From the NCBI GenBank assembly GCA_945873625.1, contig CAMCDS010000011.1:1-64000 (forward strand): a stretch of 64,000 bases of DNA. The letters run 5' to 3'. A model generated the notes under the pieces. The model made no database searches and was not told the DNA's origin. It worked only from the letters and a program-made list of their open reading frames with translations. This document shows, piece after piece, positions 1 to 64,000 of this stretch. A program made the position numbers and the translations under genes. The DNA is from an uncultured Porphyromonadaceae bacterium (GTDB lineage: Bacteria; Bacteroidota; Bacteroidia; Bacteroidales; Muribaculaceae). Within the stretch, counting starts at the first letter, position 1, and each line of letters starts with the position of its first letter.

Positions 1-60
1 CGCACCTCCGGCCCGCCCGCTTTCCTCCCGAAAAATTCCGAAAAATTCCGAAAAATTCCG

Positions 61-89
61 AAAAAAGGCCTCCCGAAGGAGACCTTTTT
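61..89. terminator. Rho-independent (bidirectional-looking) terminator hairpin downstream of PAP2 gene
   Basis: aaaaaaggcctcc-cgaa-ggagacctttttc stem-loop with A/T tails. Confidence 0.6.
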
Positions 90-95
90 CGATTT

Positions 96-692
96 TCAGA
101 AGGTAAAAGAGGCATAAAAGCCGTGGGTATGCCCGTCGGATGCAGGCGAGATGGAAAGATTATGCTCCCGCGCCCACGGCCGGGTGAAGATATATGCAGA
201 GCCCGCTCCTATCGCTGCTCCGGCCACTACGTCCCACCAATGATGTTTTTTCGAGAACACCCTGCCCCAGGCCACGTAGGTGGCGAGGGCATAAGCCGGA
301 CCGCCGAACTTCCATCCGTAGCGCCTTTGCAGATAAGCGGCCGACGCGAACGTTACCGCGGAATGGCCCGAGGGGAAAGAGTGATAGTTGGAATGGTCGG
401 GACGTCGCTCCTTAATAGAGTATTTAAGTATCAGAGTGGCTCCTCCGGCGGCGAGGGCGGTGAAGGCCCCCTGCTTCAGTCCCTGCCAGTCCTTAAGTAT
501 GAGGGTTCCTGCCAGAGCGGCCGCTGGAAGCGCGATGGCTATGACGTCGGTGGATGTCGCCACGCCCTTCTGGGCCGACGAGGGGGTAAACTCAGGTTCG
601 GGTTGTTGCGCCACCGCATTTAAGGAGAAAGCCAATAGCAGCAAGACCGACACCACCTTTGCCTTGCACGTATTCAAAACAGTCCTGTTCAT
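96..692 (-). CDS. PAP2 superfamily phosphatase (membrane lipid phosphatase)
   Basis: K-x6-RP (KYSIKERRP), PSGHS and GRVFSKKHHWWD motifs of the PAP2 family; signal/TM segments. Confidence 0.9.
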   Translation of the reverse strand: MNRTVLNTCKAKVVSVLLLLAFSLNAVAQQPEPEFTPSSAQKGVATSTDVIAIALPAAALAGTLILKDWQGLKQGAFTALAAGGATLILKYSIKERRPDHSNYHSFPSGHSAVTFASAAYLQRRYGWKFGGPAYALATYVAWGRVFSKKHHWWDVVAGAAIGAGSAYIFTRPWAREHNLSISPASDGHTHGFYASFTF

Positions 693-1075
693 TTGAAAAG
701 CTGAATGATGTGAGGGATAAAGACTATAAGGCCGACGACCACTACAGCGACCACAAGGAGCAGCACTGCCCCGGCGGCCACATCCTTTGCCTTGCCGATG
801 AGGGGATGAAACTCCGGCGACACCTTGTCGGCGACGGCCTCAAGAGCGGTGTTGAATCCTTCGGCCATGAACACCGCACCGATGCAGAGAAGCACCACGC
901 ACCACTCCATTCCCGAGAGACCGAAAATGAATGAGGCGACAATCACGAGCGCGGCCACGCAAAGATGCACCTTCGCGTTGGCCTCACTCCCGAAGAGGGT
1001 CTTTATCCCCTTCCACGCGAAGCCAAAAGAGCGTGCCCTCCCCTTCCAGAATCCTCTGTCGGATTTAATAGTCAT
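689..1075 (-). CDS. dgkA: Diacylglycerol kinase family (DgkA-like) membrane protein
   Basis: Small 3-TM protein with AEGFNTALEAVADKVSPEFHPLIGKAKDVAAGAVLL; start revised to internal MTIKSDRG; 4-nt overlap with the PAP2 gene. Confidence 0.88.
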   Translation of the reverse strand: MTIKSDRGFWKGRARSFGFAWKGIKTLFGSEANAKVHLCVAALVIVASFIFGLSGMEWCVVLLCIGAVFMAEGFNTALEAVADKVSPEFHPLIGKAKDVAAGAVLLLVVAVVVVGLIVFIPHIIQLFK

Positions 1076-2642
1076 AGTCGAGCGAGAATTCGTCGATATA
1101 GAGAAGCGACCCGACGCCACCTACAAAATAATCTCCGTATTTGGATGAAGACGTCGTAATCTGAATATAAGACGGAATCCTTGAAGTGGAGTTATACTTC
1201 AAGTCAATCACAAACTCCTTGTAGGAGTTCATCTCTCCGGAGTAGATAAGCTCGCCGTAGGCTATGACCGACGGGTCCGACGGATTGAAAAGCTGACGTG
1301 CCGACGGCTTGGTACGCACCTCAAACGGGGCAGTCCAGTCGGTCAAGGCTATATATATATGACATGAATCGGGACGTCCTTTCAGATAATTAAGCTCTTC
1401 GGTAGCCGAGAGGTCGATTTTCTTGGCCGAATACTGGAAATATCCGCGTAGCCTGGTAGGACGCAGGTTCCATTCACGTCCGAAATTAAGGATACCGTTG
1501 GTTCCTTCGGTTGCCACATATATTCCGCTGAACACCGAGCCTGAGGCGAGCTTTCCCATACCAAAGAGATTTGCGAATATCGTTTCGAGGCGGGCCGACT
1601 TTCCGACTCCCGAGGAGGTATAGTCGGACGGAGTGGTATTTGACGAACCTGCCATCACTGCACCGGCGTTGCCCGTGTCCCAGAAGCGTTGGCCGTCAAT
1701 TGCCCACGGACACCACTTCTTTCCGTCGAGCCACCAGTCGTCGAACGAGCCGTCGGGGAGCACACGCGTGTCTTGCGTGGTTACCGTTATCGCATCTCCG
1801 AGTTCCTCGCCCGAGACGGCGCGAACCTCATATTCGGTCAGCGGTTCAAGGTGCGGTATGCAGGCATGGAACGAGGTGCCTTCCGAGACGATGGCCGACG
1901 CAGGGACGTCGATCCACTTCGCGTCGGATGTCTTCTTATACTGAAATCCCTGAGGCACATCCTCCTGCGACTCGCCGTAGGCCCAGACCACCTGCGACCA
2001 TGCGTCGACCGCGGATGTATAGACCACGAAGTCGGTTTTCTCTGCGTAGATGGTCCAGCGCTCCGTACGTCCGAACGCCGTAACATCCACATCGAGCGGA
2101 TTCAGAAGGTTGATTCTGCCTGGTTTCAGATCGGGGACCATCGTGGTAAGCCCTTCCGGACCGAGCTTTATGGTTTTAAGCGTCAGGTTCGTGAGGTTCT
2201 CCCTGTCGGATACACGCACCAGCACGCGGCGTCCGGGGACGTCGATCACGGCCTTGCCCACCTGTCCCTTGACAGTGAGATAGCGCTCAATCTCCTGCAC
2301 GGCCGAAATGGTCCATACATATTCCTGATACTTCGACAGCACTACTGTCATCGGGCGCGAAAGGTCGTACTCGCCGCTCAGGAGGTCGACCGACACCGAG
2401 GCGCCTTCGGTATAAGTGAAGTCGCTGAACTTCACCTTGCGGATGTCGACCTTCTCATCGAGGTAGACTACAGCCGAGAGCGTCTCCTCGTCGATTGCCG
2501 AAGGGAGCGTCTGCCCCTCGGGCACGAGGGTCATTATCGACTGGACGATGCGCGGGTAGGGGATGTCGTTCTTGATGCATCCGGCGGCCGCCAGCAGCAG
2601 CGCGAGGGATGCGAACGCTATGGCCTTGTATCTTTGAATCAT
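1065..2642 (-). CDS. PCMD-domain (putative carbohydrate metabolism domain) lipoprotein
   Basis: Lipobox-like LLAAAGC; C-terminal ...VGSLLYIDEFSLDYDY typical of PCMD proteins. Confidence 0.75.
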   Translation of the reverse strand: MIQRYKAIAFASLALLLAAAGCIKNDIPYPRIVQSIMTLVPEGQTLPSAIDEETLSAVVYLDEKVDIRKVKFSDFTYTEGASVSVDLLSGEYDLSRPMTVVLSKYQEYVWTISAVQEIERYLTVKGQVGKAVIDVPGRRVLVRVSDRENLTNLTLKTIKLGPEGLTTMVPDLKPGRINLLNPLDVDVTAFGRTERWTIYAEKTDFVVYTSAVDAWSQVVWAYGESQEDVPQGFQYKKTSDAKWIDVPASAIVSEGTSFHACIPHLEPLTEYEVRAVSGEELGDAITVTTQDTRVLPDGSFDDWWLDGKKWCPWAIDGQRFWDTGNAGAVMAGSSNTTPSDYTSSGVGKSARLETIFANLFGMGKLASGSVFSGIYVATEGTNGILNFGREWNLRPTRLRGYFQYSAKKIDLSATEELNYLKGRPDSCHIYIALTDWTAPFEVRTKPSARQLFNPSDPSVIAYGELIYSGEMNSYKEFVIDLKYNSTSRIPSYIQITTSSSKYGDYFVGGVGSLLYIDEFSLDYDY

Positions 2643-2672
2643 TGGAGTCAGGATTTAAGGTGTCAGCAGGGG

Positions 2673-3629
2673 TCAGATATGGACACCAATACCGAAATTG
2701 ATGTTGAAGATATTGAATTTGAAGTTAGCTCCCGACGTGAACCGGTTGCCCATCTCCTCGCCGTTGACGGTCTGCTTCTCGTTGCGCATATAATAGCCGA
2801 AGATGCCGAACGAGACGTTGAACGACACATTCTTCATTATAAATACGCATACTCCCGGGGAGAACGAGAGACGCGCCTGCATATATGTGGAGTGGGTGTT
2901 TTTTCGCTCGCCGTTGTATGGCCGGCGGAAATTGCCGTTGCCCGAAGCGAACGAAAGCTCCACCTCATTGAATATTCCGAATCGGGAAGAGCGCGCCATA
3001 CCAATATACTGCGCACACGTGATAGCGGCCGAATACTCCTCATTGTTGTAGCCTATGTCGGAGAGGTCGAACGACATATCGTCAGAAAAGTCGAGGCTGA
3101 GCGAGCCGAGGCCGGCTTTTGCGCGGGTATAGTTGATGCGCAGGCCGACGGAAATGTTGTTGCGGATGAAGTAGGAAATGGTCGGCTTGATGGAGAATAT
3201 GTGGCCCGAGACATCGACATCCGAAAGGAGGTCGAACACCCGGAGGTCAGACGATGAAAACTCACCGTAGGAGGCCGTAAGGGCAAACTGCCACTGCCCT
3301 TTGGGTATGAAGAGGAAATTGAAGAGTCCGCGGTCGTAGCGGCCGAGATTCTTCTGGCGGATGATCATCGGCACCGTGTCGCCGTTGACCACCACCTTTT
3401 CCGAAAGGTCGATGTTGGAGTTGTCGCGCACTATCTTCGAGCGTCCTTCGAGCACCGCCCTGAAGCTGTCGGCGAGCGAGTCGGGCACCCATAGCATTGT
3501 GCCTCCCTCCTCCTTGGCGAGAGGAGCGGACGGCAGAGTGGCGACAGAGTCGGGAGCCGCCGTCTGAGCGGCAGACAATCCCTGAGAGAGGAACGAGACT
3601 AATATTGAAAGTAGGATATATTTCATCAT
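2673..3629 (-). CDS. Putative outer-membrane beta-barrel protein
   Basis: Signal peptide, alternating aromatic/hydrophobic beta pattern, terminal aromatic-type strand (NINFGIGVHI); similar to the next ORF. Confidence 0.6.
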   Translation of the reverse strand: MMKYILLSILVSFLSQGLSAAQTAAPDSVATLPSAPLAKEEGGTMLWVPDSLADSFRAVLEGRSKIVRDNSNIDLSEKVVVNGDTVPMIIRQKNLGRYDRGLFNFLFIPKGQWQFALTASYGEFSSSDLRVFDLLSDVDVSGHIFSIKPTISYFIRNNISVGLRINYTRAKAGLGSLSLDFSDDMSFDLSDIGYNNEEYSAAITCAQYIGMARSSRFGIFNEVELSFASGNGNFRRPYNGERKNTHSTYMQARLSFSPGVCVFIMKNVSFNVSFGIFGYYMRNEKQTVNGEEMGNRFTSGANFKFNIFNINFGIGVHI

Positions 3630-3638
3630 GATGCCCGG

Positions 3639-4379
3639 TTAGAGATAGAAAGCCACCCCAAACGAGATGGAGAAGAGATTTATCCTGAAATTGGCCGATT
3701 TCGAGTTGCGCTTCGACACATATATCCGGTCCGAAATCTGCTTCGTGTCGGTATATTTGAAACCGAGCACTCCGACGTTAACCTCGAGGGCCGAATAGTT
3801 GTTGAGAAAGACGCAGAGGCCCGGGGCGATGCCCACGTTGAGAGAGAAATTGCGCTCGTAGGAGCCGGTGAGCTCCTCATGCTTCCCCTTCATGAGCTTC
3901 GACTGTCCGCCGCCGAGCTGCAGCTGCACCTCGTTGAAGAATCCGAACCGCTTGCTCCGGCCGATGGAGAAGTAATTGCGCATGATGGCCATGGCCGAAT
4001 AGTTGTGGGAGAGCTGATAAAGGTTCTCGACATTGAACTCGTTGTCGGCGCCGAGCACGATGTCGGCACTCTCGAGCTTGGTGAGCGAGCGCGAATAGGC
4101 AAACTTGCCGCCCACGCCGAGGTCGTCTTTCACTATATAGCAGACCATCGGCGACACCTTGAACGAATATGTGTCGCCCGAGATTCCCTCGAATACGAGA
4201 AACTGGTATTTGTTCTGGTTTGACTGGTCGTAGGAAACGGAGATGCCGGCCACGAACTGCCCCTTGGGGACGAAGACCACCGACTCGATTTCACGTTTGA
4301 AATCCTCCTGAGCTCTCGCCCCGAAAGGGACGAGAGCCAGAAGGATGACCGGAATAACGATTTTCAGAATCTTATTCAT
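3639..4379 (-). CDS. Putative outer-membrane beta-barrel protein (paralogue of 2673..3629)
   Basis: Signal peptide, shared F(V/I)PKGQ... and 'SR(F/G)FG(I/F)FNEV' segments with the neighbouring ORF. Confidence 0.6.
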   Translation of the reverse strand: MNKILKIVIPVILLALVPFGARAQEDFKREIESVVFVPKGQFVAGISVSYDQSNQNKYQFLVFEGISGDTYSFKVSPMVCYIVKDDLGVGGKFAYSRSLTKLESADIVLGADNEFNVENLYQLSHNYSAMAIMRNYFSIGRSKRFGFFNEVQLQLGGGQSKLMKGKHEELTGSYERNFSLNVGIAPGLCVFLNNYSALEVNVGVLGFKYTDTKQISDRIYVSKRNSKSANFRINLFSISFGVAFYL

Positions 4380-6555
4380 AGATTAATTCAAAGTCGTCAA
4401 TATAAAGCACGCTGCTCGATGAGCCGGAGAAGTAGTCGCCGAACTTCGACGCACAGCATACAATGACAAGATAGAGAGGTTTCGACGTGGCCGCGCGATT
4501 GTTGTATTGCAGCGGCACCTCCACTCTCTGCAGCGAGCCGTCGGGTCCGAAGGCCTCCTTCCAGGTTACCTGGCCGTAGGCCACCACCTTGTCGAAGTCT
4601 TCGTCGCCGCTCTTCATCGGGAAGAGCTTACGGTTGCTGGGATTGGTGCGTATCTCGACGGGAGCGGTAACGAGAGCCACATAAATCTGTCCGTGGTCGG
4701 AATCGCCCTTCGCGAACTCGAGATAGCCCTGATTTCCGTCTTTAATCACGTCGACCGTTCCGGGACGATAGTTGGCCCATACGGCCACCTTGTCGGGATG
4801 CGAGCCGTTGTAGGGGCGTCCGAACGAGAGCACGCCGTTGGTGCCGTCGGTCTTCACATAGTCGCCGGTGAAGATGTTGCCGGCAGCCAGGATTCCGAGA
4901 GCCGACGAAGAAGCGAGACGGGCTGAGTAAGCACCGGTGTGGAACATATCGGTCGATTTGTCGGTAAGCGTCTTGTTGGCCGTGGCGGCACCCTCGTTGC
5001 CTGAATCCCAGAAAGTGGGTTCGGAGCCGGAGCCGGGGAATATCACGTTCTTGTTGCCGAGCATGGTCTTGGCGGAGTAAGTGCCCCATTCCTCAAACGA
5101 TGCATTGGGGATGACAAACACCGATTCGGTGGTGAAGAACTGCGATTCGGAAGTGAAGCCCTCGCCTACTGCGCGATACTCATACCTTGTGCCGGGGGTG
5201 AGGTTGGAGAGCGTTACCCTGAACCGCTCGGTCGACACGCCTTCGAGGCTTGCCGAGAGCCACTGCGAGGCGCCCGACTCACGATACTCTACCGCAAGAC
5301 CGGCCACGCCATGATTGATGATTCGGCCAGATACCACGGCCTTGCGGGCACGGAGGTCGAGAAGGTCGGTCTGGGCCACGGCATCAAGCACCACGGGGTC
5401 GTCGAATATCTGATACCCCTCGCCCACTCCGATACGTATGCGGGCGGGATTATACTTTCCGTATGAGTCGTGGGGGGTAACGGTCATCTCGTAGGCGCCG
5501 TCGGGAAGGGCGTTGAGAAACTCCTTCTTTACATAGAGATAGGCCGTGGAGATACCTTTCGACGAAGTGGGCAGCACCTCCCAGTCGATGCCGGCGGCAC
5601 GCAGACCTGCGGCTACGGCATCCGTGGCCGACATGAGGTCGAGCTCACGGGCGGGAAGGCCGAGGGCGGAATACTGTTCCGACGAGAGATAGAGGTGGCT
5701 CAGGTTTCCGAAAGCCTTTATCTTGAAGGTCTTGTCGGTGAATCCTCCGCGCTCGGCAAATATCTGCCTCGCGGCGTCGAACTCCACTCCGGTAACCGAA
5801 GGGCGTCCGAGGATGGCTACCTCGCTCTCCACAAGCACCTCGCGCTCGTCGATGGTGATGAGGAGGAACGAACCGCCGAATTCATCGTAGGTAGGATTGC
5901 TCGACACGTTGAGCACGTATTCATGTCCTTTCTTCACTCCGGGAATCACGCCGTCGAGCGAGAAGGGCTTGCCGTCGCCGTTGGTGCCCGAGATGGTATA
6001 CGCGAGGTCTTTGTCGGCGTTGGGCATCATGAAGTAGCCTTTTGACTCAAGAGTCTCGTCGGCAAACGTGAGGGTGCCGCGCGAGTGGCCTACCTCAACC
6101 TTGAGGCCCGATACGGAGAGTCCTTCCAGCGTGGAGGTATTGATTGACGTCACCACGTTGGCTATCTTGCACGTGAGAGTAACATCGACATCTCCACCGG
6201 CAATCTCAAAGCGGCTCTCGCCCTGATAGAACTTTTTGTCGAACGAAGCCGACACACTGTCGCCGGCCCATGCCTCCGCCAGATAGCTTCCGGCGCGGAG
6301 GGGAATCCTGTCGGGGATTTCGCCGAGACCCTTGTACTTGCGCACGAGTCCCTTGGAGTTGGAGATATAGAGTACCGTCGACTCGCCGAGGTCTATGTCA
6401 TCGGTTTCGGCACGGGTGAGGTCGGAATTGATCACCATCTTCACCCTGAGGGCTCCGTCGCCGCCGAAAGGTTCCTCAGAGACGCACGACTGGAAACCGG
6501 AAGCGGCCAGAACGGCGCCGGCCGTCAAGGCCATGTAATACTTAAAAGATTTCAT
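4372..6555 (-). CDS. DUF4493 + PCMD domain lipoprotein
   Basis: Lipobox-like GFQSC; DUF4493-like N-terminus (SYLAEAWAGDS...), C-terminal YIDDFELIYE PCMD-like end. Confidence 0.7.
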   Translation of the reverse strand: MKSFKYYMALTAGAVLAASGFQSCVSEEPFGGDGALRVKMVINSDLTRAETDDIDLGESTVLYISNSKGLVRKYKGLGEIPDRIPLRAGSYLAEAWAGDSVSASFDKKFYQGESRFEIAGGDVDVTLTCKIANVVTSINTSTLEGLSVSGLKVEVGHSRGTLTFADETLESKGYFMMPNADKDLAYTISGTNGDGKPFSLDGVIPGVKKGHEYVLNVSSNPTYDEFGGSFLLITIDEREVLVESEVAILGRPSVTGVEFDAARQIFAERGGFTDKTFKIKAFGNLSHLYLSSEQYSALGLPARELDLMSATDAVAAGLRAAGIDWEVLPTSSKGISTAYLYVKKEFLNALPDGAYEMTVTPHDSYGKYNPARIRIGVGEGYQIFDDPVVLDAVAQTDLLDLRARKAVVSGRIINHGVAGLAVEYRESGASQWLSASLEGVSTERFRVTLSNLTPGTRYEYRAVGEGFTSESQFFTTESVFVIPNASFEEWGTYSAKTMLGNKNVIFPGSGSEPTFWDSGNEGAATANKTLTDKSTDMFHTGAYSARLASSSALGILAAGNIFTGDYVKTDGTNGVLSFGRPYNGSHPDKVAVWANYRPGTVDVIKDGNQGYLEFAKGDSDHGQIYVALVTAPVEIRTNPSNRKLFPMKSGDEDFDKVVAYGQVTWKEAFGPDGSLQRVEVPLQYNNRAATSKPLYLVIVCCASKFGDYFSGSSSSVLYIDDFELIYE

Positions 6556-6568
6556 TGTCGTGGTCGGG

Positions 6569-7813
6569 TTAAGGGTTCATTTTAAGGGTAAGAGTTTTCT
6601 TGGTAGAGCCGTTCGCGTCGGTAACTACGAACTTGAACTGATGAGTCTGATTGCCGAAGACAGCAAGGGGACCCATAAAGTCGGATATATCGAACGAGAG
6701 TTCGGTTTTTCCGCCGAGCGAAGTCTCATTATCGGGGATGAAGTGAAGTCCTCGGAGCGCATCGAGATACGTTCCCGGATTCACGAGGTCGAGATGGGAA
6801 GTAAGGCCGATTCCGGAAAGCTCCTCTTCAGTAAGACCGTCAGAGATAATGTCGACTGTAAAGCCCGTGATACCTCCGGGAGCGACAGATTTGATGTCGA
6901 TAATGACTTTGGAGTCAGGAGTAACTTCATTCACCTTATCGAGAGAAATGGGAGCGCGACCCACCAGCGTCGGGGGTACTTTCTTCTCAGGTTCGTCGCC
7001 GCCTTCCTCCTTGGGACGCATGTCGTCGACGAGGGTCTGGTCTTCCTGGTCAATCGAGCGGTTCACATTCTCGATTTCTACGGAAGCGTCGACGCGAAGC
7101 GTGGCGTCGGCGTCGCCCGGCTCTTCGTCTACCGGGGTATGGATAGTGAATACTATCTTATAATAGTTGCCGGGGCGGACATCGTCGTAGACCTTCGTCT
7201 CGGTGGTCTGCAAGCCCTCTACCTCGCCGGTGAACGTGGCGGCGAGCGTATGGCTTTCGGCCACGTAGGCGAAATAGCCGAAGCGGTCCGTGTCGGTAAC
7301 GGTGAAGTCGAGCGACGAACCGTGCTCACCGACCTTCACCGTTACTTTTGCGTCGGCGCCCATTACGGCTTTGAGTTCATCGGAGAATGCCACCGACACC
7401 TTCACGTTGGCCAGCGAGCATACGATGGGGTCGGATACGACGGTTATCTGGTCGGCCACCACGCTGAACGCCGAGAGGGTGCGTCCCTCATAATAGGGAG
7501 CGTCCCAGGCGGCGGAGGGGTTGGTGCCGTAGAAGGCACGTGCCGTGTAGCTGCCTACGGGGAGTTCCACCACTCCGGGCATGTCGCCGTAGCGGTATGT
7601 GGCCTCAGGCGTAGACGATCCGTTGCGGAAAAACTCTACGGTGAAGTCGTCGACCGAGACGGCGGCCGCGCGAGTCTCCTCGGCGAGCTCCACAGTCAGG
7701 GCGCTGACATCGACTCCGCCCTTCTCTGTGCGGTCGTCAAAACCGTTCTCTTTAGAGCATCCGGCGAGCAGGGCCGCCAGAGCGAAGACTAAGAAAATCT
7801 TTATATGGTTCAT
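6569..7813 (-). CDS. DUF4493 domain lipoprotein
   Basis: Lipobox LLAGC; VGSYTARAFYGTNPSAAWDAPYYEGRTLSAFSV resembles the DUF4493 repeat in neighbouring genes. Confidence 0.7.
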   Translation of the reverse strand: MNHIKIFLVFALAALLAGCSKENGFDDRTEKGGVDVSALTVELAEETRAAAVSVDDFTVEFFRNGSSTPEATYRYGDMPGVVELPVGSYTARAFYGTNPSAAWDAPYYEGRTLSAFSVVADQITVVSDPIVCSLANVKVSVAFSDELKAVMGADAKVTVKVGEHGSSLDFTVTDTDRFGYFAYVAESHTLAATFTGEVEGLQTTETKVYDDVRPGNYYKIVFTIHTPVDEEPGDADATLRVDASVEIENVNRSIDQEDQTLVDDMRPKEEGGDEPEKKVPPTLVGRAPISLDKVNEVTPDSKVIIDIKSVAPGGITGFTVDIISDGLTEEELSGIGLTSHLDLVNPGTYLDALRGLHFIPDNETSLGGKTELSFDISDFMGPLAVFGNQTHQFKFVVTDANGSTKKTLTLKMNP

Positions 7814-7828
7814 TTCAGATGTTACAGA

Positions 7829-10351
7829 TTAGTAGTTTAACTTCACGTTGTCGAGGGTCAGCTCCGAACCTGTGGCCAAAGCCTTGTAGGCGTTGGTGCC
7901 GACAGTGTAGTCCACTTTCAACCCGCCTCCCTCGTTGAGCTTCGAGCCGGAGGGGATATTGACAGCGATGCTGTTTCCTTTTGTGGAGCGGAAACGGATT
8001 TCCATTGTGGCTGCCTTCTTACCGAAGGGGTAAGCCGGGAGGTTGACGGTGGTTCTTGTCATCGACGAAGCCGCGGGTATGTCGCAGGTGGCTGTCGCTA
8101 TCACGCTTCCCGAGGCGTCGCGCAGGGCGATGTATGCCTCACCCTTCTCGCTTCCGAGGGGGGCGTACTGATAGTCGAACGTCATCGACGAGGGGCGCGA
8201 GGTGAAGGCCACCCCGTCGGTGCGCGACTCGCTTCCGGCATACGAATATGAGCCGAGGAAGAGCTCGCCTGCCGCACGCTGCGAGGGATTGGCTGCGGTG
8301 GGGTTATAGTATGTGGTGCTGAAGAAAGAGCCAGTGCGGGCAATGTCGGCGCCGGCATGGTCGTAGGCCACGCTGCGGAGCTTCACGGCTCCGTCGGCGG
8401 CCATCGTCGAGGGCACCACATACCAGGTGTTCTGGTTCGATGCGCCGGTATAGGCCGTGCGGGCGTTGACCGAAGCCCACGATGCGGGCTCGTAGGCCGA
8501 GATGGAGGAGAACACCGTATAGGTAATGGCTCCGACAAGGAACTTTCCTCCGGTCTGTATCTTTCCGATGTTAACGGTCTGCGACGTCTGCGAGAAGTCG
8601 CCGTTGGGCACTGCTGCGGCAGCCTCGGTGGTTACCTGCGTCGAGGTGAGCGGCTGCGCGGAGGCGTCGGGCGACACCTTGGTGTGGACGGTGTAGGACG
8701 TGGCGGGCGAGAAACCGGTTACGGTGATGAGGCCGCTGTCGGCGTCGCGCGTGAATGAATAGCTGCCGCCCCGGGCCGAGCCGGATGCCGAAACCGACAC
8801 CTTGAGGGCGTTGAATATGGCTTGCTGAACCTTCGGGTCGGGATGCGAGACCTTGAGCACCACCTTGCTTGCGAAGGCATCGGCCTGCACGCTATAAGAG
8901 GGTGCGAGCACGGGAATCTCTACGTCGGCCTTCTTCGTGCCGTAGAAGTAGACCTGCACGGGGATGCGGTCGCGCTCCGTGTCGGGGAGGGTTACGGTGA
9001 AGAAGTAGCGTTTCTCGGCGAATGCCCTTGTCGAGGCTTCAGCCACCGACACCACCTCGCAGTCGCGGTAAACGCCGAACTTGTCGAGAGCCTTGAACGA
9101 GAAGGCCTTTTCGGCTTCGAGACCGTTGTAGTCGACGGCCACCACGGCAGTGGGCGAACCGAAAGCCACGGCTTCGGCCGAGGCCTTGACAGTCATGGGC
9201 TCGGACGTAACCACAAGCGTAACGGGCTCGCTGACACGCAGGAAGCGGTCTTTCACGACGAGCGACATACGGTGTTCGCCCGCAGGGAGCTGCTTGACGA
9301 AGCCCGAGAGGTCGAGGCGGCCCAGACGGCCGGGGTTCTTGAAGAAGCCGGCCTCTACGATTCCCGAGCCGGTAATCTGACTGCGGACGTCGGCAGTGGT
9401 CGCGAGAAGGTCTACCTCGTTTCCGAACGGGGGACGCCAGTCGGAGTCGACCGTGAGCTTGGCCTCCTTCATTCCGCCGCGGGCCACGACGTTGAAGGCA
9501 TATTTGGCCATCTCGCTCCCTTCCAGACCCTCGACGGGCACGCCCGACGTGAATCCCTCGGACTTGACCTCCGGGGCGGGGGTGGTGAAGAGCTCGTCGG
9601 AAAGGTCGATTTCCACATCTTCGGCCACGAGTTCGTCGCTGAAGATAATCTTGAGCGAAGCGTCTCCGGAGCCCTGTGCCACGTCAAACACCACGCGGTA
9701 ATGGTGGCGCGGGCGAGCGGTGAAGCCGTCGGGCTGAATGCTTGCCGATTGTCCCTGAGGCGTGGTGAAGGAGATGGTGAGGTCCACCTCGCCGGGGACG
9801 ATGAAGGCGGCGCGGGTCTCGTCGCGCGCGAAGTCGATGAAAGAGTGTCCGGCCGAATGTACCTTGGCACTCCATTCCGAGAAGTAGGCCTTGAAGGCGT
9901 CGGTATAGTCCACGCTCACCATCGAGTTGGCGAGAGAGGCGGTGATGGAAGCCTGCGTCTTCTTGGCTTCAAGCACTGAAATCTGCGCGGCGCCGTAGAA
10001 GTAAGGGGCGTCGAAGCCTTCGGTGTCCATGTCGCCGGAGAATGCTTCGAGCGTGTAGGTGCCGGTGTCGAACATATCCTCGGCATTGAAGTCGCCAAGC
10101 GAGTTCCACGTTTTGGAATAAGTGTTGTCCGATTTGGTGAGGCGCACCGCGAAGCTTTCGACATCGGGAGCCGTCAGAGTGGGAATTTCGGCACGTGTCG
10201 GGGCCGAGACGGCGACCTCCGGTGAGGCCGTCAGCGAGAGACTCAGATAGCCTTGTCCGCCGTCGGCTCCGCCGGGGCGACCCTCGTCGGAACATGCGCA
10301 CAAAGCCAAAGCCATGGCCGAGACATAAATGCCTTGTCTTAAAAATTTCAT
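7829..10351 (-). CDS. DUF4493 domain lipoprotein, large
   Basis: Lipobox LALCAC; TGTYTLEAFSGDMDTEGFDAPYFYGAAQISVLEAKK resembles adjacent DUF4493 genes. Confidence 0.7.
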   Translation of the reverse strand: MKFLRQGIYVSAMALALCACSDEGRPGGADGGQGYLSLSLTASPEVAVSAPTRAEIPTLTAPDVESFAVRLTKSDNTYSKTWNSLGDFNAEDMFDTGTYTLEAFSGDMDTEGFDAPYFYGAAQISVLEAKKTQASITASLANSMVSVDYTDAFKAYFSEWSAKVHSAGHSFIDFARDETRAAFIVPGEVDLTISFTTPQGQSASIQPDGFTARPRHHYRVVFDVAQGSGDASLKIIFSDELVAEDVEIDLSDELFTTPAPEVKSEGFTSGVPVEGLEGSEMAKYAFNVVARGGMKEAKLTVDSDWRPPFGNEVDLLATTADVRSQITGSGIVEAGFFKNPGRLGRLDLSGFVKQLPAGEHRMSLVVKDRFLRVSEPVTLVVTSEPMTVKASAEAVAFGSPTAVVAVDYNGLEAEKAFSFKALDKFGVYRDCEVVSVAEASTRAFAEKRYFFTVTLPDTERDRIPVQVYFYGTKKADVEIPVLAPSYSVQADAFASKVVLKVSHPDPKVQQAIFNALKVSVSASGSARGGSYSFTRDADSGLITVTGFSPATSYTVHTKVSPDASAQPLTSTQVTTEAAAAVPNGDFSQTSQTVNIGKIQTGGKFLVGAITYTVFSSISAYEPASWASVNARTAYTGASNQNTWYVVPSTMAADGAVKLRSVAYDHAGADIARTGSFFSTTYYNPTAANPSQRAAGELFLGSYSYAGSESRTDGVAFTSRPSSMTFDYQYAPLGSEKGEAYIALRDASGSVIATATCDIPAASSMTRTTVNLPAYPFGKKAATMEIRFRSTKGNSIAVNIPSGSKLNEGGGLKVDYTVGTNAYKALATGSELTLDNVKLNY

Positions 10352-10485
10352 GCTATCATTAAGTTAGTTGAATAATGCTGTTCATGGCAGAATCTCCCGT
10401 CCGCATTAAACCTCCGGAGGCGGCGGACGTCTTATAGTCGGGCGGAAACACAAGGCCGCCCATTAAAGATACTGCAATCTGGCCG

Positions 10486-10518
10486 CAAAATTACTTATAA
10501 ATCGTTATAATCTGCAAA
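10486..10518 (-). promoter_or_regulatory. Bacteroidetes-type promoter for the DUF4493 cluster
   Basis: Minus strand TTTG-N21-TAATTTTG (consensus TTTG/TAnnTTTG). Confidence 0.55.
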
Positions 10519-10664
10519 ATTAAGAAATATATACGACAAATAGCACAATTTGACCAAAAAATTATGCTGTTAAAACGTCTGCAGAGGAAGCGATGTGATT
10601 GTAGTTTTGCGGTTTGAGAATCAGCGTCGGCCAAAGCATAATCAAAAATTAACCAATACAGACT

Positions 10665-11486
10665 ATGAAGAAAATCGTCAGGGCCGCCCTTCTCGGGCTG
10701 GCAATGATAGCCGGATGCCAGCAGGCTTCGGCATTCGACCTCAAAGATCTCCTCGGCGGAAACGGCGGCGGAAACACTATCGGCAACCTCATCGAGGGAG
10801 TGTTCATGAAGTCGGACCTCACTACCCGCGACCTCATGGGCGTATGGACCACCCAGAAGCCCGCCGTGGCATTCAAGAGCGACAACTTCCTCAAGCAGGC
10901 AGGTGGCGTGGCCGCCGCCTCGGCCATCGAGAGCAAACTCAACCCCTACTTCAATCAGCTCGGTCTCAACGGAGCCACACTCACGGTGAACGCCGACAGC
11001 ACTTTCACCCTCAAGTCGAATAAACTCAACATGGCCGGAAGCATCCGACAGACTGCCGACGGCAACTTCATCTTCGCAATCAAGGCTTTCGGCAAGCTCA
11101 ACCTCGGAGAAGTGCCCGCCTACGTGCAGAAGACCTCGACGTCGATGGACGTGATGTTTGACACCACGAAGCTCAAAACCCTCGTCTCGTCAATCAGCAA
11201 ATTCCTCAACATGAAGTCGCTCAACATCGTAGCCTCGATTCTCGACTCTTACGACGGACTCTACATAGGTTTCGGCATGACGAAGACGGGCAACGTGCAG
11301 GGTGAGGAAAACAACAGCAACAGCTCGTCGCTTCTCAACATTCTCAACGGCAGGAAGAATTCGACCAACAACGGCTCCTCAACTACTACCACCACCAACA
11401 CCGGCAACCAGTCGCAGACCGGCGAGAAGGTGAAGGAGGGCATCGGCAACGCCCTCAAAGGCATCCTCAACGGAAAAAAGAAATAA
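10665..11486 (+). CDS. DUF4923 family (lipocalin-like) protein
   Basis: Signal peptide, FDLKDLLGG...LMGVWTTQKPAVAFKSDNFLKQAGG.. pattern recognised as DUF4923. Confidence 0.75.
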   Translation: MKKIVRAALLGLAMIAGCQQASAFDLKDLLGGNGGGNTIGNLIEGVFMKSDLTTRDLMGVWTTQKPAVAFKSDNFLKQAGGVAAASAIESKLNPYFNQLGLNGATLTVNADSTFTLKSNKLNMAGSIRQTADGNFIFAIKAFGKLNLGEVPAYVQKTSTSMDVMFDTTKLKTLVSSISKFLNMKSLNIVASILDSYDGLYIGFGMTKTGNVQGEENNSNSSSLLNILNGRKNSTNNGSSTTTTTNTGNQSQTGEKVKEGIGNALKGILNGKKK

Positions 11487-11505
11487 AAATAACTACATTT
11501 ATATA

Positions 11506-11546
11506 AGGCGCGCCGGAGATTCTCAGTCTTCGGCGCGCCTGTTTTT
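11506..11546 (+). terminator. Rho-independent terminator
   Basis: aggcgcgccg...cggcgcgcct stem followed by gtttttt. Confidence 0.8.
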
Positions 11547-11566
11547 TATCAATTCAGTGCTCGTTT

Positions 11567-11958
11567 CTATTCCTTCATCCCGGCCTGCTTCTTGTATTCC
11601 GAGGGGGTGAGGCCGGTCTCGCGCTTGAAGGCCGCGATGAACGTGGAGCGGGAATTGAAGCCCACTTCAGCCACAACGGCCTCCATAGTCAGCCGGCGTA
11701 CGCTTTCGTCGGCGATAAAGCGGCGGCAGGCTTCGCGCACACGGAAGCCGTTGAGGTATGTGTTGAAGTTGCAGCAAAACTCTTCGTTGACCGTCTGCGA
11801 GACATACTTTGGATTTGACTGCACGGCCTCAGCGAGGCGAGCCACTCCTCAAGCCCGGGGTCGGGCGTGGCTATACGCCCGGTGGAGGCGAAACACGGCG
11901 CCGCACCGCCCAAAAGCGAGGCGGCGGCAACGACCAGAGAGAGCAGACGCCTTTTCAT
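11567..11958 (-). pseudogene. AraC-family HTH C-terminal domain, apparently frameshifted/truncated
   Basis: Complete HTH_18-like segment (ARLAEAVQSNPKYVSQTVNEEF...RETGLTPSEYKKQ) without an N-terminal half; upstream signal-peptide ORF (MKRRLLSLVVAAASLLGGAAPCFAS) is in another frame, TGA near the GTG start. Confidence 0.5.
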
Positions 11959-11966
11959 CGCGGTGG

Positions 11967-12572
11967 TCAGGCGAGCGACGTGATACGGGCTATGTATTTG
12001 CCTACGATGTCGAACTCAAGGTTCACGCGCGTGCCCTTCTCGATGCGGCAGAAGTTGGTGTGTTCGAAGGTGTAGGGTATGATTGCCACACGAAACGAAT
12101 CGCGCTCCGAGTCGCAGACCGTGAGGCTCACGCCGTTGACGGTAACCGATCCCTTCTCGACGGTAACGTATCCCTTGGAGGCGAGTTCGGGACGGAAGTC
12201 ATAGCGGAAGGCGAAGTAGGTGCTTCCGTCTACCTTCTCGACGCCGGTGCATACGGCTGTAGTGTCGACGTGTCCCTGCACGATGTGGCCGTCGAGGCGG
12301 CCGTCGATCTTCATGCTCCTCTCGAGGTTCACGAGGTCGCCGGGCCTGAGGTCGCCGAGATTGCTGCGGTCGAGGGTCTCCTGAATAGCCGTTACGGTAT
12401 ACGTGCCGTCGTCGTTGATGCGCACCACGGTGAGGCACACGCCGTTGTGGCTGACGCTCTGGTCGATGCGGAGTTCGTCGGTGAATGAGCATTGCATCGT
12501 GAGGTGGATGTTGCCGCCTTCGCGCTCGATGCCCACCACTCTTGCGGCTTCTTCTACTATTCCTGAAAACAT
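11967..12572 (-). CDS. ribE: Riboflavin synthase alpha chain
   Basis: MFSGIVEEAARV start, two lumazine-binding repeats (SVSHNGVCLTV / GSVTVNGVSLTV). Confidence 0.95.
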   Translation of the reverse strand: MFSGIVEEAARVVGIEREGGNIHLTMQCSFTDELRIDQSVSHNGVCLTVVRINDDGTYTVTAIQETLDRSNLGDLRPGDLVNLERSMKIDGRLDGHIVQGHVDTTAVCTGVEKVDGSTYFAFRYDFRPELASKGYVTVEKGSVTVNGVSLTVCDSERDSFRVAIIPYTFEHTNFCRIEKGTRVNLEFDIVGKYIARITSLA

Positions 12573-12746
12573 GACTTGATGCTGTATGTTATGTTTTTGT
12601 ATTTTTTATTATCAGTTTACGCTCCGGCCGGGAGCCGGAATCGGATGCGAAATTACGAAATTTTTGCCGCTCCGCAAAAATTTAACTAATTTTGGCATTG
12701 ACTTTCATCGGCAAGGCGGCACAGCCTTGCCCAAAAGCCGAAGATT

Positions 12747-14534
12747 ATGACCGACTTCCCCCTTCCCGACCTCTCCGACGGACGCCCCGCCCCGACGCTT
12801 CCGGCATCGTCGCAGGTATCGATAATCGGTGCCAACGGCGCCGGCAAGACCCGCTTCATGCACGAGCTCATCGACCGCTGCGGCGACAAGGCCTATTGCC
12901 TGTCGGCGCTCAGCGCCTCATATCCCGAGCGCCAGCCCTCGAAGCGCCCCGGAAGCATCGACATGCTCTATGAGGAGGCCGTCAGGAAAAAGCCGTATCT
13001 GAGCACCGCCGCCCTCAGCGAACTCGACAAACTGGCCTACATGCTGATAGCCGACGAGTTTGAGGAGCTGATGCACCAGAAGGCCGTAAGGCGCGCCGGA
13101 ATACGCCTGTCGCATCAGGCACGCACGCGCCTCGACATTGTGGTCGACCTCTGGGAGCGCATCTTCCCGGGCAATCAGATTCTGCGCCAGGACGGCACGC
13201 TGCTCTTCGCCAACGAATGCGACACGGGCACCATCACGGCCTCGCGCCTGAGCCAGGGCGAGAAGGCCGCACTCTATTATATGTCGGCCGTGCTCTACGC
13301 CATGCCCGACGCCGTGGTTTTCATCGACTCCCCCTCGCTCTTCATGCACCCCTCGATGCTGGCCAACTTCTGGAATGCCGTCGAGGAACTGCGTCCCGAC
13401 TGCCGTTTCGTCTACAATACGGTCGACATGGATTTCGTCGCATCGCGCACCGACACGGCCTGCATCTGGATCAAGAGCTTCGATGCCGGTTCCCACACCT
13501 GGAACTATGAGATTCTCGAGGCGCCGATGCTGTCGGAAGAGCTCTTCCTCGACATCATCGGCTCGCGAAAGCCTATCCTTTTCATCGAGGGCGACGCCAC
13601 CCACAGCATCGACGGCAGGCTCTACCCTCTCGTGTTCACCGACTACACGGTGAAGCCGCTCGGGTCGTGCAACAAAGTGATCGAGGCCACGCGCAGCTTC
13701 AACGACCTCAAATACATGCACCATCTCGACAGCCACGGCATCGTGGATCGCGACAGGCGCACGACAGCCGAGGTCGACTATCTGCGCAACAAGCGCGTGT
13801 TCGTGCCGGAAGTGGCCGAGATAGAAAACATCTTCCTCCTGCCCGACGTGGTGCGCGTCATGGCCGAGCGACGGGGCAAGGACGCCAACAGCGTGGTCGA
13901 GAAGGTGCGCAAGGCGGTGATGGGTATGTTCCGCGTAAGGTTCGACGAGCAGGCCCTGCTCCACGTGCGCCACAAAGTGAAGCGCGACGTGGAATGTCGC
14001 GTCGACGCCAAGTTCACCTGCATCACGGCTCTCGAGACTCACCTCCGCTCGCTCGTCGACAAGCTCCGCCCGCGCGACTACTACAACCAGCTGCGCGAGG
14101 AGTTCCGCACGATGCTCGTGGAGGGCGACTACTGCGGCGTGCTGCGCGTGTTCAACCATAAGCCGATGCTGGCCGACTGCGGAGTGGCCCAGATGCTCGG
14201 ATATAAGAACAAGGAAGACTACATCACCGGAGTAATCAACACGCTCAAAGGGTCGGGACGCCTCGCCGAAGAGCTCCGTCTGGCCGTGAAACGCTGCTTC
14301 GGCCTCGGGTCCGACGAGACCTATCTCCCCGGCCACGAACCCGCCCCCGGAAAGAAAAAGGCACAGGCACCGACTCCCGCGCCGGAAGGTGCCGGAGAGC
14401 AGATGCCGGAGAAGAGAAGCCGGCACCATCACGCCAAGCCAAAAGCCAAACGCGAGAGCGGCCGCGCCGGAAGCCGGCAGGGGAGAAAAAAGCGACCCGG
14501 CACGAAAGGAAACGGCCGCACGAGGAGGTACTGA
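12747..14534 (+). CDS. AAA/ABC-type ATPase fused to DUF4435 (TOPRIM-like) domain; PARIS-like architecture
   Basis: Walker A IGANGAGKT, signature RLSQGEK, Walker-B-like VVFIDSPSLFMHP, then PILFIEGDATHS ... GIVDRDRR TOPRIM-like acidic motifs. Confidence 0.75.
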   Translation: MTDFPLPDLSDGRPAPTLPASSQVSIIGANGAGKTRFMHELIDRCGDKAYCLSALSASYPERQPSKRPGSIDMLYEEAVRKKPYLSTAALSELDKLAYMLIADEFEELMHQKAVRRAGIRLSHQARTRLDIVVDLWERIFPGNQILRQDGTLLFANECDTGTITASRLSQGEKAALYYMSAVLYAMPDAVVFIDSPSLFMHPSMLANFWNAVEELRPDCRFVYNTVDMDFVASRTDTACIWIKSFDAGSHTWNYEILEAPMLSEELFLDIIGSRKPILFIEGDATHSIDGRLYPLVFTDYTVKPLGSCNKVIEATRSFNDLKYMHHLDSHGIVDRDRRTTAEVDYLRNKRVFVPEVAEIENIFLLPDVVRVMAERRGKDANSVVEKVRKAVMGMFRVRFDEQALLHVRHKVKRDVECRVDAKFTCITALETHLRSLVDKLRPRDYYNQLREEFRTMLVEGDYCGVLRVFNHKPMLADCGVAQMLGYKNKEDYITGVINTLKGSGRLAEELRLAVKRCFGLGSDETYLPGHEPAPGKKKAQAPTPAPEGAGEQMPEKRSRHHHAKPKAKRESGRAGSRQGRKKRPGTKGNGRTRRY

Positions 14535-14642
14535 CGCATTTATTTCCGGACCTCTTCATCCTTTATTCATCCGCAAGTGTTATAACTTCCGGAAACCTCC
14601 TCACCGAAGTCTCCTCAGACGTATCAATATAACCCGATAATT

Positions 14643-16706
14643 ATGGAAAAGAAACTCGCCATACTGCGCAACGACCCCTGGCTCGAACCGTTTGCCGAAG
14701 CAATCAACGGGCGCCACAAAGACGCCGAACGCACGCTGCGCCGCATCACATCCCACACCGACGGAAGCATTGTGAAATTTGCCAACGCCTACAACTATTA
14801 TGGCCTTCACCGCGACGCCGACGGCAACTGGATATTCCGCGAGCTCGCCCCCAACGCCACGGAAGTGTGGCTCACAGGCACCTTTTCCGACTGGGAGATG
14901 CAACCCCGCTTCAAGCTCAACCGCCTTCCGGGTGGCGTATGGGAGATGAAGGCCGACAAAGACCTCATCCACGACGGCGACCTCTACAAGATGATCGTGC
15001 GCTGGGACGGCGGCGAGGGGGAACGCATCCCGGCCTACGCCACGCGAGTGGTGCAGGACCCACAGACACATATCTTCTCGGCGCAGGTGTATGAGCCGGC
15101 CGAGCCTTATCAGTTCAAGGTAAAGGACTTCCGCCCCGACGTTAGCCCGCTGCTCATCTACGAGTGCCACATAGGCATGGCGCAGGAGACAGAGGGCGTG
15201 GGCACCTACGACGAATTCCGCGAGAAGGTGCTTCCCCGCATCGCCGCCGACGGCTACAACGCCATTCAGATAATGGCCATTCAAGAACACCCCTACTACG
15301 GTTCGTTCGGCTACCACGTCAGCAGCTTCTACGCGCCCTCATCGCGGTTCGGCACCCCCGACCAGCTCAAACGCCTCATCGACGCCGCACATGAACTCGG
15401 CATAGCCGTGATCATGGACATCGTGCATTCCCACGCCGTGAAGAATGAGGTAGAGGGACTCGGACGCCTCGACGGCAGCTACGACCTCTACTTCTACGGC
15501 GACTCGCGACGCGAGCATCCGGCATGGGACTCGCTCGTGTTTGACTACGGCAAGGACAATACCCTCCATTTCCTCCTCTCCAACTGCAAATACTGGCTCG
15601 AAGAGTTCCGCTTCGACGGGTTCCGCTTCGACGGCGTTACCTCGATGCTCTACCTCGACCACGGGCTGGGCAAGGCGTTCGGCTCTTACGCCGACTACTA
15701 CGACGGCAACCAGGACACCAACGCCATCACCTACCTCACCCTCGCCAACATCCTCATCCACAAGATCAATCCTTCGGCCATCACCATCGCCGAGGAGATG
15801 AGCGGAATGCCCGGCCTGGCCATGAAGTTCAGCCAGGGAGGCATCGGATTCGACTACCGCATGGCCATGGGCGTGCCCGACTACTGGATAAAGCTCATCA
15901 AGGAGAAGAAAGACGAAGACTGGCATCCGACCTCAATCTTCTGGGAGCTTACCAACCGCCGCAACGACGAGAAGACCATCAGCTACTGCGAGAGCCACGA
16001 CCAGGCGCTCGTAGGCGACAAGACCATCATCTTCCGCCTCATCGACAAGGAGATGTACTGGCACATGAGCGTAGACGACAAGAATTTCGCCGTGGAGCGC
16101 GGCATGGCTCTCCACAAGATGATACGCCTCGTAACTCTGGCGAGCATCAACGGCGGTTACCTCAACTTCATGGGCAACGAGTTCGGTCATCCCGAATGGA
16201 TCGACTTCCCGCGCGAGGGTAACGGATGGAGCTACAAGTATGCCCGCCGCCAGTGGGACCTCGTGGACCGCGACGACCTCAAATACAAGTTCCTCAACCG
16301 GTTTGACAACGCCATGATCGAGACCGTGAGCCGCGTCTATGACTTCCAGAAGCTGCCGATCGAGAAGCTCTGGGAGAAGGACGACGACCAGGTGCTCGCC
16401 TTCAGGCGAGGCGACCTCATCTTCGTCTTCAACTGGAGCCCGTCGCAGTCGTTCTCCGACTACGGCTTCCTTGCCCCGGCAGGGGAATACGAGGTGATTC
16501 TCGACTCTGACGCGCAGAAGTTCGGCGGATTCGGATTCATCGACGACAGCGTGCGCCACTTCACTCAGCCCGACCCGCTCTATTCTCCCTCGGGCAAGGG
16601 ATGGCTGAAGATGTATCTCCCGGCCCGCACGGCGCAGGTGCTCCGCATGGTGCGCAAGCCCGCGCCCCGCAAGGCGGCCGCGAAGAGCAAGGCTAAAAAG
16701 AAATAA
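14643..16706 (+). CDS. glgB: 1,4-alpha-glucan branching enzyme (GH13)
   Basis: GH13 motifs DIVHSH, GFRFDGVTSM, AEEMSG, SHDQ; N-terminal CBM48-like domain. Confidence 0.95.
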   Translation: MEKKLAILRNDPWLEPFAEAINGRHKDAERTLRRITSHTDGSIVKFANAYNYYGLHRDADGNWIFRELAPNATEVWLTGTFSDWEMQPRFKLNRLPGGVWEMKADKDLIHDGDLYKMIVRWDGGEGERIPAYATRVVQDPQTHIFSAQVYEPAEPYQFKVKDFRPDVSPLLIYECHIGMAQETEGVGTYDEFREKVLPRIAADGYNAIQIMAIQEHPYYGSFGYHVSSFYAPSSRFGTPDQLKRLIDAAHELGIAVIMDIVHSHAVKNEVEGLGRLDGSYDLYFYGDSRREHPAWDSLVFDYGKDNTLHFLLSNCKYWLEEFRFDGFRFDGVTSMLYLDHGLGKAFGSYADYYDGNQDTNAITYLTLANILIHKINPSAITIAEEMSGMPGLAMKFSQGGIGFDYRMAMGVPDYWIKLIKEKKDEDWHPTSIFWELTNRRNDEKTISYCESHDQALVGDKTIIFRLIDKEMYWHMSVDDKNFAVERGMALHKMIRLVTLASINGGYLNFMGNEFGHPEWIDFPREGNGWSYKYARRQWDLVDRDDLKYKFLNRFDNAMIETVSRVYDFQKLPIEKLWEKDDDQVLAFRRGDLIFVFNWSPSQSFSDYGFLAPAGEYEVILDSDAQKFGGFGFIDDSVRHFTQPDPLYSPSGKGWLKMYLPARTAQVLRMVRKPAPRKAAAKSKAKKK

Positions 16707-16728
16707 AAGATAATCAGAACCTTATAAA

Positions 16729-17436
16729 ATGCAGAACGATAAAAAGATAATCATTGCCATCGACGGCTTCTCGTCGTCGGGCAAAAGCACCATGGCCCGG
16801 GAGCTGGCCCGCCGCATCGGCTACGTGTATGTCGACAGCGGAGCCATGTACCGCGCCGTAACGCTCTATGCGCTGCGCCATTCGATGATAGCGGCCGACG
16901 GCACCGTCGACACCGCCGCCCTCGTGAAGGCCCTTCCCGGCATCGACATCACCTTCGCCGCCCCCGACCCGGCCACCGGCGTGAGCGACACGCTCCTCAA
17001 CGGCGAAGACGTGGAGAAGCAGATACGCGGCATGGAGGTGAGCGACCACGTCAGCCCCGTCTCGGCCATACCCGAGGTGCGCCGCCGGCTTACCGCCCTG
17101 CAGCAGAAGCTCGGCGAAGGGAAAGGGATAGTGATGGACGGCCGCGACATCGGCACCACCGTATTCCCCCACGCCGAAATGAAGGTGTTTGTCGACGCTT
17201 CGCCCGAAGTGAGGGCCGAGCGCCGGTTCAAGGAGCTGAAGGAGAAAGGCATCAAGGCCGACTATCAGGAGGTGTTCGACAACATCCGCGACCGCGACTT
17301 CACCGACCGCACCCGCAAGGAGTCGCCGCTGCGCAAGGCCGACGACGCCCGTGTGCTCGACAACGACGGAATGACCCACGCCGAGCAGATGGACTGGCTC
17401 ATGAACCTCTATAAGTCGATTACCGCACGCGACTGA
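16729..17436 (+). CDS. cmk: Cytidylate kinase
   Basis: IAIDGFSSSGKSTMARELARRIGYVYVDSGAMYRAVT; MDGRDIGTTVFPHAEMKVF. Confidence 0.97.
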   Translation: MQNDKKIIIAIDGFSSSGKSTMARELARRIGYVYVDSGAMYRAVTLYALRHSMIAADGTVDTAALVKALPGIDITFAAPDPATGVSDTLLNGEDVEKQIRGMEVSDHVSPVSAIPEVRRRLTALQQKLGEGKGIVMDGRDIGTTVFPHAEMKVFVDASPEVRAERRFKELKEKGIKADYQEVFDNIRDRDFTDRTRKESPLRKADDARVLDNDGMTHAEQMDWLMNLYKSITARD

Positions 17437-17438
17437 CC

Positions 17439-18308
17439 ATGGCAAAAATCGAAATCGACGCTGACTCCGGCTATTGCTTCGGAGTCGTTACCGCAATACG
17501 CAAGGCCGAGGAGGAGCTCGACAATTCGGGCTCGCTCTTCTGCCTCGGCGACATCGTGCACAACAGCGACGAGGTGGAACGGCTCCGCCTGCGCGGACTC
17601 GAGACCATCGACCACCGGCAGCTCGAAGGGCTCCACGACGTGAAGGTGCTGCTGCGCGCCCACGGCGAGCCTCCGCAGACCTATCGCACGGCCGATGCCA
17701 ACAACATCGAGATAATCGACGCCACCTGCCCGGTGGTGCTTCAGCTTCAGCGGCGTATCAAGAAGGCGTGGGACGAAGCGGCTTCGGCAGAAGTGCGCCC
17801 CCTCATCCTCATTTACGGAAAGCAGGGCCATGCCGAGGTCAACGGCCTCGTGGGGCAGACCGACGGCCATGCCATCGTGATCCAGGACGAGAGCCAGCTC
17901 GACGACATCGACCTCGACCGCGACGTGCTGCTCTATTCACAGACCACCAAGTCGCCCGAGGGATTCGCCGAGATAGTGGAGGCCATCAAGAGGCGCAAGA
18001 CGAAGGGGGGCTTCCGGTATTTCGACACTATATGCCGGCAGGTGTCGGGCCGCATGAGCCGCATACGCGAGTTCGCCAAGGCCCACGAGGCGGTGGTGTT
18101 CGTATGCGGCAGCAAGAGCTCCAACGGCAAGGTGCTCTTCGCCGAATGTCAGAAGGCCAACCCGCGCTCGATGCGCGTCTCGAATGTCGGCGACATCGAC
18201 CTCGACAGTCTGCGCGGAGCCGAAACCATCGGCATCTGCGGAGCCACAAGCACTCCCCGCTGGCTGATGAACGACATCCGCGACTTCCTCACCGAAAGAC
18301 TCGACTGA
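17439..18308 (+). CDS. ispH: 4-hydroxy-3-methylbut-2-enyl diphosphate reductase
   Basis: SGYCFGV, conserved Cys/His motifs (DATCPVV, GKQGHAEV, CGSKSSN, GICGATSTP). Confidence 0.95.
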   Translation: MAKIEIDADSGYCFGVVTAIRKAEEELDNSGSLFCLGDIVHNSDEVERLRLRGLETIDHRQLEGLHDVKVLLRAHGEPPQTYRTADANNIEIIDATCPVVLQLQRRIKKAWDEAASAEVRPLILIYGKQGHAEVNGLVGQTDGHAIVIQDESQLDDIDLDRDVLLYSQTTKSPEGFAEIVEAIKRRKTKGGFRYFDTICRQVSGRMSRIREFAKAHEAVVFVCGSKSSNGKVLFAECQKANPRSMRVSNVGDIDLDSLRGAETIGICGATSTPRWLMNDIRDFLTERLD

Positions 18309-18310
18309 CC

Positions 18311-18772
18311 ATGCTCCACGAATCAGACAGCGAACGCGACGAGCGCTTCATGCTCATGGCCCTCGACGAGGCCGCACAGGCCTTCGCGGAAGACGAGATA
18401 CCGATAGGAGCCGTAATCACACTCGGCGGCAAGGTGATAGCACGCGGCCACAACCGCACGGAGGCCTTGCGCGACGTGTCGGCCCACGCCGAGATGCAGG
18501 CCATCACGGCCGCCGCCGACTGGCTGGGAGGGAAATACCTGCCCGACTGCACGCTCTACGTTACCGTCGAGCCGTGCATCATGTGCGCCGGAGCACTCGG
18601 CTGGAGCCAGATAGGGCGCATAGTGTATGGAGCCTCCGACGAGAAGAAGGGTTATCACACCTACATCGCCGACCGCTCCCCTCTCCACCCCAAGACTCAG
18701 ATTACACCAGGCGTGCTTGCCGACGAGTGCGCAGCCCTTATGCGCGACTTCTTCAGGAAGAAAAGACGATAA
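18311..18772 (+). CDS. tadA: tRNA-adenosine / nucleoside deaminase (TadA-like)
   Basis: HAEMQAI and PCIMCAGA zinc-binding motifs; start at ATG 18311 after the ispH stop. Confidence 0.92.
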   Translation: MLHESDSERDERFMLMALDEAAQAFAEDEIPIGAVITLGGKVIARGHNRTEALRDVSAHAEMQAITAAADWLGGKYLPDCTLYVTVEPCIMCAGALGWSQIGRIVYGASDEKKGYHTYIADRSPLHPKTQITPGVLADECAALMRDFFRKKRR

Positions 18773-18790
18773 GGCCGACAGGGAAAAGAC

Positions 18791-18839
18791 AGCAATGCCG
18801 GGTGCGAAGAACTGACGTCGCTCCCGGCATTGCTGTTTT
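18791..18839. terminator. Convergent bidirectional terminator hairpin
   Basis: agcaatgccggg...cccggcattgct stem followed by gtttt. Confidence 0.75.
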
Positions 18840-18856
18840 CAATGATTTGCAGATTG

Positions 18857-19228
18857 CTACTCCTCTCTCTTGGCAAGATAATCTTCATATAGGGCCGCTA
18901 CATCGGCCGGCGTCAGGCCAAACGAGGCGAGGCGGCGGAAGAAATAGTCGGCTTCGTCGCGAAAGAAGACGTTGCGCCGCATCTCCCCTATCCTCTTCAC
19001 AGCTTCGGGGAGCACGAAGAATCCGATTCCCCGGCGGTTGAAGATGACGTGCTGCTGCTGAAGCCAGTCGTAAGCGCGCATCACGGTGTTGGCGTTCACC
19101 TCCACCCTCGCGGCGTATTCCCTCACCGACGGCAGGCGTCCATCGGGGGGAAACTCCCCGTCGGCTATCTGGTCCATGATACCTTCGGTAATCTGAAGGT
19201 AGATGGGTTTGTTTCCGTTAAATTCCAT
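18857..19228 (-). CDS. GntR family (YtrA-type) transcriptional regulator
   Basis: MEFNGNKPIYLQITEGIMDQIADGEFPPDGRLPSVREYAARVEVNANTVMRAYDWL wHTH; short C-terminal tail; co-oriented with ABC genes. Confidence 0.9.
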   Translation of the reverse strand: MEFNGNKPIYLQITEGIMDQIADGEFPPDGRLPSVREYAARVEVNANTVMRAYDWLQQQHVIFNRRGIGFFVLPEAVKRIGEMRRNVFFRDEADYFFRRLASFGLTPADVAALYEDYLAKREE

Positions 19229-19238
19229 GGCTGTAGTC

Positions 19239-20051
19239 TCAAAACAGTTTATAGACCACCTGGCTTCTGCGGAACCGCAGGTATGCCAGATAATAGAGCA
19301 CAATTGTAAGCACTATCTCGCCGATACCCATCCAGATGGCTAAATCCTCTCCGGTGAACGAGAAGCTGAAGTCGATATTCCTCATCGGCACTACCACCAT
19401 GCCTAACAGCATCTGGAGCGCCCAGAGCACCACAAAGGTCTTCGCGAAGGAATGGCGCGGCCAGAGGGCCGACCCGAGGATGTAGAAGGCCTGTCCCATA
19501 AAGTAGCTGGCGAGGCATACGAATCCGAACTTCCATCCTCCGGGCTCTCCATACAGGGTCAGCATGCTGTAAAGATTTACCGGGCGGGCATAGTCGGCAT
19601 CGATCGTTCCCTCATGGATGAGAGCCACGAGTATGCGGGCCAGCTCTGAGAGATAAAAGGCCGCTATGAGGGCGATGAAGGCCAGCGGCACCACGGCGAG
19701 CCAGCGCACGAGGAATTTGTCGGCTGCCGATGCGGGAAGCATCAGGGCGGATATGCGTCCCGTCTTGGTCTGCATGTTGGAGAATGTCTGAGCTCCCACC
19801 ACAGCGCCGAATAGCAGGGCTACGAAACCTAATATGCCGAAATGCGGCATCCCTGTATCGACATGGTTGTAGCCCCAGATGCCGCCCATGGTTATGAATA
19901 CGCCCCAGAGGGTAACGAGGCGGAGCAGCAGGTGCTTGCGGTTGTCGATCGCCTCTTTCCTGACGGTCAGGAAGAAATTGTTTATGCGTCTGTCGTTGTT
20001 TGCGTTTGCTTCCATTTCTGATTCTGTTTTGGCGTTGGATGTGGATTTCAT
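19239..20051 (-). CDS. ABC transporter permease-like membrane protein
   Basis: Multi-TM protein overlapping the ABC ATPase gene start/stop. Confidence 0.7.
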   Translation of the reverse strand: MKSTSNAKTESEMEANANNDRRINNFFLTVRKEAIDNRKHLLLRLVTLWGVFITMGGIWGYNHVDTGMPHFGILGFVALLFGAVVGAQTFSNMQTKTGRISALMLPASAADKFLVRWLAVVPLAFIALIAAFYLSELARILVALIHEGTIDADYARPVNLYSMLTLYGEPGGWKFGFVCLASYFMGQAFYILGSALWPRHSFAKTFVVLWALQMLLGMVVVPMRNIDFSFSFTGEDLAIWMGIGEIVLTIVLYYLAYLRFRRSQVVYKLF

Positions 20052-20887
20052 TTATTGAAAAGGCGGTTTATAGCTTCGGGATTCTGGCGTGTCAGCTCGA
20101 AGAGGCTTTCGAGATTGATGTCGGTCTCCGAGTCGGGCCGGGCCGGTTCCACCACGTTGATTCCGCCGGGGGCGTCGAGTGCCATGAGCGCTGTCTCTGC
20201 GCGGTTGCGGTCGGTGGTGAAGCTGAAGGCAAGCTTCGAGGTGATTTCTCCTACGGAGGCATTGAGGAGCACTCCGTCGGTGTCGGTAATCACCACATGG
20301 TCGATGATTCGCTCCACGTCGTAGACCTGATGCGTCGAAATGAGCACCGTGCGGTCATCGTTCATCGACTTGAGCACCGCCTTGCGGAAGAGCCTCTTGC
20401 CCGGGATGTCGAGTCCGTTGGTAGGCTCGTCGAGTATGAGCAGCGAGGTGTTGCATGCCAGTGCGAACGAGATGAACACACGCTTCTTCTGCCCCATCGA
20501 GAGGCGGCCGAGGTGCACGTCGGGAGTCAGCTCGAAGGTCTCGAGATAGCTTCTGAGGTCGGCCTCGGAGAAGCGGGGATAGAACGGAGCCATGGTCGAG
20601 ACATACTCCCTGAGCGAAATGCCGGGAAGCTCAAACTCCTCGGGCACGAGGAAGACATCGTTGAGAAATCCTACTTTCCTGTCGAACGGGCAGAATCCGT
20701 TGTAGTCAATGCTCCCCTGCTGCGGACGGAGCAGTCCGGTGATGAGGTAGATGAGGGTCGACTTTCCGGCGCCGTTGCGTCCGAGCAGTCCGCTGATTGT
20801 GCCCGGCTCGAGGGTGAGCGAATAGTTTTCGAGCACGGGACGGCGCTTGCGGCCATAGCTATAGGTTATATTGTTTACGCTTAACAT
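20048..20887 (-). CDS. ABC transporter ATP-binding protein
   Basis: Walker A GRNGAGKST, signature LSMGQKKR, Walker B LLILDEPTNGLD. Confidence 0.95.
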   Translation of the reverse strand: MLSVNNITYSYGRKRRPVLENYSLTLEPGTISGLLGRNGAGKSTLIYLITGLLRPQQGSIDYNGFCPFDRKVGFLNDVFLVPEEFELPGISLREYVSTMAPFYPRFSEADLRSYLETFELTPDVHLGRLSMGQKKRVFISFALACNTSLLILDEPTNGLDIPGKRLFRKAVLKSMNDDRTVLISTHQVYDVERIIDHVVITDTDGVLLNASVGEITSKLAFSFTTDRNRAETALMALDAPGGINVVEPARPDSETDINLESLFELTRQNPEAINRLFNK

Positions 20888-20911
20888 AGTGTATTAGTAT
20901 ATTAGTACACT
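20888..20911. promoter_or_regulatory. Putative YtrA/GntR operator (inverted repeat AGTGTA-N12-TACACT)
   Basis: agtgtattagtatattagtacact, 20 of 24 positions dyad symmetric, abutting the start codon of the GntR-ABC operon. Confidence 0.75.
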
Positions 20912-20912
20912 G

Positions 20913-20943
20913 CAAAGGTAGACACTTTTCCCGAACCGACAAA
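20913..20943 (-). promoter_or_regulatory. Bacteroidetes-type promoter of the ABC-GntR operon
   Basis: Minus strand TTTG-N19-TACCTTTG. Confidence 0.75.
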
Positions 20944-21139
20944 ACTTTTCGGCAACTTTTTCTCAAAAAATTTTTATACCTATTCATACACTCTTATTTC
21001 TCAACAACTTACACAATAGACAAAAATCTTCTTTTTTGCGCCGAACCGAACCTTCCGCTTGCCCGCACGTTCTATTTTTAGAACTGCGGAGCCCCGGATG
21101 CCCCGGCAGTTCACACCCTTAACTTGAATCACACACACT

Positions 21140-21340
21140 ATGAAAAGAGAATCACTTATTGAAATGCTCGTGCCCCACATCGTGCACGTAGCCATGTCGA
21201 CAGCTCTCATCGTGCTCGCCGCCGAAACTCTCAAGAAAGTAAACTGCATCCACAAAGACCTCAAGGTGATACGCGAGAAGCACGGACTTGTGAAGCTCGC
21301 CCTCCGCAAGATCGAGGAGCGCAAAGAGAAGAAAGAGTAA
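21140..21340 (+). CDS. Small (66 aa) hypothetical protein, charged C-terminal helix
   Basis: ATG ORF with its own strong terminator; MKRESLIEMLVPHIVHVAMSTALIVLAAETLKKV... Confidence 0.55.
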   Translation: MKRESLIEMLVPHIVHVAMSTALIVLAAETLKKVNCIHKDLKVIREKHGLVKLALRKIEERKEKKE

Positions 21341-21365
21341 CGCTACGCACGACGGAACGACTATA

Positions 21366-21406
21366 ACGAGATGATGCAATAATATTGCATCATCTCGTTT
21401 CTTTTG
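21366..21406 (+). terminator. Rho-independent terminator
   Basis: Perfect 15-bp stem acgagatgatgcaat-aat-attgcatcatctcgt followed by T-rich tract. Confidence 0.85.
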
Positions 21407-21438
21407 CACATTCCTCTCCCCTTTTTCACCTATATAAG

Positions 21439-21469
21439 TTGTAGGGCTGCCCTATATCCACTATATTTG
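21439..21469 (+). promoter_or_regulatory. Bacteroidetes-type promoter
   Basis: TTG-N20-TATATTTG upstream of the ADP-ribosylglycohydrolase gene. Confidence 0.6.
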
Positions 21470-21576
21470 CAGTGGCTTTCGGCTTGCCCGGAGCCTGACA
21501 ATCTAAATTCTATATTCTTTTCTTATGCTCCGTGGCCGCCCAGGAGCTGCTGACGGGGGAACACCTGATTTTGACC

Positions 21577-22527
21577 ATGAGCTTGAACTTAAAGGAGAAG
21601 GTTTACGGCTTCATATTCGGCGGAGCAATAGGCGACGCCCTCGGACTCGGCACGGAATTCATGTCGGTGGCCGAAGTGAGGAGACGCTACCCCGCCGGTC
21701 TGCAAAGCTACCACCAGATAGTGCAGGACGCCCACCGCTCGCAATGGGACCGGGGCGACTGGACCAACAACACGGAGGTGCTGCTGCGACTGATAGAGAG
21801 CATTATCGACAAAGGCGACATCGACATCCACGACTTCGCCCGCGTGCTGGTCGACTGGTTTATCACCAACCCGGTCGATGTGGTGCCGCAGGTGAGATGC
21901 GTCGTAAGCCAGCCCGACTACCTCGATGACCCGATCGGCGTGGCCCTTCGCATGTGGGAGAAGATGGGACACCACAACGCTTCAAACGAGGCGCTGCAGC
22001 GTGCCATTCTCTGCGGCGCATGGGAGAAGGACAATCCCGAAAAACGTGTGGCCGACGTATGCCGAATCACTCACCCAGACACACGCTGCTCTTGCGCCGC
22101 GTCGATTCTCGCCCACATCAGCCACTCACTAATATATGAGGACCGGCTGCTTTCAAGAGACGAGATAATGGCAATCGCCAACAGAATCGACAGGCGCGTG
22201 GCTCCCTATATCGAGGCTGCCGACAACCCCGACATATCGACTCTGAAACTCGACGACCGCCAGACGCTCTGGTATGTCAGAAAGTGCATGGCATGCGCCT
22301 TATGGGCACTCCGCCACACCGACAACCCCTCCAACGCCCTCGACGCCATTGTGATGGCCGGTGGCGACGCCGACACCAACGGAGCAGTGGCGATGAACCT
22401 CGTCGGAATGCGCGACGGATACTCGGCTCTCCCCCCGACCCTCATCCAGAGGCTGCTGCAGCGCGAGCGTCTCGACGACATTGCCGCACGTTTCTACCCT
22501 ATATTTGAAAAACGAGTGAACGGATGA
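21577..22527 (+). CDS. ADP-ribosylglycohydrolase family (DraG-like) protein
   Basis: GGAIGDALGLGTEF N-terminal motif; GGDADTNGAVAMNLVG C-terminal motif; WTNNTEVLL in place of the usual TDDT. Confidence 0.85.
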   Translation: MSLNLKEKVYGFIFGGAIGDALGLGTEFMSVAEVRRRYPAGLQSYHQIVQDAHRSQWDRGDWTNNTEVLLRLIESIIDKGDIDIHDFARVLVDWFITNPVDVVPQVRCVVSQPDYLDDPIGVALRMWEKMGHHNASNEALQRAILCGAWEKDNPEKRVADVCRITHPDTRCSCAASILAHISHSLIYEDRLLSRDEIMAIANRIDRRVAPYIEAADNPDISTLKLDDRQTLWYVRKCMACALWALRHTDNPSNALDAIVMAGGDADTNGAVAMNLVGMRDGYSALPPTLIQRLLQRERLDDIAARFYPIFEKRVNG

Positions 22528-23414
22528 ATAAGAAGACAAAGGCATGGATTGAAGCCATGAGGCTGCGCACCCTTCCGGTGAGCGTGGCGGGTGTATTTGC
22601 CGGCACGGCTGTGGCTGTGCTCTACGACAGTTTCCGCATAGTCCCGGCCCTGATATGCCTCCTCTTCGCTGTCATAGCTCAGATAGCATCCAATTTCGCA
22701 AACGAATACTACGACTTCCGCAACGGACTCGACCGCAAGGGGCGGGAAGGATTCCGGCGCGGCGTTACTGAGGGCGACATATCCCCCTCGGCCATGAAGA
22801 GGGCCACTTACGCGCTGCTCGCCGCCGACGCACTGCTCGGATGCACGCTCCTCTGGTTCGGAGGCTGGTGGATGCTCCCGATAGGCATAGCCATAGCCCT
22901 CTTCGCCGTGGGCTACAGCACGGGACCCTATCCGCTGTCTCACCACGGACTCGGCGACATAGCGGTGGTGGTATTCTTCGGCATAGTGCCGGTGATGCTC
23001 ACCGCCTATCTGCAGGCACCTGAGCTGTGCCTCTGGCCGGTGTCGCTGCCGGTGTCGCTGGCCGTCGGGCTGATGGCCGCCGACGTTCTGATTGTGAACA
23101 ACTACCGCGACTGCGACGACGACCGTGCCGTAGGTAAACATACCACGGTGGTCATCTTCGGACGAAAGGCCATGTCGACCGTCTACCTCCTCGACGGCAT
23201 CGCCGCCATAGTGCTCGCGGCATGGGCTTTGTACGGACTGGTCTCCCCCTGGTGGGGAACCGCAGCCGGCATCTGCCTGCTCGTCCACGTAAGGCTCTGG
23301 GCCGGCATCGTCCACCGCCGGGGAGCGGAGCTCAATCCCATGCTGGGAAAGACGGCCATGCTTCTTTTGGCTTCCTCTCTGCTGATGCTTATAGCCTGCG
23401 CCACAGACGTCTGA
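22524..23414 (+). CDS. menA: 1,4-dihydroxy-2-naphthoate polyprenyltransferase (UbiA family)
   Basis: MRLRTLPVSVAGVFAGT, NFANEYYDFRNGLDRKGREG, NNYRDCDDDRAVGKHT motifs. Confidence 0.93.
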   Translation: MNKKTKAWIEAMRLRTLPVSVAGVFAGTAVAVLYDSFRIVPALICLLFAVIAQIASNFANEYYDFRNGLDRKGREGFRRGVTEGDISPSAMKRATYALLAADALLGCTLLWFGGWWMLPIGIAIALFAVGYSTGPYPLSHHGLGDIAVVVFFGIVPVMLTAYLQAPELCLWPVSLPVSLAVGLMAADVLIVNNYRDCDDDRAVGKHTTVVIFGRKAMSTVYLLDGIAAIVLAAWALYGLVSPWWGTAAGICLLVHVRLWAGIVHRRGAELNPMLGKTAMLLLASSLLMLIACATDV

Positions 23415-23487
23415 CCGCCGCAGGCCTTCCATGTAAGTTTTGTATCTAAGTCCTGTGAGCGACATTCATGTCGCCCGCATGGCCTCG

Positions 23488-23880
23488 CTATTTTCCGCGT
23501 ACGGAGGCGAGATAACCTGTCGGCGACATACCTGTATGGGCGCGGAACATGCGGGTGAGGTGCTGGGGATACTCGAATCCGAGACCGTAGGCCACCTCCG
23601 CTATCGTCTTCCCGGCCAACATCCCGGCCTTGGCTTTCTGCACCACAAACTCCCTGATGTATTGTCCGGCATTCTCGCCGGTGAGCCGCTTCACCACATC
23701 ACTGAAATAATTGGGCGACATGCAGAGATGTCCGGCGCATGCCTTCACCGTAGGAAGCCCCTCCTTCTCCTGACGGCCGCTGTCGTACCAATGCTGTAGA
23801 AAAGCCTGAAAACGGGTAAGCAGGTCGCTGTATACGGGCTTGCGCGAGAGAAACTGACGGTTGTAGAATGGCTGAAAGCC
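23488..23880 (-). pseudogene. Truncated AraC-family transcriptional regulator (C-terminal half only)
   Basis: Frame reads ...FYNRQFLSRKPVYSDLLTRFQAFLQHW...GLPTVKACAGHLCMSPNYFSDVVKRLTGENAGQYIREF...; no in-frame N-terminal half, no good start. Confidence 0.65.
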
Positions 23881-23884
23881 ATCG

Positions 23885-24078
23885 ACTACGATACCCTGAC
23901 GGGCATCGGCGAGACAGTCTCCGACCCCGGCAACGCCAAGGTGTCGGGAATCTACAATCTGTCGGGGATGGAGATGGCCTGCACCGACAGACTGCCCGAC
24001 GGCATCTACATAGTCAGATATGAAGATGAGAGACGCACCTTTTCAAAAAAAGTAAGCGTCCGCTCCGCCACCCTCTGA
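23885..24078 (+). pseudogene. Remnant 3' end of a secreted protein with Bacteroidetes C-terminal (T9SS-like) tail
   Basis: Open frame ...VSGIYNLSGMEMACTDRLPDGIYIVRYEDERRTFSKKVSVRSATL* without start or body. Confidence 0.6.
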
Positions 24079-24188
24079 TAATACCCCGCCGACCGCATCC
24101 GCCATCGCCCTCCCGGCGTCTCTTTTTGCCTGACCGCAATATAAAAACCGTTAAAATACATAGGAAATAACCGCAATGAGCGTCAAAA

Positions 24189-24220
24189 TTTGCATATAAC
24201 GGCATTATGAATTATCTTTG
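24189..24220 (+). promoter_or_regulatory. Bacteroidetes-type promoter of rloAB
   Basis: TTTG-N20-TATCTTTG, 24 nt upstream of the rloA ATG. Confidence 0.7.
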
Positions 24221-24244
24221 CCGTGAATTTTAAACGTATACGCC

Positions 24245-25582
24245 ATGTTACTGAGATTTGCGGCAGACAATATCATGTCATTCAAAGAGGCGGTGGAGTT
24301 CAATACTTTTCCGTCGAGCAGAAGCCATAGCCACGAGTGGCATAAGGTTTCGTGCGGTCATGCCACGGCCTTGCGGATGAGTGCCATTTACGGGGCCAAC
24401 GGCGCCGGCAAAAGCAATCTTCTGAAATGTATTTCACTGTTGAAATCTATGGTGGGTGCAGAAAAATTAGGAGATCTGGCATTGACGGATGACCTGTATT
24501 TCCGTCTTGACGAACAGGGGAAGGCAAGGCCATCCGAGCTTGCGATTGAGTTCTTCGCCAATGGCAGGATATTCTACTATCATATTGTTTTCAACAGACT
24601 GGAGGTTATAGAGGAAGAGCTGATGCTCAGTCAGAAAAATAAGGATATACCCATATTCAGTCGTAAAAACAATGACGTGAATGTTCGGGCTGAATATCTG
24701 AGACCGGGAGACAAAGGAAATTTCATAGAGGTTTTCCTTGACGCAATGAACAGAATAATCCGTCCGGATATGCCGGCTCTGTCATTTTTCGGCCAGTATT
24801 ACCCTGAGGAACTGCCACTGGTCAAAGACGCTTTTGACTGGCTGACACATCTTCAGGTGGTGCTTCCGGCAATGCGTATCGGCTATCTCCCCCATGTTCT
24901 CGACGGAGACAGTGACTTTGCAGACCTTGTGAATAATGTGATACCGGAGCTGAAGACCGGCATATCAAGGCTAACTGTCCGCAAAGAGATTATCAACGAA
25001 GAGGAGACGCGTGGAAACTCGGCCATATCGAAAGCGCTTGCAGCTGCAAAAGAAAAGCCGGGCAAGCCTCAGATGTTGGCGGAAACCCGAAACGATGAGA
25101 TTTCCAATATAGTTGTAGAAGACGGCATTGCATATCTCAAGACTCTCGTGGCGATACATACCGATGCCAATGGTCGTGATGTGGAAATGAACATGACTAT
25201 GGAATCGGACGGAACGAGGCGCCTCATAGAATACATGCCTTTGCTGTATGCCGTTCTCAAACGAGACAATGTGTTTGTGGTTGACGAGATAGAGCGCAGC
25301 ATACATCCGATAATGATTAAGACACTTATGAGCAAAATATCGGAAAACAGGGAAGCACGCGGACAAATCATTTTCACAACCCATGAAAGCTGCCTGCTCG
25401 ACCAGTCCATTTTCCGTCCTGACGAGATATGGTTTGCCCAGAAAGATGTAAATCAGTCAACACAGCTTTACCCCCTAAGCGACTACAACATACACAAGAC
25501 CGCCAATATCGAGAACGGCTATCTTAACGGACGATATGGTGGTATTCCGTTTTTGTCAAATCTCACTGATCTGAAATGGTGA
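24245..25582 (+). CDS. rloA: AAA family ATPase, RloA/AbiLi-like
   Basis: MLLRFAADNIMSFKEAVEFN... Walker A YGANGAGKSN, Walker B VFVVDEIERSIHP; adjacent RloB. Confidence 0.85.
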   Translation: MLLRFAADNIMSFKEAVEFNTFPSSRSHSHEWHKVSCGHATALRMSAIYGANGAGKSNLLKCISLLKSMVGAEKLGDLALTDDLYFRLDEQGKARPSELAIEFFANGRIFYYHIVFNRLEVIEEELMLSQKNKDIPIFSRKNNDVNVRAEYLRPGDKGNFIEVFLDAMNRIIRPDMPALSFFGQYYPEELPLVKDAFDWLTHLQVVLPAMRIGYLPHVLDGDSDFADLVNNVIPELKTGISRLTVRKEIINEEETRGNSAISKALAAAKEKPGKPQMLAETRNDEISNIVVEDGIAYLKTLVAIHTDANGRDVEMNMTMESDGTRRLIEYMPLLYAVLKRDNVFVVDEIERSIHPIMIKTLMSKISENREARGQIIFTTHESCLLDQSIFRPDEIWFAQKDVNQSTQLYPLSDYNIHKTANIENGYLNGRYGGIPFLSNLTDLKW

Positions 25583-25583
25583 T

Positions 25584-26273
25584 ATGATAACACGTCGTAA
25601 GGATTACAGCAAACATGCTCCCTCAAAAAATGCCAGTAAGATATATATAGTCTGCGAAGGTGCCGAGACAGAGAAAAACTATTTCGGATTCTTTGAAGGC
25701 CTGTCATCAAATCTTGAGCTTATCGTGATACCTCCGGAAGAAGGCACTGACCCGTTGAAACTTATGGAGTTGGCACATCGTGAACTATTAGGCGAAACGA
25801 GGACTCATACACTTGATTTCATGCAGAACGACAAAGTATGGTTTGCCATAGATACCGACACATGGGAAGATGAAGGCAAGATCCAGCCTTTACGGGACTT
25901 CTGTGCAGACCAGAACGGCCATATATCAGACAAGTATGATGAAGTCAAGCCATATAAGGCATGGAACGTCGCGCAAAGCAATCCATGTTTCGAGATATGG
26001 CTATATTACCACCACTATGAGTCGGCTCCCGAAATCGAGGATATAGATAAGCATCGGTCCATGAAGGCATTTGTCGACAGCTCCATAGCTGGCGGATTTG
26101 ATTACCAGAGAGACCCGGTCAGACTTAAGGACGCAATAGAAAACGCCAAAAGAAATTTCAAGAGGAAGGATAACGGCAATCCCGGTTCATTCTCCACTGA
26201 GCAATATCTTTTGGGAAGTGAAATCATCGGATTCGTAAATACCGAATTACAGAAGTTGCGAAATAAGCTATGA
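25584..26273 (+). CDS. rloB: RloB-like (AbiLii-like) TOPRIM-type protein
   Basis: IYIVCEGAETEKNYF, WFAIDTDTWED, SNPCFEIWLYYHH motifs of the RloB family; 1 nt after the rloA stop. Confidence 0.85.
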   Translation: MITRRKDYSKHAPSKNASKIYIVCEGAETEKNYFGFFEGLSSNLELIVIPPEEGTDPLKLMELAHRELLGETRTHTLDFMQNDKVWFAIDTDTWEDEGKIQPLRDFCADQNGHISDKYDEVKPYKAWNVAQSNPCFEIWLYYHHYESAPEIEDIDKHRSMKAFVDSSIAGGFDYQRDPVRLKDAIENAKRNFKRKDNGNPGSFSTEQYLLGSEIIGFVNTELQKLRNKL

Positions 26274-26293
26274 CTTTGTCTGCGGGCGGGCGG

Positions 26294-26644
26294 TCAGCGC
26301 GATGAGGGGATTTGCTCGCCGGTCCAGTCGCGCGAGGGCTGAGGCGTCGGGATTTCCTTCCCGGCGCTTCTCTTTTTTGCCGGGACGTCAGTCTTTTTCT
26401 TCCTGCCTCTTCGGCTCTCCGGGGCTTTCCGCCGATGGTCTGCCCGGCGGTCTTTGCGCGTTCGCGGAGGGGTGGTGTCCTGCGGTTCCGACACTACGTG
26501 TACGGCGGTGGGCACAGACTGCGGAGAGGAGGCCGGCGCCTGCTCGCCACGGCGCGTACACATCACCCAGCAGAGGTCGGCGGCCACTATGGCCGCCACC
26601 ACCGCAAGACCGATACGTTCCCTGACATTGAGCGGATACCTCAT
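26294..26644 (-). CDS. Small membrane-anchored hypothetical protein, Arg/Lys/Pro-rich
   Basis: N-terminal TM segment; translationally adjacent to TamL. Confidence 0.45.
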   Translation of the reverse strand: MRYPLNVRERIGLAVVAAIVAADLCWVMCTRRGEQAPASSPQSVPTAVHVVSEPQDTTPPRTRKDRRADHRRKAPESRRGRKKKTDVPAKKRSAGKEIPTPQPSRDWTGEQIPSSR

Positions 26645-28989
26645 CAGAACGGGTAGCCTATGGCCAGATGGAAGGCGAAGGCGTTTTTAAACGCTATGTT
26701 GAAATAATGGGGCGTTCCCATGTCGTAGGGGGCGTGGAGGCCATAGCCGAGATCGCCGCGCACCACTATCATGCCGAGATCGACACGCAGACCCACGCCC
26801 GTGCCCAACGCGAGGTCGCGCAGGAAGGTGGAGCCTTTGAGCTGTCCGCCCGGACGCGAGGGGTCGTTTCGGAGCAGCCACACGTTGCCGGCGTCGAGGA
26901 ATACGGCTCCGTGAAGCACGCTGACAATCGGGAACCTGTATTCCGTATTGATCTCAAACTTGAACGTACCCGTCTGGTCGAAATAGCCGTTCACCTGGTC
27001 TCTGGGCGCGCGGTAGCTGCCCGGGCCGAGCGAGCGCACGGTGAAGGCACGGATAGAGTTGGCGCCTCCGATGTAGAACTGTTCGGTGTAGGGCACCTCA
27101 CGCGAATTGCCGTAGGCATGCTCGGCGCCTATAAGCACGCGGCTGACGAGCCACTGGTCCGACCCCCGGATGAGGCGACGGCTGTAGACAAGCTGCGCAT
27201 GCCCTTTGACAAACTGCGAGAAGGGGGTTCCGAAGAGACGCTTCTCGCCTTTGACGCCGCAGGCGCGCCAGATGCCGCTGAATATGTTGCCGGCCTCGGT
27301 AACCGACACCTGCAGGTTGATGCCGTTGATACGCTCGCGTTCAAGAAACTTGTCGAGCGTGTAGGTATAGTTCATCTGAGGAATGAACTGGCTCTGGAAG
27401 CTGAGGGCGATTGCCGGGTTCTGCGCCATGATGCTGTCGAAGTCGTGGGTGGTGGCCATCAGCTTGGTGTACGACAGCTTGAAGAGCGTGAGCTGGTTGA
27501 GCACGTTGCGGAACGAGCGCCACTCGTAAGAGAATCCGGCGTTGAACTGAGCAATCTTGAAATAGTGGGGACGGTTGAGGATGCTGGCGTTGAGCGAGAC
27601 GTTGGTCCAGTTGAGGTCGCGGTGGCGCCGGGGGATGAACTTCGGAGCCAGCAGGCGGGGGAAAGCGAGAGTGGCCGTCAGTCCGAACTCATAGCTGTTG
27701 AACACCGACGAACGGTCGTGGCCCGTCTGCCATTCATAGTCGGCGTTGAACTGCACGCTCAGCTTCTCGGCCCCGCCGAAGATGTTGTAGTTGGTCAGGC
27801 CGAGGATGAGACCCGGGCCAAGGTAGGAGTTTGATTTCGAAGTCGCGTTGACCTCGATCGAGGCTTCGAGCGGGCGGTCGAACTTACAGGTGATGTAGAC
27901 GTCGAGCCGCGGGTCGGAGAATGCCGAGGAGTCGGCCGGCACGGGCTGCACCTGTATGGCGCCGAAGATACCGAGGCGCGAGAGGCGTGTCTGCGTGCGG
28001 TCCATGTCGCGCACCGAGAAGAGCCTGCCCTTCCTGAACGTGATGCACGAGGGCACGAGGTTCTTCCTCAGCCTTGCCGGACGCATCACTATCAGCTCGC
28101 CCCGGTCGGTATGAAGCGTGTCGGGCGTGCCCGGCTTCCTGTTGCTCTGGCGCTCGACGGTGGTATAGACATTGCCGACGCGATACTGCACGAGGGCGTC
28201 TTTCGGAGTGTTGTCGGCAAGCGTCAGCTTGAGGGCGATCTTCTTTGGCGTGATGGTGCTGTCGGCCAGAAACTGTATGTATTCGGGTCGGAAATAGTAG
28301 TAGCCTCGGTTGCGGAGGCGGTTGGTGATACGCGTCCTCTCCGCCGAGAGACTGTCGACGCAGAAGCGCTCCCCCTTCACGAGATAGTCGCTCTTTCGGG
28401 CAAGCGAGTCGATGAAGTTGCAGATCGGCAGCGAGTCGTTGCTGAGATAGATTATAGAGTCGATGGGATACGGACGGCTCACGTCGAGGTCGTATTCAAT
28501 CTTGGCCTTCTTGTCGTTTTTCTTGTCGGGGATGAGCGAGTAGGTGGCCGTCGAGCCGAAATATCCGTTCTGGTCGAGAATCTCTTCGAGCATCTTCACC
28601 CTGACCTCGGGGCGCACGTCGGAGATAAGCACCGGCTGCTCCACGAGTTTGCGGTAGAGCCATCCCTTTATCCCCTTGGCCGAGTCGTTCCAGTTGTTGT
28701 AGACCCAGAGACCGATAGGCAGGGGCGAGCGCCAGTAGGGCGACATTATCTTATAGGGCAGCGGATTGTTGGGAGCCACGTTGATGGTCTTCTTGAGGTC
28801 GGCCACCATCTCGTCGGGCAGCTTCTCGCCTCCGGCAGGCCTGATGTTGAATTTGGTTACGCCCGTATATAGCGTCTCGTCGGGACCGAGCCGCTTGGTG
28901 GTGGAACAGGCGGCCATCACCCCGGCCGCGATGATGAATGCGGTGAGGCGGGTGGCTATTTTTATGCGGTATCCGGATTTTGTCTTCAT
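26644..28989 (-). CDS. tamL: TamL-type BamA/TamA family outer-membrane lipoprotein
   Basis: Lipobox VMAAC, POTRA-like repeats, C-terminal Omp85 barrel (VRGDLGYGLHAPYDMGTPHYFNIAFKNAFAFHLAIGYPF); next to TamB. Confidence 0.88.
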   Translation of the reverse strand: MKTKSGYRIKIATRLTAFIIAAGVMAACSTTKRLGPDETLYTGVTKFNIRPAGGEKLPDEMVADLKKTINVAPNNPLPYKIMSPYWRSPLPIGLWVYNNWNDSAKGIKGWLYRKLVEQPVLISDVRPEVRVKMLEEILDQNGYFGSTATYSLIPDKKNDKKAKIEYDLDVSRPYPIDSIIYLSNDSLPICNFIDSLARKSDYLVKGERFCVDSLSAERTRITNRLRNRGYYYFRPEYIQFLADSTITPKKIALKLTLADNTPKDALVQYRVGNVYTTVERQSNRKPGTPDTLHTDRGELIVMRPARLRKNLVPSCITFRKGRLFSVRDMDRTQTRLSRLGIFGAIQVQPVPADSSAFSDPRLDVYITCKFDRPLEASIEVNATSKSNSYLGPGLILGLTNYNIFGGAEKLSVQFNADYEWQTGHDRSSVFNSYEFGLTATLAFPRLLAPKFIPRRHRDLNWTNVSLNASILNRPHYFKIAQFNAGFSYEWRSFRNVLNQLTLFKLSYTKLMATTHDFDSIMAQNPAIALSFQSQFIPQMNYTYTLDKFLERERINGINLQVSVTEAGNIFSGIWRACGVKGEKRLFGTPFSQFVKGHAQLVYSRRLIRGSDQWLVSRVLIGAEHAYGNSREVPYTEQFYIGGANSIRAFTVRSLGPGSYRAPRDQVNGYFDQTGTFKFEINTEYRFPIVSVLHGAVFLDAGNVWLLRNDPSRPGGQLKGSTFLRDLALGTGVGLRVDLGMIVVRGDLGYGLHAPYDMGTPHYFNIAFKNAFAFHLAIGYPF

Positions 28990-31900
28990 TTCTTCTGGTC
29001 TGTGGTCCGGGTTGAGTCGGGGTTTGTCTTGGCTCCGGCGGCCGAGTCGGCAGGCTCGGCCACAACGGGTTTCTTTCTCTTTCCGAGATGGAAGAGCTGG
29101 CGCAGATTGCTCATTCGCCGGCGCATCACGAAGCCGACGCCGGTCTCGGTAATCTCGCCCTCCACGATGCTTTCGAAGCCGTTGTGGCGGAAGAGCTTGA
29201 GATACATGCTGAGTGTGTTGGTCTGCTTGAGCATGTATTCAAACGATATATCGCTCAGCAGGTTCTGGGCAAAGTTCTCGTCGGCCGAGGCGTCGGTCGA
29301 ATAGTTGCCTCCTACCACAATCTTGAACTTATTGTTGAATAGCGACTTCGACACCTGATAGCTGTAGCTCGTGGTGGTAGAGCTGCGTCCGTCGGTGGTC
29401 TTGTCGTATTGGTCGACGCCAAACGATAGGTCGACGCCGCGGATATTGTTTGCCGCCCACGTGTTGAGCTTTGAGGTGAGGAATCCGTAGAGGGCCGAGT
29501 TGGCCATGTTGCCGAATCCCGACGAGGCGGTCTTGGTGTCGCCTCCGGTGTATTGTCCGGTAATCAGCATGTTCATGGCCGCCGTGGCGCGCTGGTCGGC
29601 GCTCATCGACTGCAGCTCGTTCTGTATCGCTACATCGTCTTCGGCCGAGAGGTCGAAGTTCACGCCCGGAGCCGAGAGGGTGTTGCTCAGCGCGAGCCCT
29701 ACCCGGAAATTCACGAGGCGGGAGTTGCCGCTCGACTGCACCACGTTGACCTTCACGTCGTCGTATGCGTTGATATGGAGCAGCGGGTTCATCACGTCTC
29801 CGTTCCAAAGGGCGTAGCCGCCCGGCTCGAACACAAATTTCTTCTCGCCCATCACCGGGAGCGAATACCTTACGAATCCCTCGCCGATGTTGAGCTGTCC
29901 GTTGAGGCGCATGTCGCCCATGAAGTTCTGGAAATACCTCAGCGTGCCCGACGGGGTGATTTCGAGGCGGTTGGTGGGATTGTCGGGCGAGAGTAGCACC
30001 GTGGCCTGCGTGCCGGGCGCTATGTTGAGGCTGGCGAGTATGCGCATGTTCATCGTCGTTTCCACGCTGTCGGCCTTGGCCACCTGCGTAGTGTCGGAAA
30101 ACTGCACGAAGGTAACTATCTCGCCGTTTGAGCGCTGCTCCACGAGGGTCTGGGCCTCGGTCTGGAGCTGGTAGTTGATGTCGGTGGAGTTGAGAATCGA
30201 CACGTCGGCGTTGATGTCGAAGTGCTTCATCGGGCCCCGTGCCGAGGCATCGAGGTTCACGAAGAGCTTTCCGAAGATGGGGCTTCGGGCGCGTTTGTCG
30301 TTGCCCACGAGCTGCACGTTCTTTCCTGCCACGCCTATGTCGAAGCTGATGTCGGAGAATTTGCGGGCGTTGACGTTTCCGTTGATGGTAAGCGGATTGG
30401 CGTTGACTGCGAAAATCTCGAAGTTATTGAAGTCTATGACGTTGTCGGCCACTGTGAGCGACTCGCGGTCGAAATGCAGCGAAGAGCCGATCATCGGAAT
30501 GAAGACCCTGACGGAGTCGCATTCGATGCTGCCGTTGAGCAGCGGCTCGGCGAATGTGCCCGACATGGCCATCGAGCCGTTGAGGCATCCCTCGAGCTTG
30601 GCGACGTCTGCCCCGAGGAATGGATTGGCCACGCTCAGGGGGAACTGCGTCAGCTCGAGCTTGAGTCCTTTGGGTGTGAAGCTGCCTACGGAGTCTTTCA
30701 TCAACGCGCCGCGGAAAGTGAGGGCAGGCTTGCCGTTGACCTTGAGCGAAGCAAAGCCACCGGCATTACCCTTCTCACCCATGCCGGCCTTGACCAGCAT
30801 CTCGAAGTCGCCGACGCGCGTCTTGTTGTAGTAGAAGTTGTCGACATTGAGCGTGCCGTTGGCGATAAGGGCCTTGTTGACCAACCCCACCCTCATGTCG
30901 GCGCTCACCGAGGCCTTTATCGGGGGAGCGAACACCGACATCTGCAGGAAGTCCTCGATATTGATGTTCTGGAGGTTGACGTGAAGCTCCTCGCGTCCCT
31001 TGTCGTTGGTCTCGGTCATGAGCAGTATGCTGCTCTGCGCGCTTCGGGCGAGCAGGTTGGCGTCGATACGTGAGTTGGAGAGCGTGTAGTCGATATGGTT
31101 GTCGGCGTTGAGGGTCCAGGGGAGATAGGCGATTGTGGCCTTGAGGGGAGAGAAGTGGACCGAGATGATGGAGTCGGTTATGGCTCCGGTAAGACCAAGC
31201 CGGTAGCCGGTCTCGCCCTGCAGGTTCTTCTGGTTGAGGAAAGCCGAGACGCGGTGGCCGCCCACGTAACCGTTGAGGTTGACTTCGGCAAACTCGTCGA
31301 GCGTGCCCGGGGCGTTGCCTACGTGGGCGCGGTAGTCGAGGAGGCTTCCGCGCTGGTCGAGAGTGAGATGGGCCGTGTCGAGGCGGAGCGAGCCGGTGTT
31401 GATTCCAAGCGCGCCAACGTCGGCGCGTATCAGCGAGTCGTTGCTCACCGTGGCATAAACCGTATCGACGGCCATGCCGGTGGCCGTAAGCAGCTGGCGG
31501 AGCAGTCCCCGGCCCGAAGCGGTGGCATCAAGTCTGAAATTGGGGAGCGCGCACTGAAGCATCTCCACGTCGAGATGACGGGCGGCTATCTGCTTGTCGA
31601 TAATGGGCATTGTGGCCATAAAGCAGTCAACCACGTGTTTGAGACCCGAATCGCTCGTGAAGTCGAGCGTGGTGCTCTCGCAGTCGACGGTGGCCTGCAC
31701 CCGGTTTTCGGTGGCGAGCACGTCGGCCGTAAGTCCCTGCGGAAGATGGATATACCTGTCGGGGAGGTTCCAGTCGAAGTTGTCGACCCTGAGGTTAGCG
31801 TCGTAGAGCCAGCGTTCGGGGCTTGCCGACCCTTTGAGATAGATGTCGCCGTTGCCCGAGCAGATTGTCTCTGTAAGCCCGAGGGCCTGCAGGTCGGCGT

Positions 31901-33920
31901 GGGTGATGCGGGCACGCACGTCGAATGTATAGTCGTCGGGGGCTACAGTGCCTGTGGCGTCGAGGTCTACGAGCAGTTGCGGGTCGGGTGAATTGAGTTT
32001 CACGCTGTATTCCCCGCCCGAAAGTTCGGCGTGGAGGTCTATGTTCCTGTAATCGTGCCCCTTGTAGACGGCCTGGCTGACGGCCACGTCGGCAAGTGTA
32101 TGCGCTCCCGGACGCGACGGGTTGAATCCGGCTCCGTGTGCGCTCACGTGTGCGCTCACAGTGCCGATGCCCATGTCGGGAAGGAAGCGTCCGGCCTGGA
32201 AACCGCTGATGTCGATGTCGGCGTCGTAGCTTTCGGCCGTGAGCGACACCACTCCGTCGCCCACCACGTCGCCGGCTTCGGAGAGGAGGCTGAAGTCGGC
32301 TCCATACGTCTGGCGGTCGGCCGTGGCCGTGCCGGTGAGCGACAGCCGCGGGATGTCGTAGCTCGTATTGCCGAGAAACGCGTTGACCGTCTCGGGGCCC
32401 GTCAGCGAGGCGTCAAACTTGAGGTTGCCCTTCATCTTCTTGATGTCAAGAGGATTGTCGACGGTGCCCTTGGCCACTAAATCGAGCACTTTCGGCACAT
32501 TGAGCTTCAGCGAGCTCACATTCATCGAGCTGAGCGAGCCGTCGGCCTTAAGCTGCACCCGCGCCGGCTGCATGGTAGGCAGCTTCGAGGTGTAGGCCTT
32601 CAGCGAGGGCATGAAGCTCACTATGTCGCGGGGCGAGATGTCGCCTTCGGCGAGCACCGCTGTCTCGGCCTTCGGATTCATGGCCATAAGCGCGAAGGGG
32701 ACGTTGGCGTTGGCGAATATCTTTGAGTAGAGGGTGGTTACGTTAAGGTCGCGGATGTCGAGCCCTACGGAGTCGATGGCCACGAGACCGCGTCCGGAGG
32801 TTACGGCCAGCCCGCAACGCTCCTTGGCCATTAGGCGCGAGATGGGTATGCGCACTTCGGAAGCCTTGTTGTAGAATCCATGCAGACCTATACCCACATC
32901 GGTGAAGCTGAGATAGTTGGCATCGAATCCGGGCTGTGGCTCCGCACCCTTCACGCCGTAGAGAGCCTTGAAGCCGTCGAGCGAGACGCTGTCGCCTCGG
33001 ATCACCATCGGCGGACCGGGCACGCTGACCGTGTCGACCGGAGCGGGATGCGTCTTGATGTATTCGGCAGTAGGCGTAAGATATGTGAACGAGCCGTCGG
33101 CCACGGCAAGCGAGCGCACGCTGACGTCGTTCTGCCGGAGGTCGACCACTCCCCTCTCAAGCTCCAGACTGTTGGTCTGCAGCATCAGGGTGTCGATGGT
33201 GGGGAGCATCGACATCGCAAACCGGAAGTTCTCGAGTTTCAGATGATTGGCCTTGATGAGAAAAGGGGTCGAGGTGGAGTCGGTCGGCGAAGGCTTCTTC
33301 TTCCATACGTTCATGTAGAGGCTGACGTCGCCGTCGCGCAGACGCGCCTCGTTGAGGTCGATGAGGCTCGTGCGGATATTGGCCGAGCTCTTGCCGTCTA
33401 CGTCAAGCTCCCCGGCCCGTATCTTCATTATCATCGAGCTGTCGGGACTCACCATGCGGTAGTAGCCGTCGAGCAGCTTCAGCTTGTTGACCTTCACGTC
33501 GAGGTCTATGAGGGGAAGCAGCTTCACGTCGGCTATCACCTCGCGCGCGTGCACCATCGTGTCGCCCGTGGCCTCGATCACATTCACTCCCTGAAGCGAC
33601 ACGTCGAGGGGGAAGCGAAGGCGGAAGAGGTCGATCTGCACGTCGAGTCCGGTCGACTTCTTCACCACCGAGCAGGCAATGTTTTTCACAAACGTCTGCA
33701 CCGGAGGTATGTAGAGCAACACCGGAATCATCAGAATGGCAAAGATGAGCCATCCCAAAGTCTTCAGCGTTATCCTCAGCCATTTGGGCTTTATCAGGTG
33801 CTTCTTCCCTTTCGCAGGTCTATCTCCTTCCTTTTCCGCTCCGGGGGCGTCGGGCATGGCCTCGCCGCCGTCTGCCGGACGGGAGTCGTGGAGGTAGGTC
33901 TTATTATCGTTTTCGCTCAC
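28986..33920 (-). CDS. tamB: TamB-like translocation/assembly module protein
   Basis: 1644 aa, N-terminal TM, AsmA/TamB beta repeats, C-terminal DUF490-type domain. Confidence 0.88.
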   Translation of the reverse strand: MSENDNKTYLHDSRPADGGEAMPDAPGAEKEGDRPAKGKKHLIKPKWLRITLKTLGWLIFAILMIPVLLYIPPVQTFVKNIACSVVKKSTGLDVQIDLFRLRFPLDVSLQGVNVIEATGDTMVHAREVIADVKLLPLIDLDVKVNKLKLLDGYYRMVSPDSSMIMKIRAGELDVDGKSSANIRTSLIDLNEARLRDGDVSLYMNVWKKKPSPTDSTSTPFLIKANHLKLENFRFAMSMLPTIDTLMLQTNSLELERGVVDLRQNDVSVRSLAVADGSFTYLTPTAEYIKTHPAPVDTVSVPGPPMVIRGDSVSLDGFKALYGVKGAEPQPGFDANYLSFTDVGIGLHGFYNKASEVRIPISRLMAKERCGLAVTSGRGLVAIDSVGLDIRDLNVTTLYSKIFANANVPFALMAMNPKAETAVLAEGDISPRDIVSFMPSLKAYTSKLPTMQPARVQLKADGSLSSMNVSSLKLNVPKVLDLVAKGTVDNPLDIKKMKGNLKFDASLTGPETVNAFLGNTSYDIPRLSLTGTATADRQTYGADFSLLSEAGDVVGDGVVSLTAESYDADIDISGFQAGRFLPDMGIGTVSAHVSAHGAGFNPSRPGAHTLADVAVSQAVYKGHDYRNIDLHAELSGGEYSVKLNSPDPQLLVDLDATGTVAPDDYTFDVRARITHADLQALGLTETICSGNGDIYLKGSASPERWLYDANLRVDNFDWNLPDRYIHLPQGLTADVLATENRVQATVDCESTTLDFTSDSGLKHVVDCFMATMPIIDKQIAARHLDVEMLQCALPNFRLDATASGRGLLRQLLTATGMAVDTVYATVSNDSLIRADVGALGINTGSLRLDTAHLTLDQRGSLLDYRAHVGNAPGTLDEFAEVNLNGYVGGHRVSAFLNQKNLQGETGYRLGLTGAITDSIISVHFSPLKATIAYLPWTLNADNHIDYTLSNSRIDANLLARSAQSSILLMTETNDKGREELHVNLQNINIEDFLQMSVFAPPIKASVSADMRVGLVNKALIANGTLNVDNFYYNKTRVGDFEMLVKAGMGEKGNAGGFASLKVNGKPALTFRGALMKDSVGSFTPKGLKLELTQFPLSVANPFLGADVAKLEGCLNGSMAMSGTFAEPLLNGSIECDSVRVFIPMIGSSLHFDRESLTVADNVIDFNNFEIFAVNANPLTINGNVNARKFSDISFDIGVAGKNVQLVGNDKRARSPIFGKLFVNLDASARGPMKHFDINADVSILNSTDINYQLQTEAQTLVEQRSNGEIVTFVQFSDTTQVAKADSVETTMNMRILASLNIAPGTQATVLLSPDNPTNRLEITPSGTLRYFQNFMGDMRLNGQLNIGEGFVRYSLPVMGEKKFVFEPGGYALWNGDVMNPLLHINAYDDVKVNVVQSSGNSRLVNFRVGLALSNTLSAPGVNFDLSAEDDVAIQNELQSMSADQRATAAMNMLITGQYTGGDTKTASSGFGNMANSALYGFLTSKLNTWAANNIRGVDLSFGVDQYDKTTDGRSSTTTSYSYQVSKSLFNNKFKIVVGGNYSTDASADENFAQNLLSDISFEYMLKQTNTLSMYLKLFRHNGFESIVEGEITETGVGFVMRRRMSNLRQLFHLGKRKKPVVAEPADSAAGAKTNPDSTRTTDQKK

Positions 33921-33934
33921 TGTCTGTCGGTTTA

Positions 33935-34411
33935 TTATGGTTTGTGGCTCCGGCGCCTCTTGCTGAAACGGCGGAAGAGCAATACTGCCGCGGCAGCGGC
34001 CACGGCTCCGGCAAAGTCGGCTGCCATGTCGGCCGGCTCAAACGAGCGACCCAGATCCATATATTTCTGGGCATACTCGATGCCGACGCCGACAAGGGTG
34101 GCTACAGTCGCCGCCAGGGCTGCCAGAGAGAGCGACACCCTCCTCAGCCGCAATCCGCGCACGGCGTCGCGGATGATGCAAAGCGTCAGCATCCCGAATA
34201 AACAGGCGTGAGCCAGTTTGTCGGCCCCTTCGAAGAGAGGGGGCTCGATGTCGCCTACGGGGCGCGGCGCCAATGTGAACCAGCCTATTACGAGAAGCAC
34301 CACCGCTGTCGGCACCCATGCAGGCCCCCGACGCGACAGCCTCAGGAGGCCGCCGGCCTCTCCGCCCTGCGCGTCTCCTCTCCCCGTTAAGGCTTTTTCA
34401 CTTTTTTTCAT
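33935..34411 (-). CDS. VanZ family protein
   Basis: GADKLAHACLFGMLTLCIIRD ... YAQKYMDLGRSFEPADMAADFAGA typical VanZ pattern; start revised to MKKSEKA. Confidence 0.8.
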   Translation of the reverse strand: MKKSEKALTGRGDAQGGEAGGLLRLSRRGPAWVPTAVVLLVIGWFTLAPRPVGDIEPPLFEGADKLAHACLFGMLTLCIIRDAVRGLRLRRVSLSLAALAATVATLVGVGIEYAQKYMDLGRSFEPADMAADFAGAVAAAAAVLLFRRFSKRRRSHKP

Positions 34412-34580
34412 CCTACAAAGGTAATAAAAAATTCCCCTCTGCCTGCCATATATGCAGCAAAATCGGGGTGTGCCGCCTCTCGACACCCGATTTTAGCTCC
34501 ATTTATGCCCCGGAGTGAAAGAAATGCCAATCTTTTGTGTTAAATTTGCAGAATCTCCCCTCTCATTAATGTTTTCACCA

Positions 34581-35573
34581 ATGGCAAAGAAGAAAAGACA
34601 GGCCCCGGCCGCCCCCGACAGAATGCTCGGCCTCGGAACGGTGGTCAGAAACACCGGCAGCTCCTATACCGTGGCTCTCGACGACGGCTCCACGGCCAAC
34701 TGCCGCATAAAGGGGAATTTCCGCATCCGGGGCATCCGGACCACCAACCCCGTGGCCGTAGGCGACCGCGTGGCCGTCTGCGAGGCTGCCGACGACGCCG
34801 ATTTCATCACGGCCATCGAGCCACGCAAGAACTATATAATCCGAAAGGCATCAAACCTCTCGAAGGAATCGCACATTCTCGCCGCCAACATCGACCAGAC
34901 GCTGCTCGTGGCCACGCTGCGCGAACCCGTTACGACCACCACCTTCATCGACCGTTTCCTCGCCACGGCCGAGGCATACGCCGTGCCGGCCGTGCTCGTA
35001 ATCAACAAATGCGACACGTGGGAAGAAGACGACCGTGAACTCGGAGCCGCCCTAAAACACCTCTACACATCCATCGGCTACAACACGCTCATCGTCTCGG
35101 CCACTACCGGGCAGGGACTCGAAGAGCTCCGCGACCTTCTGCGCGACAAGACCACTCTCCTCGCCGGCAACAGCGGCGTCGGCAAGTCGAGCCTCATCAA
35201 CGCGCTTGTGCCCGGAGCCGGGCTGCGGACCGGAGAAATATCCGACATTCACCACACCGGCACGCATACAACCACATTCTCCGAAATGATTCCGCTCCCC
35301 GAGGGGGGGCGCCTTATCGACATACCCGGAGTAAAAGGCTTCGGCACCATCGACTTCAAACCTGCCGAGGTGTCGCACTATTTCCCCGAAATTTTCCGGT
35401 TCGGACGCGACTGCCGCTACAGCGACTGCCGCCACACCGGCGAACCGGGATGTGCCGTGGCCAAAGCCGTCGACGACCATTTCATCTCGCAGAGCCGCTA
35501 CGCCTCCTACCTCTCCGTGCTTGAGGACGCGGAAGGTGAGCAAGGCTCCGACAAATACCGCAAACCCTTCTGA
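34581..35573 (+). CDS. rsgA: Ribosome small subunit-dependent GTPase A
   Basis: Circularly permuted GTPase motifs NKCD, GNSGVGKSSLIN, DIPGVKGF; Zn-binding CRYSDCRHTGEPGC; start revised to MAKKKRQ. Confidence 0.95.
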   Translation: MAKKKRQAPAAPDRMLGLGTVVRNTGSSYTVALDDGSTANCRIKGNFRIRGIRTTNPVAVGDRVAVCEAADDADFITAIEPRKNYIIRKASNLSKESHILAANIDQTLLVATLREPVTTTTFIDRFLATAEAYAVPAVLVINKCDTWEEDDRELGAALKHLYTSIGYNTLIVSATTGQGLEELRDLLRDKTTLLAGNSGVGKSSLINALVPGAGLRTGEISDIHHTGTHTTTFSEMIPLPEGGRLIDIPGVKGFGTIDFKPAEVSHYFPEIFRFGRDCRYSDCRHTGEPGCAVAKAVDDHFISQSRYASYLSVLEDAEGEQGSDKYRKPF

Positions 35574-35705
35574 ACCATCCCTCCGGCATCTCCCGAAGGC
35601 TCCTTACGTCCGTATGCGGATTGAGAAAAAATGACGGCCGCGCTGTCATATTTCATTATTCGCGATGTCTCTATTATGACTGCATAATAGTTTTGCATCG
35701 GAAAA

Positions 35706-37802
35706 ATGAAACTCAATATGCTTATGAAACATATACTTACCACCCTTACACTACTCTCCTGCGCGCTGACTGCGATGGCTCAGACAGAATCGTCCGACTC
35801 CATTTCAGCCCGCGAGCTAAATGAGGTAGTGATCCAGGCACCGACCGTAGTCAGGAAAGCCGACATGGATGTCTATCATCCGTCGAAAAGCGCTGTCGAA
35901 CATTCGAAAAACGGACTCCAGCTGCTCGGCAACCTGATGATTCCGTCGCTCTCCGTCAGCGACGCCCTCGGCGCGGTGCAGGCCGCCGGACAGGCAGTGC
36001 AGATCCGCATCAACGGACGGGAATCGTCAATAGAGCAGGTGCGCGCCTTATTGCCTGAGACCGTCAGGCGCGTGGAATGGATCGACAACCCCGGACTGCG
36101 TTACGGCGGAGCCAGCTATGTGCTGAATATCATCGTGGCCAACCCGACTCTCGGAGGCTCGCTGATGGCCACGGCCCGCCCGGCGCTCAACACCGCATGG
36201 GGATTCTACATGGCCGACGCCAAATTCAACACCGGCCGCTCGCAATGGGAGATAGGGGGCGACTTCAAGCTCACCGACCGTATAAAGGCCCACCGCGACT
36301 ATTACGAGACCTTCACCTTTCCCGACGGCTCATCGCTTACGCGCGACGAGACGCCGCTCGGAGGCTCGACCGACAACACTACCGCAAGCGGATGGTTGTC
36401 TTACAGCTACATCAGGCCCGACACCACCGTGGTAATGGCCGAGTTAGGCATCAACGCCAACCTCCGCACACGCGAACGATACGACGGACTGGTCTCGACC
36501 GGCGACGTCCGCGACGACATGATGCTCACCGACGTCAACGGCCACAACGGACTCACGCCCAAGCTGTCGCTCTACTGGCAGCAGACCCTGCCGCGCAGGC
36601 AGATTCTGATTGTCAACTTCAACAGCTCGCTCTATTTCGGACGCTCATATTCCGACTACACCGAGCAGCCGACGGCTACTGACAGCCGGCTCACCGACAT
36701 ACACACTTCAATCAAAGACCGCAACCAGGCCTACGCCGTGGAGGCCGACTATATAAAGAGCTGGGGCAACGGTCGCCTCACCGCCGGAGTCTCCTATACG
36801 GCCAACCGCAACCGGTCGCAGTATGAGAACCTCGGCGGGGAGATATTCCATCAGCGTCAGGACAAGGTGTATGTCTACGCCGAATATTTCCACCGCTTCG
36901 GCAAATGGACGGCTACTGCCGGAATGGGCGTGCAGTACACCGACTTCCTCTTCAGGGAGTCGGGACGGGGCAACCACACATGGAGTCCGCGCCCACAGGC
37001 CACAATCACATATTCACTCAACCCGAACCACAATTTCCGCCTCAGTTTCAACTCCTGGCAGTCAACGCCGACGCTTGCAGAGACCAACATAGTGCCTCAG
37101 CAGCTCGACGGATTCCAGTGGCGCGTTGGCAACCAGAATCTCAAGACGGCCAACTCATACATGCTCACTCTCCGCTATGGCTTCTCCCTACCGCGCGTCA
37201 GCGGCACGTTCGGCATCCGCGCCTTCTCTTCGCCCGACGCCATCACCCCGCTCCTGCTATGGGAAGGAGACCGGCTGATCACCACCTACGAGAACAGCCG
37301 CGGACTGCAGAACCTCTCCTTCTTCATCGCCCCTCAGATCGAAATCATACCCGGCTGGCTCACGGCAAGCGGATACGTGCAGTTTCGCATGGAACGCATG
37401 CGCGGCACCGGCTACGACATCCGCAGCAACGCATGGAGCGGCAATGCGCAGATTCAGGTAACGCACTGGGGATTCGTGCTTTCGGGCCAGTATGTACGCG
37501 CGCAACGCGACCTCTGGGGCGAAAAAATCAGCTGGGGCGAAGACCTCAACAGAATCGACCTCAGCTACAACTGGAAGGCATGGCAGTTCTCGGCCGGAAT
37601 AATCATGCCGTTCGGCAGATACGACCAGGGAAGCAAGTCGCTGAGCAAATGGGACCGCAACGAGCGGCACATGCGCCTCGACATGCGTATGCCTTATCTC
37701 ACCGTGGCCTACAACCTGCAATGGGGACGTCAGAAACGCGGAGCCAGAAAACTCGTTGACATAGATGCCAACGCCGACCGCTCGACCGCCGGCGGCCGCT
37801 AA
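35706..37802 (+). CDS. Outer membrane beta-barrel / TonB-dependent receptor-like protein
   Basis: Signal peptide, plug-like ELNEVVIQAP...VRRVEWIDNPGLRYGG, C-terminal barrel. Confidence 0.8.
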   Translation: MKLNMLMKHILTTLTLLSCALTAMAQTESSDSISARELNEVVIQAPTVVRKADMDVYHPSKSAVEHSKNGLQLLGNLMIPSLSVSDALGAVQAAGQAVQIRINGRESSIEQVRALLPETVRRVEWIDNPGLRYGGASYVLNIIVANPTLGGSLMATARPALNTAWGFYMADAKFNTGRSQWEIGGDFKLTDRIKAHRDYYETFTFPDGSSLTRDETPLGGSTDNTTASGWLSYSYIRPDTTVVMAELGINANLRTRERYDGLVSTGDVRDDMMLTDVNGHNGLTPKLSLYWQQTLPRRQILIVNFNSSLYFGRSYSDYTEQPTATDSRLTDIHTSIKDRNQAYAVEADYIKSWGNGRLTAGVSYTANRNRSQYENLGGEIFHQRQDKVYVYAEYFHRFGKWTATAGMGVQYTDFLFRESGRGNHTWSPRPQATITYSLNPNHNFRLSFNSWQSTPTLAETNIVPQQLDGFQWRVGNQNLKTANSYMLTLRYGFSLPRVSGTFGIRAFSSPDAITPLLLWEGDRLITTYENSRGLQNLSFFIAPQIEIIPGWLTASGYVQFRMERMRGTGYDIRSNAWSGNAQIQVTHWGFVLSGQYVRAQRDLWGEKISWGEDLNRIDLSYNWKAWQFSAGIIMPFGRYDQGSKSLSKWDRNERHMRLDMRMPYLTVAYNLQWGRQKRGARKLVDIDANADRSTAGGR

Positions 37803-37823
37803 TCTCCTCACTCTAAATCGAAA

Positions 37824-37865
37824 AAAAGAGACGCGAAGCATCTGCTGCCTCACGTCTCTCTTTTC
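37824..37865. terminator. Convergent terminator hairpin
   Basis: aaaagagacg...cgtctctctttt. Confidence 0.65.
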
Positions 37866-37881
37866 TATTTATCTAAGATTT

Positions 37882-39393
37882 TCAGTCGGTGATGAGGTTG
37901 GTGCCGGTCATGTCGGCGGGCTGGGGAAGCCCCATGATGTGGAGTATCGAGGGAGCCACATCGGCGAGGCGTCCGTCGGCCACCTTGGCATCCGCATCCG
38001 TCGAGATGTAGATGAACGGCACGGGATTGAGCGAATGGGCCGTATTGGGCGTGCCGTCCTCATTGAGTGCGTGGTCGGCGTTGCCGTGGTCGGCTATGAT
38101 GATGGAGGAATAGCCGTGGGTCTTGGCGGCATCAATCACCTTGCCTACACATTCGTCGACGGTAGCCACCGCCTTGCTGATGGCATCGTAGACACCGGTG
38201 TGGCCCACCATGTCGCCGTTGGCGAAGTTGACCACGATGAAGTCGTATTTGTCGCTCTCGATCTGGGCCACGAGCTTTTCGGTAACCTCGTACGCGCTCA
38301 TCTCGGGCTTAAGGTCGTAGGTGGCCACCTTCGGCGATGCCACGAGTATGCGGTCCTCGCCAGGCCAGTTCTGCTCGCGTCCTCCGTTGAAGAAGAAGGT
38401 TACGTGGGCATACTTCTCGGTCTCGGCGATGTGGAGCTGGCTGAGGCCCTTCTTCGAGAGATACTCGGCAAGGGTGTCGGCCACGTCTACCTTGTCGAAG
38501 AGGATGTGCACTCCCTTGAACGAGGCGTCGTAGGGCGTCATGCAGTAGTACTGCAGTCCGGGCACGGGCTTCATTCCCCCCTCCTCATGCTGTGTGAGCA
38601 CGGTGGTGAGTTCCTTGGCGCGGTCGTTGCGGTAGTTGAAGAAAATCACCACGTGTCCCTCGCCGATGCGGCCGTCGACCGTGCTGTTGACGATCGGCTT
38701 GATAAACTCGTCGGTTACGCCTTCGGCATACGATTCCTCGATGGCCTTCACCATGTCGGAGGCCTCGCGACCCTTTCCGTCTACGAGGAGGTCGTAGGCT
38801 TCTTTCACACGCTCCCAGCGGTGGTCGCGGTCCATTGCGTAGTAGCGGCCTATCACCGAAGCTATCTCGCCTGCCGAAGCGGCGCAGTGCTTCTGCAGGT
38901 CGGCCACGAATCCGGCGCCGCTCTTCGGGTCGGTGTCGCGTCCGTCCATGAAGCAATGGAGATACACCTTGTCGAGGCCGTATTCCTTTGCGATGTCGCA
39001 GAGGGCGTATACGTGGTCGAGCGACGAATGCACGCCGCCGGTCGATGTGAGTCCCATGAAATGGATGGGCACGCCATGATCGCGCGCATAGCTGAACGCA
39101 CCTACAATCTCGGGATTCTTCATGATCGAGCCGTCGGCGATGGCGCGGTTGATTTTCACCAGGTCCTGATATACGACGCGCCCGGCGCCGATATTGAGGT
39201 GTCCTACCTCGCTGTTGCCCATCTGTCCGGCGGGGAGGCCCACGTCCTCACCGCATGCCTGCAGCTGCGAATGGGGATACTCCGCCATGAGGGCGTCGAT
39301 GTTGGGGGTCGGGGTGTTGAAGATTGCGTCGTCTTTCTTGTGGTCTCCGAGGCCATAGCCGTCGAGGATCATCAATAATGCTTTTTTTGCCAT
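37882..39393 (-). CDS. gpmI: 2,3-bisphosphoglycerate-independent phosphoglycerate mutase
   Basis: [51 protein letters not shown]. Confidence 0.97.
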
Positions 39394-39571
39394 ACCTAAG
39401 TCTTTTACCTGTTTGATTAATGCCGGAAAGCCCCGATGGGTTCACCGGCCATGTAAAAACCTGCTTTCCGACAACTGCAAACGCCGGGAGGAACGAATCC
39501 CCCCGGCGACAGCTGTATTTTTTCAGGCTGTTCCGGCCATGCGGCCTTATGCCGCCCGCCGGGCTGAAGCC

Positions 39572-39847
39572 TTACTTACGAATACCGAGCTCTTTCTTGG
39601 CGATGATGGCGCGGTAGCGGTTGATGTCTTTGCGGATCAGATAGTCGAGAAGGCGACGACGCTGACCTACGAGAGCCTTCAGCGAGCGGGCGGTAGCGTA
39701 GTCCTTGTGGTTGCCTTTCAGATGCTCGGTCAGGTGCTTGATGCGGAACGAGAACAGAGCGATCTGGCTTTCGGGGCTGCCGGTGTCAGTAGCGCCCTGG
39801 CCGTAAGTAGCGAAGATTTCAGCCTTCTTTTCGGAAGTAAGATACAT
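39572..39847 (-). CDS. rpsO: 30S ribosomal protein S15
   Basis: DTGSPESQIALFSFRIKHLTEHLKGNHKDYATARSLKALVGQRRRLLDYL. Confidence 0.97.
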   Translation of the reverse strand: MYLTSEKKAEIFATYGQGATDTGSPESQIALFSFRIKHLTEHLKGNHKDYATARSLKALVGQRRRLLDYLIRKDINRYRAIIAKKELGIRK

Positions 39848-39945
39848 AATATGAGAGAATTAATAAAGTTAATAAAAAAAGCCTTTCTTTAAAAAGCCCG
39901 GCCGCGGCTCTCTCTGCCCGGACAGCTTTTTGGCAAAAGACGCCG

Positions 39946-39977
39946 CAAAATTACTACTTTTTCCCCACCCCACCAAA
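39946..39977 (-). promoter_or_regulatory. Bacteroidetes-type promoter of rpsO
   Basis: Minus strand TTTG-N20-TAATTTTG. Confidence 0.6.
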
Positions 39978-40021
39978 TTTTCCACCCCCTTTTCTGTGTT
40001 TTTATCCTCGTCTATCGCACA

Positions 40022-41602
40022 TTATATTAGGTGGGTTACGTTGATTTTCTTGTACTTGCTACCCATGCCGAGGGCAAAAGCCATCTGGTCTTTTATGATA
40101 AGCTCGCCCTTTTGCAGTCCGGCAATAGCGGTGCGGATCTCTTGTAGTTCCGTGCCGCTTACGCCGAAAAGGTCTTTGATAACCTTGTCGTCGATTGTCT
40201 GCTGCTTCATAATCAAGGGGTACTGCGCGTTAGCATAGAAGTCGAAGCCCTTGTTTTTGAAGTCAGCCATATTCTGCGTAGCGAGAATAATAGACAATCC
40301 CTTATTGCGACCTACCGCAATAAGGTTGCGGAGCGGGCGGTTGTCGAAACTCAACATATAGTGAGCCTCGTCGATAATCGAGAAGTGGCGAATCTGCACA
40401 ACATCATCGTTGACGGCTTGCTTGTCGAGTTGTTCATAGATGTTGTTGAGTTTTGACATAAGGAAGTAAACGATGGCTTTTGCTATCGGGCCGTCCTTTG
40501 GATAGCCGTCCATCTTAACGATGAAGCTGTCGCCGACAAGGTCAGCTTTATCCTCCGTGTCAAAGATGTTGGCACGGTCGAGCTGTTTAAGAATCGACGA
40601 GATAGAATCGTCCTTGTCGGGGTCTTTCATTCGAGCCTGATATTCTTTGCGCATATCGGTGAATGTTATAGGCGCACCGTTGGTTCGTTTGTAACATTCC
40701 ACGATAGCCTCGCTCAAACGATTGCTCATATTTGAGCTTGGCGAAAGGCGGTCGAGCGATGCAAGAGCCGAAGCCATTTCGGTAGAATACAGGTTTATCT
40801 CGTTGATTGGGCGGTTGGTGAAGTCCTTGAAAGGAGTGAACGGCAGCGGTCGCTCTATCGGGTCGAGTATGCAAGAGCGGTCAACGTCGAAGTTTGATAG
40901 CCAGTGGTTATTCTGAATATCGCTGAACTCGCCTTTGTAGTCAAACAGAAGGAAGTTGACCGGATAAGCACTTTCGGAAGATAGAGCGCGAATCTGCTGC
41001 ATCAACACGGCAAGAAGATTGGTCTTGCCCGAGCCCGTGGCTCCCGCGATAATGATTTGAGCATTGGTGATGGCCCGGCTGTTAATATCGAGCTTTGCTT
41101 CCATCTCGGCATCGCCATAGTTGCCGATAAGCAGATTCAGAGCAGGTATATCTTTGGCAAGCGCGGCGCGGCCACTTTGCGAGAACAGATAGTTTTCGAG
41201 ATTGTTGTCGGCGAGAAGCGTGTCGCGCCCGCGATACATCTCTGCGCCGATTATGCGCGATAGCACACGGTTGTTCCCCAAGTCGAGCGAAGTGTCATGG
41301 TAGCGCATTTTGATGAGCGCCGAGTAAAGCGGCGACAGCTCCTGATGGGTGAAGAAGCTCGGCACAAACCGGTTGCCCTGTTGCAGCTTCATAGAGTCAA
41401 CAACGGCTTCATCGCGTTTGCCGGGTGTCGAAAGGCCTGCGAGCAAACAGATACGCATCAGCTTATTGTTGGGAATTGCATAGCGACGCTCATTGCCTGC
41501 GGAGCGCGAAAGATTGATAAGCGATTCTATCTTCTCTTTGAGCGGCGCAAACTCCGAGTTGAAATTTTCGGGAACGTATATATCTCCAAATTGTAGTGGC
41601 AT
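40022..41602 (-). CDS. HerA/FtsK-like ATPase of an extended R-M operon
   Basis: Walker A IIAGATGSGKTNLLAV, Walker B FSIIDEAHYML, sensor-like ILATQN. Confidence 0.8.
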   Translation of the reverse strand: MPLQFGDIYVPENFNSEFAPLKEKIESLINLSRSAGNERRYAIPNNKLMRICLLAGLSTPGKRDEAVVDSMKLQQGNRFVPSFFTHQELSPLYSALIKMRYHDTSLDLGNNRVLSRIIGAEMYRGRDTLLADNNLENYLFSQSGRAALAKDIPALNLLIGNYGDAEMEAKLDINSRAITNAQIIIAGATGSGKTNLLAVLMQQIRALSSESAYPVNFLLFDYKGEFSDIQNNHWLSNFDVDRSCILDPIERPLPFTPFKDFTNRPINEINLYSTEMASALASLDRLSPSSNMSNRLSEAIVECYKRTNGAPITFTDMRKEYQARMKDPDKDDSISSILKQLDRANIFDTEDKADLVGDSFIVKMDGYPKDGPIAKAIVYFLMSKLNNIYEQLDKQAVNDDVVQIRHFSIIDEAHYMLSFDNRPLRNLIAVGRNKGLSIILATQNMADFKNKGFDFYANAQYPLIMKQQTIDDKVIKDLFGVSGTELQEIRTAIAGLQKGELIIKDQMAFALGMGSKYKKINVTHLI

Positions 41603-41606
41603 GGCG

Positions 41607-43607
41607 TTACTGGTTTAATTCGATTCCAAAATAGCCGTCGCTGACGGTAGTTCTCTGTTCCTCCACGTCGCGATGAAGCGTGAATGTCTTTGAGATGAAA
41701 GCTTCGAGCTTCTTATAATCACTGTCGGGGCGCACCTCCGAGGTGGTGCAAAGGAGGATTGTCTGCTCGGCAAGGTTCGGGAAATATTCCTCGAAAAGCA
41801 TCTCGCGGCTCTCATTGTCGAGCACACCCATCACGGTATCAATCATCACGGGAGGATTGTAGTCACCAAGGTTGCGAAGCACTTTCAGAAGCACTTGAAT
41901 AAAAATCTGCTTTGAGGCAGCGTTAAGCTGATTGAGCGAGATTTGGTTTCCTTTTGTATGGAAAATTCTAATATTGAAGTTTTCCATGCTGTCGCTCAAC
42001 TCCACACGCCCGATATGTCCTTTGTATGACACGAGCAAGCGGTTGAGTTGCTGCTGCATCTCACTTTCAATCTGCGCCTTTTTCTTTTTGAGCAAGCTGT
42101 CGGCGACTTTCTCGAAGAACGGTTTAAGCTTGACGAGGGTATCATATTTCAAATCCGGCTCTTGCTGAATCTGCACATCATAGCGGTGTATGCGGTTGTC
42201 GAGTTTTTGAATCTCTTGTTTGAGCTGCCCCTCGGCAATCTTGGCTTTGTCGAGTTTGCGCTGACTTTCCTCGTAGTTGGATATAATAAACTCGTTACCA
42301 CCGGCGCGGGTCTGTTCGAGGTTGTTTTTCTCGGTGCGCAATTCCTCGATAGTTGCGAGAAGCACTTCGAGATCCTGACGTTGACGGTAGAGAGCCACAA
42401 ACTGATTGTTGGCACCACGGTTCACGAGCGATTTCAAGGCGGCAATCTCTGCATTGTCGAGATAATCAAACGGGTCTTGGCGGTTGGTGGTGTTCTGCAT
42501 GGCGACCATGTGGCGCACCACGTTTTCCTCGTCAACTTCGGGCGAGCAGAGCGACAACTCTTTGAGGTAGTCGATTATCTTTGCGGTAACGTCGCGAAGC
42601 GTTTCCAAAGGATACGCGCCGGTGCTCGAATTGGCGAGTTCGTCCTTGATCCGAAGAATATTGTTAATCTCCACGGAGAGATTAGCTGCCATTTTAGGAA
42701 GGAAAACATTGATTTCGATGTTTTCCATAAAACCCTTTATGTCCTCGGCGTAAGATGCGGCACGGCGAACAATATCATCAATCTTTGCCGTAATATCCAC
42801 AATGCGCTTATTGAGCGCGGCACTTTGCTGCGCGCCCTCTTTCGCTTTGTGATATTCGGTTTCCATCGACGTGAGATACTTATACAGTGCATCCTGTTCG
42901 GCTATGCAAGCGTTGAGGTCGGCAGTGAATTTATCCTTTTGGCTGACGAGTTCGTTATACTCGGCAGCCTCCTGTTCGGCTTGCAAGCGTTGTTGCGCCC
43001 AATCTTGCTGCAACTTCTCGGCGGCACGTTTGAGTTGGAGGTATTTCTTGAAGCCGAGCACATTCTCGAAGTTGTCGCGGATGGTCTGGGCGAACACGTT
43101 CTTTTTGAGAAGTTCGCTCGACTGCATGGCGTCGAACAGGAAATACTGGCTCAACTCCTGTGGGAGATTTGCCTTGATAATCTTGTTGACCTCCTGCTCG
43201 TTTTTGATGCGCTCCTTGGGCGCTGTCATCGTGCCGTACACAAACATATTGCCGTTCATGTTAAGGCTGACACTTTCGAGCGGCCGTCCTGCGGGATTGA
43301 GGATATATGTACGTTTAAGGATGTATTTCTGCTCCTGGCCAAGCACTTTTCCGCTGAAAGTAATCTGCAGGCATATTTCTGGCTTGACCTGCCCGACGGC
43401 ACCTTGATTCACAAGCTCCATGAAGTGGTCGCGGTTCTCGATTTTGAGGCCATAGAGGGCACCGCTTATAGCCTCAAACAAGGTGGTCTTACCGCCGCCG
43501 TTAGAGCCGCCGATAAGGATAATGGGGCGTTCCTCGTCAACTGTTAAATCGAGGTCGAGGTCAAGATATGTCTTGTAGTTGCTGACTTTGATTCTCTGAA
43601 TAAGCAT
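41607..43607 (-). CDS. DndD-like SMC/Rad50-type ATPase
   Basis: Walker A IGGSNGGGKTTLFEAI, long coiled coil, C-terminal VMIDTVMGVLDNESR resembling the DndD IDTPLGRLD motif. Confidence 0.8.
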   Translation of the reverse strand: MLIQRIKVSNYKTYLDLDLDLTVDEERPIILIGGSNGGGKTTLFEAISGALYGLKIENRDHFMELVNQGAVGQVKPEICLQITFSGKVLGQEQKYILKRTYILNPAGRPLESVSLNMNGNMFVYGTMTAPKERIKNEQEVNKIIKANLPQELSQYFLFDAMQSSELLKKNVFAQTIRDNFENVLGFKKYLQLKRAAEKLQQDWAQQRLQAEQEAAEYNELVSQKDKFTADLNACIAEQDALYKYLTSMETEYHKAKEGAQQSAALNKRIVDITAKIDDIVRRAASYAEDIKGFMENIEINVFLPKMAANLSVEINNILRIKDELANSSTGAYPLETLRDVTAKIIDYLKELSLCSPEVDEENVVRHMVAMQNTTNRQDPFDYLDNAEIAALKSLVNRGANNQFVALYRQRQDLEVLLATIEELRTEKNNLEQTRAGGNEFIISNYEESQRKLDKAKIAEGQLKQEIQKLDNRIHRYDVQIQQEPDLKYDTLVKLKPFFEKVADSLLKKKKAQIESEMQQQLNRLLVSYKGHIGRVELSDSMENFNIRIFHTKGNQISLNQLNAASKQIFIQVLLKVLRNLGDYNPPVMIDTVMGVLDNESREMLFEEYFPNLAEQTILLCTTSEVRPDSDYKKLEAFISKTFTLHRDVEEQRTTVSDGYFGIELNQ

Positions 43608-43618
43608 GGCGAGGAAAT

Positions 43619-43840
43619 TTATTGTTTGATTTTCTGAATCGCCGTACGGATAATATCTTCCGTAGTGGCATCGTCAATTTCTATCACGTCAACTTTTTTA
43701 GCGTGATAGGCTTTCAAGATTTCCTCGCTCAACCAGTCGAAATCAATCTGTTCGGCATCGCAGATGGCCTCAATCATATAGAGGTCATCGCGGCGTATAC
43801 CGTAGTGAACGAATTTTTGGTCTATTCCTTTGTTGCTCAT
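43619..43840 (-). CDS. Small (73 aa) protein between R-M and ATPase genes
   Basis: ATG ORF filling the gap in a tightly packed operon; MSNKGIDQKFVHYGIRRDDLYMIEAICDAEQIDFDWLSEEIL... Confidence 0.7.
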   Translation of the reverse strand: MSNKGIDQKFVHYGIRRDDLYMIEAICDAEQIDFDWLSEEILKAYHAKKVDVIEIDDATTEDIIRTAIQKIKQ

Positions 43841-43843
43841 ATC

Positions 43844-46210
43844 TTACGCTTGTTGTGGATAGAAACTATTCCAGTTCAATGTATCGGTGGTGTTTTCGAT
43901 AGGCAGCGGTGAGTACAGCCAATTCGAGCCTCGCTGCAAGATGACTCCACCGGCGAGCGGTTGCTCAGCTGTGCTGTTCTCCTTAATATATTCAAGCAGG
44001 GCATTATGTTTATCGGCGGCAAACATATCGCTTCCCGCACTCTTTGTATCGAAAAGATAGAAGTGTCCGTTTTTCATGCGGATAACGAAGTCCACATAAA
44101 AAAGCGCCTTTTCGCCACCTTGCCCTTTGTGGTATTCAATGGCGTAATTGGCTTTACCATTATCGCCGTTTTTATACCACCAGTCAATATACAGTGTATT
44201 GGCTTCAAGGAATTTGACAAATTCCTTTTCGGGATTTGAAGCGGCATTAAGCTGAATGAACGGTAGAAGTGCGTGGTTTTCAGCGGGGGCAACTTGGTTC
44301 GTTTCCGCGTCATATACGCGCTGTTCAGGCACTTCCCAATCATGTTCTTTATATACGCGAGCGGCTGCGGCTTTTGCGGCAGCGACTTGACGTTTGCGGG
44401 CATACTTTTCAAGAGCCGTTTCAAGAAGCCTGTCGAACTTGGGGCGGTTTTCGTGATAGAGTACAACTTTCTTCGCGTCTGTTTCATAGATGCCGAAGAA
44501 GTCAGCTATTAGTTCGGTGAGAAAGCTTGCTATTTTGTCGGTACGTCCTTTCCGTTCGAACTGACCGCCTTTGCCATCGATGTAGGCAATGAAAACGCCG
44601 TCAATCTCGCCTGTGGTACGGGCAAACTTGGCACGTTCCACCGTCAAGGTCTGCACTTCATTCTGGAAGTGTACGTCCTTGGGGATTTCGATGTTGATAG
44701 TCTTGACATCGAGGCGAATTGAGTTCTGAACACGACGGCGGTTTTCGTTGATGGTTAAATCGTCGGTTTCGGGGAGTGGCTGATAATCTTCATCTTCGCC
44801 ACGCATCGCTGCAAGCTCGGCTATGGAGAAAAGTCCGGCGCCCTGTTCGAGTTTCCAGAAATTGGTAGCCTCGTCATAGAGGACTTTTCGGAAGTCGGGA
44901 CCGAGATAGTTACGCTCAATGTTCGGTCGCTCTGAGTATACGGCTTTGAGCGATACGTTGCATAGATTAGCGCGACGATGTGCGGTAATCGTGTCGCTCA
45001 AAATGTAACCGGCATCGGCGGTTACAATATCAATCTTATCTTTGGCAATGTCAGTATAGACGTAGCCAACATTCAGCAGCTCATTGGGATAATGCCTTTG
45101 CTCCGGCATACGGAGTATGCGTCCGACGGTCTGAATGGTGAACTGGTCGCTCGACAGCTTGCGGAAAATAAGCAGTACGGCAGCACGAGGGCAATCCCAG
45201 CCGAGAGCAATAGCTTCCTTGAAAAGAAGCACCTGTGCGAGATTGGTAGGGTTTTCAAGCCCGTCGAGGTTCGACTTCTCGTTAGAGAGCCACACGGCGA
45301 GCTTGCCGTTTTCCTCGGTGATGTCGCACATATATTTAAGGTAGGTCTTGACCTGCTCCGCCACCTTTTCATCTTCCGTAGTCATGGATTCCTTCTTGTC
45401 GTTGGGAAGCTGAATGAGCAGAAGCGGATTGATGTTGATGCCCAGCGATTGATAAGCCTCGGCGATTTGGTTGCGCTTTTCGAGCGCGGCCTTAATCAAT
45501 CGCTCGTTCATGGCTATTTCGTCCTCCGAGCCGTTGATGTCGATTTCGGGGTTGAGCACCACCTCTTTTTTAATCATCTCGGCGGCGATAACGTCCTGCC
45601 GATACACTTTTGTGCGCTCGTCGGGGTGAGATGTTTTAGGAGTAGCCGAGATGCGGAGTTCCACGGCGGGATTGATACGTTCAAGCACCGCCTTTGTTTT
45701 GTCGGCTGTGTTTGACCAGAACATATGTTCCTCGTCGATCACTGCGACAATAGGCAAACCGAGTTCTTCCTGTGTGCGTCGAGTTATTTCATAGAGCGAT
45801 GCGGAGCTTTCGCTGTCGCGCACCATCAAGTTCTTCTCTTTGTTGACACTCTCCCAGTTGACGAACAGAATCTCGCCCGGCTGAATACCCTCGCTTTGGT
45901 CGAGTTCGTCGAACATTACCGGGGTGAGCTTTCGAGTTTCGCCGAAAGCACCTTTGAGGCTCATGTAGCTTTGGAGATGAAGTTTTCGAGGTGCAAACCA
46001 AATAAAGGCGCACTCCTTGAAGCGACTGTCGCCACGTGTGCGCAGCTCGTCAACAATGTTAGCGAGCGTCTGACAGGTCATAACGGTTTTACCTGCTCCG
46101 GTCGGAGCCTCGAAAACAATCTTACGGCGCGAGCCGCCAAGATTAAGTAGCTTTACAGTCTTGTCGGTAAGCTCGCTAATAGCGTCCTGTTGATATTTCA
46201 GCGTTTTCAT
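43844..46210 (-). CDS. res: Type III restriction enzyme Res-like helicase-nuclease
   Basis: DEAD-like motif I APTGAGKTVMT, VIDEEHMFW, SATPK, QTVGRILRMPE; C-terminal PD-(D/E)xK-like YVDFVIRMKNGHFYLFDTKS. Confidence 0.88.
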   Translation of the reverse strand: MKTLKYQQDAISELTDKTVKLLNLGGSRRKIVFEAPTGAGKTVMTCQTLANIVDELRTRGDSRFKECAFIWFAPRKLHLQSYMSLKGAFGETRKLTPVMFDELDQSEGIQPGEILFVNWESVNKEKNLMVRDSESSASLYEITRRTQEELGLPIVAVIDEEHMFWSNTADKTKAVLERINPAVELRISATPKTSHPDERTKVYRQDVIAAEMIKKEVVLNPEIDINGSEDEIAMNERLIKAALEKRNQIAEAYQSLGININPLLLIQLPNDKKESMTTEDEKVAEQVKTYLKYMCDITEENGKLAVWLSNEKSNLDGLENPTNLAQVLLFKEAIALGWDCPRAAVLLIFRKLSSDQFTIQTVGRILRMPEQRHYPNELLNVGYVYTDIAKDKIDIVTADAGYILSDTITAHRRANLCNVSLKAVYSERPNIERNYLGPDFRKVLYDEATNFWKLEQGAGLFSIAELAAMRGEDEDYQPLPETDDLTINENRRRVQNSIRLDVKTINIEIPKDVHFQNEVQTLTVERAKFARTTGEIDGVFIAYIDGKGGQFERKGRTDKIASFLTELIADFFGIYETDAKKVVLYHENRPKFDRLLETALEKYARKRQVAAAKAAAARVYKEHDWEVPEQRVYDAETNQVAPAENHALLPFIQLNAASNPEKEFVKFLEANTLYIDWWYKNGDNGKANYAIEYHKGQGGEKALFYVDFVIRMKNGHFYLFDTKSAGSDMFAADKHNALLEYIKENSTAEQPLAGGVILQRGSNWLYSPLPIENTTDTLNWNSFYPQQA

Positions 46211-48114
46211 TCCTCGCCTCCTTCCTGACTGAACAGCCCACCGATTTCATCATCATCGCCCCCGGCAAGTGCATCTTCCTCCTCGGTCGGCTCGATTGGT
46301 TTCTGCCTATGCTTCGGCAGTATTCGCTTATATGTGTTGTAGATTGCTTGTGGCAGAGCGCAGAGTTCCACCTTGTCGCTGACCGGCTCGAAACTCGCCT
46401 CCCACGGGTCTTCGCTTGGCGAGAACACATAAACCTTGATTTTCGAAGTGGTTTCCACCGAACCTATCATCTTGACGATTTCATCAACATATCGTTCATC
46501 GTAGATGACGAGCATTTTCTTATCGCCGTGCTCAAAATAGCGATAGATGTTTTTGTAAGTCGGGAGTCCGGCAAACGACTTTTTCTCTGCATAAAGGTTT
46601 TCCTTTATGCAGAGCATATCAGTGGAGAGCTGAACCAAACGTCGCATATTTTTAGTGGAGCGGCTGCGACCCACAAAATCCGTGCGATAATAGCGGAGGT
46701 TGTTGTTGGCAAGTCCGTCAACTTCTTCGCCGTTTGGCTTCGTATATCCCTGAATCACGCGCTTGTTGCGCTCGTAGGTTACATTCTCGCAGATGCCGTT
46801 CTCGTTGTTGGTGCAGAGAATACAGGTGCGCTTGCCGCCGTCTTCTGCGTTCAGCTGCATTACAGCATGGAGAGTAGTGCCGGAACCGGCGAAGAAATCG
46901 AGGATACGAGGATTGTCTCTGAAAGCAAGTAAAGAGGCTATAATAAATCGGTCTTTAGGATTGTTAAAAAGTTTCTCTCCTAAAATAGCATCAAGTTCTG
47001 CTGACGCTCCTCTTCCATCTTTATAAAAGACCGTAGAGGGCATTTCAAATTCCATATCCTTAAGATATTTCTTAATTTTGGGAACAGTTGTTTCCGTTTC
47101 TCCAAAATATATTCTTCCCTCATCAACTAACCTATCCAATGTTGATTCTTTCCAACGCCATCCTAATCGTGGAACCGCTGTTGGCTTCTTCGTTATTGGA
47201 TGAATCAAAGGTTTATGACACCTTGTTTCTGGCCTATCAGGAGCGCAAGAATTATCAGCAAAGAAAAGGCCGTTATCGTCTACATAGTTGTAATGCTTTG
47301 AGCCATAAGCAGGATCATTTTCCTGAAGTGTTGAGAAGAATTTGCGTATTTCCGATTGTATTTTTATATTGTCTTCTCCATATTTTCTTCGAAGCTCCCG
47401 ATATTTAGCATAAATCTTGTCTAATCCCTGCTTTTTCGTTTTCCATGACATTTCAGGATTATCAATCAATGTTCGATTCTTTGCATAACAAAGAATATAT
47501 TCTTGATTTACACCCACAAGATTACCAGAACTCTTTTTACCTTGCTGCCAAATAAATTGGCAGATAAAATTTCTTTCTCCGAAAAGACCTCTATCTTTAT
47601 CGTCTAAAAGTATTTTCAGCGCGTGTAATTCATTGTCATCTATTGAAATGAATATAACGCCACGGTCAGAAAGAAGTTTTTTAGCGATGCGCAAGCGACG
47701 CGACATAAAGGAAAGCCATTTTGAATGGCGATAGCTATCTTCGCTATCAACAAAAGAGTCGTTGTAAACGAAGTCTTTGTTGCCTGTGTTGTATGGCGGA
47801 TCTATATAGATTACGTCGATTTTACCTGCATGGGTATATGCGAGGGTGGCAAGGGCTTCGAGGTTGTCGCCCTCGATAAGAATATGATTGGGAGCATCTG
47901 GACCGGCATCAGTCAATGCTCGTTCTTTGTCCTCGATTAGTACAGGAAGCTCGTTGCGCAGTCGTTCTTCAACATCTTCGGGCTTATCTTCCCACACAAG
48001 GCCGTAGGTTTTGTGTTCACGGAGAAGTCCGAGAAGCGCCGAGCGTTCATCGTCGGTCAACCCCTCCAAGGTGTTGATGCGGTCGATTAGCTTATGTCGG
48101 TCAGTCGCTTTCAT
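46207..48114 (-). CDS. mod: Type III-like site-specific adenine DNA methyltransferase (Mod)
   Basis: Beta-class order: YIDPPYNTGN (motif IV) then FFAGSGTTLHAV (motif I); 4-nt overlap with res. Confidence 0.92.
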   Translation of the reverse strand: MKATDRHKLIDRINTLEGLTDDERSALLGLLREHKTYGLVWEDKPEDVEERLRNELPVLIEDKERALTDAGPDAPNHILIEGDNLEALATLAYTHAGKIDVIYIDPPYNTGNKDFVYNDSFVDSEDSYRHSKWLSFMSRRLRIAKKLLSDRGVIFISIDDNELHALKILLDDKDRGLFGERNFICQFIWQQGKKSSGNLVGVNQEYILCYAKNRTLIDNPEMSWKTKKQGLDKIYAKYRELRRKYGEDNIKIQSEIRKFFSTLQENDPAYGSKHYNYVDDNGLFFADNSCAPDRPETRCHKPLIHPITKKPTAVPRLGWRWKESTLDRLVDEGRIYFGETETTVPKIKKYLKDMEFEMPSTVFYKDGRGASAELDAILGEKLFNNPKDRFIIASLLAFRDNPRILDFFAGSGTTLHAVMQLNAEDGGKRTCILCTNNENGICENVTYERNKRVIQGYTKPNGEEVDGLANNNLRYYRTDFVGRSRSTKNMRRLVQLSTDMLCIKENLYAEKKSFAGLPTYKNIYRYFEHGDKKMLVIYDERYVDEIVKMIGSVETTSKIKVYVFSPSEDPWEASFEPVSDKVELCALPQAIYNTYKRILPKHRQKPIEPTEEEDALAGGDDDEIGGLFSQEGGEE

Positions 48115-48152
48115 GGCGATTCATTAGAATCGCGGATTCTCCTCGCGACAAT

Positions 48153-48228
48153 TTTGGTCGGTTTTTTAATAAAAAAGCGTGAGAATCTGTACTTCACATA
48201 TTCTCCAAGCTCGGAAAAACCGACCAAA
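48153..48228. repeat. 14-nt perfect inverted repeat upstream of mod
   Basis: tttggtcggttttt (48153-48166) and aaaaaccgaccaaa (48215-48228); further direct copy tggtcggttttttt near 48387. Confidence 0.7.
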
Positions 48229-48561
48229 GTTAAACCGATTACAGCAGAATATGCTTTTCGAGACCTCACGCCGGTATATACAGCCACCCAAAACTCACCC
48301 CATGCCAAAAGGCAAGGAATGAGCCCGGATAGGTATGGACATACCCGTGAGCATCTACTTTAGCATTATTCTTGGCTGTAAATAACTGGTCGGTTTTTTT
48401 GCTTGGCAAGAATAAAGCGCGAGTAAACGCCTTTTATTTTTACCTCCCGCCTCGCTTCCTCTCGCGGAAGACGCACGGCGTGAGTCTATTTGCAAAATTA
48501 CTAAATTATTCTGAAACAGGGGGCACCGGAGGGCTAAAATGTACAATATACTTTTCCAATA

Positions 48562-48593
48562 TTTGCTTTTCGCTGAAAAATTTATTATCTTTG
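48562..48593 (+). promoter_or_regulatory. Bacteroidetes-type promoter of pullulanase gene
   Basis: TTTG-N20-TATCTTTG. Confidence 0.65.
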
Positions 48594-48675
48594 TAGTCGA
48601 TTTTCCGTAAATAACCCTATTTACCCCACATTTACCCCCCTATTTAAGGCTTCACTGAATAATTCTTACCCAAAA

Positions 48676-50709
48676 ATGAAAACTACGACCATCACTACCA
48701 TCATGGCAGCTTTCGGCCTCTTCGGCGCTCTCCCGGGCGCCGCGCCCTCAGCCTGCGCTCAGAGCGGCTACGACGCGCAGTTCATGGCCTACCCGACGTA
48801 TTCGGGCGACGACCTCGAGCTCTCCGTCGATAATTCGGGAACACACTTCCGCCTCTGGAGCCCCAAGGCGCAGGCCGCCAGAGTAAACATCTATGCCAAC
48901 GGCCGCCACGGCTCCCCCCTCGAAGTGCTCGAAATGAAGGGCGACCCCGCCACAGGCACGTGGACTGCCTCCTCGCCAGAGAAGCTCTACGGCAAGTTCT
49001 ACACATTCCAGATCCTTTTCGACGGAAAATGGAAAGACGAGACTCCGGGCGTCTGGGCCAAGGCGGTAGGCGTGAACGGCGAACGGGCCGCAATAATCGA
49101 TTTCGACAAGACCGACCCCGAAGGTTGGGACGCCGACAAGGGTCCGAAGGTAGACAGCTTCTCTGACGTGATTGTCTACGAGATGCACCACCGCGACTTC
49201 TCCGAGCACCCCTCGTCGGGCATCGCCAACAAAGGGAAGTTTCTCGCGCTCACCGAGGAGGGCACCGTAAGCCCGCAGGGACTCGCCACCGGCATCGACC
49301 ACCTGAAGGAACTCGGAATCACCCACGTGCATATCCTCCCTTCGTATGACTATAACTCCGTAGACGAACTCAACCTGCAGCAGAACGTCTACAACTGGGG
49401 ATACGACCCCCTGAACTACAACGCCCCTGAAGGCTCCTACTCCACCAACCCCTCCGACCCCGAGGCACGCGTGCGCGAGATGAAGGAGATGGTGAAGGCC
49501 CTCCACGATGCCGGAATAGGCGTCATCATGGACGTGGTCTACAACCATACGGCTCTCAACGAAGGCTCAAACTTCGACCTCACGGCTCCCGGCTACTACT
49601 ACCGCCACCGCAACGACGGCTCATGGAGCGACGCATCGGCCTGCGGCAACGAGACGGCTTCCGACCATCCCCAGATGGGCGACTATATCGTCAACTCGGT
49701 GAAATACTGGGCCGACGAGTATCACATCGACGGATTCCGGTTCGACCTCATGGGCATTCACGACACCGAGACAATGACCCGCGTGGCCGAGGAGCTGAAA
49801 AAGGTCAACCCCTCGATATTCGTCTACGGAGAGGGTTGGACCGCCGGCGACTCCCCCCTCGCCACGGAGCACCGCGCCCTCAAGGAGAATGTGAGCAAGA
49901 TGAAAGGGATAGCCGTATTCTCCGACGACATCCGCGACGCCGTGAAAGGACACTACTCCAAAGCCGAAGACCGCGGATTCGCCTCGGGCAAGCCCGGACT
50001 CGAAGAGACCGTGAAGATCGGCATCGTAGCCTCCACGGCCCATCCGCAGGTAGACTATTCAAAGGGCGCCAACTCTAAATTCGCATACGCCGCCTCGCCC
50101 GAGATGATTGTCAACTACGTGAGCTGCCACGACGACCTCTGCCTCACCGACAAGCTGCGCAAGTCGCTCCCCGAGATGGACGACTCGCTCCGCCGCAAGG
50201 TGGCCCGTCTGGCCCAGACCATCGTCTTCACCTCGCAGGGCACTCCCTTCATGTTTGCCGGCGAGGAAGTGTGGCGCGACAAGAAAGGGGTGCACAACTC
50301 CTTCAAGAGCCCCGACTCCATCAACGCCATCGACTGGAACCAGAAGGCCCGCTACAAGGACCAGTTTGACTACTACGCCGGCCTCACCCGTCTGCGCAAG
50401 GCCCACCCCGCCTTCCGCATGACTTCGGCCGACGACATAGCCCGCCACCTCGTCTTCGACACCTACGACCCCAAACGCTACTCAAATCTCGTCAGCTATA
50501 CGCTGCGCGACCATGCCAACGGCGACGAATGGAAAGAGATAAAGGTGGCCTTCAACGGCGCCGCCTATCCCCAGACCATCCACGTGAAGAAGGGAGAATG
50601 GAAGATAGTGGCCATCGACGGACGCATCTCGCCCGAAGGCGACCTCGGCGTCTCGAAAGGGGGAAAGATCACCGTGGCGCCATATTCGGCGCTCATCCTC
50701 GCCCGCTGA
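48676..50709 (+). CDS. pulA: Type I pullulanase-like GH13 enzyme, secreted
   Basis: YNWGYDPLNYNAPEGSYS, DVVYNHT, GFRFDLMG, YGEGW motifs; signal peptide. Confidence 0.92.
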   Translation: MKTTTITTIMAAFGLFGALPGAAPSACAQSGYDAQFMAYPTYSGDDLELSVDNSGTHFRLWSPKAQAARVNIYANGRHGSPLEVLEMKGDPATGTWTASSPEKLYGKFYTFQILFDGKWKDETPGVWAKAVGVNGERAAIIDFDKTDPEGWDADKGPKVDSFSDVIVYEMHHRDFSEHPSSGIANKGKFLALTEEGTVSPQGLATGIDHLKELGITHVHILPSYDYNSVDELNLQQNVYNWGYDPLNYNAPEGSYSTNPSDPEARVREMKEMVKALHDAGIGVIMDVVYNHTALNEGSNFDLTAPGYYYRHRNDGSWSDASACGNETASDHPQMGDYIVNSVKYWADEYHIDGFRFDLMGIHDTETMTRVAEELKKVNPSIFVYGEGWTAGDSPLATEHRALKENVSKMKGIAVFSDDIRDAVKGHYSKAEDRGFASGKPGLEETVKIGIVASTAHPQVDYSKGANSKFAYAASPEMIVNYVSCHDDLCLTDKLRKSLPEMDDSLRRKVARLAQTIVFTSQGTPFMFAGEEVWRDKKGVHNSFKSPDSINAIDWNQKARYKDQFDYYAGLTRLRKAHPAFRMTSADDIARHLVFDTYDPKRYSNLVSYTLRDHANGDEWKEIKVAFNGAAYPQTIHVKKGEWKIVAIDGRISPEGDLGVSKGGKITVAPYSALILAR

Positions 50710-50728
50710 TTCCATCATCGGCCGACTA

Positions 50729-51138
50729 AGACCCCGTTCCCCAATATTTGTTAACGACGCTGGGGTCGCATATCTCTGAGTGATTTTTGTCTTGTGATGA
50801 AGGAGCGTAGCAGTAGCTACGTGACTGAAGAACAAGACAAAAAGCGCCAGAGAGATGCGCTGTTAAGGTAATTCTTCATACCGCCAAAGGGATTGCAATG
50901 GTGGCGTATGCGATGTTTATGTTGCAATCCATATAATTCTGCTCCTTCCCGGATTATTCACAGACATATTTATTATCAGTTATCCATGGGAAGAAATTAC
51001 CATCGCCCCGGCCAATCGTCATGCATCTGCGTCCGCTTGTTTCGGTTACAATGCAACCGCATTGCTCCCTCACTGCGCGAACACATCTGCACGACGCCTG
51101 ACCGCCCCAGCGGTAACAAATATTGGAGAATGGGGTCT
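50729..51138. mobile_element. MITE-like element with imperfect ~34-bp terminal inverted repeats
   Basis: Left AGACCCCGTTCCCCAATATTTGTTAACGACGCTGG vs right CCAGCGGTAACAAATATTGGAGAATGGGGTCT (reverse complement, few mismatches plus a gap); no coding content. Confidence 0.6.
50767..50859. repeat. Concentric nested palindrome
   Basis: cgtagc-agta-gctacg core at 50806-50821 nested inside tttttgtcttgt/acaagacaaaaa (50784-50843) and cgcatatctct/agagatgcg outer arms. Confidence 0.75.
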
Positions 51139-51546
51139 AACACCGGGAGGCTGCGTCAACATCGACGCGGCCTCTCCTTAATATATACCCCACTACCTCC
51201 ATTTGAAGAAGGTCAAGTCGATAACAAATTGACACCTGATGACAATCAGACATTTAACACTCCAATCTAAAAGTAGTACAAGTCCGGAGTCTTAAAAATT
51301 GGAAATTTGAAACCGCACAAGGGCCGCTTCACCCGATTCAAGCGCAAATGCGTGGCAATTTGCAAGACATTTTCATATCTTTACATTTGTTTAAATCGAT
51401 TAACAAATTTAACGATAAATTACAGCACCGTTGTTCGGGTTTTTAATAATTTTGACGCGGCGGAACGGAAGGCGCTCCGGCGAGAGAGCCACGCGCCCGG
51501 GACCGCTCTCGAACTTGCTTATTTACCACTTTCAAAACACTTTTTC

Positions 51547-52650
51547 ATGAGAAAACTCTACACACTCGCTGCCGCCCTCATGGCAGGCGTATTCGTTTCT
51601 CAGGCCGCTTCGTTCTGGGTAGGTGAGCTTCAGTTCACAACCATCGACGACACGACCGTAAAACTCTCGAAAGCCGAACAGGTGAGCGGCGACGTGGTGA
51701 TTCCCGCCACAGTTACCAACGAAGGCGTCGAATACACCGTAGTCGAAATCGCTGCAAGCACATTCCGCAGCAAGACCATCGACTCCGTAACCATACCCGG
51801 CACCGTCAAGACCGTAGGAGCTTCCGCATTCCAGATGTGCAGGCTCAAGAAGGCCGTCATCGAAGAGGGCTTCACCACGTTGGGCTACTCCATGTTTGGC
51901 TCATGCGGACAGCTTGCCGAAGTGTCGCTCCCCTCTACGCTCACCTGCCTCGGAGACGAGGGTCCGTTCAGCGCAGGAAGTGCATTCAACGGATGCATGG
52001 CTCTCGCCAATGTAACAATTGCCGGCGACATCACCTCAATCGGCGAACAGGCTTTCAACAACTGCAACGCCCTTGCCTCCGACCTCAGCTTCCCCAAGCT
52101 GACTTCACTCGGATCAAACGCTTTCGGATACTGCCGCGCCATGAAGAGAATAGAACTCGGCGGCACGCTTGAAAACGTAACCGGCGAAGCATTCTACGGC
52201 TGCGAAGGGCTCACCGAAATCACCCTCCCCGCCTCGATGACCAGCGTGGCTTCAAACGCCTACGCCGGATGCGACAAAATAGCCAACGTATACTGCTACG
52301 CCACCGTGCCCCCGACCGCTTCCGACGACTCGTTCGTATCCACCGTCTATCCCACCGCCATCCTCCACGTGCCTGAAGAGGCCATCGACACCTATAAGAA
52401 AGCCGACATCTGGAAAAACTTCGCCACCATCGTCTCGCTCACCGACTCGGGCGTAGGCAGCATTGAGAACGACACCCCGCTGACGCTGGTCGACGGCGCA
52501 GTCGCCTCCCGGCTTCCGATGAAGATATACGACGCCAAAGGGGTATTGCGGGCCGACGTGGCAGCCGGAACGTTCAGGCTCGACACTCTCGGCCGAGGGA
52601 TGTATATCGTCCGCTCCGGCACGCATACCATCAAGACCGTGGTTCCCTGA
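51547..52650 (+). CDS. BspA-type leucine-rich-repeat (LRR_5) secreted protein
   Basis: Signal peptide; LRR_5 repeats (IGEQAFNNCNAL, LGSNAFGYCRAMKRIEL, VTGEAFYGCEGLTEITLP); C-terminal tail RGMYIVRSGTHTIKTVVP. Confidence 0.85.
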   Translation: MRKLYTLAAALMAGVFVSQAASFWVGELQFTTIDDTTVKLSKAEQVSGDVVIPATVTNEGVEYTVVEIAASTFRSKTIDSVTIPGTVKTVGASAFQMCRLKKAVIEEGFTTLGYSMFGSCGQLAEVSLPSTLTCLGDEGPFSAGSAFNGCMALANVTIAGDITSIGEQAFNNCNALASDLSFPKLTSLGSNAFGYCRAMKRIELGGTLENVTGEAFYGCEGLTEITLPASMTSVASNAYAGCDKIANVYCYATVPPTASDDSFVSTVYPTAILHVPEEAIDTYKKADIWKNFATIVSLTDSGVGSIENDTPLTLVDGAVASRLPMKIYDAKGVLRADVAAGTFRLDTLGRGMYIVRSGTHTIKTVVP

Positions 52651-52831
52651 CGTCCGAACGCCAACCCGCTGTTTACATCGAGGGGTGTCGCAGAGCTTAC
52701 CGCAGCACCCCCCAACTATTTTCAAATGTTAAAAATATGTTAATTCTTCAGGCGGAACAAACCATACAGGCCGAACCTTGTTTTACAGATACAACGAGTT
52801 TTTCATGGTATTAGATTTTAAGGTTAACGAG

Positions 52832-52862
52832 ATTGGTTGTCGCGATGACAATCAATTTTTTT
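52832..52862 (+). terminator. Putative terminator hairpin downstream of the LRR gene
   Basis: attggttgtc-gcgat-gacaatcaat followed by ttttttt. Confidence 0.55.
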
Positions 52863-52991
52863 ATGCCCCTGCCGGCGACAGGAATTCGACTAAGAAAAAC
52901 AAAAAAGTGTTTAATCTTGTTATAATGAGAGGTAAGGGCGAGTCATGCCCGAGCCTTTCTACAGAAATCAAAAGGTAAAAAAGGGAAAAAG

Positions 52992-53201
52992 ATGAATCTC
53001 GAAACAATCGGAACATGGGCCGGCGACGTCTATAAGGCGCTCGAAGCCTCTGAGACAAAATCGCTTAGGCTTAAGGAAATCAAGAAAGCCACAAAGCTGA
53101 AGAAAGACTATCTGATGGCCGCCCTCGGATGGCTCGGCCGCGAGGGAAAGGTCGCTATCGAAGAGAACGACCAGGACCTGACAGTAACCCTGACGGAATA
53201 A
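52992..53201 (+). CDS. Winged helix-turn-helix domain protein (DUF2582-like)
   Basis: 69 aa, IGTWAGDVYKALE...LRLKEIKKATKLKKDYLMAALGWLGREGKV. Confidence 0.75.
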   Translation: MNLETIGTWAGDVYKALEASETKSLRLKEIKKATKLKKDYLMAALGWLGREGKVAIEENDQDLTVTLTE

Positions 53202-53208
53202 CGGACCT

Positions 53209-53658
53209 TCACTTCCGGAAGGGCACCGAACGTATCACCCTCACCGGCACCGGACGCCCGTTGATCTTGCCGGGCTGCCAATGGGGCATGAGGGCGAGGA
53301 TGCGCACCGCCTCCCTGTTGAGCGAAGGCTCCACGCCTTTGAGCACCTGCACGTCGCTCACCGACCCGTCGGTGTTAACTATGAAGGCGCAGGTAACCCT
53401 CCCCTGCACTCCCCGCCTGTAGGCCTCGGCCGGATAAGAGCGCGTGCTGTTGATGAACCCTATCAGCTTGGAGTCGCCGCCGGGATACGACGGCTTCTCG
53501 GTTACAAAGTCATATTCAAACACCTCTTTATACATGAGGTGTCCGTTTTCAGACCTGCCGCAGTTCACACGGCAGGTCTGCGCTATTGCAGAGGCCGTCA
53601 GAGAGGGCAGGCACGGAAAGAGGAGCACGGGTAGAAGCAATAAGCCTGGCTTATTCAT
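53209..53658 (-). CDS. TonB C-terminal domain protein (energy transducer-like)
   Basis: KPSYPGGDSKLIGFINSTRSYPAEAYRRGVQGRVTCAFIVNTDGSVSDVQVLKGVEPSLNREAVRIL; start revised to MNKPG. Confidence 0.85.
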   Translation of the reverse strand: MNKPGLLLLPVLLFPCLPSLTASAIAQTCRVNCGRSENGHLMYKEVFEYDFVTEKPSYPGGDSKLIGFINSTRSYPAEAYRRGVQGRVTCAFIVNTDGSVSDVQVLKGVEPSLNREAVRILALMPHWQPGKINGRPVPVRVIRSVPFRK

Positions 53659-53920
53659 CGGGTGGGAAGGGATGAGTTTTAAAAACACGATATTCGGCCG
53701 GACGACGCCAAAACCGGCGCAGAGAGGAGAAAGCCGGGGCAATCCGGCGGCACGTCCGAAAACCGATGCAAATTTAAAGATAGTTGCCGAGGCGTGCAAG
53801 CGCCCGGCGCCGTATTACAGCTAAATTAAGTAAGTTTTACTTTTCTTCACACATCGCGGCCGACATCGCCCCGACCTTTTCAATACAATATATGTCTTCC
53901 GGCAGCGTTTAATAGATGCT

Positions 53921-54943
53921 ATGAAGCTATTACGACCCTGTCTGCCCCTGCTGACCGCCGCCGTCGCCCTCACGGCGCCGTCGGCTGCACGTGCCCAGTA
54001 CGGGCGCTCGGTCTATAATTTTCTCGAGATTCCGACCTCGGCCCATGCCTTCGCCCTCGGCGGCACCAACATCAACGTCATCGACGACGACATCACGCTC
54101 GTCGACCAGAACCCCGCCCTGCTCGGTCCGGAAATCGACATGCAGCTCGGATTCTCATATATGCTTCATCTGCAAAGCTCAAACTTCGCCTCCGCCCGCT
54201 TCGGAATGGCAGCGGGCGACCGGGGAGCCTGGGCCGCCGGAATACGCTACCTCAACTACGGCAGCATACGCAACACCGAGGCCGACGGCACCGCCGGAGG
54301 GACGTTCACGCCCCAGGACGTGGTGGTCGAGGGCACATACTCCCACGACTTCACCGACCGTCTGCGCGGAGGCATCAACATGAAGCTGATATTCAGCGAA
54401 TACGAAGCCTATTCGGCATTCGCTATGGCCGCCGACGTCGGCATCAACTACTACGACGAGGAGCGCGACATGTCGCTCTCGCTCGTATTCAAAAACATGG
54501 GCGGACAGCTCAAACGCTTCCACAACGCCTACGACCGCCTGCCGTTCGACATTCAGGCCGGATGGATGCAGGCCCTCGGCACCTCGCCCATCAGCCTCAG
54601 CATCACGGCCACCAACCTCGTGCGCTGGAAGATGCCCTACTATGCCCACAAGAAAGACAGTCAGGAGGTGGAGATAAAGGAGGGATTCATGAGCAACCTC
54701 TTCCGCCACCTCATCTTCGGCCTGCAATACAGCAACGAGAAGCTCTATCTGGCCGTCTCCTACGACTATAAGACGGCTACCGACATGTCGACCTACCAGC
54801 GCAACTTCCTTTCAGGATTCCGCCTGGGCTTCGGACTCAAAGTGAAGTCGTTTGCCTTCGGAGTGGCCTACGCCATGCCCCACAAGAACGCGTCGAACCT
54901 CATGATCAACCTCTCGACCAACCTCTACGAGCTGATGCACTGA
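53921..54943 (+). CDS. porQ: Type IX secretion system protein PorQ-like
   Basis: Signal peptide; YNFLEIPTSAHAFALGGTNINVIDDDITLVDQNPALLGPE; PorV/PorQ-like barrel. Confidence 0.85.
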   Translation: MKLLRPCLPLLTAAVALTAPSAARAQYGRSVYNFLEIPTSAHAFALGGTNINVIDDDITLVDQNPALLGPEIDMQLGFSYMLHLQSSNFASARFGMAAGDRGAWAAGIRYLNYGSIRNTEADGTAGGTFTPQDVVVEGTYSHDFTDRLRGGINMKLIFSEYEAYSAFAMAADVGINYYDEERDMSLSLVFKNMGGQLKRFHNAYDRLPFDIQAGWMQALGTSPISLSITATNLVRWKMPYYAHKKDSQEVEIKEGFMSNLFRHLIFGLQYSNEKLYLAVSYDYKTATDMSTYQRNFLSGFRLGFGLKVKSFAFGVAYAMPHKNASNLMINLSTNLYELMH

Positions 54944-54986
54944 CGCCTTTCAAGGGGGCTTTCTGCCCGAAAAATCGGACGAAAGG

Positions 54987-55017
54987 TTGCGCAATCCGAA
55001 AAAAATCACTACCTTTG
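54987..55017 (+). promoter_or_regulatory. Bacteroidetes-type promoter of rplS
   Basis: TTG-N20-TACCTTTG. Confidence 0.6.
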
Positions 55018-55114
55018 CAGCCGGTTTGCAATCTCTGGCAAGAGAGAGCCGCGCCCTTAAGGCTCAAGCAGCTCGCTATATTGCTCACCATCACTCATTA
55101 AAACACCAGAAATA

Positions 55115-55480
55115 ATGGATCTGATTAAAATTGCGGAAGAGGCTTTTGCCACTCCCAAAAAGAATTTCGACGAATTCGGCCCCGGCGACACCATCACTGT
55201 GGCTTACCGAATCAAAGAGGGTAACAAGGAGAGAATCCAGCAGTATCGCGGCGTCGTGATCCGCATCAGCGGACACGAGGACAAGAAGCGTTTCACCGTG
55301 CGTAAGATTTCTGACGGCATCGGCGTGGAGCGTATCTTCCCCATCGAGTCTCCCTTCATCGAGTCGATCACAGTCAACAAGTATGGTAAGGTGCGTCGCG
55401 CCAAGCTTTACTACCTCCGTGGTCTCACCGGTAAGAAGGCCCGCATCAAAGAGCGTCGCGTGAAGAAGGCTCAGGACTGA
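55115..55480 (+). CDS. rplS: 50S ribosomal protein L19
   Basis: [33 protein letters not shown]...[16 protein letters not shown]. Confidence 0.97.
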
Positions 55481-55520
55481 TTCCGGCCTGTCCCAATTAC
55501 CGACACAGTATCCGACCCTA

Positions 55521-55567
55521 AAAGTGGCGAAAGACCTCACCCGGTTCTTCCGCCACTTTCCTTTTTT
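55521..55567 (+). terminator. Rho-independent terminator of rplS
   Basis: aaagtggcg...cgccacttt stem then T-run. Confidence 0.7.
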
Positions 55568-55636
55568 CGCCACTTTTCATCACAAACAGAGATCAGATCT
55601 TTCAGCGCTTTCGGATTTCGCAACCGCTGAAATAGA

Positions 55637-55677
55637 AAAATAGTCGGAGACAATCAAACTGAGTTTCCGACTATTTT
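55637..55677. repeat. 12-bp perfect stem (terminator-like) upstream of the nucleotidase gene
   Basis: aaaatagtcgga...tccgactatttt. Confidence 0.55.
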
Positions 55678-55739
55678 GTTACATTTGCAGAATATTTCGC
55701 CGCCACCAGTACTGACGGCATGAAAAACTATAATCGTTT

Positions 55740-57320
55740 ATGAACACCAGACAGTTGCTCTTCCGGTTCGCTTTAGCCGCACTGGCCCTGATTCCGTCGG
55801 CTGCCTCGGCCGAGGACCTCGTGATATTGCATACCAACGACACCCACTCGCTCATCGACCCCGACAAGGACGGACGTGGCGGCGTGCTGCAGCGCAAGGC
55901 GATAATCGACAGCGTGCGCAGGGCCGAGAAGAACGTGATTCTCGTCGACGCCGGCGACATGGTGCAGGGCACGCTTTATTTCAAGTATTTCCGCGGCGAT
56001 GTGGAATATCCGCTCATGAACATGATGGGCTACGATGTCCGAATCCTCGGCAACCATGAGTTTGACAACGGACTCAAGGAGCTTGCCGAACACTATAAGG
56101 ACGTGAAGGCCGCCCGCATCTCGGCCAACTACGACTTCACCGACACTCCGCTCAAGGGGATGTTCGACCCTTACGTAATCAAGAAAGTCGGAGGGAAAAA
56201 GGTGGGCTTCATCGGCATCAACGTCGACCCCACGAGTCTTATATCGCAGGAGAACTACGAGGGTCTGCGGTTCAAAGACATCATCTCGACGGCCAACAAG
56301 ACTGCCGCATATCTTAAAAGCGACAAGAAGTGCGACCTCGTGGTGGTCGTAAGCCACATCGGCGTGGTGAAGGAGAACGACAAGACCACCGACTACGACC
56401 TGGCCCGCGCCAGCAAGGACATCGACATCATAATCGGCGGACACAGCCACACGGTTATCGAGCCGGGCAACAAGGGGAAGTTCCCCTCGATTGTGGAAAA
56501 CGCCGAGGGGCGTCCCGTGCTCATCGCACAGACGGGCAAATACGGCAAGAAGCTCGGATACATAAAAATCGACCTCGACGCCCTTAAGAAAATCACGCCC
56601 GAACAGTTTGACTACGAGCTTATCGACGTTACCGACCGCTTCCCGGCCTCGAAGCTCGACAGGAAGATGAGCGACATCATCGCCCCTTACCGCCAGAAGG
56701 TTGACTCGGTCAACAACCGCGTGATAGGCAAATCGCTCTACGACCTCAGCAGCGACGACCGCAACGGCGGCTACGCCAACTGGGCGGCCGACTTCGGACG
56801 CTGGTTCGCACAGCTGAAGCTCGACAGCATCAACGGCGAGGGGGGCATGCCGCGCACCGTCGACTTCGCGGTGATGAACGTAGGCGGCATCCGGCAGAAT
56901 ATGCCCAAGGGCGACATCACCGAGGGGCAGATGCTATCCACCTTCCCCTTCTCGAACCATATCGTGATAGAGCAGGTGAAGGGAGCCGACGTAATCGACG
57001 CGCTGAAAGTGGCGGCCCGCAAAGGGGGCGAGGCCATCAGCGGCAACATGCGTGTGGTGGTCGATTCGGCCAACAACCTTAAACGTGTGATAATCGACGG
57101 CCGGGAGATGGATCCCGACAAAGTCTACACCATGGCCACCATCGACTATGTGGCCGCCGGCAACGATGACCTCGAAGGCTTCGGCCGAGGCAAAGTGATA
57201 TGGCGCGACGACGTGGAGATGTCGGCCCCGGTGCTCCGCTACATAGAGTATCTCACCGGCCTGGGACTTCCCGTTGCCCCCGACCTCACCGGACGTTTCC
57301 AGAAAGAGGTTACTCTCTGA
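55740..57320 (+). CDS. Bifunctional metallophosphatase/5'-nucleotidase
   Basis: LHTNDTHS, DAGDMVQGT, LGNHEFDNG, GGHSHT motifs. Confidence 0.93.
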   Translation: MNTRQLLFRFALAALALIPSAASAEDLVILHTNDTHSLIDPDKDGRGGVLQRKAIIDSVRRAEKNVILVDAGDMVQGTLYFKYFRGDVEYPLMNMMGYDVRILGNHEFDNGLKELAEHYKDVKAARISANYDFTDTPLKGMFDPYVIKKVGGKKVGFIGINVDPTSLISQENYEGLRFKDIISTANKTAAYLKSDKKCDLVVVVSHIGVVKENDKTTDYDLARASKDIDIIIGGHSHTVIEPGNKGKFPSIVENAEGRPVLIAQTGKYGKKLGYIKIDLDALKKITPEQFDYELIDVTDRFPASKLDRKMSDIIAPYRQKVDSVNNRVIGKSLYDLSSDDRNGGYANWAADFGRWFAQLKLDSINGEGGMPRTVDFAVMNVGGIRQNMPKGDITEGQMLSTFPFSNHIVIEQVKGADVIDALKVAARKGGEAISGNMRVVVDSANNLKRVIIDGREMDPDKVYTMATIDYVAAGNDDLEGFGRGKVIWRDDVEMSAPVLRYIEYLTGLGLPVAPDLTGRFQKEVTL

Positions 57321-57353
57321 TTCCCTCCCGCACTCCTCTCCCCTCTTCCCCGC

Positions 57354-58577
57354 ATGAATCCTCACGAACTCAACAGCCTGCACCATAGCCTCTTTCCGCA
57401 GCCCGGAAGACTGCGTAGAGGGGCTATGGCCGTTATATGGCTGCTCATGCTGACGGCGCTCTTCGCGTCATGCTCCCGGCAGGGCGGCAGACGCGAGGCG
57501 GCACATGGTCAGCGGCACCCCGACGTAGCCCGCGACTATACGGCAGAGGCCTGGCGCGCCGCCGACTCCGCGATGGCCGCCATGAGTAGGCGCGAGAAAG
57601 TGGGCCAGCTCTTCATGCCGGCCGTCTACGCCCGCGCCGACCGCGCCACAATGGAGCGCGTAGGCCGATACATCGGGGAGTGTCATGTAGGAGGAATAGT
57701 GCTTCTGCGCGGCGACATTCCGGGCGCGCGAGCAATAGCCGACACCCTCGCGGCCTCATGCCCGGCAGGAGCATGGGTGGCCGTCGACGCCGAGACGGGT
57801 CTCGCCATGCGCCTCGAAGGCACGCCGTCGATACCACCGGCGGCCACTCTCGGACGCGAGGCTGACGGACAGGGTATGTACGACCTCGGCCACGAGCTGG
57901 CGCGCCAGTGCCGTGCGCTGGGTATCAACATGGTGCTGGGACCGGTGCTCGACGTAGAGACGCTCCCCGACGGATATATAGGCCGGCGGTCTTACGGCTC
58001 CGACCCCGTAAAGGTGGCGGAGCTGGGCGTGGCATTCGCACGCGGACTCGAAGACGGAGGTGTGGCGAGCGTGGCCAAGCATTTCCCGGGCCACGGCGGA
58101 GTGGCAGCCGACACCCACAGGCGTCTGGGTGTGATTCACCGCTCGTTGGCTCAGATAGAACAGACGGCTCTCGTGCCTTTCCGCGAATACTGCGAGGCGG
58201 GACTTTCAGGCATAATGGCCGGGCATCTGGCTGTGCCGGCCATCGACCCGGAGCTTCGCTCGGCATCGCTTTCGCGCCCGGTGCTCACCGACCTTCTGCG
58301 CGGCGACCTCGCCTTCCGGGGGCTGGTGCTCACCGACGCGCTCAACATGAAGGGCGCCGTAGGGGCCGGCGACGGCACCGACAGTTCGGTGGCCGCCATA
58401 GCAGCGGGAGCCGACATAGTGATAGCCCCCGCCGATACGGAAGAGGCAATCGAGGCTGTGGAAAAAGCGATTGAGACGGGGGAGCTGGATGAATCGGATG
58501 TCGACGAGCACGTGAGGCGCGTACTCTTCTTCAAATACCGCTTCGCGCGGCGTCAGAGCCGCGACTCATCGGAGTAG
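57354..58577 (+). CDS. Glycoside hydrolase family 3 (NagZ-like beta-N-acetylhexosaminidase) protein
   Basis: GPVLDVE..., SVAKHFPGHGGVAADTHRRL, GLVLTDALNMKG. Confidence 0.9.
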   Translation: MNPHELNSLHHSLFPQPGRLRRGAMAVIWLLMLTALFASCSRQGGRREAAHGQRHPDVARDYTAEAWRAADSAMAAMSRREKVGQLFMPAVYARADRATMERVGRYIGECHVGGIVLLRGDIPGARAIADTLAASCPAGAWVAVDAETGLAMRLEGTPSIPPAATLGREADGQGMYDLGHELARQCRALGINMVLGPVLDVETLPDGYIGRRSYGSDPVKVAELGVAFARGLEDGGVASVAKHFPGHGGVAADTHRRLGVIHRSLAQIEQTALVPFREYCEAGLSGIMAGHLAVPAIDPELRSASLSRPVLTDLLRGDLAFRGLVLTDALNMKGAVGAGDGTDSSVAAIAAGADIVIAPADTEEAIEAVEKAIETGELDESDVDEHVRRVLFFKYRFARRQSRDSSE

Positions 58578-59308
58578 GAATAATATCCGGCGGAAGATAT
58601 GATCACGTGGTCGAGCAACCGCAGCTGCAGCGTGTCGGCGGCAGCGCGACACTGCCGGGTGATATCGTCGTCCTGCACGCTCGGACGCAGGTTTCCGCTC
58701 GGGTGATTGTGGCACAGAATCAGCCCCTCGGCGTTTTCGAGGATGGCGTTCTTCATTATCGCCTTTATGTCAAACACCGAGGCCGTGGCGCTTCCCGACG
58801 TTATCCTTCGCGTGCGTATCACGTGGTTGCTGCGGTTGAGCAGTATCACCCACACCTCTTCGTGAGGAAGGTTTGCGATGCGGTGGCGCATCAGCCGGTC
58901 GATGTCGGCCGACATACGTATCTGCGGCCTTTCCGACAGCTTCTCGTCGCAATAGCGCCTCACAATCTCCATCACGGCCTCGATCTGAATGGCCTTGGTC
59001 TTCCCTATCCCCTTTATCTGCAATATCTCACGTCGGTCGCGCCGCTCGAGGTTATGGAGGCTTCCGTCGTTGGCGCGCATCATGTCGCGGCATAGTTCCG
59101 TAACAGGCTTTCCGGGGAGCCCTGTGCGAAGCACCAGCGCCCAGAGGTCGGCGGTCGACAAGGCTCCGCAGCCGTATTTCTCGGCCTTCTCGCGGGGCTG
59201 GTCGTCGCTGTCGAATTCCTTTACCGTGCGCGGCTTCTGCTGCTCCTCCTCATGCTCGGCATAACGCCGTGTGCCGTCCGCGGCCGGCTGCCTCATCCCG
59301 GCGTTCAT
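58553..59308 (-). CDS. radC: RadC family (JAB/MPN domain) protein
   Basis: EGLILCHNHPSGNLRPSVQDDDITRQ; HhH-like LQIKGIGKTKAIQIEA; start revised to overlap the upstream glycosyltransferase gene. Confidence 0.92.
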   Translation of the reverse strand: MNAGMRQPAADGTRRYAEHEEEQQKPRTVKEFDSDDQPREKAEKYGCGALSTADLWALVLRTGLPGKPVTELCRDMMRANDGSLHNLERRDRREILQIKGIGKTKAIQIEAVMEIVRRYCDEKLSERPQIRMSADIDRLMRHRIANLPHEEVWVILLNRSNHVIRTRRITSGSATASVFDIKAIMKNAILENAEGLILCHNHPSGNLRPSVQDDDITRQCRAAADTLQLRLLDHVIISSAGYYSYSDESRL

Positions 59309-60318
59309 TTCCCTCTGCGCATTTCCCGCTCCTGGGCCTCGTCGCGGCCGTGGCGGAGGAGTATTTTCCATACGTAGGAGCGGATGAAACCCGTGCCGTA
59401 GCCATAGAGCTGAATGAGACTCGTAACCACTCCGAGCGAACCTATCTTCACGCTCCGCGTGCATATCATCCCTACCACCCAGACGGCAAGGATATAGACG
59501 GCAAGGGGTATGAGCATCCATTTCCGGAAGAAGGCGCCGACAACCATCGCAAGCGAGAAGATGACGAAGAGGGCGGGCAGCCAGTGCACGAGCTTCATCG
59601 AGCCGGGATAGAGAAGCTGGAGCGTGATGCGCGACATTCCGAACACGTGCACCTGACGCCAGAATTTCTTAAGGTCGACGCGCCTCTTGTGGAACACCCT
59701 TACCGGCCTGAAGAGCGCTATCGAGAATCCGGCCAGACGTATGCGGGTCGACATGTCGATGTCTTCGGAAAACATCTCGCGGAATCCGCCTACCTTGCTG
59801 TAGACCTCACGCGAGAATCCGGTGTTGAACGTGCGGGGCACGAACTTCTCGAGCTGCACCTTGCCGCCGCGTATCCCTCCGGTGGTGAGGAAGGAGGTCA
59901 TGCTGTAGTTGATGGCCTTCTGCGTGTCGGTAAACGACTCGTGGGCGGCGTCGGGACCGCCGAAGCAGTCGTGGTAGTTTTCAGAGAGGCACTTCCGCAG
60001 CTGCGCGATGTAGTCGGGGGGGAGTATGCAGTCGGAGTCGACAAACACGAGGTAGTCGCCGTCGGAGCGGTCGATGCCGTAGTTGCGAGCCGGGCTACGT
60101 CCCTCGTTCTCCTTATAAAAATATTTCATCCGGAGCCGGGAAGCGTATTCCTCGGCCCGGGTGTCGCACCTGACGGTTGAGCCGTCTTCCACGAGCACTA
60201 TTTCAAACCCGCGGTCGGTCTGATGCACGAGGCTTTCGAGAAGGTCGGCCACCTCGTCGGGACGGTTGTAGACAGGCACTATGATCGAGAAGAGAAAATC
60301 TTTCGGGTCTTTGCTCAT
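59305..60318 (-). CDS. Family 2 glycosyltransferase
   Basis: FSIIVPVYNRPDEVADLLESL; FVDSDCILPPDY; C-terminal TM segments. Confidence 0.92.
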   Translation of the reverse strand: MSKDPKDFLFSIIVPVYNRPDEVADLLESLVHQTDRGFEIVLVEDGSTVRCDTRAEEYASRLRMKYFYKENEGRSPARNYGIDRSDGDYLVFVDSDCILPPDYIAQLRKCLSENYHDCFGGPDAAHESFTDTQKAINYSMTSFLTTGGIRGGKVQLEKFVPRTFNTGFSREVYSKVGGFREMFSEDIDMSTRIRLAGFSIALFRPVRVFHKRRVDLKKFWRQVHVFGMSRITLQLLYPGSMKLVHWLPALFVIFSLAMVVGAFFRKWMLIPLAVYILAVWVVGMICTRSVKIGSLGVVTSLIQLYGYGTGFIRSYVWKILLRHGRDEAQEREMRRGK

Positions 60319-60429
60319 GGGCATGGTATGGATGAATGATAAAGCCGGCGACGGCATCCTTCGCGGTTGCGACACGAGGCATATCCGTCTCCGGCTTGAT
60401 ATATGTCGGTTAAGTTAAGCTGTCGGGCT

Positions 60430-60996
60430 TCAGGCCTTGACGCGACCTACGTAGCTGCCGTCGCGGGTGTCGATCTCGATTGAGTCGCCTTCGTTGACGA
60501 AGAGGGGCACGCGCACCTCGGCGCCGGTCTCTACGGTTGCGGGCTTGAGGGTGTTGGTGGCGGTGTCGCCCTTGATTCCGGGCTCGGTGTAGGTGATCTT
60601 AAGCACGGTCTTCATGGGCATCTCGGCGTAGAGCACGGTGTCGGTCGAGGCGTCGCTCACTACCTCCACGGTGTCGCCCTCCTTCATGAAGGCGGCTCCG
60701 GTAACAAGCTCCTTGTTGATGGGCACCTGTTCGAAGGTCTCGTTGTTCATGAAGATGTCGTCGTTGCCGTCGGCATAAAGATACTGGTAGGGGCGGCGCT
60801 CCACACGCACGTCCTCGAGCTTCTCGCCGATGTTGAATCTGCGTTCGAGCACGCGGCCGTCGACCACGTTTTTAAGCTTCGTGCGCATGAAGGTGTTGCC
60901 CTTACCGGGCTTCACGTGAAGGAACTCGATGACGAAGTAGAGCTGTCCGTCCATGCGGATGCAGGTACCGTTTTTGATGTCTTGGGCGTTCATCAT
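60430..60996 (-). CDS. efp: Translation elongation factor P
   Basis: [17 protein letters not shown]...; EF-P OB domains; start revised to [10 protein letters not shown]. Confidence 0.96.
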
Positions 60997-61079
60997 AATC
61001 GATGGATCTATTTTTTTGTGTTGTTGTCGTTGAAAAGGCCCGTGCGCCCCGATAGGATGCGAGAGCCGAAAAGCAACCG

Positions 61080-61110
61080 CAAAATTACAAAAAATGGGTT
61101 GATTGCGCAA
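61080..61110 (-). promoter_or_regulatory. Bacteroidetes-type promoter of efp
   Basis: Minus strand TTG-N20-TAATTTTG. Confidence 0.55.
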
Positions 61111-61179
61111 TAAATCAGCCCCAAAAAGTGTGAAATCGGAGAAAATTAGGCTTAAAACACGAAAAAAGTGGAGATAAAT

Positions 61180-61210
61180 TTTGCAGAACGAAAATGATTT
61201 GATAATTTTG
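61180..61210 (+). promoter_or_regulatory. Bacteroidetes-type promoter of rpmH
   Basis: TTTG-N19-TAATTTTG. Confidence 0.6.
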
Positions 61211-61301
61211 CAGTCCGAAAAAGGGGTAGTATGCCTCCGCCTCAGCGCGTCAGGGCATCGCGGCCGCTTTCAATCCAGAAAATAACAAACAACCATACAC
61301 G

Positions 61302-61457
61302 ATGAAAAGAACATTCCAGCCCTCCAACCGCCGTCGCGTGAACAAACACGGCTTCCGCGAGAGAATGGCCACTAAAGATGGCCGCAAAGTATTGGCACGC
61401 CGCCGCGCCAAAGGCCGCGCTTCGCTTACCGTATCCGACCACATCTCCGGCAAGTAA
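61302..61457 (+). CDS. rpmH: 50S ribosomal protein L34 (51 aa, absent from the ORF track)
   Basis: [51 protein letters not shown]. Confidence 0.97.
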
Positions 61458-61520
61458 GTGATGGCAGCCCCGGCTGACTGAGGCCGGAACGCAAAGCTCA
61501 TCAACGAGAAATCCACACAT

Positions 61521-61566
61521 ACCCGGTCTCTTCCGCACCCGTTTAAGGATGCGGAAGAGACCGGGT
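61521..61566. terminator. 17-bp perfect stem-loop downstream of rpmH
   Basis: acccggtctcttccgca...tgcggaagagaccgggt. Confidence 0.6.
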
Positions 61567-61872
61567 ATGACTGCTTATGCTCCCCGCAGCAGCGACGTCT
61601 GCTGAATGGAGCCTTGCGTACGGACTGAGGCGCCGCCTCGCGTCAGGGCGCGAAAAGTCCCCGAGTGCGCGGGGGCAGTCGGGGGCGGATCCCGGTCTTT
61701 CTATCTGATGGTTGCGCCCTTTAAAAGAAACTTGAATGGCCGGGTGTTGACCATGTAAGAATTTTTTACCTATATCGGGAAACGCTGTTCCCTTCGAAAG
61801 GCTCATGGAGCCATAGTATTGTCAAGATCAAGGCGGCGGCACTACCCGCCGTAATATCGTGTGCGCTGCCTG

Positions 61873-62121
61873 TCAGCCGTTGAAATAGCCTGCGAGGTCT
61901 TCGAAGATGCCTATCGTGAAGAGCCAGTAGAGGAGAATGAAGATGAGCACCAGCACTCCGAGCCAGAGCCAGAGGCGATTGGTTTTTCTTCTATTCTCGC
62001 GTTTGCGGTTGCGGCCGTTGGCAGGCATGCTTTCGGCCAGCTGGTCGGCATCGAGATGTTCGTGAGCCCTTCTCTGTTCGAGGCTCTCATTCTCTCTTAC
62101 GTGTGTTTCCTTTCTGTCCAT
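61873..62121 (-). CDS. Small membrane hypothetical protein
   Basis: 82 aa, charged N-terminus and one TM helix (LWLWLGVLVLIFILLYWLF). Confidence 0.55.
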   Translation of the reverse strand: MDRKETHVRENESLEQRRAHEHLDADQLAESMPANGRNRKRENRRKTNRLWLWLGVLVLIFILLYWLFTIGIFEDLAGYFNG

Positions 62122-62187
62122 AACCTTTGATTTTTTAATATTTTAACTTTAAAACACCGCTTCACCCCATGTGGTTCAGTCGACGTA

Positions 62188-62222
62188 TAAAAAAAGCGCC
62201 CCGCCTGTGGCGGAGCGTGCTC
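62188..62222 (-). terminator. Terminator downstream of dnaB
   Basis: Minus strand hairpin from agcgccccgcc-tgtg-gcggagcgtgct with T-run. Confidence 0.6.
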
Positions 62223-62236
62223 TTATGTCGAGATTC

Positions 62237-63814
62237 TCAGAAGGGGGAGGTTTCGCCCGGCGAGGAGGGCATGATGTCGGGCATGGGGTCGTCGGGCGCC
62301 GGGCCGTAAGGGGTGTCGGCGAAAGGGGGCATGTCGCTGCCCGCGTCGGGCTCGCGGTTCATGCGCGATTCGAGGACCATGGGCCCCGACTGCCCCACCA
62401 CGTCGCGCACGCTCTCGTAGGCGTCGTCCCAGTTCTCGAAGCGTGCATAGCTTCCGGTGAAGCGGAGCTTTACGGTTCCGACGCCGCCCGAACGGTGCTT
62501 GGCTATGATGATTTCGGCCTGGCCGCGGATGTCGTTGCCTTCGGCGTCGAAGCCCGACTTGGTGTAGTATTCGGGGCGGTGGATGAAGCAGACTATGTCG
62601 GCGTCCTGCTCGATGGCTCCCGACTCGCGGAGGTCGGAGAGCACGGGACGCTTGTCTTCGCGCGTCTCGGTGGCTCGGTTGAGCTGCGAGAGGGCGATGA
62701 TGGGTATGTCGAGCTCCTTGGCGAGGGCCTTGAGCGAGCGCGAGATGGTGCTGACCTCCTGCTCGCGGCTTCCGAGCTTGAGACCCGAGGCGTTCATCAG
62801 CTGCAGATAGTCGATGATGATGATGCGCACGCCGTGTTCGCGCACGAGGCGACGGGCCTTGGTGCGCATCTCCGTAATCGAGAGGCCGGGCGTCTCGTCG
62901 AGATACAGGGGCGCGGAGTAGACGTTGCTGAGGCGCGTGTTGAGCCGGTCCCACTCCTCGGGTGAGAGCTGTCCGCTCTTGATTTTGGAGCCCTCGATTT
63001 CGGCCACGTTGCTTATCAGACGCTTGACGAGCTGCACGTTGGCCATCTCAAGCGAGAACACGGCCACGGGCTTGTCATAGTCCACGGCGATATTCTTCGC
63101 CATCGAGAGCACGAAGGCCGTCTTGCCCATGGCCGGACGCGCCGCTATGATGATGAGGTCGGAGTTCTGCCAGCCCGAGGTGATCCGGTCGAGCTCGGTG
63201 TAGCCGCTGGGGAGACCCGAGAGGCCCGAATCACTGTTGGCGGCTATCTGTATCTGCTCGAGGGCGAGGTTGATTACGGGGTCAATCTGCGTTACCTCGC
63301 GCTTAAGCTGTGTCTGCGAGATTTCGAAGAGCTTGCCCTCGGCTTCCTGCAGCAGGGCGTCGACGTCGTTGCTCTCGTCGAAGGCCTCGGTCTCTACCTG
63401 CGAGGCGAAGGCTATGAGGCGACGGGCCAGGTATTTCTGGGCGATTATCTTGGCGTGGTATTCCACATGGGCGGCGGAATAGACGCGTGCGGTCAGCTCC
63501 GTGATTCTGACGGCTCCGCCTACCTCGTCGAGGGTGCCGTTCTGGCGCAGCTGCTCCGTTACGGTCATCATGTCGATGGGCTTCTGGTTGAGGCCGAGGG
63601 CGGAGATGGCCTCGTAGATCTTGCGGTTGAGAGGGTCGTAGAATGAATCGGGCACAAGCAGGTCGCACACCGACATATACGCGTCTTTCTCAAGCATGAG
63701 GGCGCCGAGCACGGCTTCCTCGATCTCAGTGTCGCGTGGCGGCAGCTTGCCGACGGGGTCGGTCAGCTCCGGCTGATGTTTCGGTTTGTTGCGGTATGTC
63801 CTGTTGTCGTCCAT
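62237..63814 (-). CDS. dnaB: Replicative DNA helicase
   Basis: ARPAMGKTAFVLSMAKN, EQDADIVCFIHRPEYY, LSQLNRATETR. Confidence 0.97.
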   Translation of the reverse strand: MDDNRTYRNKPKHQPELTDPVGKLPPRDTEIEEAVLGALMLEKDAYMSVCDLLVPDSFYDPLNRKIYEAISALGLNQKPIDMMTVTEQLRQNGTLDEVGGAVRITELTARVYSAAHVEYHAKIIAQKYLARRLIAFASQVETEAFDESNDVDALLQEAEGKLFEISQTQLKREVTQIDPVINLALEQIQIAANSDSGLSGLPSGYTELDRITSGWQNSDLIIIAARPAMGKTAFVLSMAKNIAVDYDKPVAVFSLEMANVQLVKRLISNVAEIEGSKIKSGQLSPEEWDRLNTRLSNVYSAPLYLDETPGLSITEMRTKARRLVREHGVRIIIIDYLQLMNASGLKLGSREQEVSTISRSLKALAKELDIPIIALSQLNRATETREDKRPVLSDLRESGAIEQDADIVCFIHRPEYYTKSGFDAEGNDIRGQAEIIIAKHRSGGVGTVKLRFTGSYARFENWDDAYESVRDVVGQSGPMVLESRMNREPDAGSDMPPFADTPYGPAPDDPMPDIMPSSPGETSPF

Positions 63815-63960
63815 GATTTCTGGTGTGAGTCGTATTGGCGGATTGCGTTCAAGGACCCGTCTTTCAACGGGTGTTCAGACTAAAATAGGCCTCGGCCGAC
63901 GGTATTATCCTCTCGGCAGAAGGCCTTATGTTCTCAGCGGCCGGATGGTCGGCCGGATTG

Positions 63961-64000
63961 TACACCCATGGGGAGTCGAACCCCAATCGATGGAACCGGA
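63961..64000 (-). tRNA. 3' part of tRNA-Arg(CCG), truncated by window edge
   Basis: Minus strand ...TCCGGT-TCCAT-CGAT-TGGGG-TTCGACT-CCCCA-TGGGTGT-A; CCG follows T33; CCA not encoded. Confidence 0.7.

What the first reader, a model, noticed from the sequence alone, without database searches (positions are those of the whole stretch)
40022..48114. Five-gene Mod-Res-small protein-DndD-like-HerA-like operon: candidate extended type III R-M / anti-phage system
Seen: five co-directional genes packed with overlaps or short gaps (mod/res overlap 4 nt; 3-12 nt gaps thereafter), between rpsO and a pullulanase gene. Established: type III R-M needs only Mod and Res; DndD-like SMC ATPases belong to phosphorothioation (Dnd) loci; HerA/FtsK-like ATPases occur in several defence systems. 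Inference: this is one defence machine in which a type III core is coupled to an SMC ATPase and a DNA translocase. No DndB/C/E, BREX PglZ/BrxC/BrxL or DISARM DrmA/B partners were seen. I do not know whether this exact architecture has been named; that needs a search.
Basis: partly seen in the sequence, partly recalled or inferred. Interest (0 to 1): 0.85.

Follow-up and report, generated by a model that had tools for sequence, protein, structure and literature searches.

The report
Restriction system with optional DNA-motor cassette
Gut Bacteroidales carry a standard two-gene DNA-cutting immune system to which a portable three-gene set of DNA-motor proteins, related to the phosphorothioate (Dnd) machinery, is repeatedly attached, which suggests that one motor module can be plugged into restriction systems with different target sequences.

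Summary
The five genes are real, intact and packed as described. They form two modules. Module 1 is a type III R-M pair: Mod (EcoP15I-Mod-like, intact m6A motifs, hypervariable target domain) and Res (SF2 helicase plus PD-(D/E)xK nuclease). The genome has no DndC, so this is not phosphorothioation.

In 247 genomes of the family, DndD occurs in 14, and all 14 carry this Res (P about 6e-14). Another 20 have Res (up to 95% identical) without DndD. The cassette label changes 7-10 times on the Res tree. DndD and HerA distances correlate at 0.98, Res and DndD at 0.26, Mod target domain and DndE at -0.08. Switches fall at the Res stop/SP start.

This is a new variant of a known kind: the published DndD-DndE/HerA core, here attached to type III R-M as a specificity-independent add-on. 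Most likely Mod-Res marks self and flags invader DNA, and the motor cassette then attacks or immobilises it (inferred). A conserved structured RNA leader, not in Rfam, precedes the operon.

The parts
48115..48510 (-). Leader of the operon with a structured RNA core at 48259-48490; starts just after a Bacteroidota -7 box (TAATTTTG)
   Evidence: Fold z-score -6.9; seven helices kept in 19 loci, 97% of cells paired, 8 pairs with changes on both sides, 0 of 500 shuffles as good; no Rfam match. Promoter box read from the sequence and recalled consensus
46207..48114 (-). mod: type III beta-class adenine-N6 DNA methyltransferase, 635 aa; DPPYN at residue 105, FAGSGTT at 408; target-recognition region about residues 181-390
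   Evidence: Pfam N6_N4_Mtase 2e-25, PADLOC MTase_III 2e-92, EcoP15I Mod 4.6e-57, motif conservation
43844..46210 (-). res: type III restriction subunit, 788 aa; SF2 helicase (Walker A residue 35, DEEH 158, QTVGRILR 360) and C-terminal PD-(D/E)xK-like motif (residues 706-725)
   Evidence: Pfam ResIII 3e-13, PADLOC REase_III 4e-16, motifs conserved in 46 sequences
43619..43840 (-). Small protein SP, 73 aa, Sp-DndD family (PbeB position)
   Evidence: Pfam PF20306 34.8 bits, cut-off 27.2
41607..43607 (-). DndD-type ABC ATPase with coiled coil, 666 aa; Walker A GGSNGGGKTT, signature LNAASKQ, Walker B MIDTVMGVLD; no CxC hook
   Evidence: PADLOC DndD 2e-57, TIGR03185 4e-51 but below its cut-off, alignment, motif conservation
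41165..41602 (-). DndE domain at the N-terminus of the HerA-like protein (residues 1-146)
   Evidence: AlphaFold2 pLDDT 88; the 11 best PDB matches are all DndE, TM 0.74, prob 0.95-1.00; weak by sequence
40022..41602 (-). DndE-HerA/FtsK translocase fusion, 526 aa; Walker A residue 187, Walker B DEAH 411, ATQN 441
   Evidence: PADLOC DndH C-terminal part 5e-30; PDB 7es4 DndH-C, E 6e-22, TM 0.86

Best explanation
This is a type III restriction-modification operon (Mod-Res) carrying an optional, co-inherited Dnd-type motor cassette (Sp-DndD, DndD, DndE-HerA). Mod methylates adenine at a sequence set by its exchangeable target domain and so marks self; Mod-Res recognises unmethylated invader DNA and slides or cuts (inferred from the family). 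The DndD dimer with DndE forms a DNA-looping clamp and HerA a ring translocase (inferred from the families). I propose that the cassette acts second: it is recruited to DNA that Mod-Res has engaged or cut, through surfaces independent of target sequence, and then translocates along, strips or immobilises that DNA so that it cannot replicate, with the small protein as coupler or brake. Shown: the architecture, the one-way dependence of the cassette on Mod-Res, the exchange of Mod-Res under the cassette, and the lack of co-variation between DndE and the Mod target domain. Inferred: all biochemistry and the defence role.
For: Co-occurrence: DndD in 14 of 247 family genomes, all 14 with this Res (P 5.6e-14), directly adjacent in the loci examined, Res-SP spacing 2-5 nt in most. 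Optional: 20 further Res genomes lack DndD, bare Mod-Res up to 95% identical; 7-10 changes of the label on the Res tree. Modules: DndD-HerA 0.98, Mod-Res 0.74, across modules 0.26-0.33; DndE against Mod target domain -0.08. Junctions lie at the Res stop/SP start. A Res-less cassette (L056) has broken frames, whereas a cassette-less pair (L110) has intact Mod-Res and a decayed SP. Catalytic motifs conserved. Precedent: Pbe genes B, C and D are indispensable and viral replication is blocked (PMC6459918).
Against: No phage or methylome data. The order of action and the effect on DNA are guesses. DndD has an unusual ABC signature (LNAASKQ), so its ATPase cycle may differ. Only one Res-less cassette was seen, and its frameshifts could be assembly errors. 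Weak cross-module correlation fits co-transcribed but independent systems too.
Confidence: 0.6

Rival explanations
1. The cassette is an independent defence system that shares only transcription and the immunity locus with the type III R-M pair (hitch-hiking), with no mechanistic coupling.
For: The two modules evolve nearly independently; Mod-Res works without the cassette in many genomes; other accessory genes (RhuM, Abi_2, DUF1016/YhcG, Fic) also enter these operons.
Against: No intact cassette was found without Mod-Res in 247 family genomes; it always sits directly after Res or after one inserted gene. Random islands would not give this.
Confidence: 0.22
2. The DndD-DndE/HerA complex is the real sensor: DndE reads a DNA sequence or its m6A state and directs Res to unmethylated sites, as a Pbe/Dnd-like system in which m6A replaces phosphorothioate and Res takes the place of PbeA.
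For: The gene order nuclease-SP-ABC-DndE is that of PbeABCD; DndDE cores with cytosine methylases instead of phosphorothioation are described (PMC10853773).
Against: DndE does not co-vary with the Mod target domain (rho -0.08; in pairs with DndD at least 85% identical the target domain has a median identity of 21% and DndE 82%), so it cannot read each Mod's site by sequence; Mod-Res persists without it.
Confidence: 0.1
3. The cassette is a backup or suicide arm held in check by the small protein and released when Mod-Res fails, for example when phage proteins inhibit it.
For: The dependence on Mod-Res is one-way; PMC10853773 proposes that the small protein of such systems is a releasable negative regulator.
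Against: No nuclease, toxin or other killing domain was recognised in the three cassette proteins, so killing would have to use Res or mechanical DNA damage.
Confidence: 0.08

Closest known systems
DndD with clade-3 DndE-HerA/FtsK fusion loci (Rakesh, Aravind and Krishnan 2024, PMC10853773)
   Same: DndD-related ABC ATPase next to a HerA/FtsK protein with DndE fused to its N-terminus
   Different: The published loci are described as a subset of phosphorothioation systems; here the modification partner is a type III Mod-Res and DndC is absent. Whether this group was among their unpublished neighbourhoods could not be checked.
PbeABCD / CxC ABC-ATPase systems (Xiong 2019, PMC6459918; PMC10853773)
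   Same: Order helicase-nuclease, small protein, DndD/PbeC-like ABC ATPase, DndE; some have methylases nearby
   Different: No CxC hook; nuclease is type III Res with a PD-(D/E)xK-like motif, not HKD/PLD; DndE is fused to HerA; methylase is type III adenine, not cytosine
Type III R-M (EcoP15I)
   Same: Mod homologous to EcoP15I Mod; Res with SF2 helicase and nuclease motifs
   Different: Three extra co-transcribed genes; Res has no sequence match in the PDB
DndFGH (DndH)
   Same: The HerA domain is closest in sequence and fold to the C-terminal domain of DndH
   Different: DndH is about 1700 aa with nuclease and methylase-like domains (PMC10853773); here the protein is 526 aa without them
MADS
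   Same: PADLOC mad8 matches the HerA protein (2e-21) and mad2 matches Mod weakly (3e-7)
   Different: The remaining mad genes (an eight-gene system, from my own knowledge) were not among the matches. The original paper could not be read here.

Membership tests
Type III restriction-modification | Mod: beta-class adenine methylase with DPPY before FxGxG and a central target domain | tested here: met
   DPPYN 105, FAGSGTT 408, hypervariable 181-390; EcoP15I Mod 4.6e-57
Type III restriction-modification | Res: SF2 helicase followed by a PD-(D/E)xK nuclease | tested here: met
   Motifs conserved in 46 sequences; the nuclease is assigned by motif only, no Pfam or PDB match to that domain
Type III restriction-modification | m6A methylation of one strand and cleavage that needs paired sites | not testable with these tools
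   Needs methylome and biochemistry
Dnd phosphorothioation | DndC sulfurtransferase | tested here: not met
   None in the whole genome (genome 99.7% complete)
Dnd phosphorothioation | DndD equivalog (TIGR03185 above cut-off) | tested here: not met
   174 bits against a cut-off of 246, though full-length
PbeABCD / CxC | CxC zinc hook in the ABC ATPase | tested here: not met
   Absent in the family, present in the Halorubrum comparator L064
PbeABCD / CxC | HKD/PLD nuclease fused to SF2 helicase (PbeA) | tested here: not met
   Res matches REase_III only and has a PD-(D/E)xK-like motif
PbeABCD / CxC | Small protein between nuclease and ABC ATPase | tested here: met
   Sp-DndD in that position
DndD with clade-3 DndE-HerA fusion | DndE fused to a HerA/FtsK ATPase and adjacent to a DndD-related ATPase | tested here: met
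   Fold search, adjacency, DndH-like HerA domain
DndD with clade-3 DndE-HerA fusion | HerA domain groups with clade 3 in a tree | not tested
   The published clade sequences were not at hand
DndFGH | Multidomain DndH of about 1700 aa with DndF and DndG | tested here: not met
   526-aa protein; only the C-terminal part of DndH profiles matched
BREX, DISARM, MADS | PglZ, BrxC/L, DrmA/B, or the complete mad gene set | tested here: inconclusive
   No such match among the five proteins beyond mad8 and a weak mad2; two of the tables were cut at 25 rows and the rest of the genome was not scanned for these genes

The most novel reading that the evidence does not exclude
SP-DndD-DndE/HerA is a portable, target-independent accessory that plugs into type III R-M systems of any specificity and changes the outcome of restriction, for example from cutting at paired sites to ATP-driven arrest or destruction of whole foreign replicons. 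The operon is further governed by a new structured RNA leader shared by several R-M operons of the family.
Probability: 0.4. Interest if true: 0.8.

Novelty: new variant of a known kind. Interest (0 to 1): 0.6.

Why it matters
Type III R-M is treated as a complete two-subunit enzyme. A three-gene DNA-motor module that is attached to and lost from it again and again, at one precise junction, would show that type III systems can be upgraded by a specificity-blind add-on. It would also show that the DndD-DndE core is not tied to phosphorothioation and can work with adenine methylation. Natural pairs with nearly identical Res, with and without the cassette, make the contribution of the motor module directly testable. 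If confirmed, the structured leader would be an RNA element tied to restriction operons in a dominant family of the gut flora.

Tried and rejected
- Phosphorothioation by an unlinked DndC: rejected, no DndC in the genome.
- Membership in PbeABCD/CxC: rejected on the CxC hook and the nuclease type.
- DndE by sequence alone: no Pfam match, hhalign only prob 58%, and the profile of the close family finds no DndE in the PDB at E<10. Only the fold search was clear, using an alignment that left out recognised DndE sequences.
- Viral contigs with the HerA query: nothing. Plasmids: only distant DndD and HerA relatives; of these I opened nine regions and saw no five-gene locus.
- Search for Res residues that mark cassette carriers: best column p 5e-5 in 1039 tests, not corrected for relatedness; not convincing.
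- Co-variation of DndE with the Mod target domain, expected if DndE read the methylation site: absent.
- Phase-variation repeats in mod: none found.
- Covariance model of the leader: the alignment exceeded the length limit; a DNA search was used instead.
- Papers: the ABC-ATPase classification paper (PMC7544218) was not held and no MADS primary paper turned up, so a description of a type III variant there cannot be excluded.

Full report
Observation. The window holds five intact, co-directional genes on the minus strand: Mod 46207-48114, Res 43844-46210, a 73-aa protein 43619-43840, a DndD-like ATPase 41607-43607 and a HerA-like ATPase 40022-41602. Mod and Res overlap by 4 nt and the other gaps are 3, 11 and 4 nt. 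The block is poorer in G+C than its surroundings. In at least nine genomes of the genus rpsO lies directly beside the pullulanase gene with no island between them. One of them, G904, carries a DndD 96% identical to this one on another contig. So the block is an insertion, and its relatives sit at other sites.

What the proteins are. Mod matches EcoP15I Mod (4zcf, 4.6e-57), and its DPPYN and FAGSGTT motifs are 97-100% conserved in 44 homologues; residues 181-390, the target-recognition part, are only 17-32% identical to the window's. Res has helicase motifs and a C-terminal VDF...FDTK motif, with the key residues 97-100% conserved in 46 homologues, and matches type III Res families. The nuclease is assigned by motif alone. 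The small protein is Pfam Sp-DndD, "found in certain Dnd DNA modification systems". The fourth protein is a full-length DndD relative without the CxC hook. The fifth protein has a HerA domain closest to the C-terminal domain of DndH (7es4, E 6e-22). Its first 146 residues, modelled with an alignment that left out recognised DndE sequences, match DndE structures: the eleven best hits are all DndE, TM 0.74 for the best. DndC is absent from the whole genome.

Two modules. In 247 genomes of the family, DndD was found in 14 and Res in 34; all 14 DndD genomes are among the 34 (P 5.6e-14), and in the loci examined the two lie together. The loci without DndD that I opened are bare Mod-Res pairs, with Res up to 95% identical to the window's. 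On a Res tree of 45 sequences the presence of the cassette changes 10 times, at least 7 of them forced by well-supported branches (a quick tree). Across 19 complete loci, identities of DndD and HerA correlate at 0.98, Mod and Res at 0.74, and Res and DndD at 0.26. In 51 pairs with DndD at least 85% identical, Res falls to 44% and the Mod target domain to a median of 21%, while the DndE domain stays at a median of 82%; target domain and DndE do not correlate (rho -0.08). DNA alignments with bare loci end at or near the Res stop, except in L110; alignments with loci that have a foreign Mod-Res resume 10 nt inside SP. The spacing from Res to SP is 2-5 nt in most loci. Intermediates exist in both directions: L110 is a bare pair that keeps a decayed SP, and L056 is a cassette that keeps only the last 51 codons of Res and has broken DndD and HerA frames. 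Broken frames could partly be assembly errors. The cassette thus appears to depend on Mod-Res and not the reverse.

Distribution. The five-gene form was found in Muribaculaceae and other Bacteroidales (records named Phocaeicola, Mediterranea, Prevotella). A contig binned as Akkermansia (L054) and one as Clostridium (L036) carry it too; they are probably misbinned, or the operon was transferred. More distant relatives have DndE-HerA (Pfam DndE above cut-off) with DndD next to a DndC-like gene (L014, L015, L062; named from reading the sequence) or next to a sigma-HTH protein plus a short ORF (L012, L013). A 50%-identical HerA protein also occurs without DndD nearby in G283 and G275.

How it most likely works. 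From families: Mod marks host DNA with m6A; Mod-Res finds unmarked sites and uses ATP to slide and cut; DndD with DndE is a DNA-looping complex; HerA is a ring translocase. From data here: the cassette sits beside Mod-Res of many target domains and its DndE does not follow the Mod target domain, so recruitment should use conserved surfaces or the state of the DNA (engaged, cut), not the sequence of the site. I therefore propose a second-stage effector that acts on DNA flagged by Mod-Res. The nearest experimental precedent is PbeABCD, where pbeB, pbeC and pbeD are indispensable, pbeA only partly needed, and viral DNA replication is blocked without visible cleavage (PMC6459918). This mechanism is inference; its detailed form has perhaps a one-in-three chance of being right, while functional coupling of some kind is more likely than not.

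Comparison with the known. PMC10853773 describes DndDE cores that recruit cytosine methylases in place of phosphorothioation, and DndE-HerA fusions beside DndD. The present operon extends this theme to type III adenine R-M. Eight paper searches found no description of that combination, but the library lacks many papers, including the key 2020 classification. Hence "new variant of a known kind" and not more.

The leader. Upstream of mod lies a conserved leader that folds far better than shuffled sequence (z -6.9). It has seven helices kept in 19 loci, with changes on both sides in 8 pairs and none of 500 shuffles as good. Rfam has no match. It was found in 24 of 247 family genomes, mostly before this Mod but also before what look by reading like another type III pair (L187, L188) and a PLD-helicase protein (L189), and as remnants. 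It may be a cis-regulatory RNA of R-M operons.

Limits. Most loci come from metagenome assemblies. Structures are predictions. The leader counts and the tree rest on related sequences. No function was measured.

Noticed in passing
window 48115-48510 (-), core 48259-48490: Conserved structured RNA leader upstream of mod, not in Rfam; also found before other R-M-like genes in the family. Candidate new cis-regulatory RNA of restriction operons.
   Followed up: partly
window 24245-26273 (+): Second small low-G+C block (0.45-0.47) with an AAA_21/AAA_15 ATPase and a RloB-like protein: an RloAB-type candidate defence pair.
   Followed up: partly
window 41607-43607 (-): The DndD-like ATPase has LNAASKQ where the comparators carry LSAGE/LSSGE-type ABC signatures; conserved in all 31 close homologues.
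   Followed up: no
L049, L054, L055, L057, L126, L043: Extra genes inside related operons: DUF1016/YhcG nuclease, RhuM (twice), Abi_2, a Fic/Bro-N protein and a protein without Pfam match, so the locus collects accessory genes.
   Followed up: partly
L010 9767-11497, L011 8718-10469: HerA proteins about 50% identical to the window's stand alone, without DndD, SP or Mod-Res nearby.
   Followed up: partly
window 39791-39904 (-): Sub-threshold Rfam match to the ribosomal S15 leader (35.2 bits, gathering 39.5) in front of and overlapping rpsO.
   Followed up: no
L054, L036: Contigs labelled Akkermansia and Clostridium carry the Bacteroidales operon; probably misbinned, or transferred.
   Followed up: no
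L012 4750-6954, L013 5188-7188: Distant DndD and DndE-HerA loci carry a protein of about 670-730 aa (sigma-70 region 4 and helicase-associated domains in L012) plus a short ORF in the SP position: another partner of the same core.
   Followed up: no
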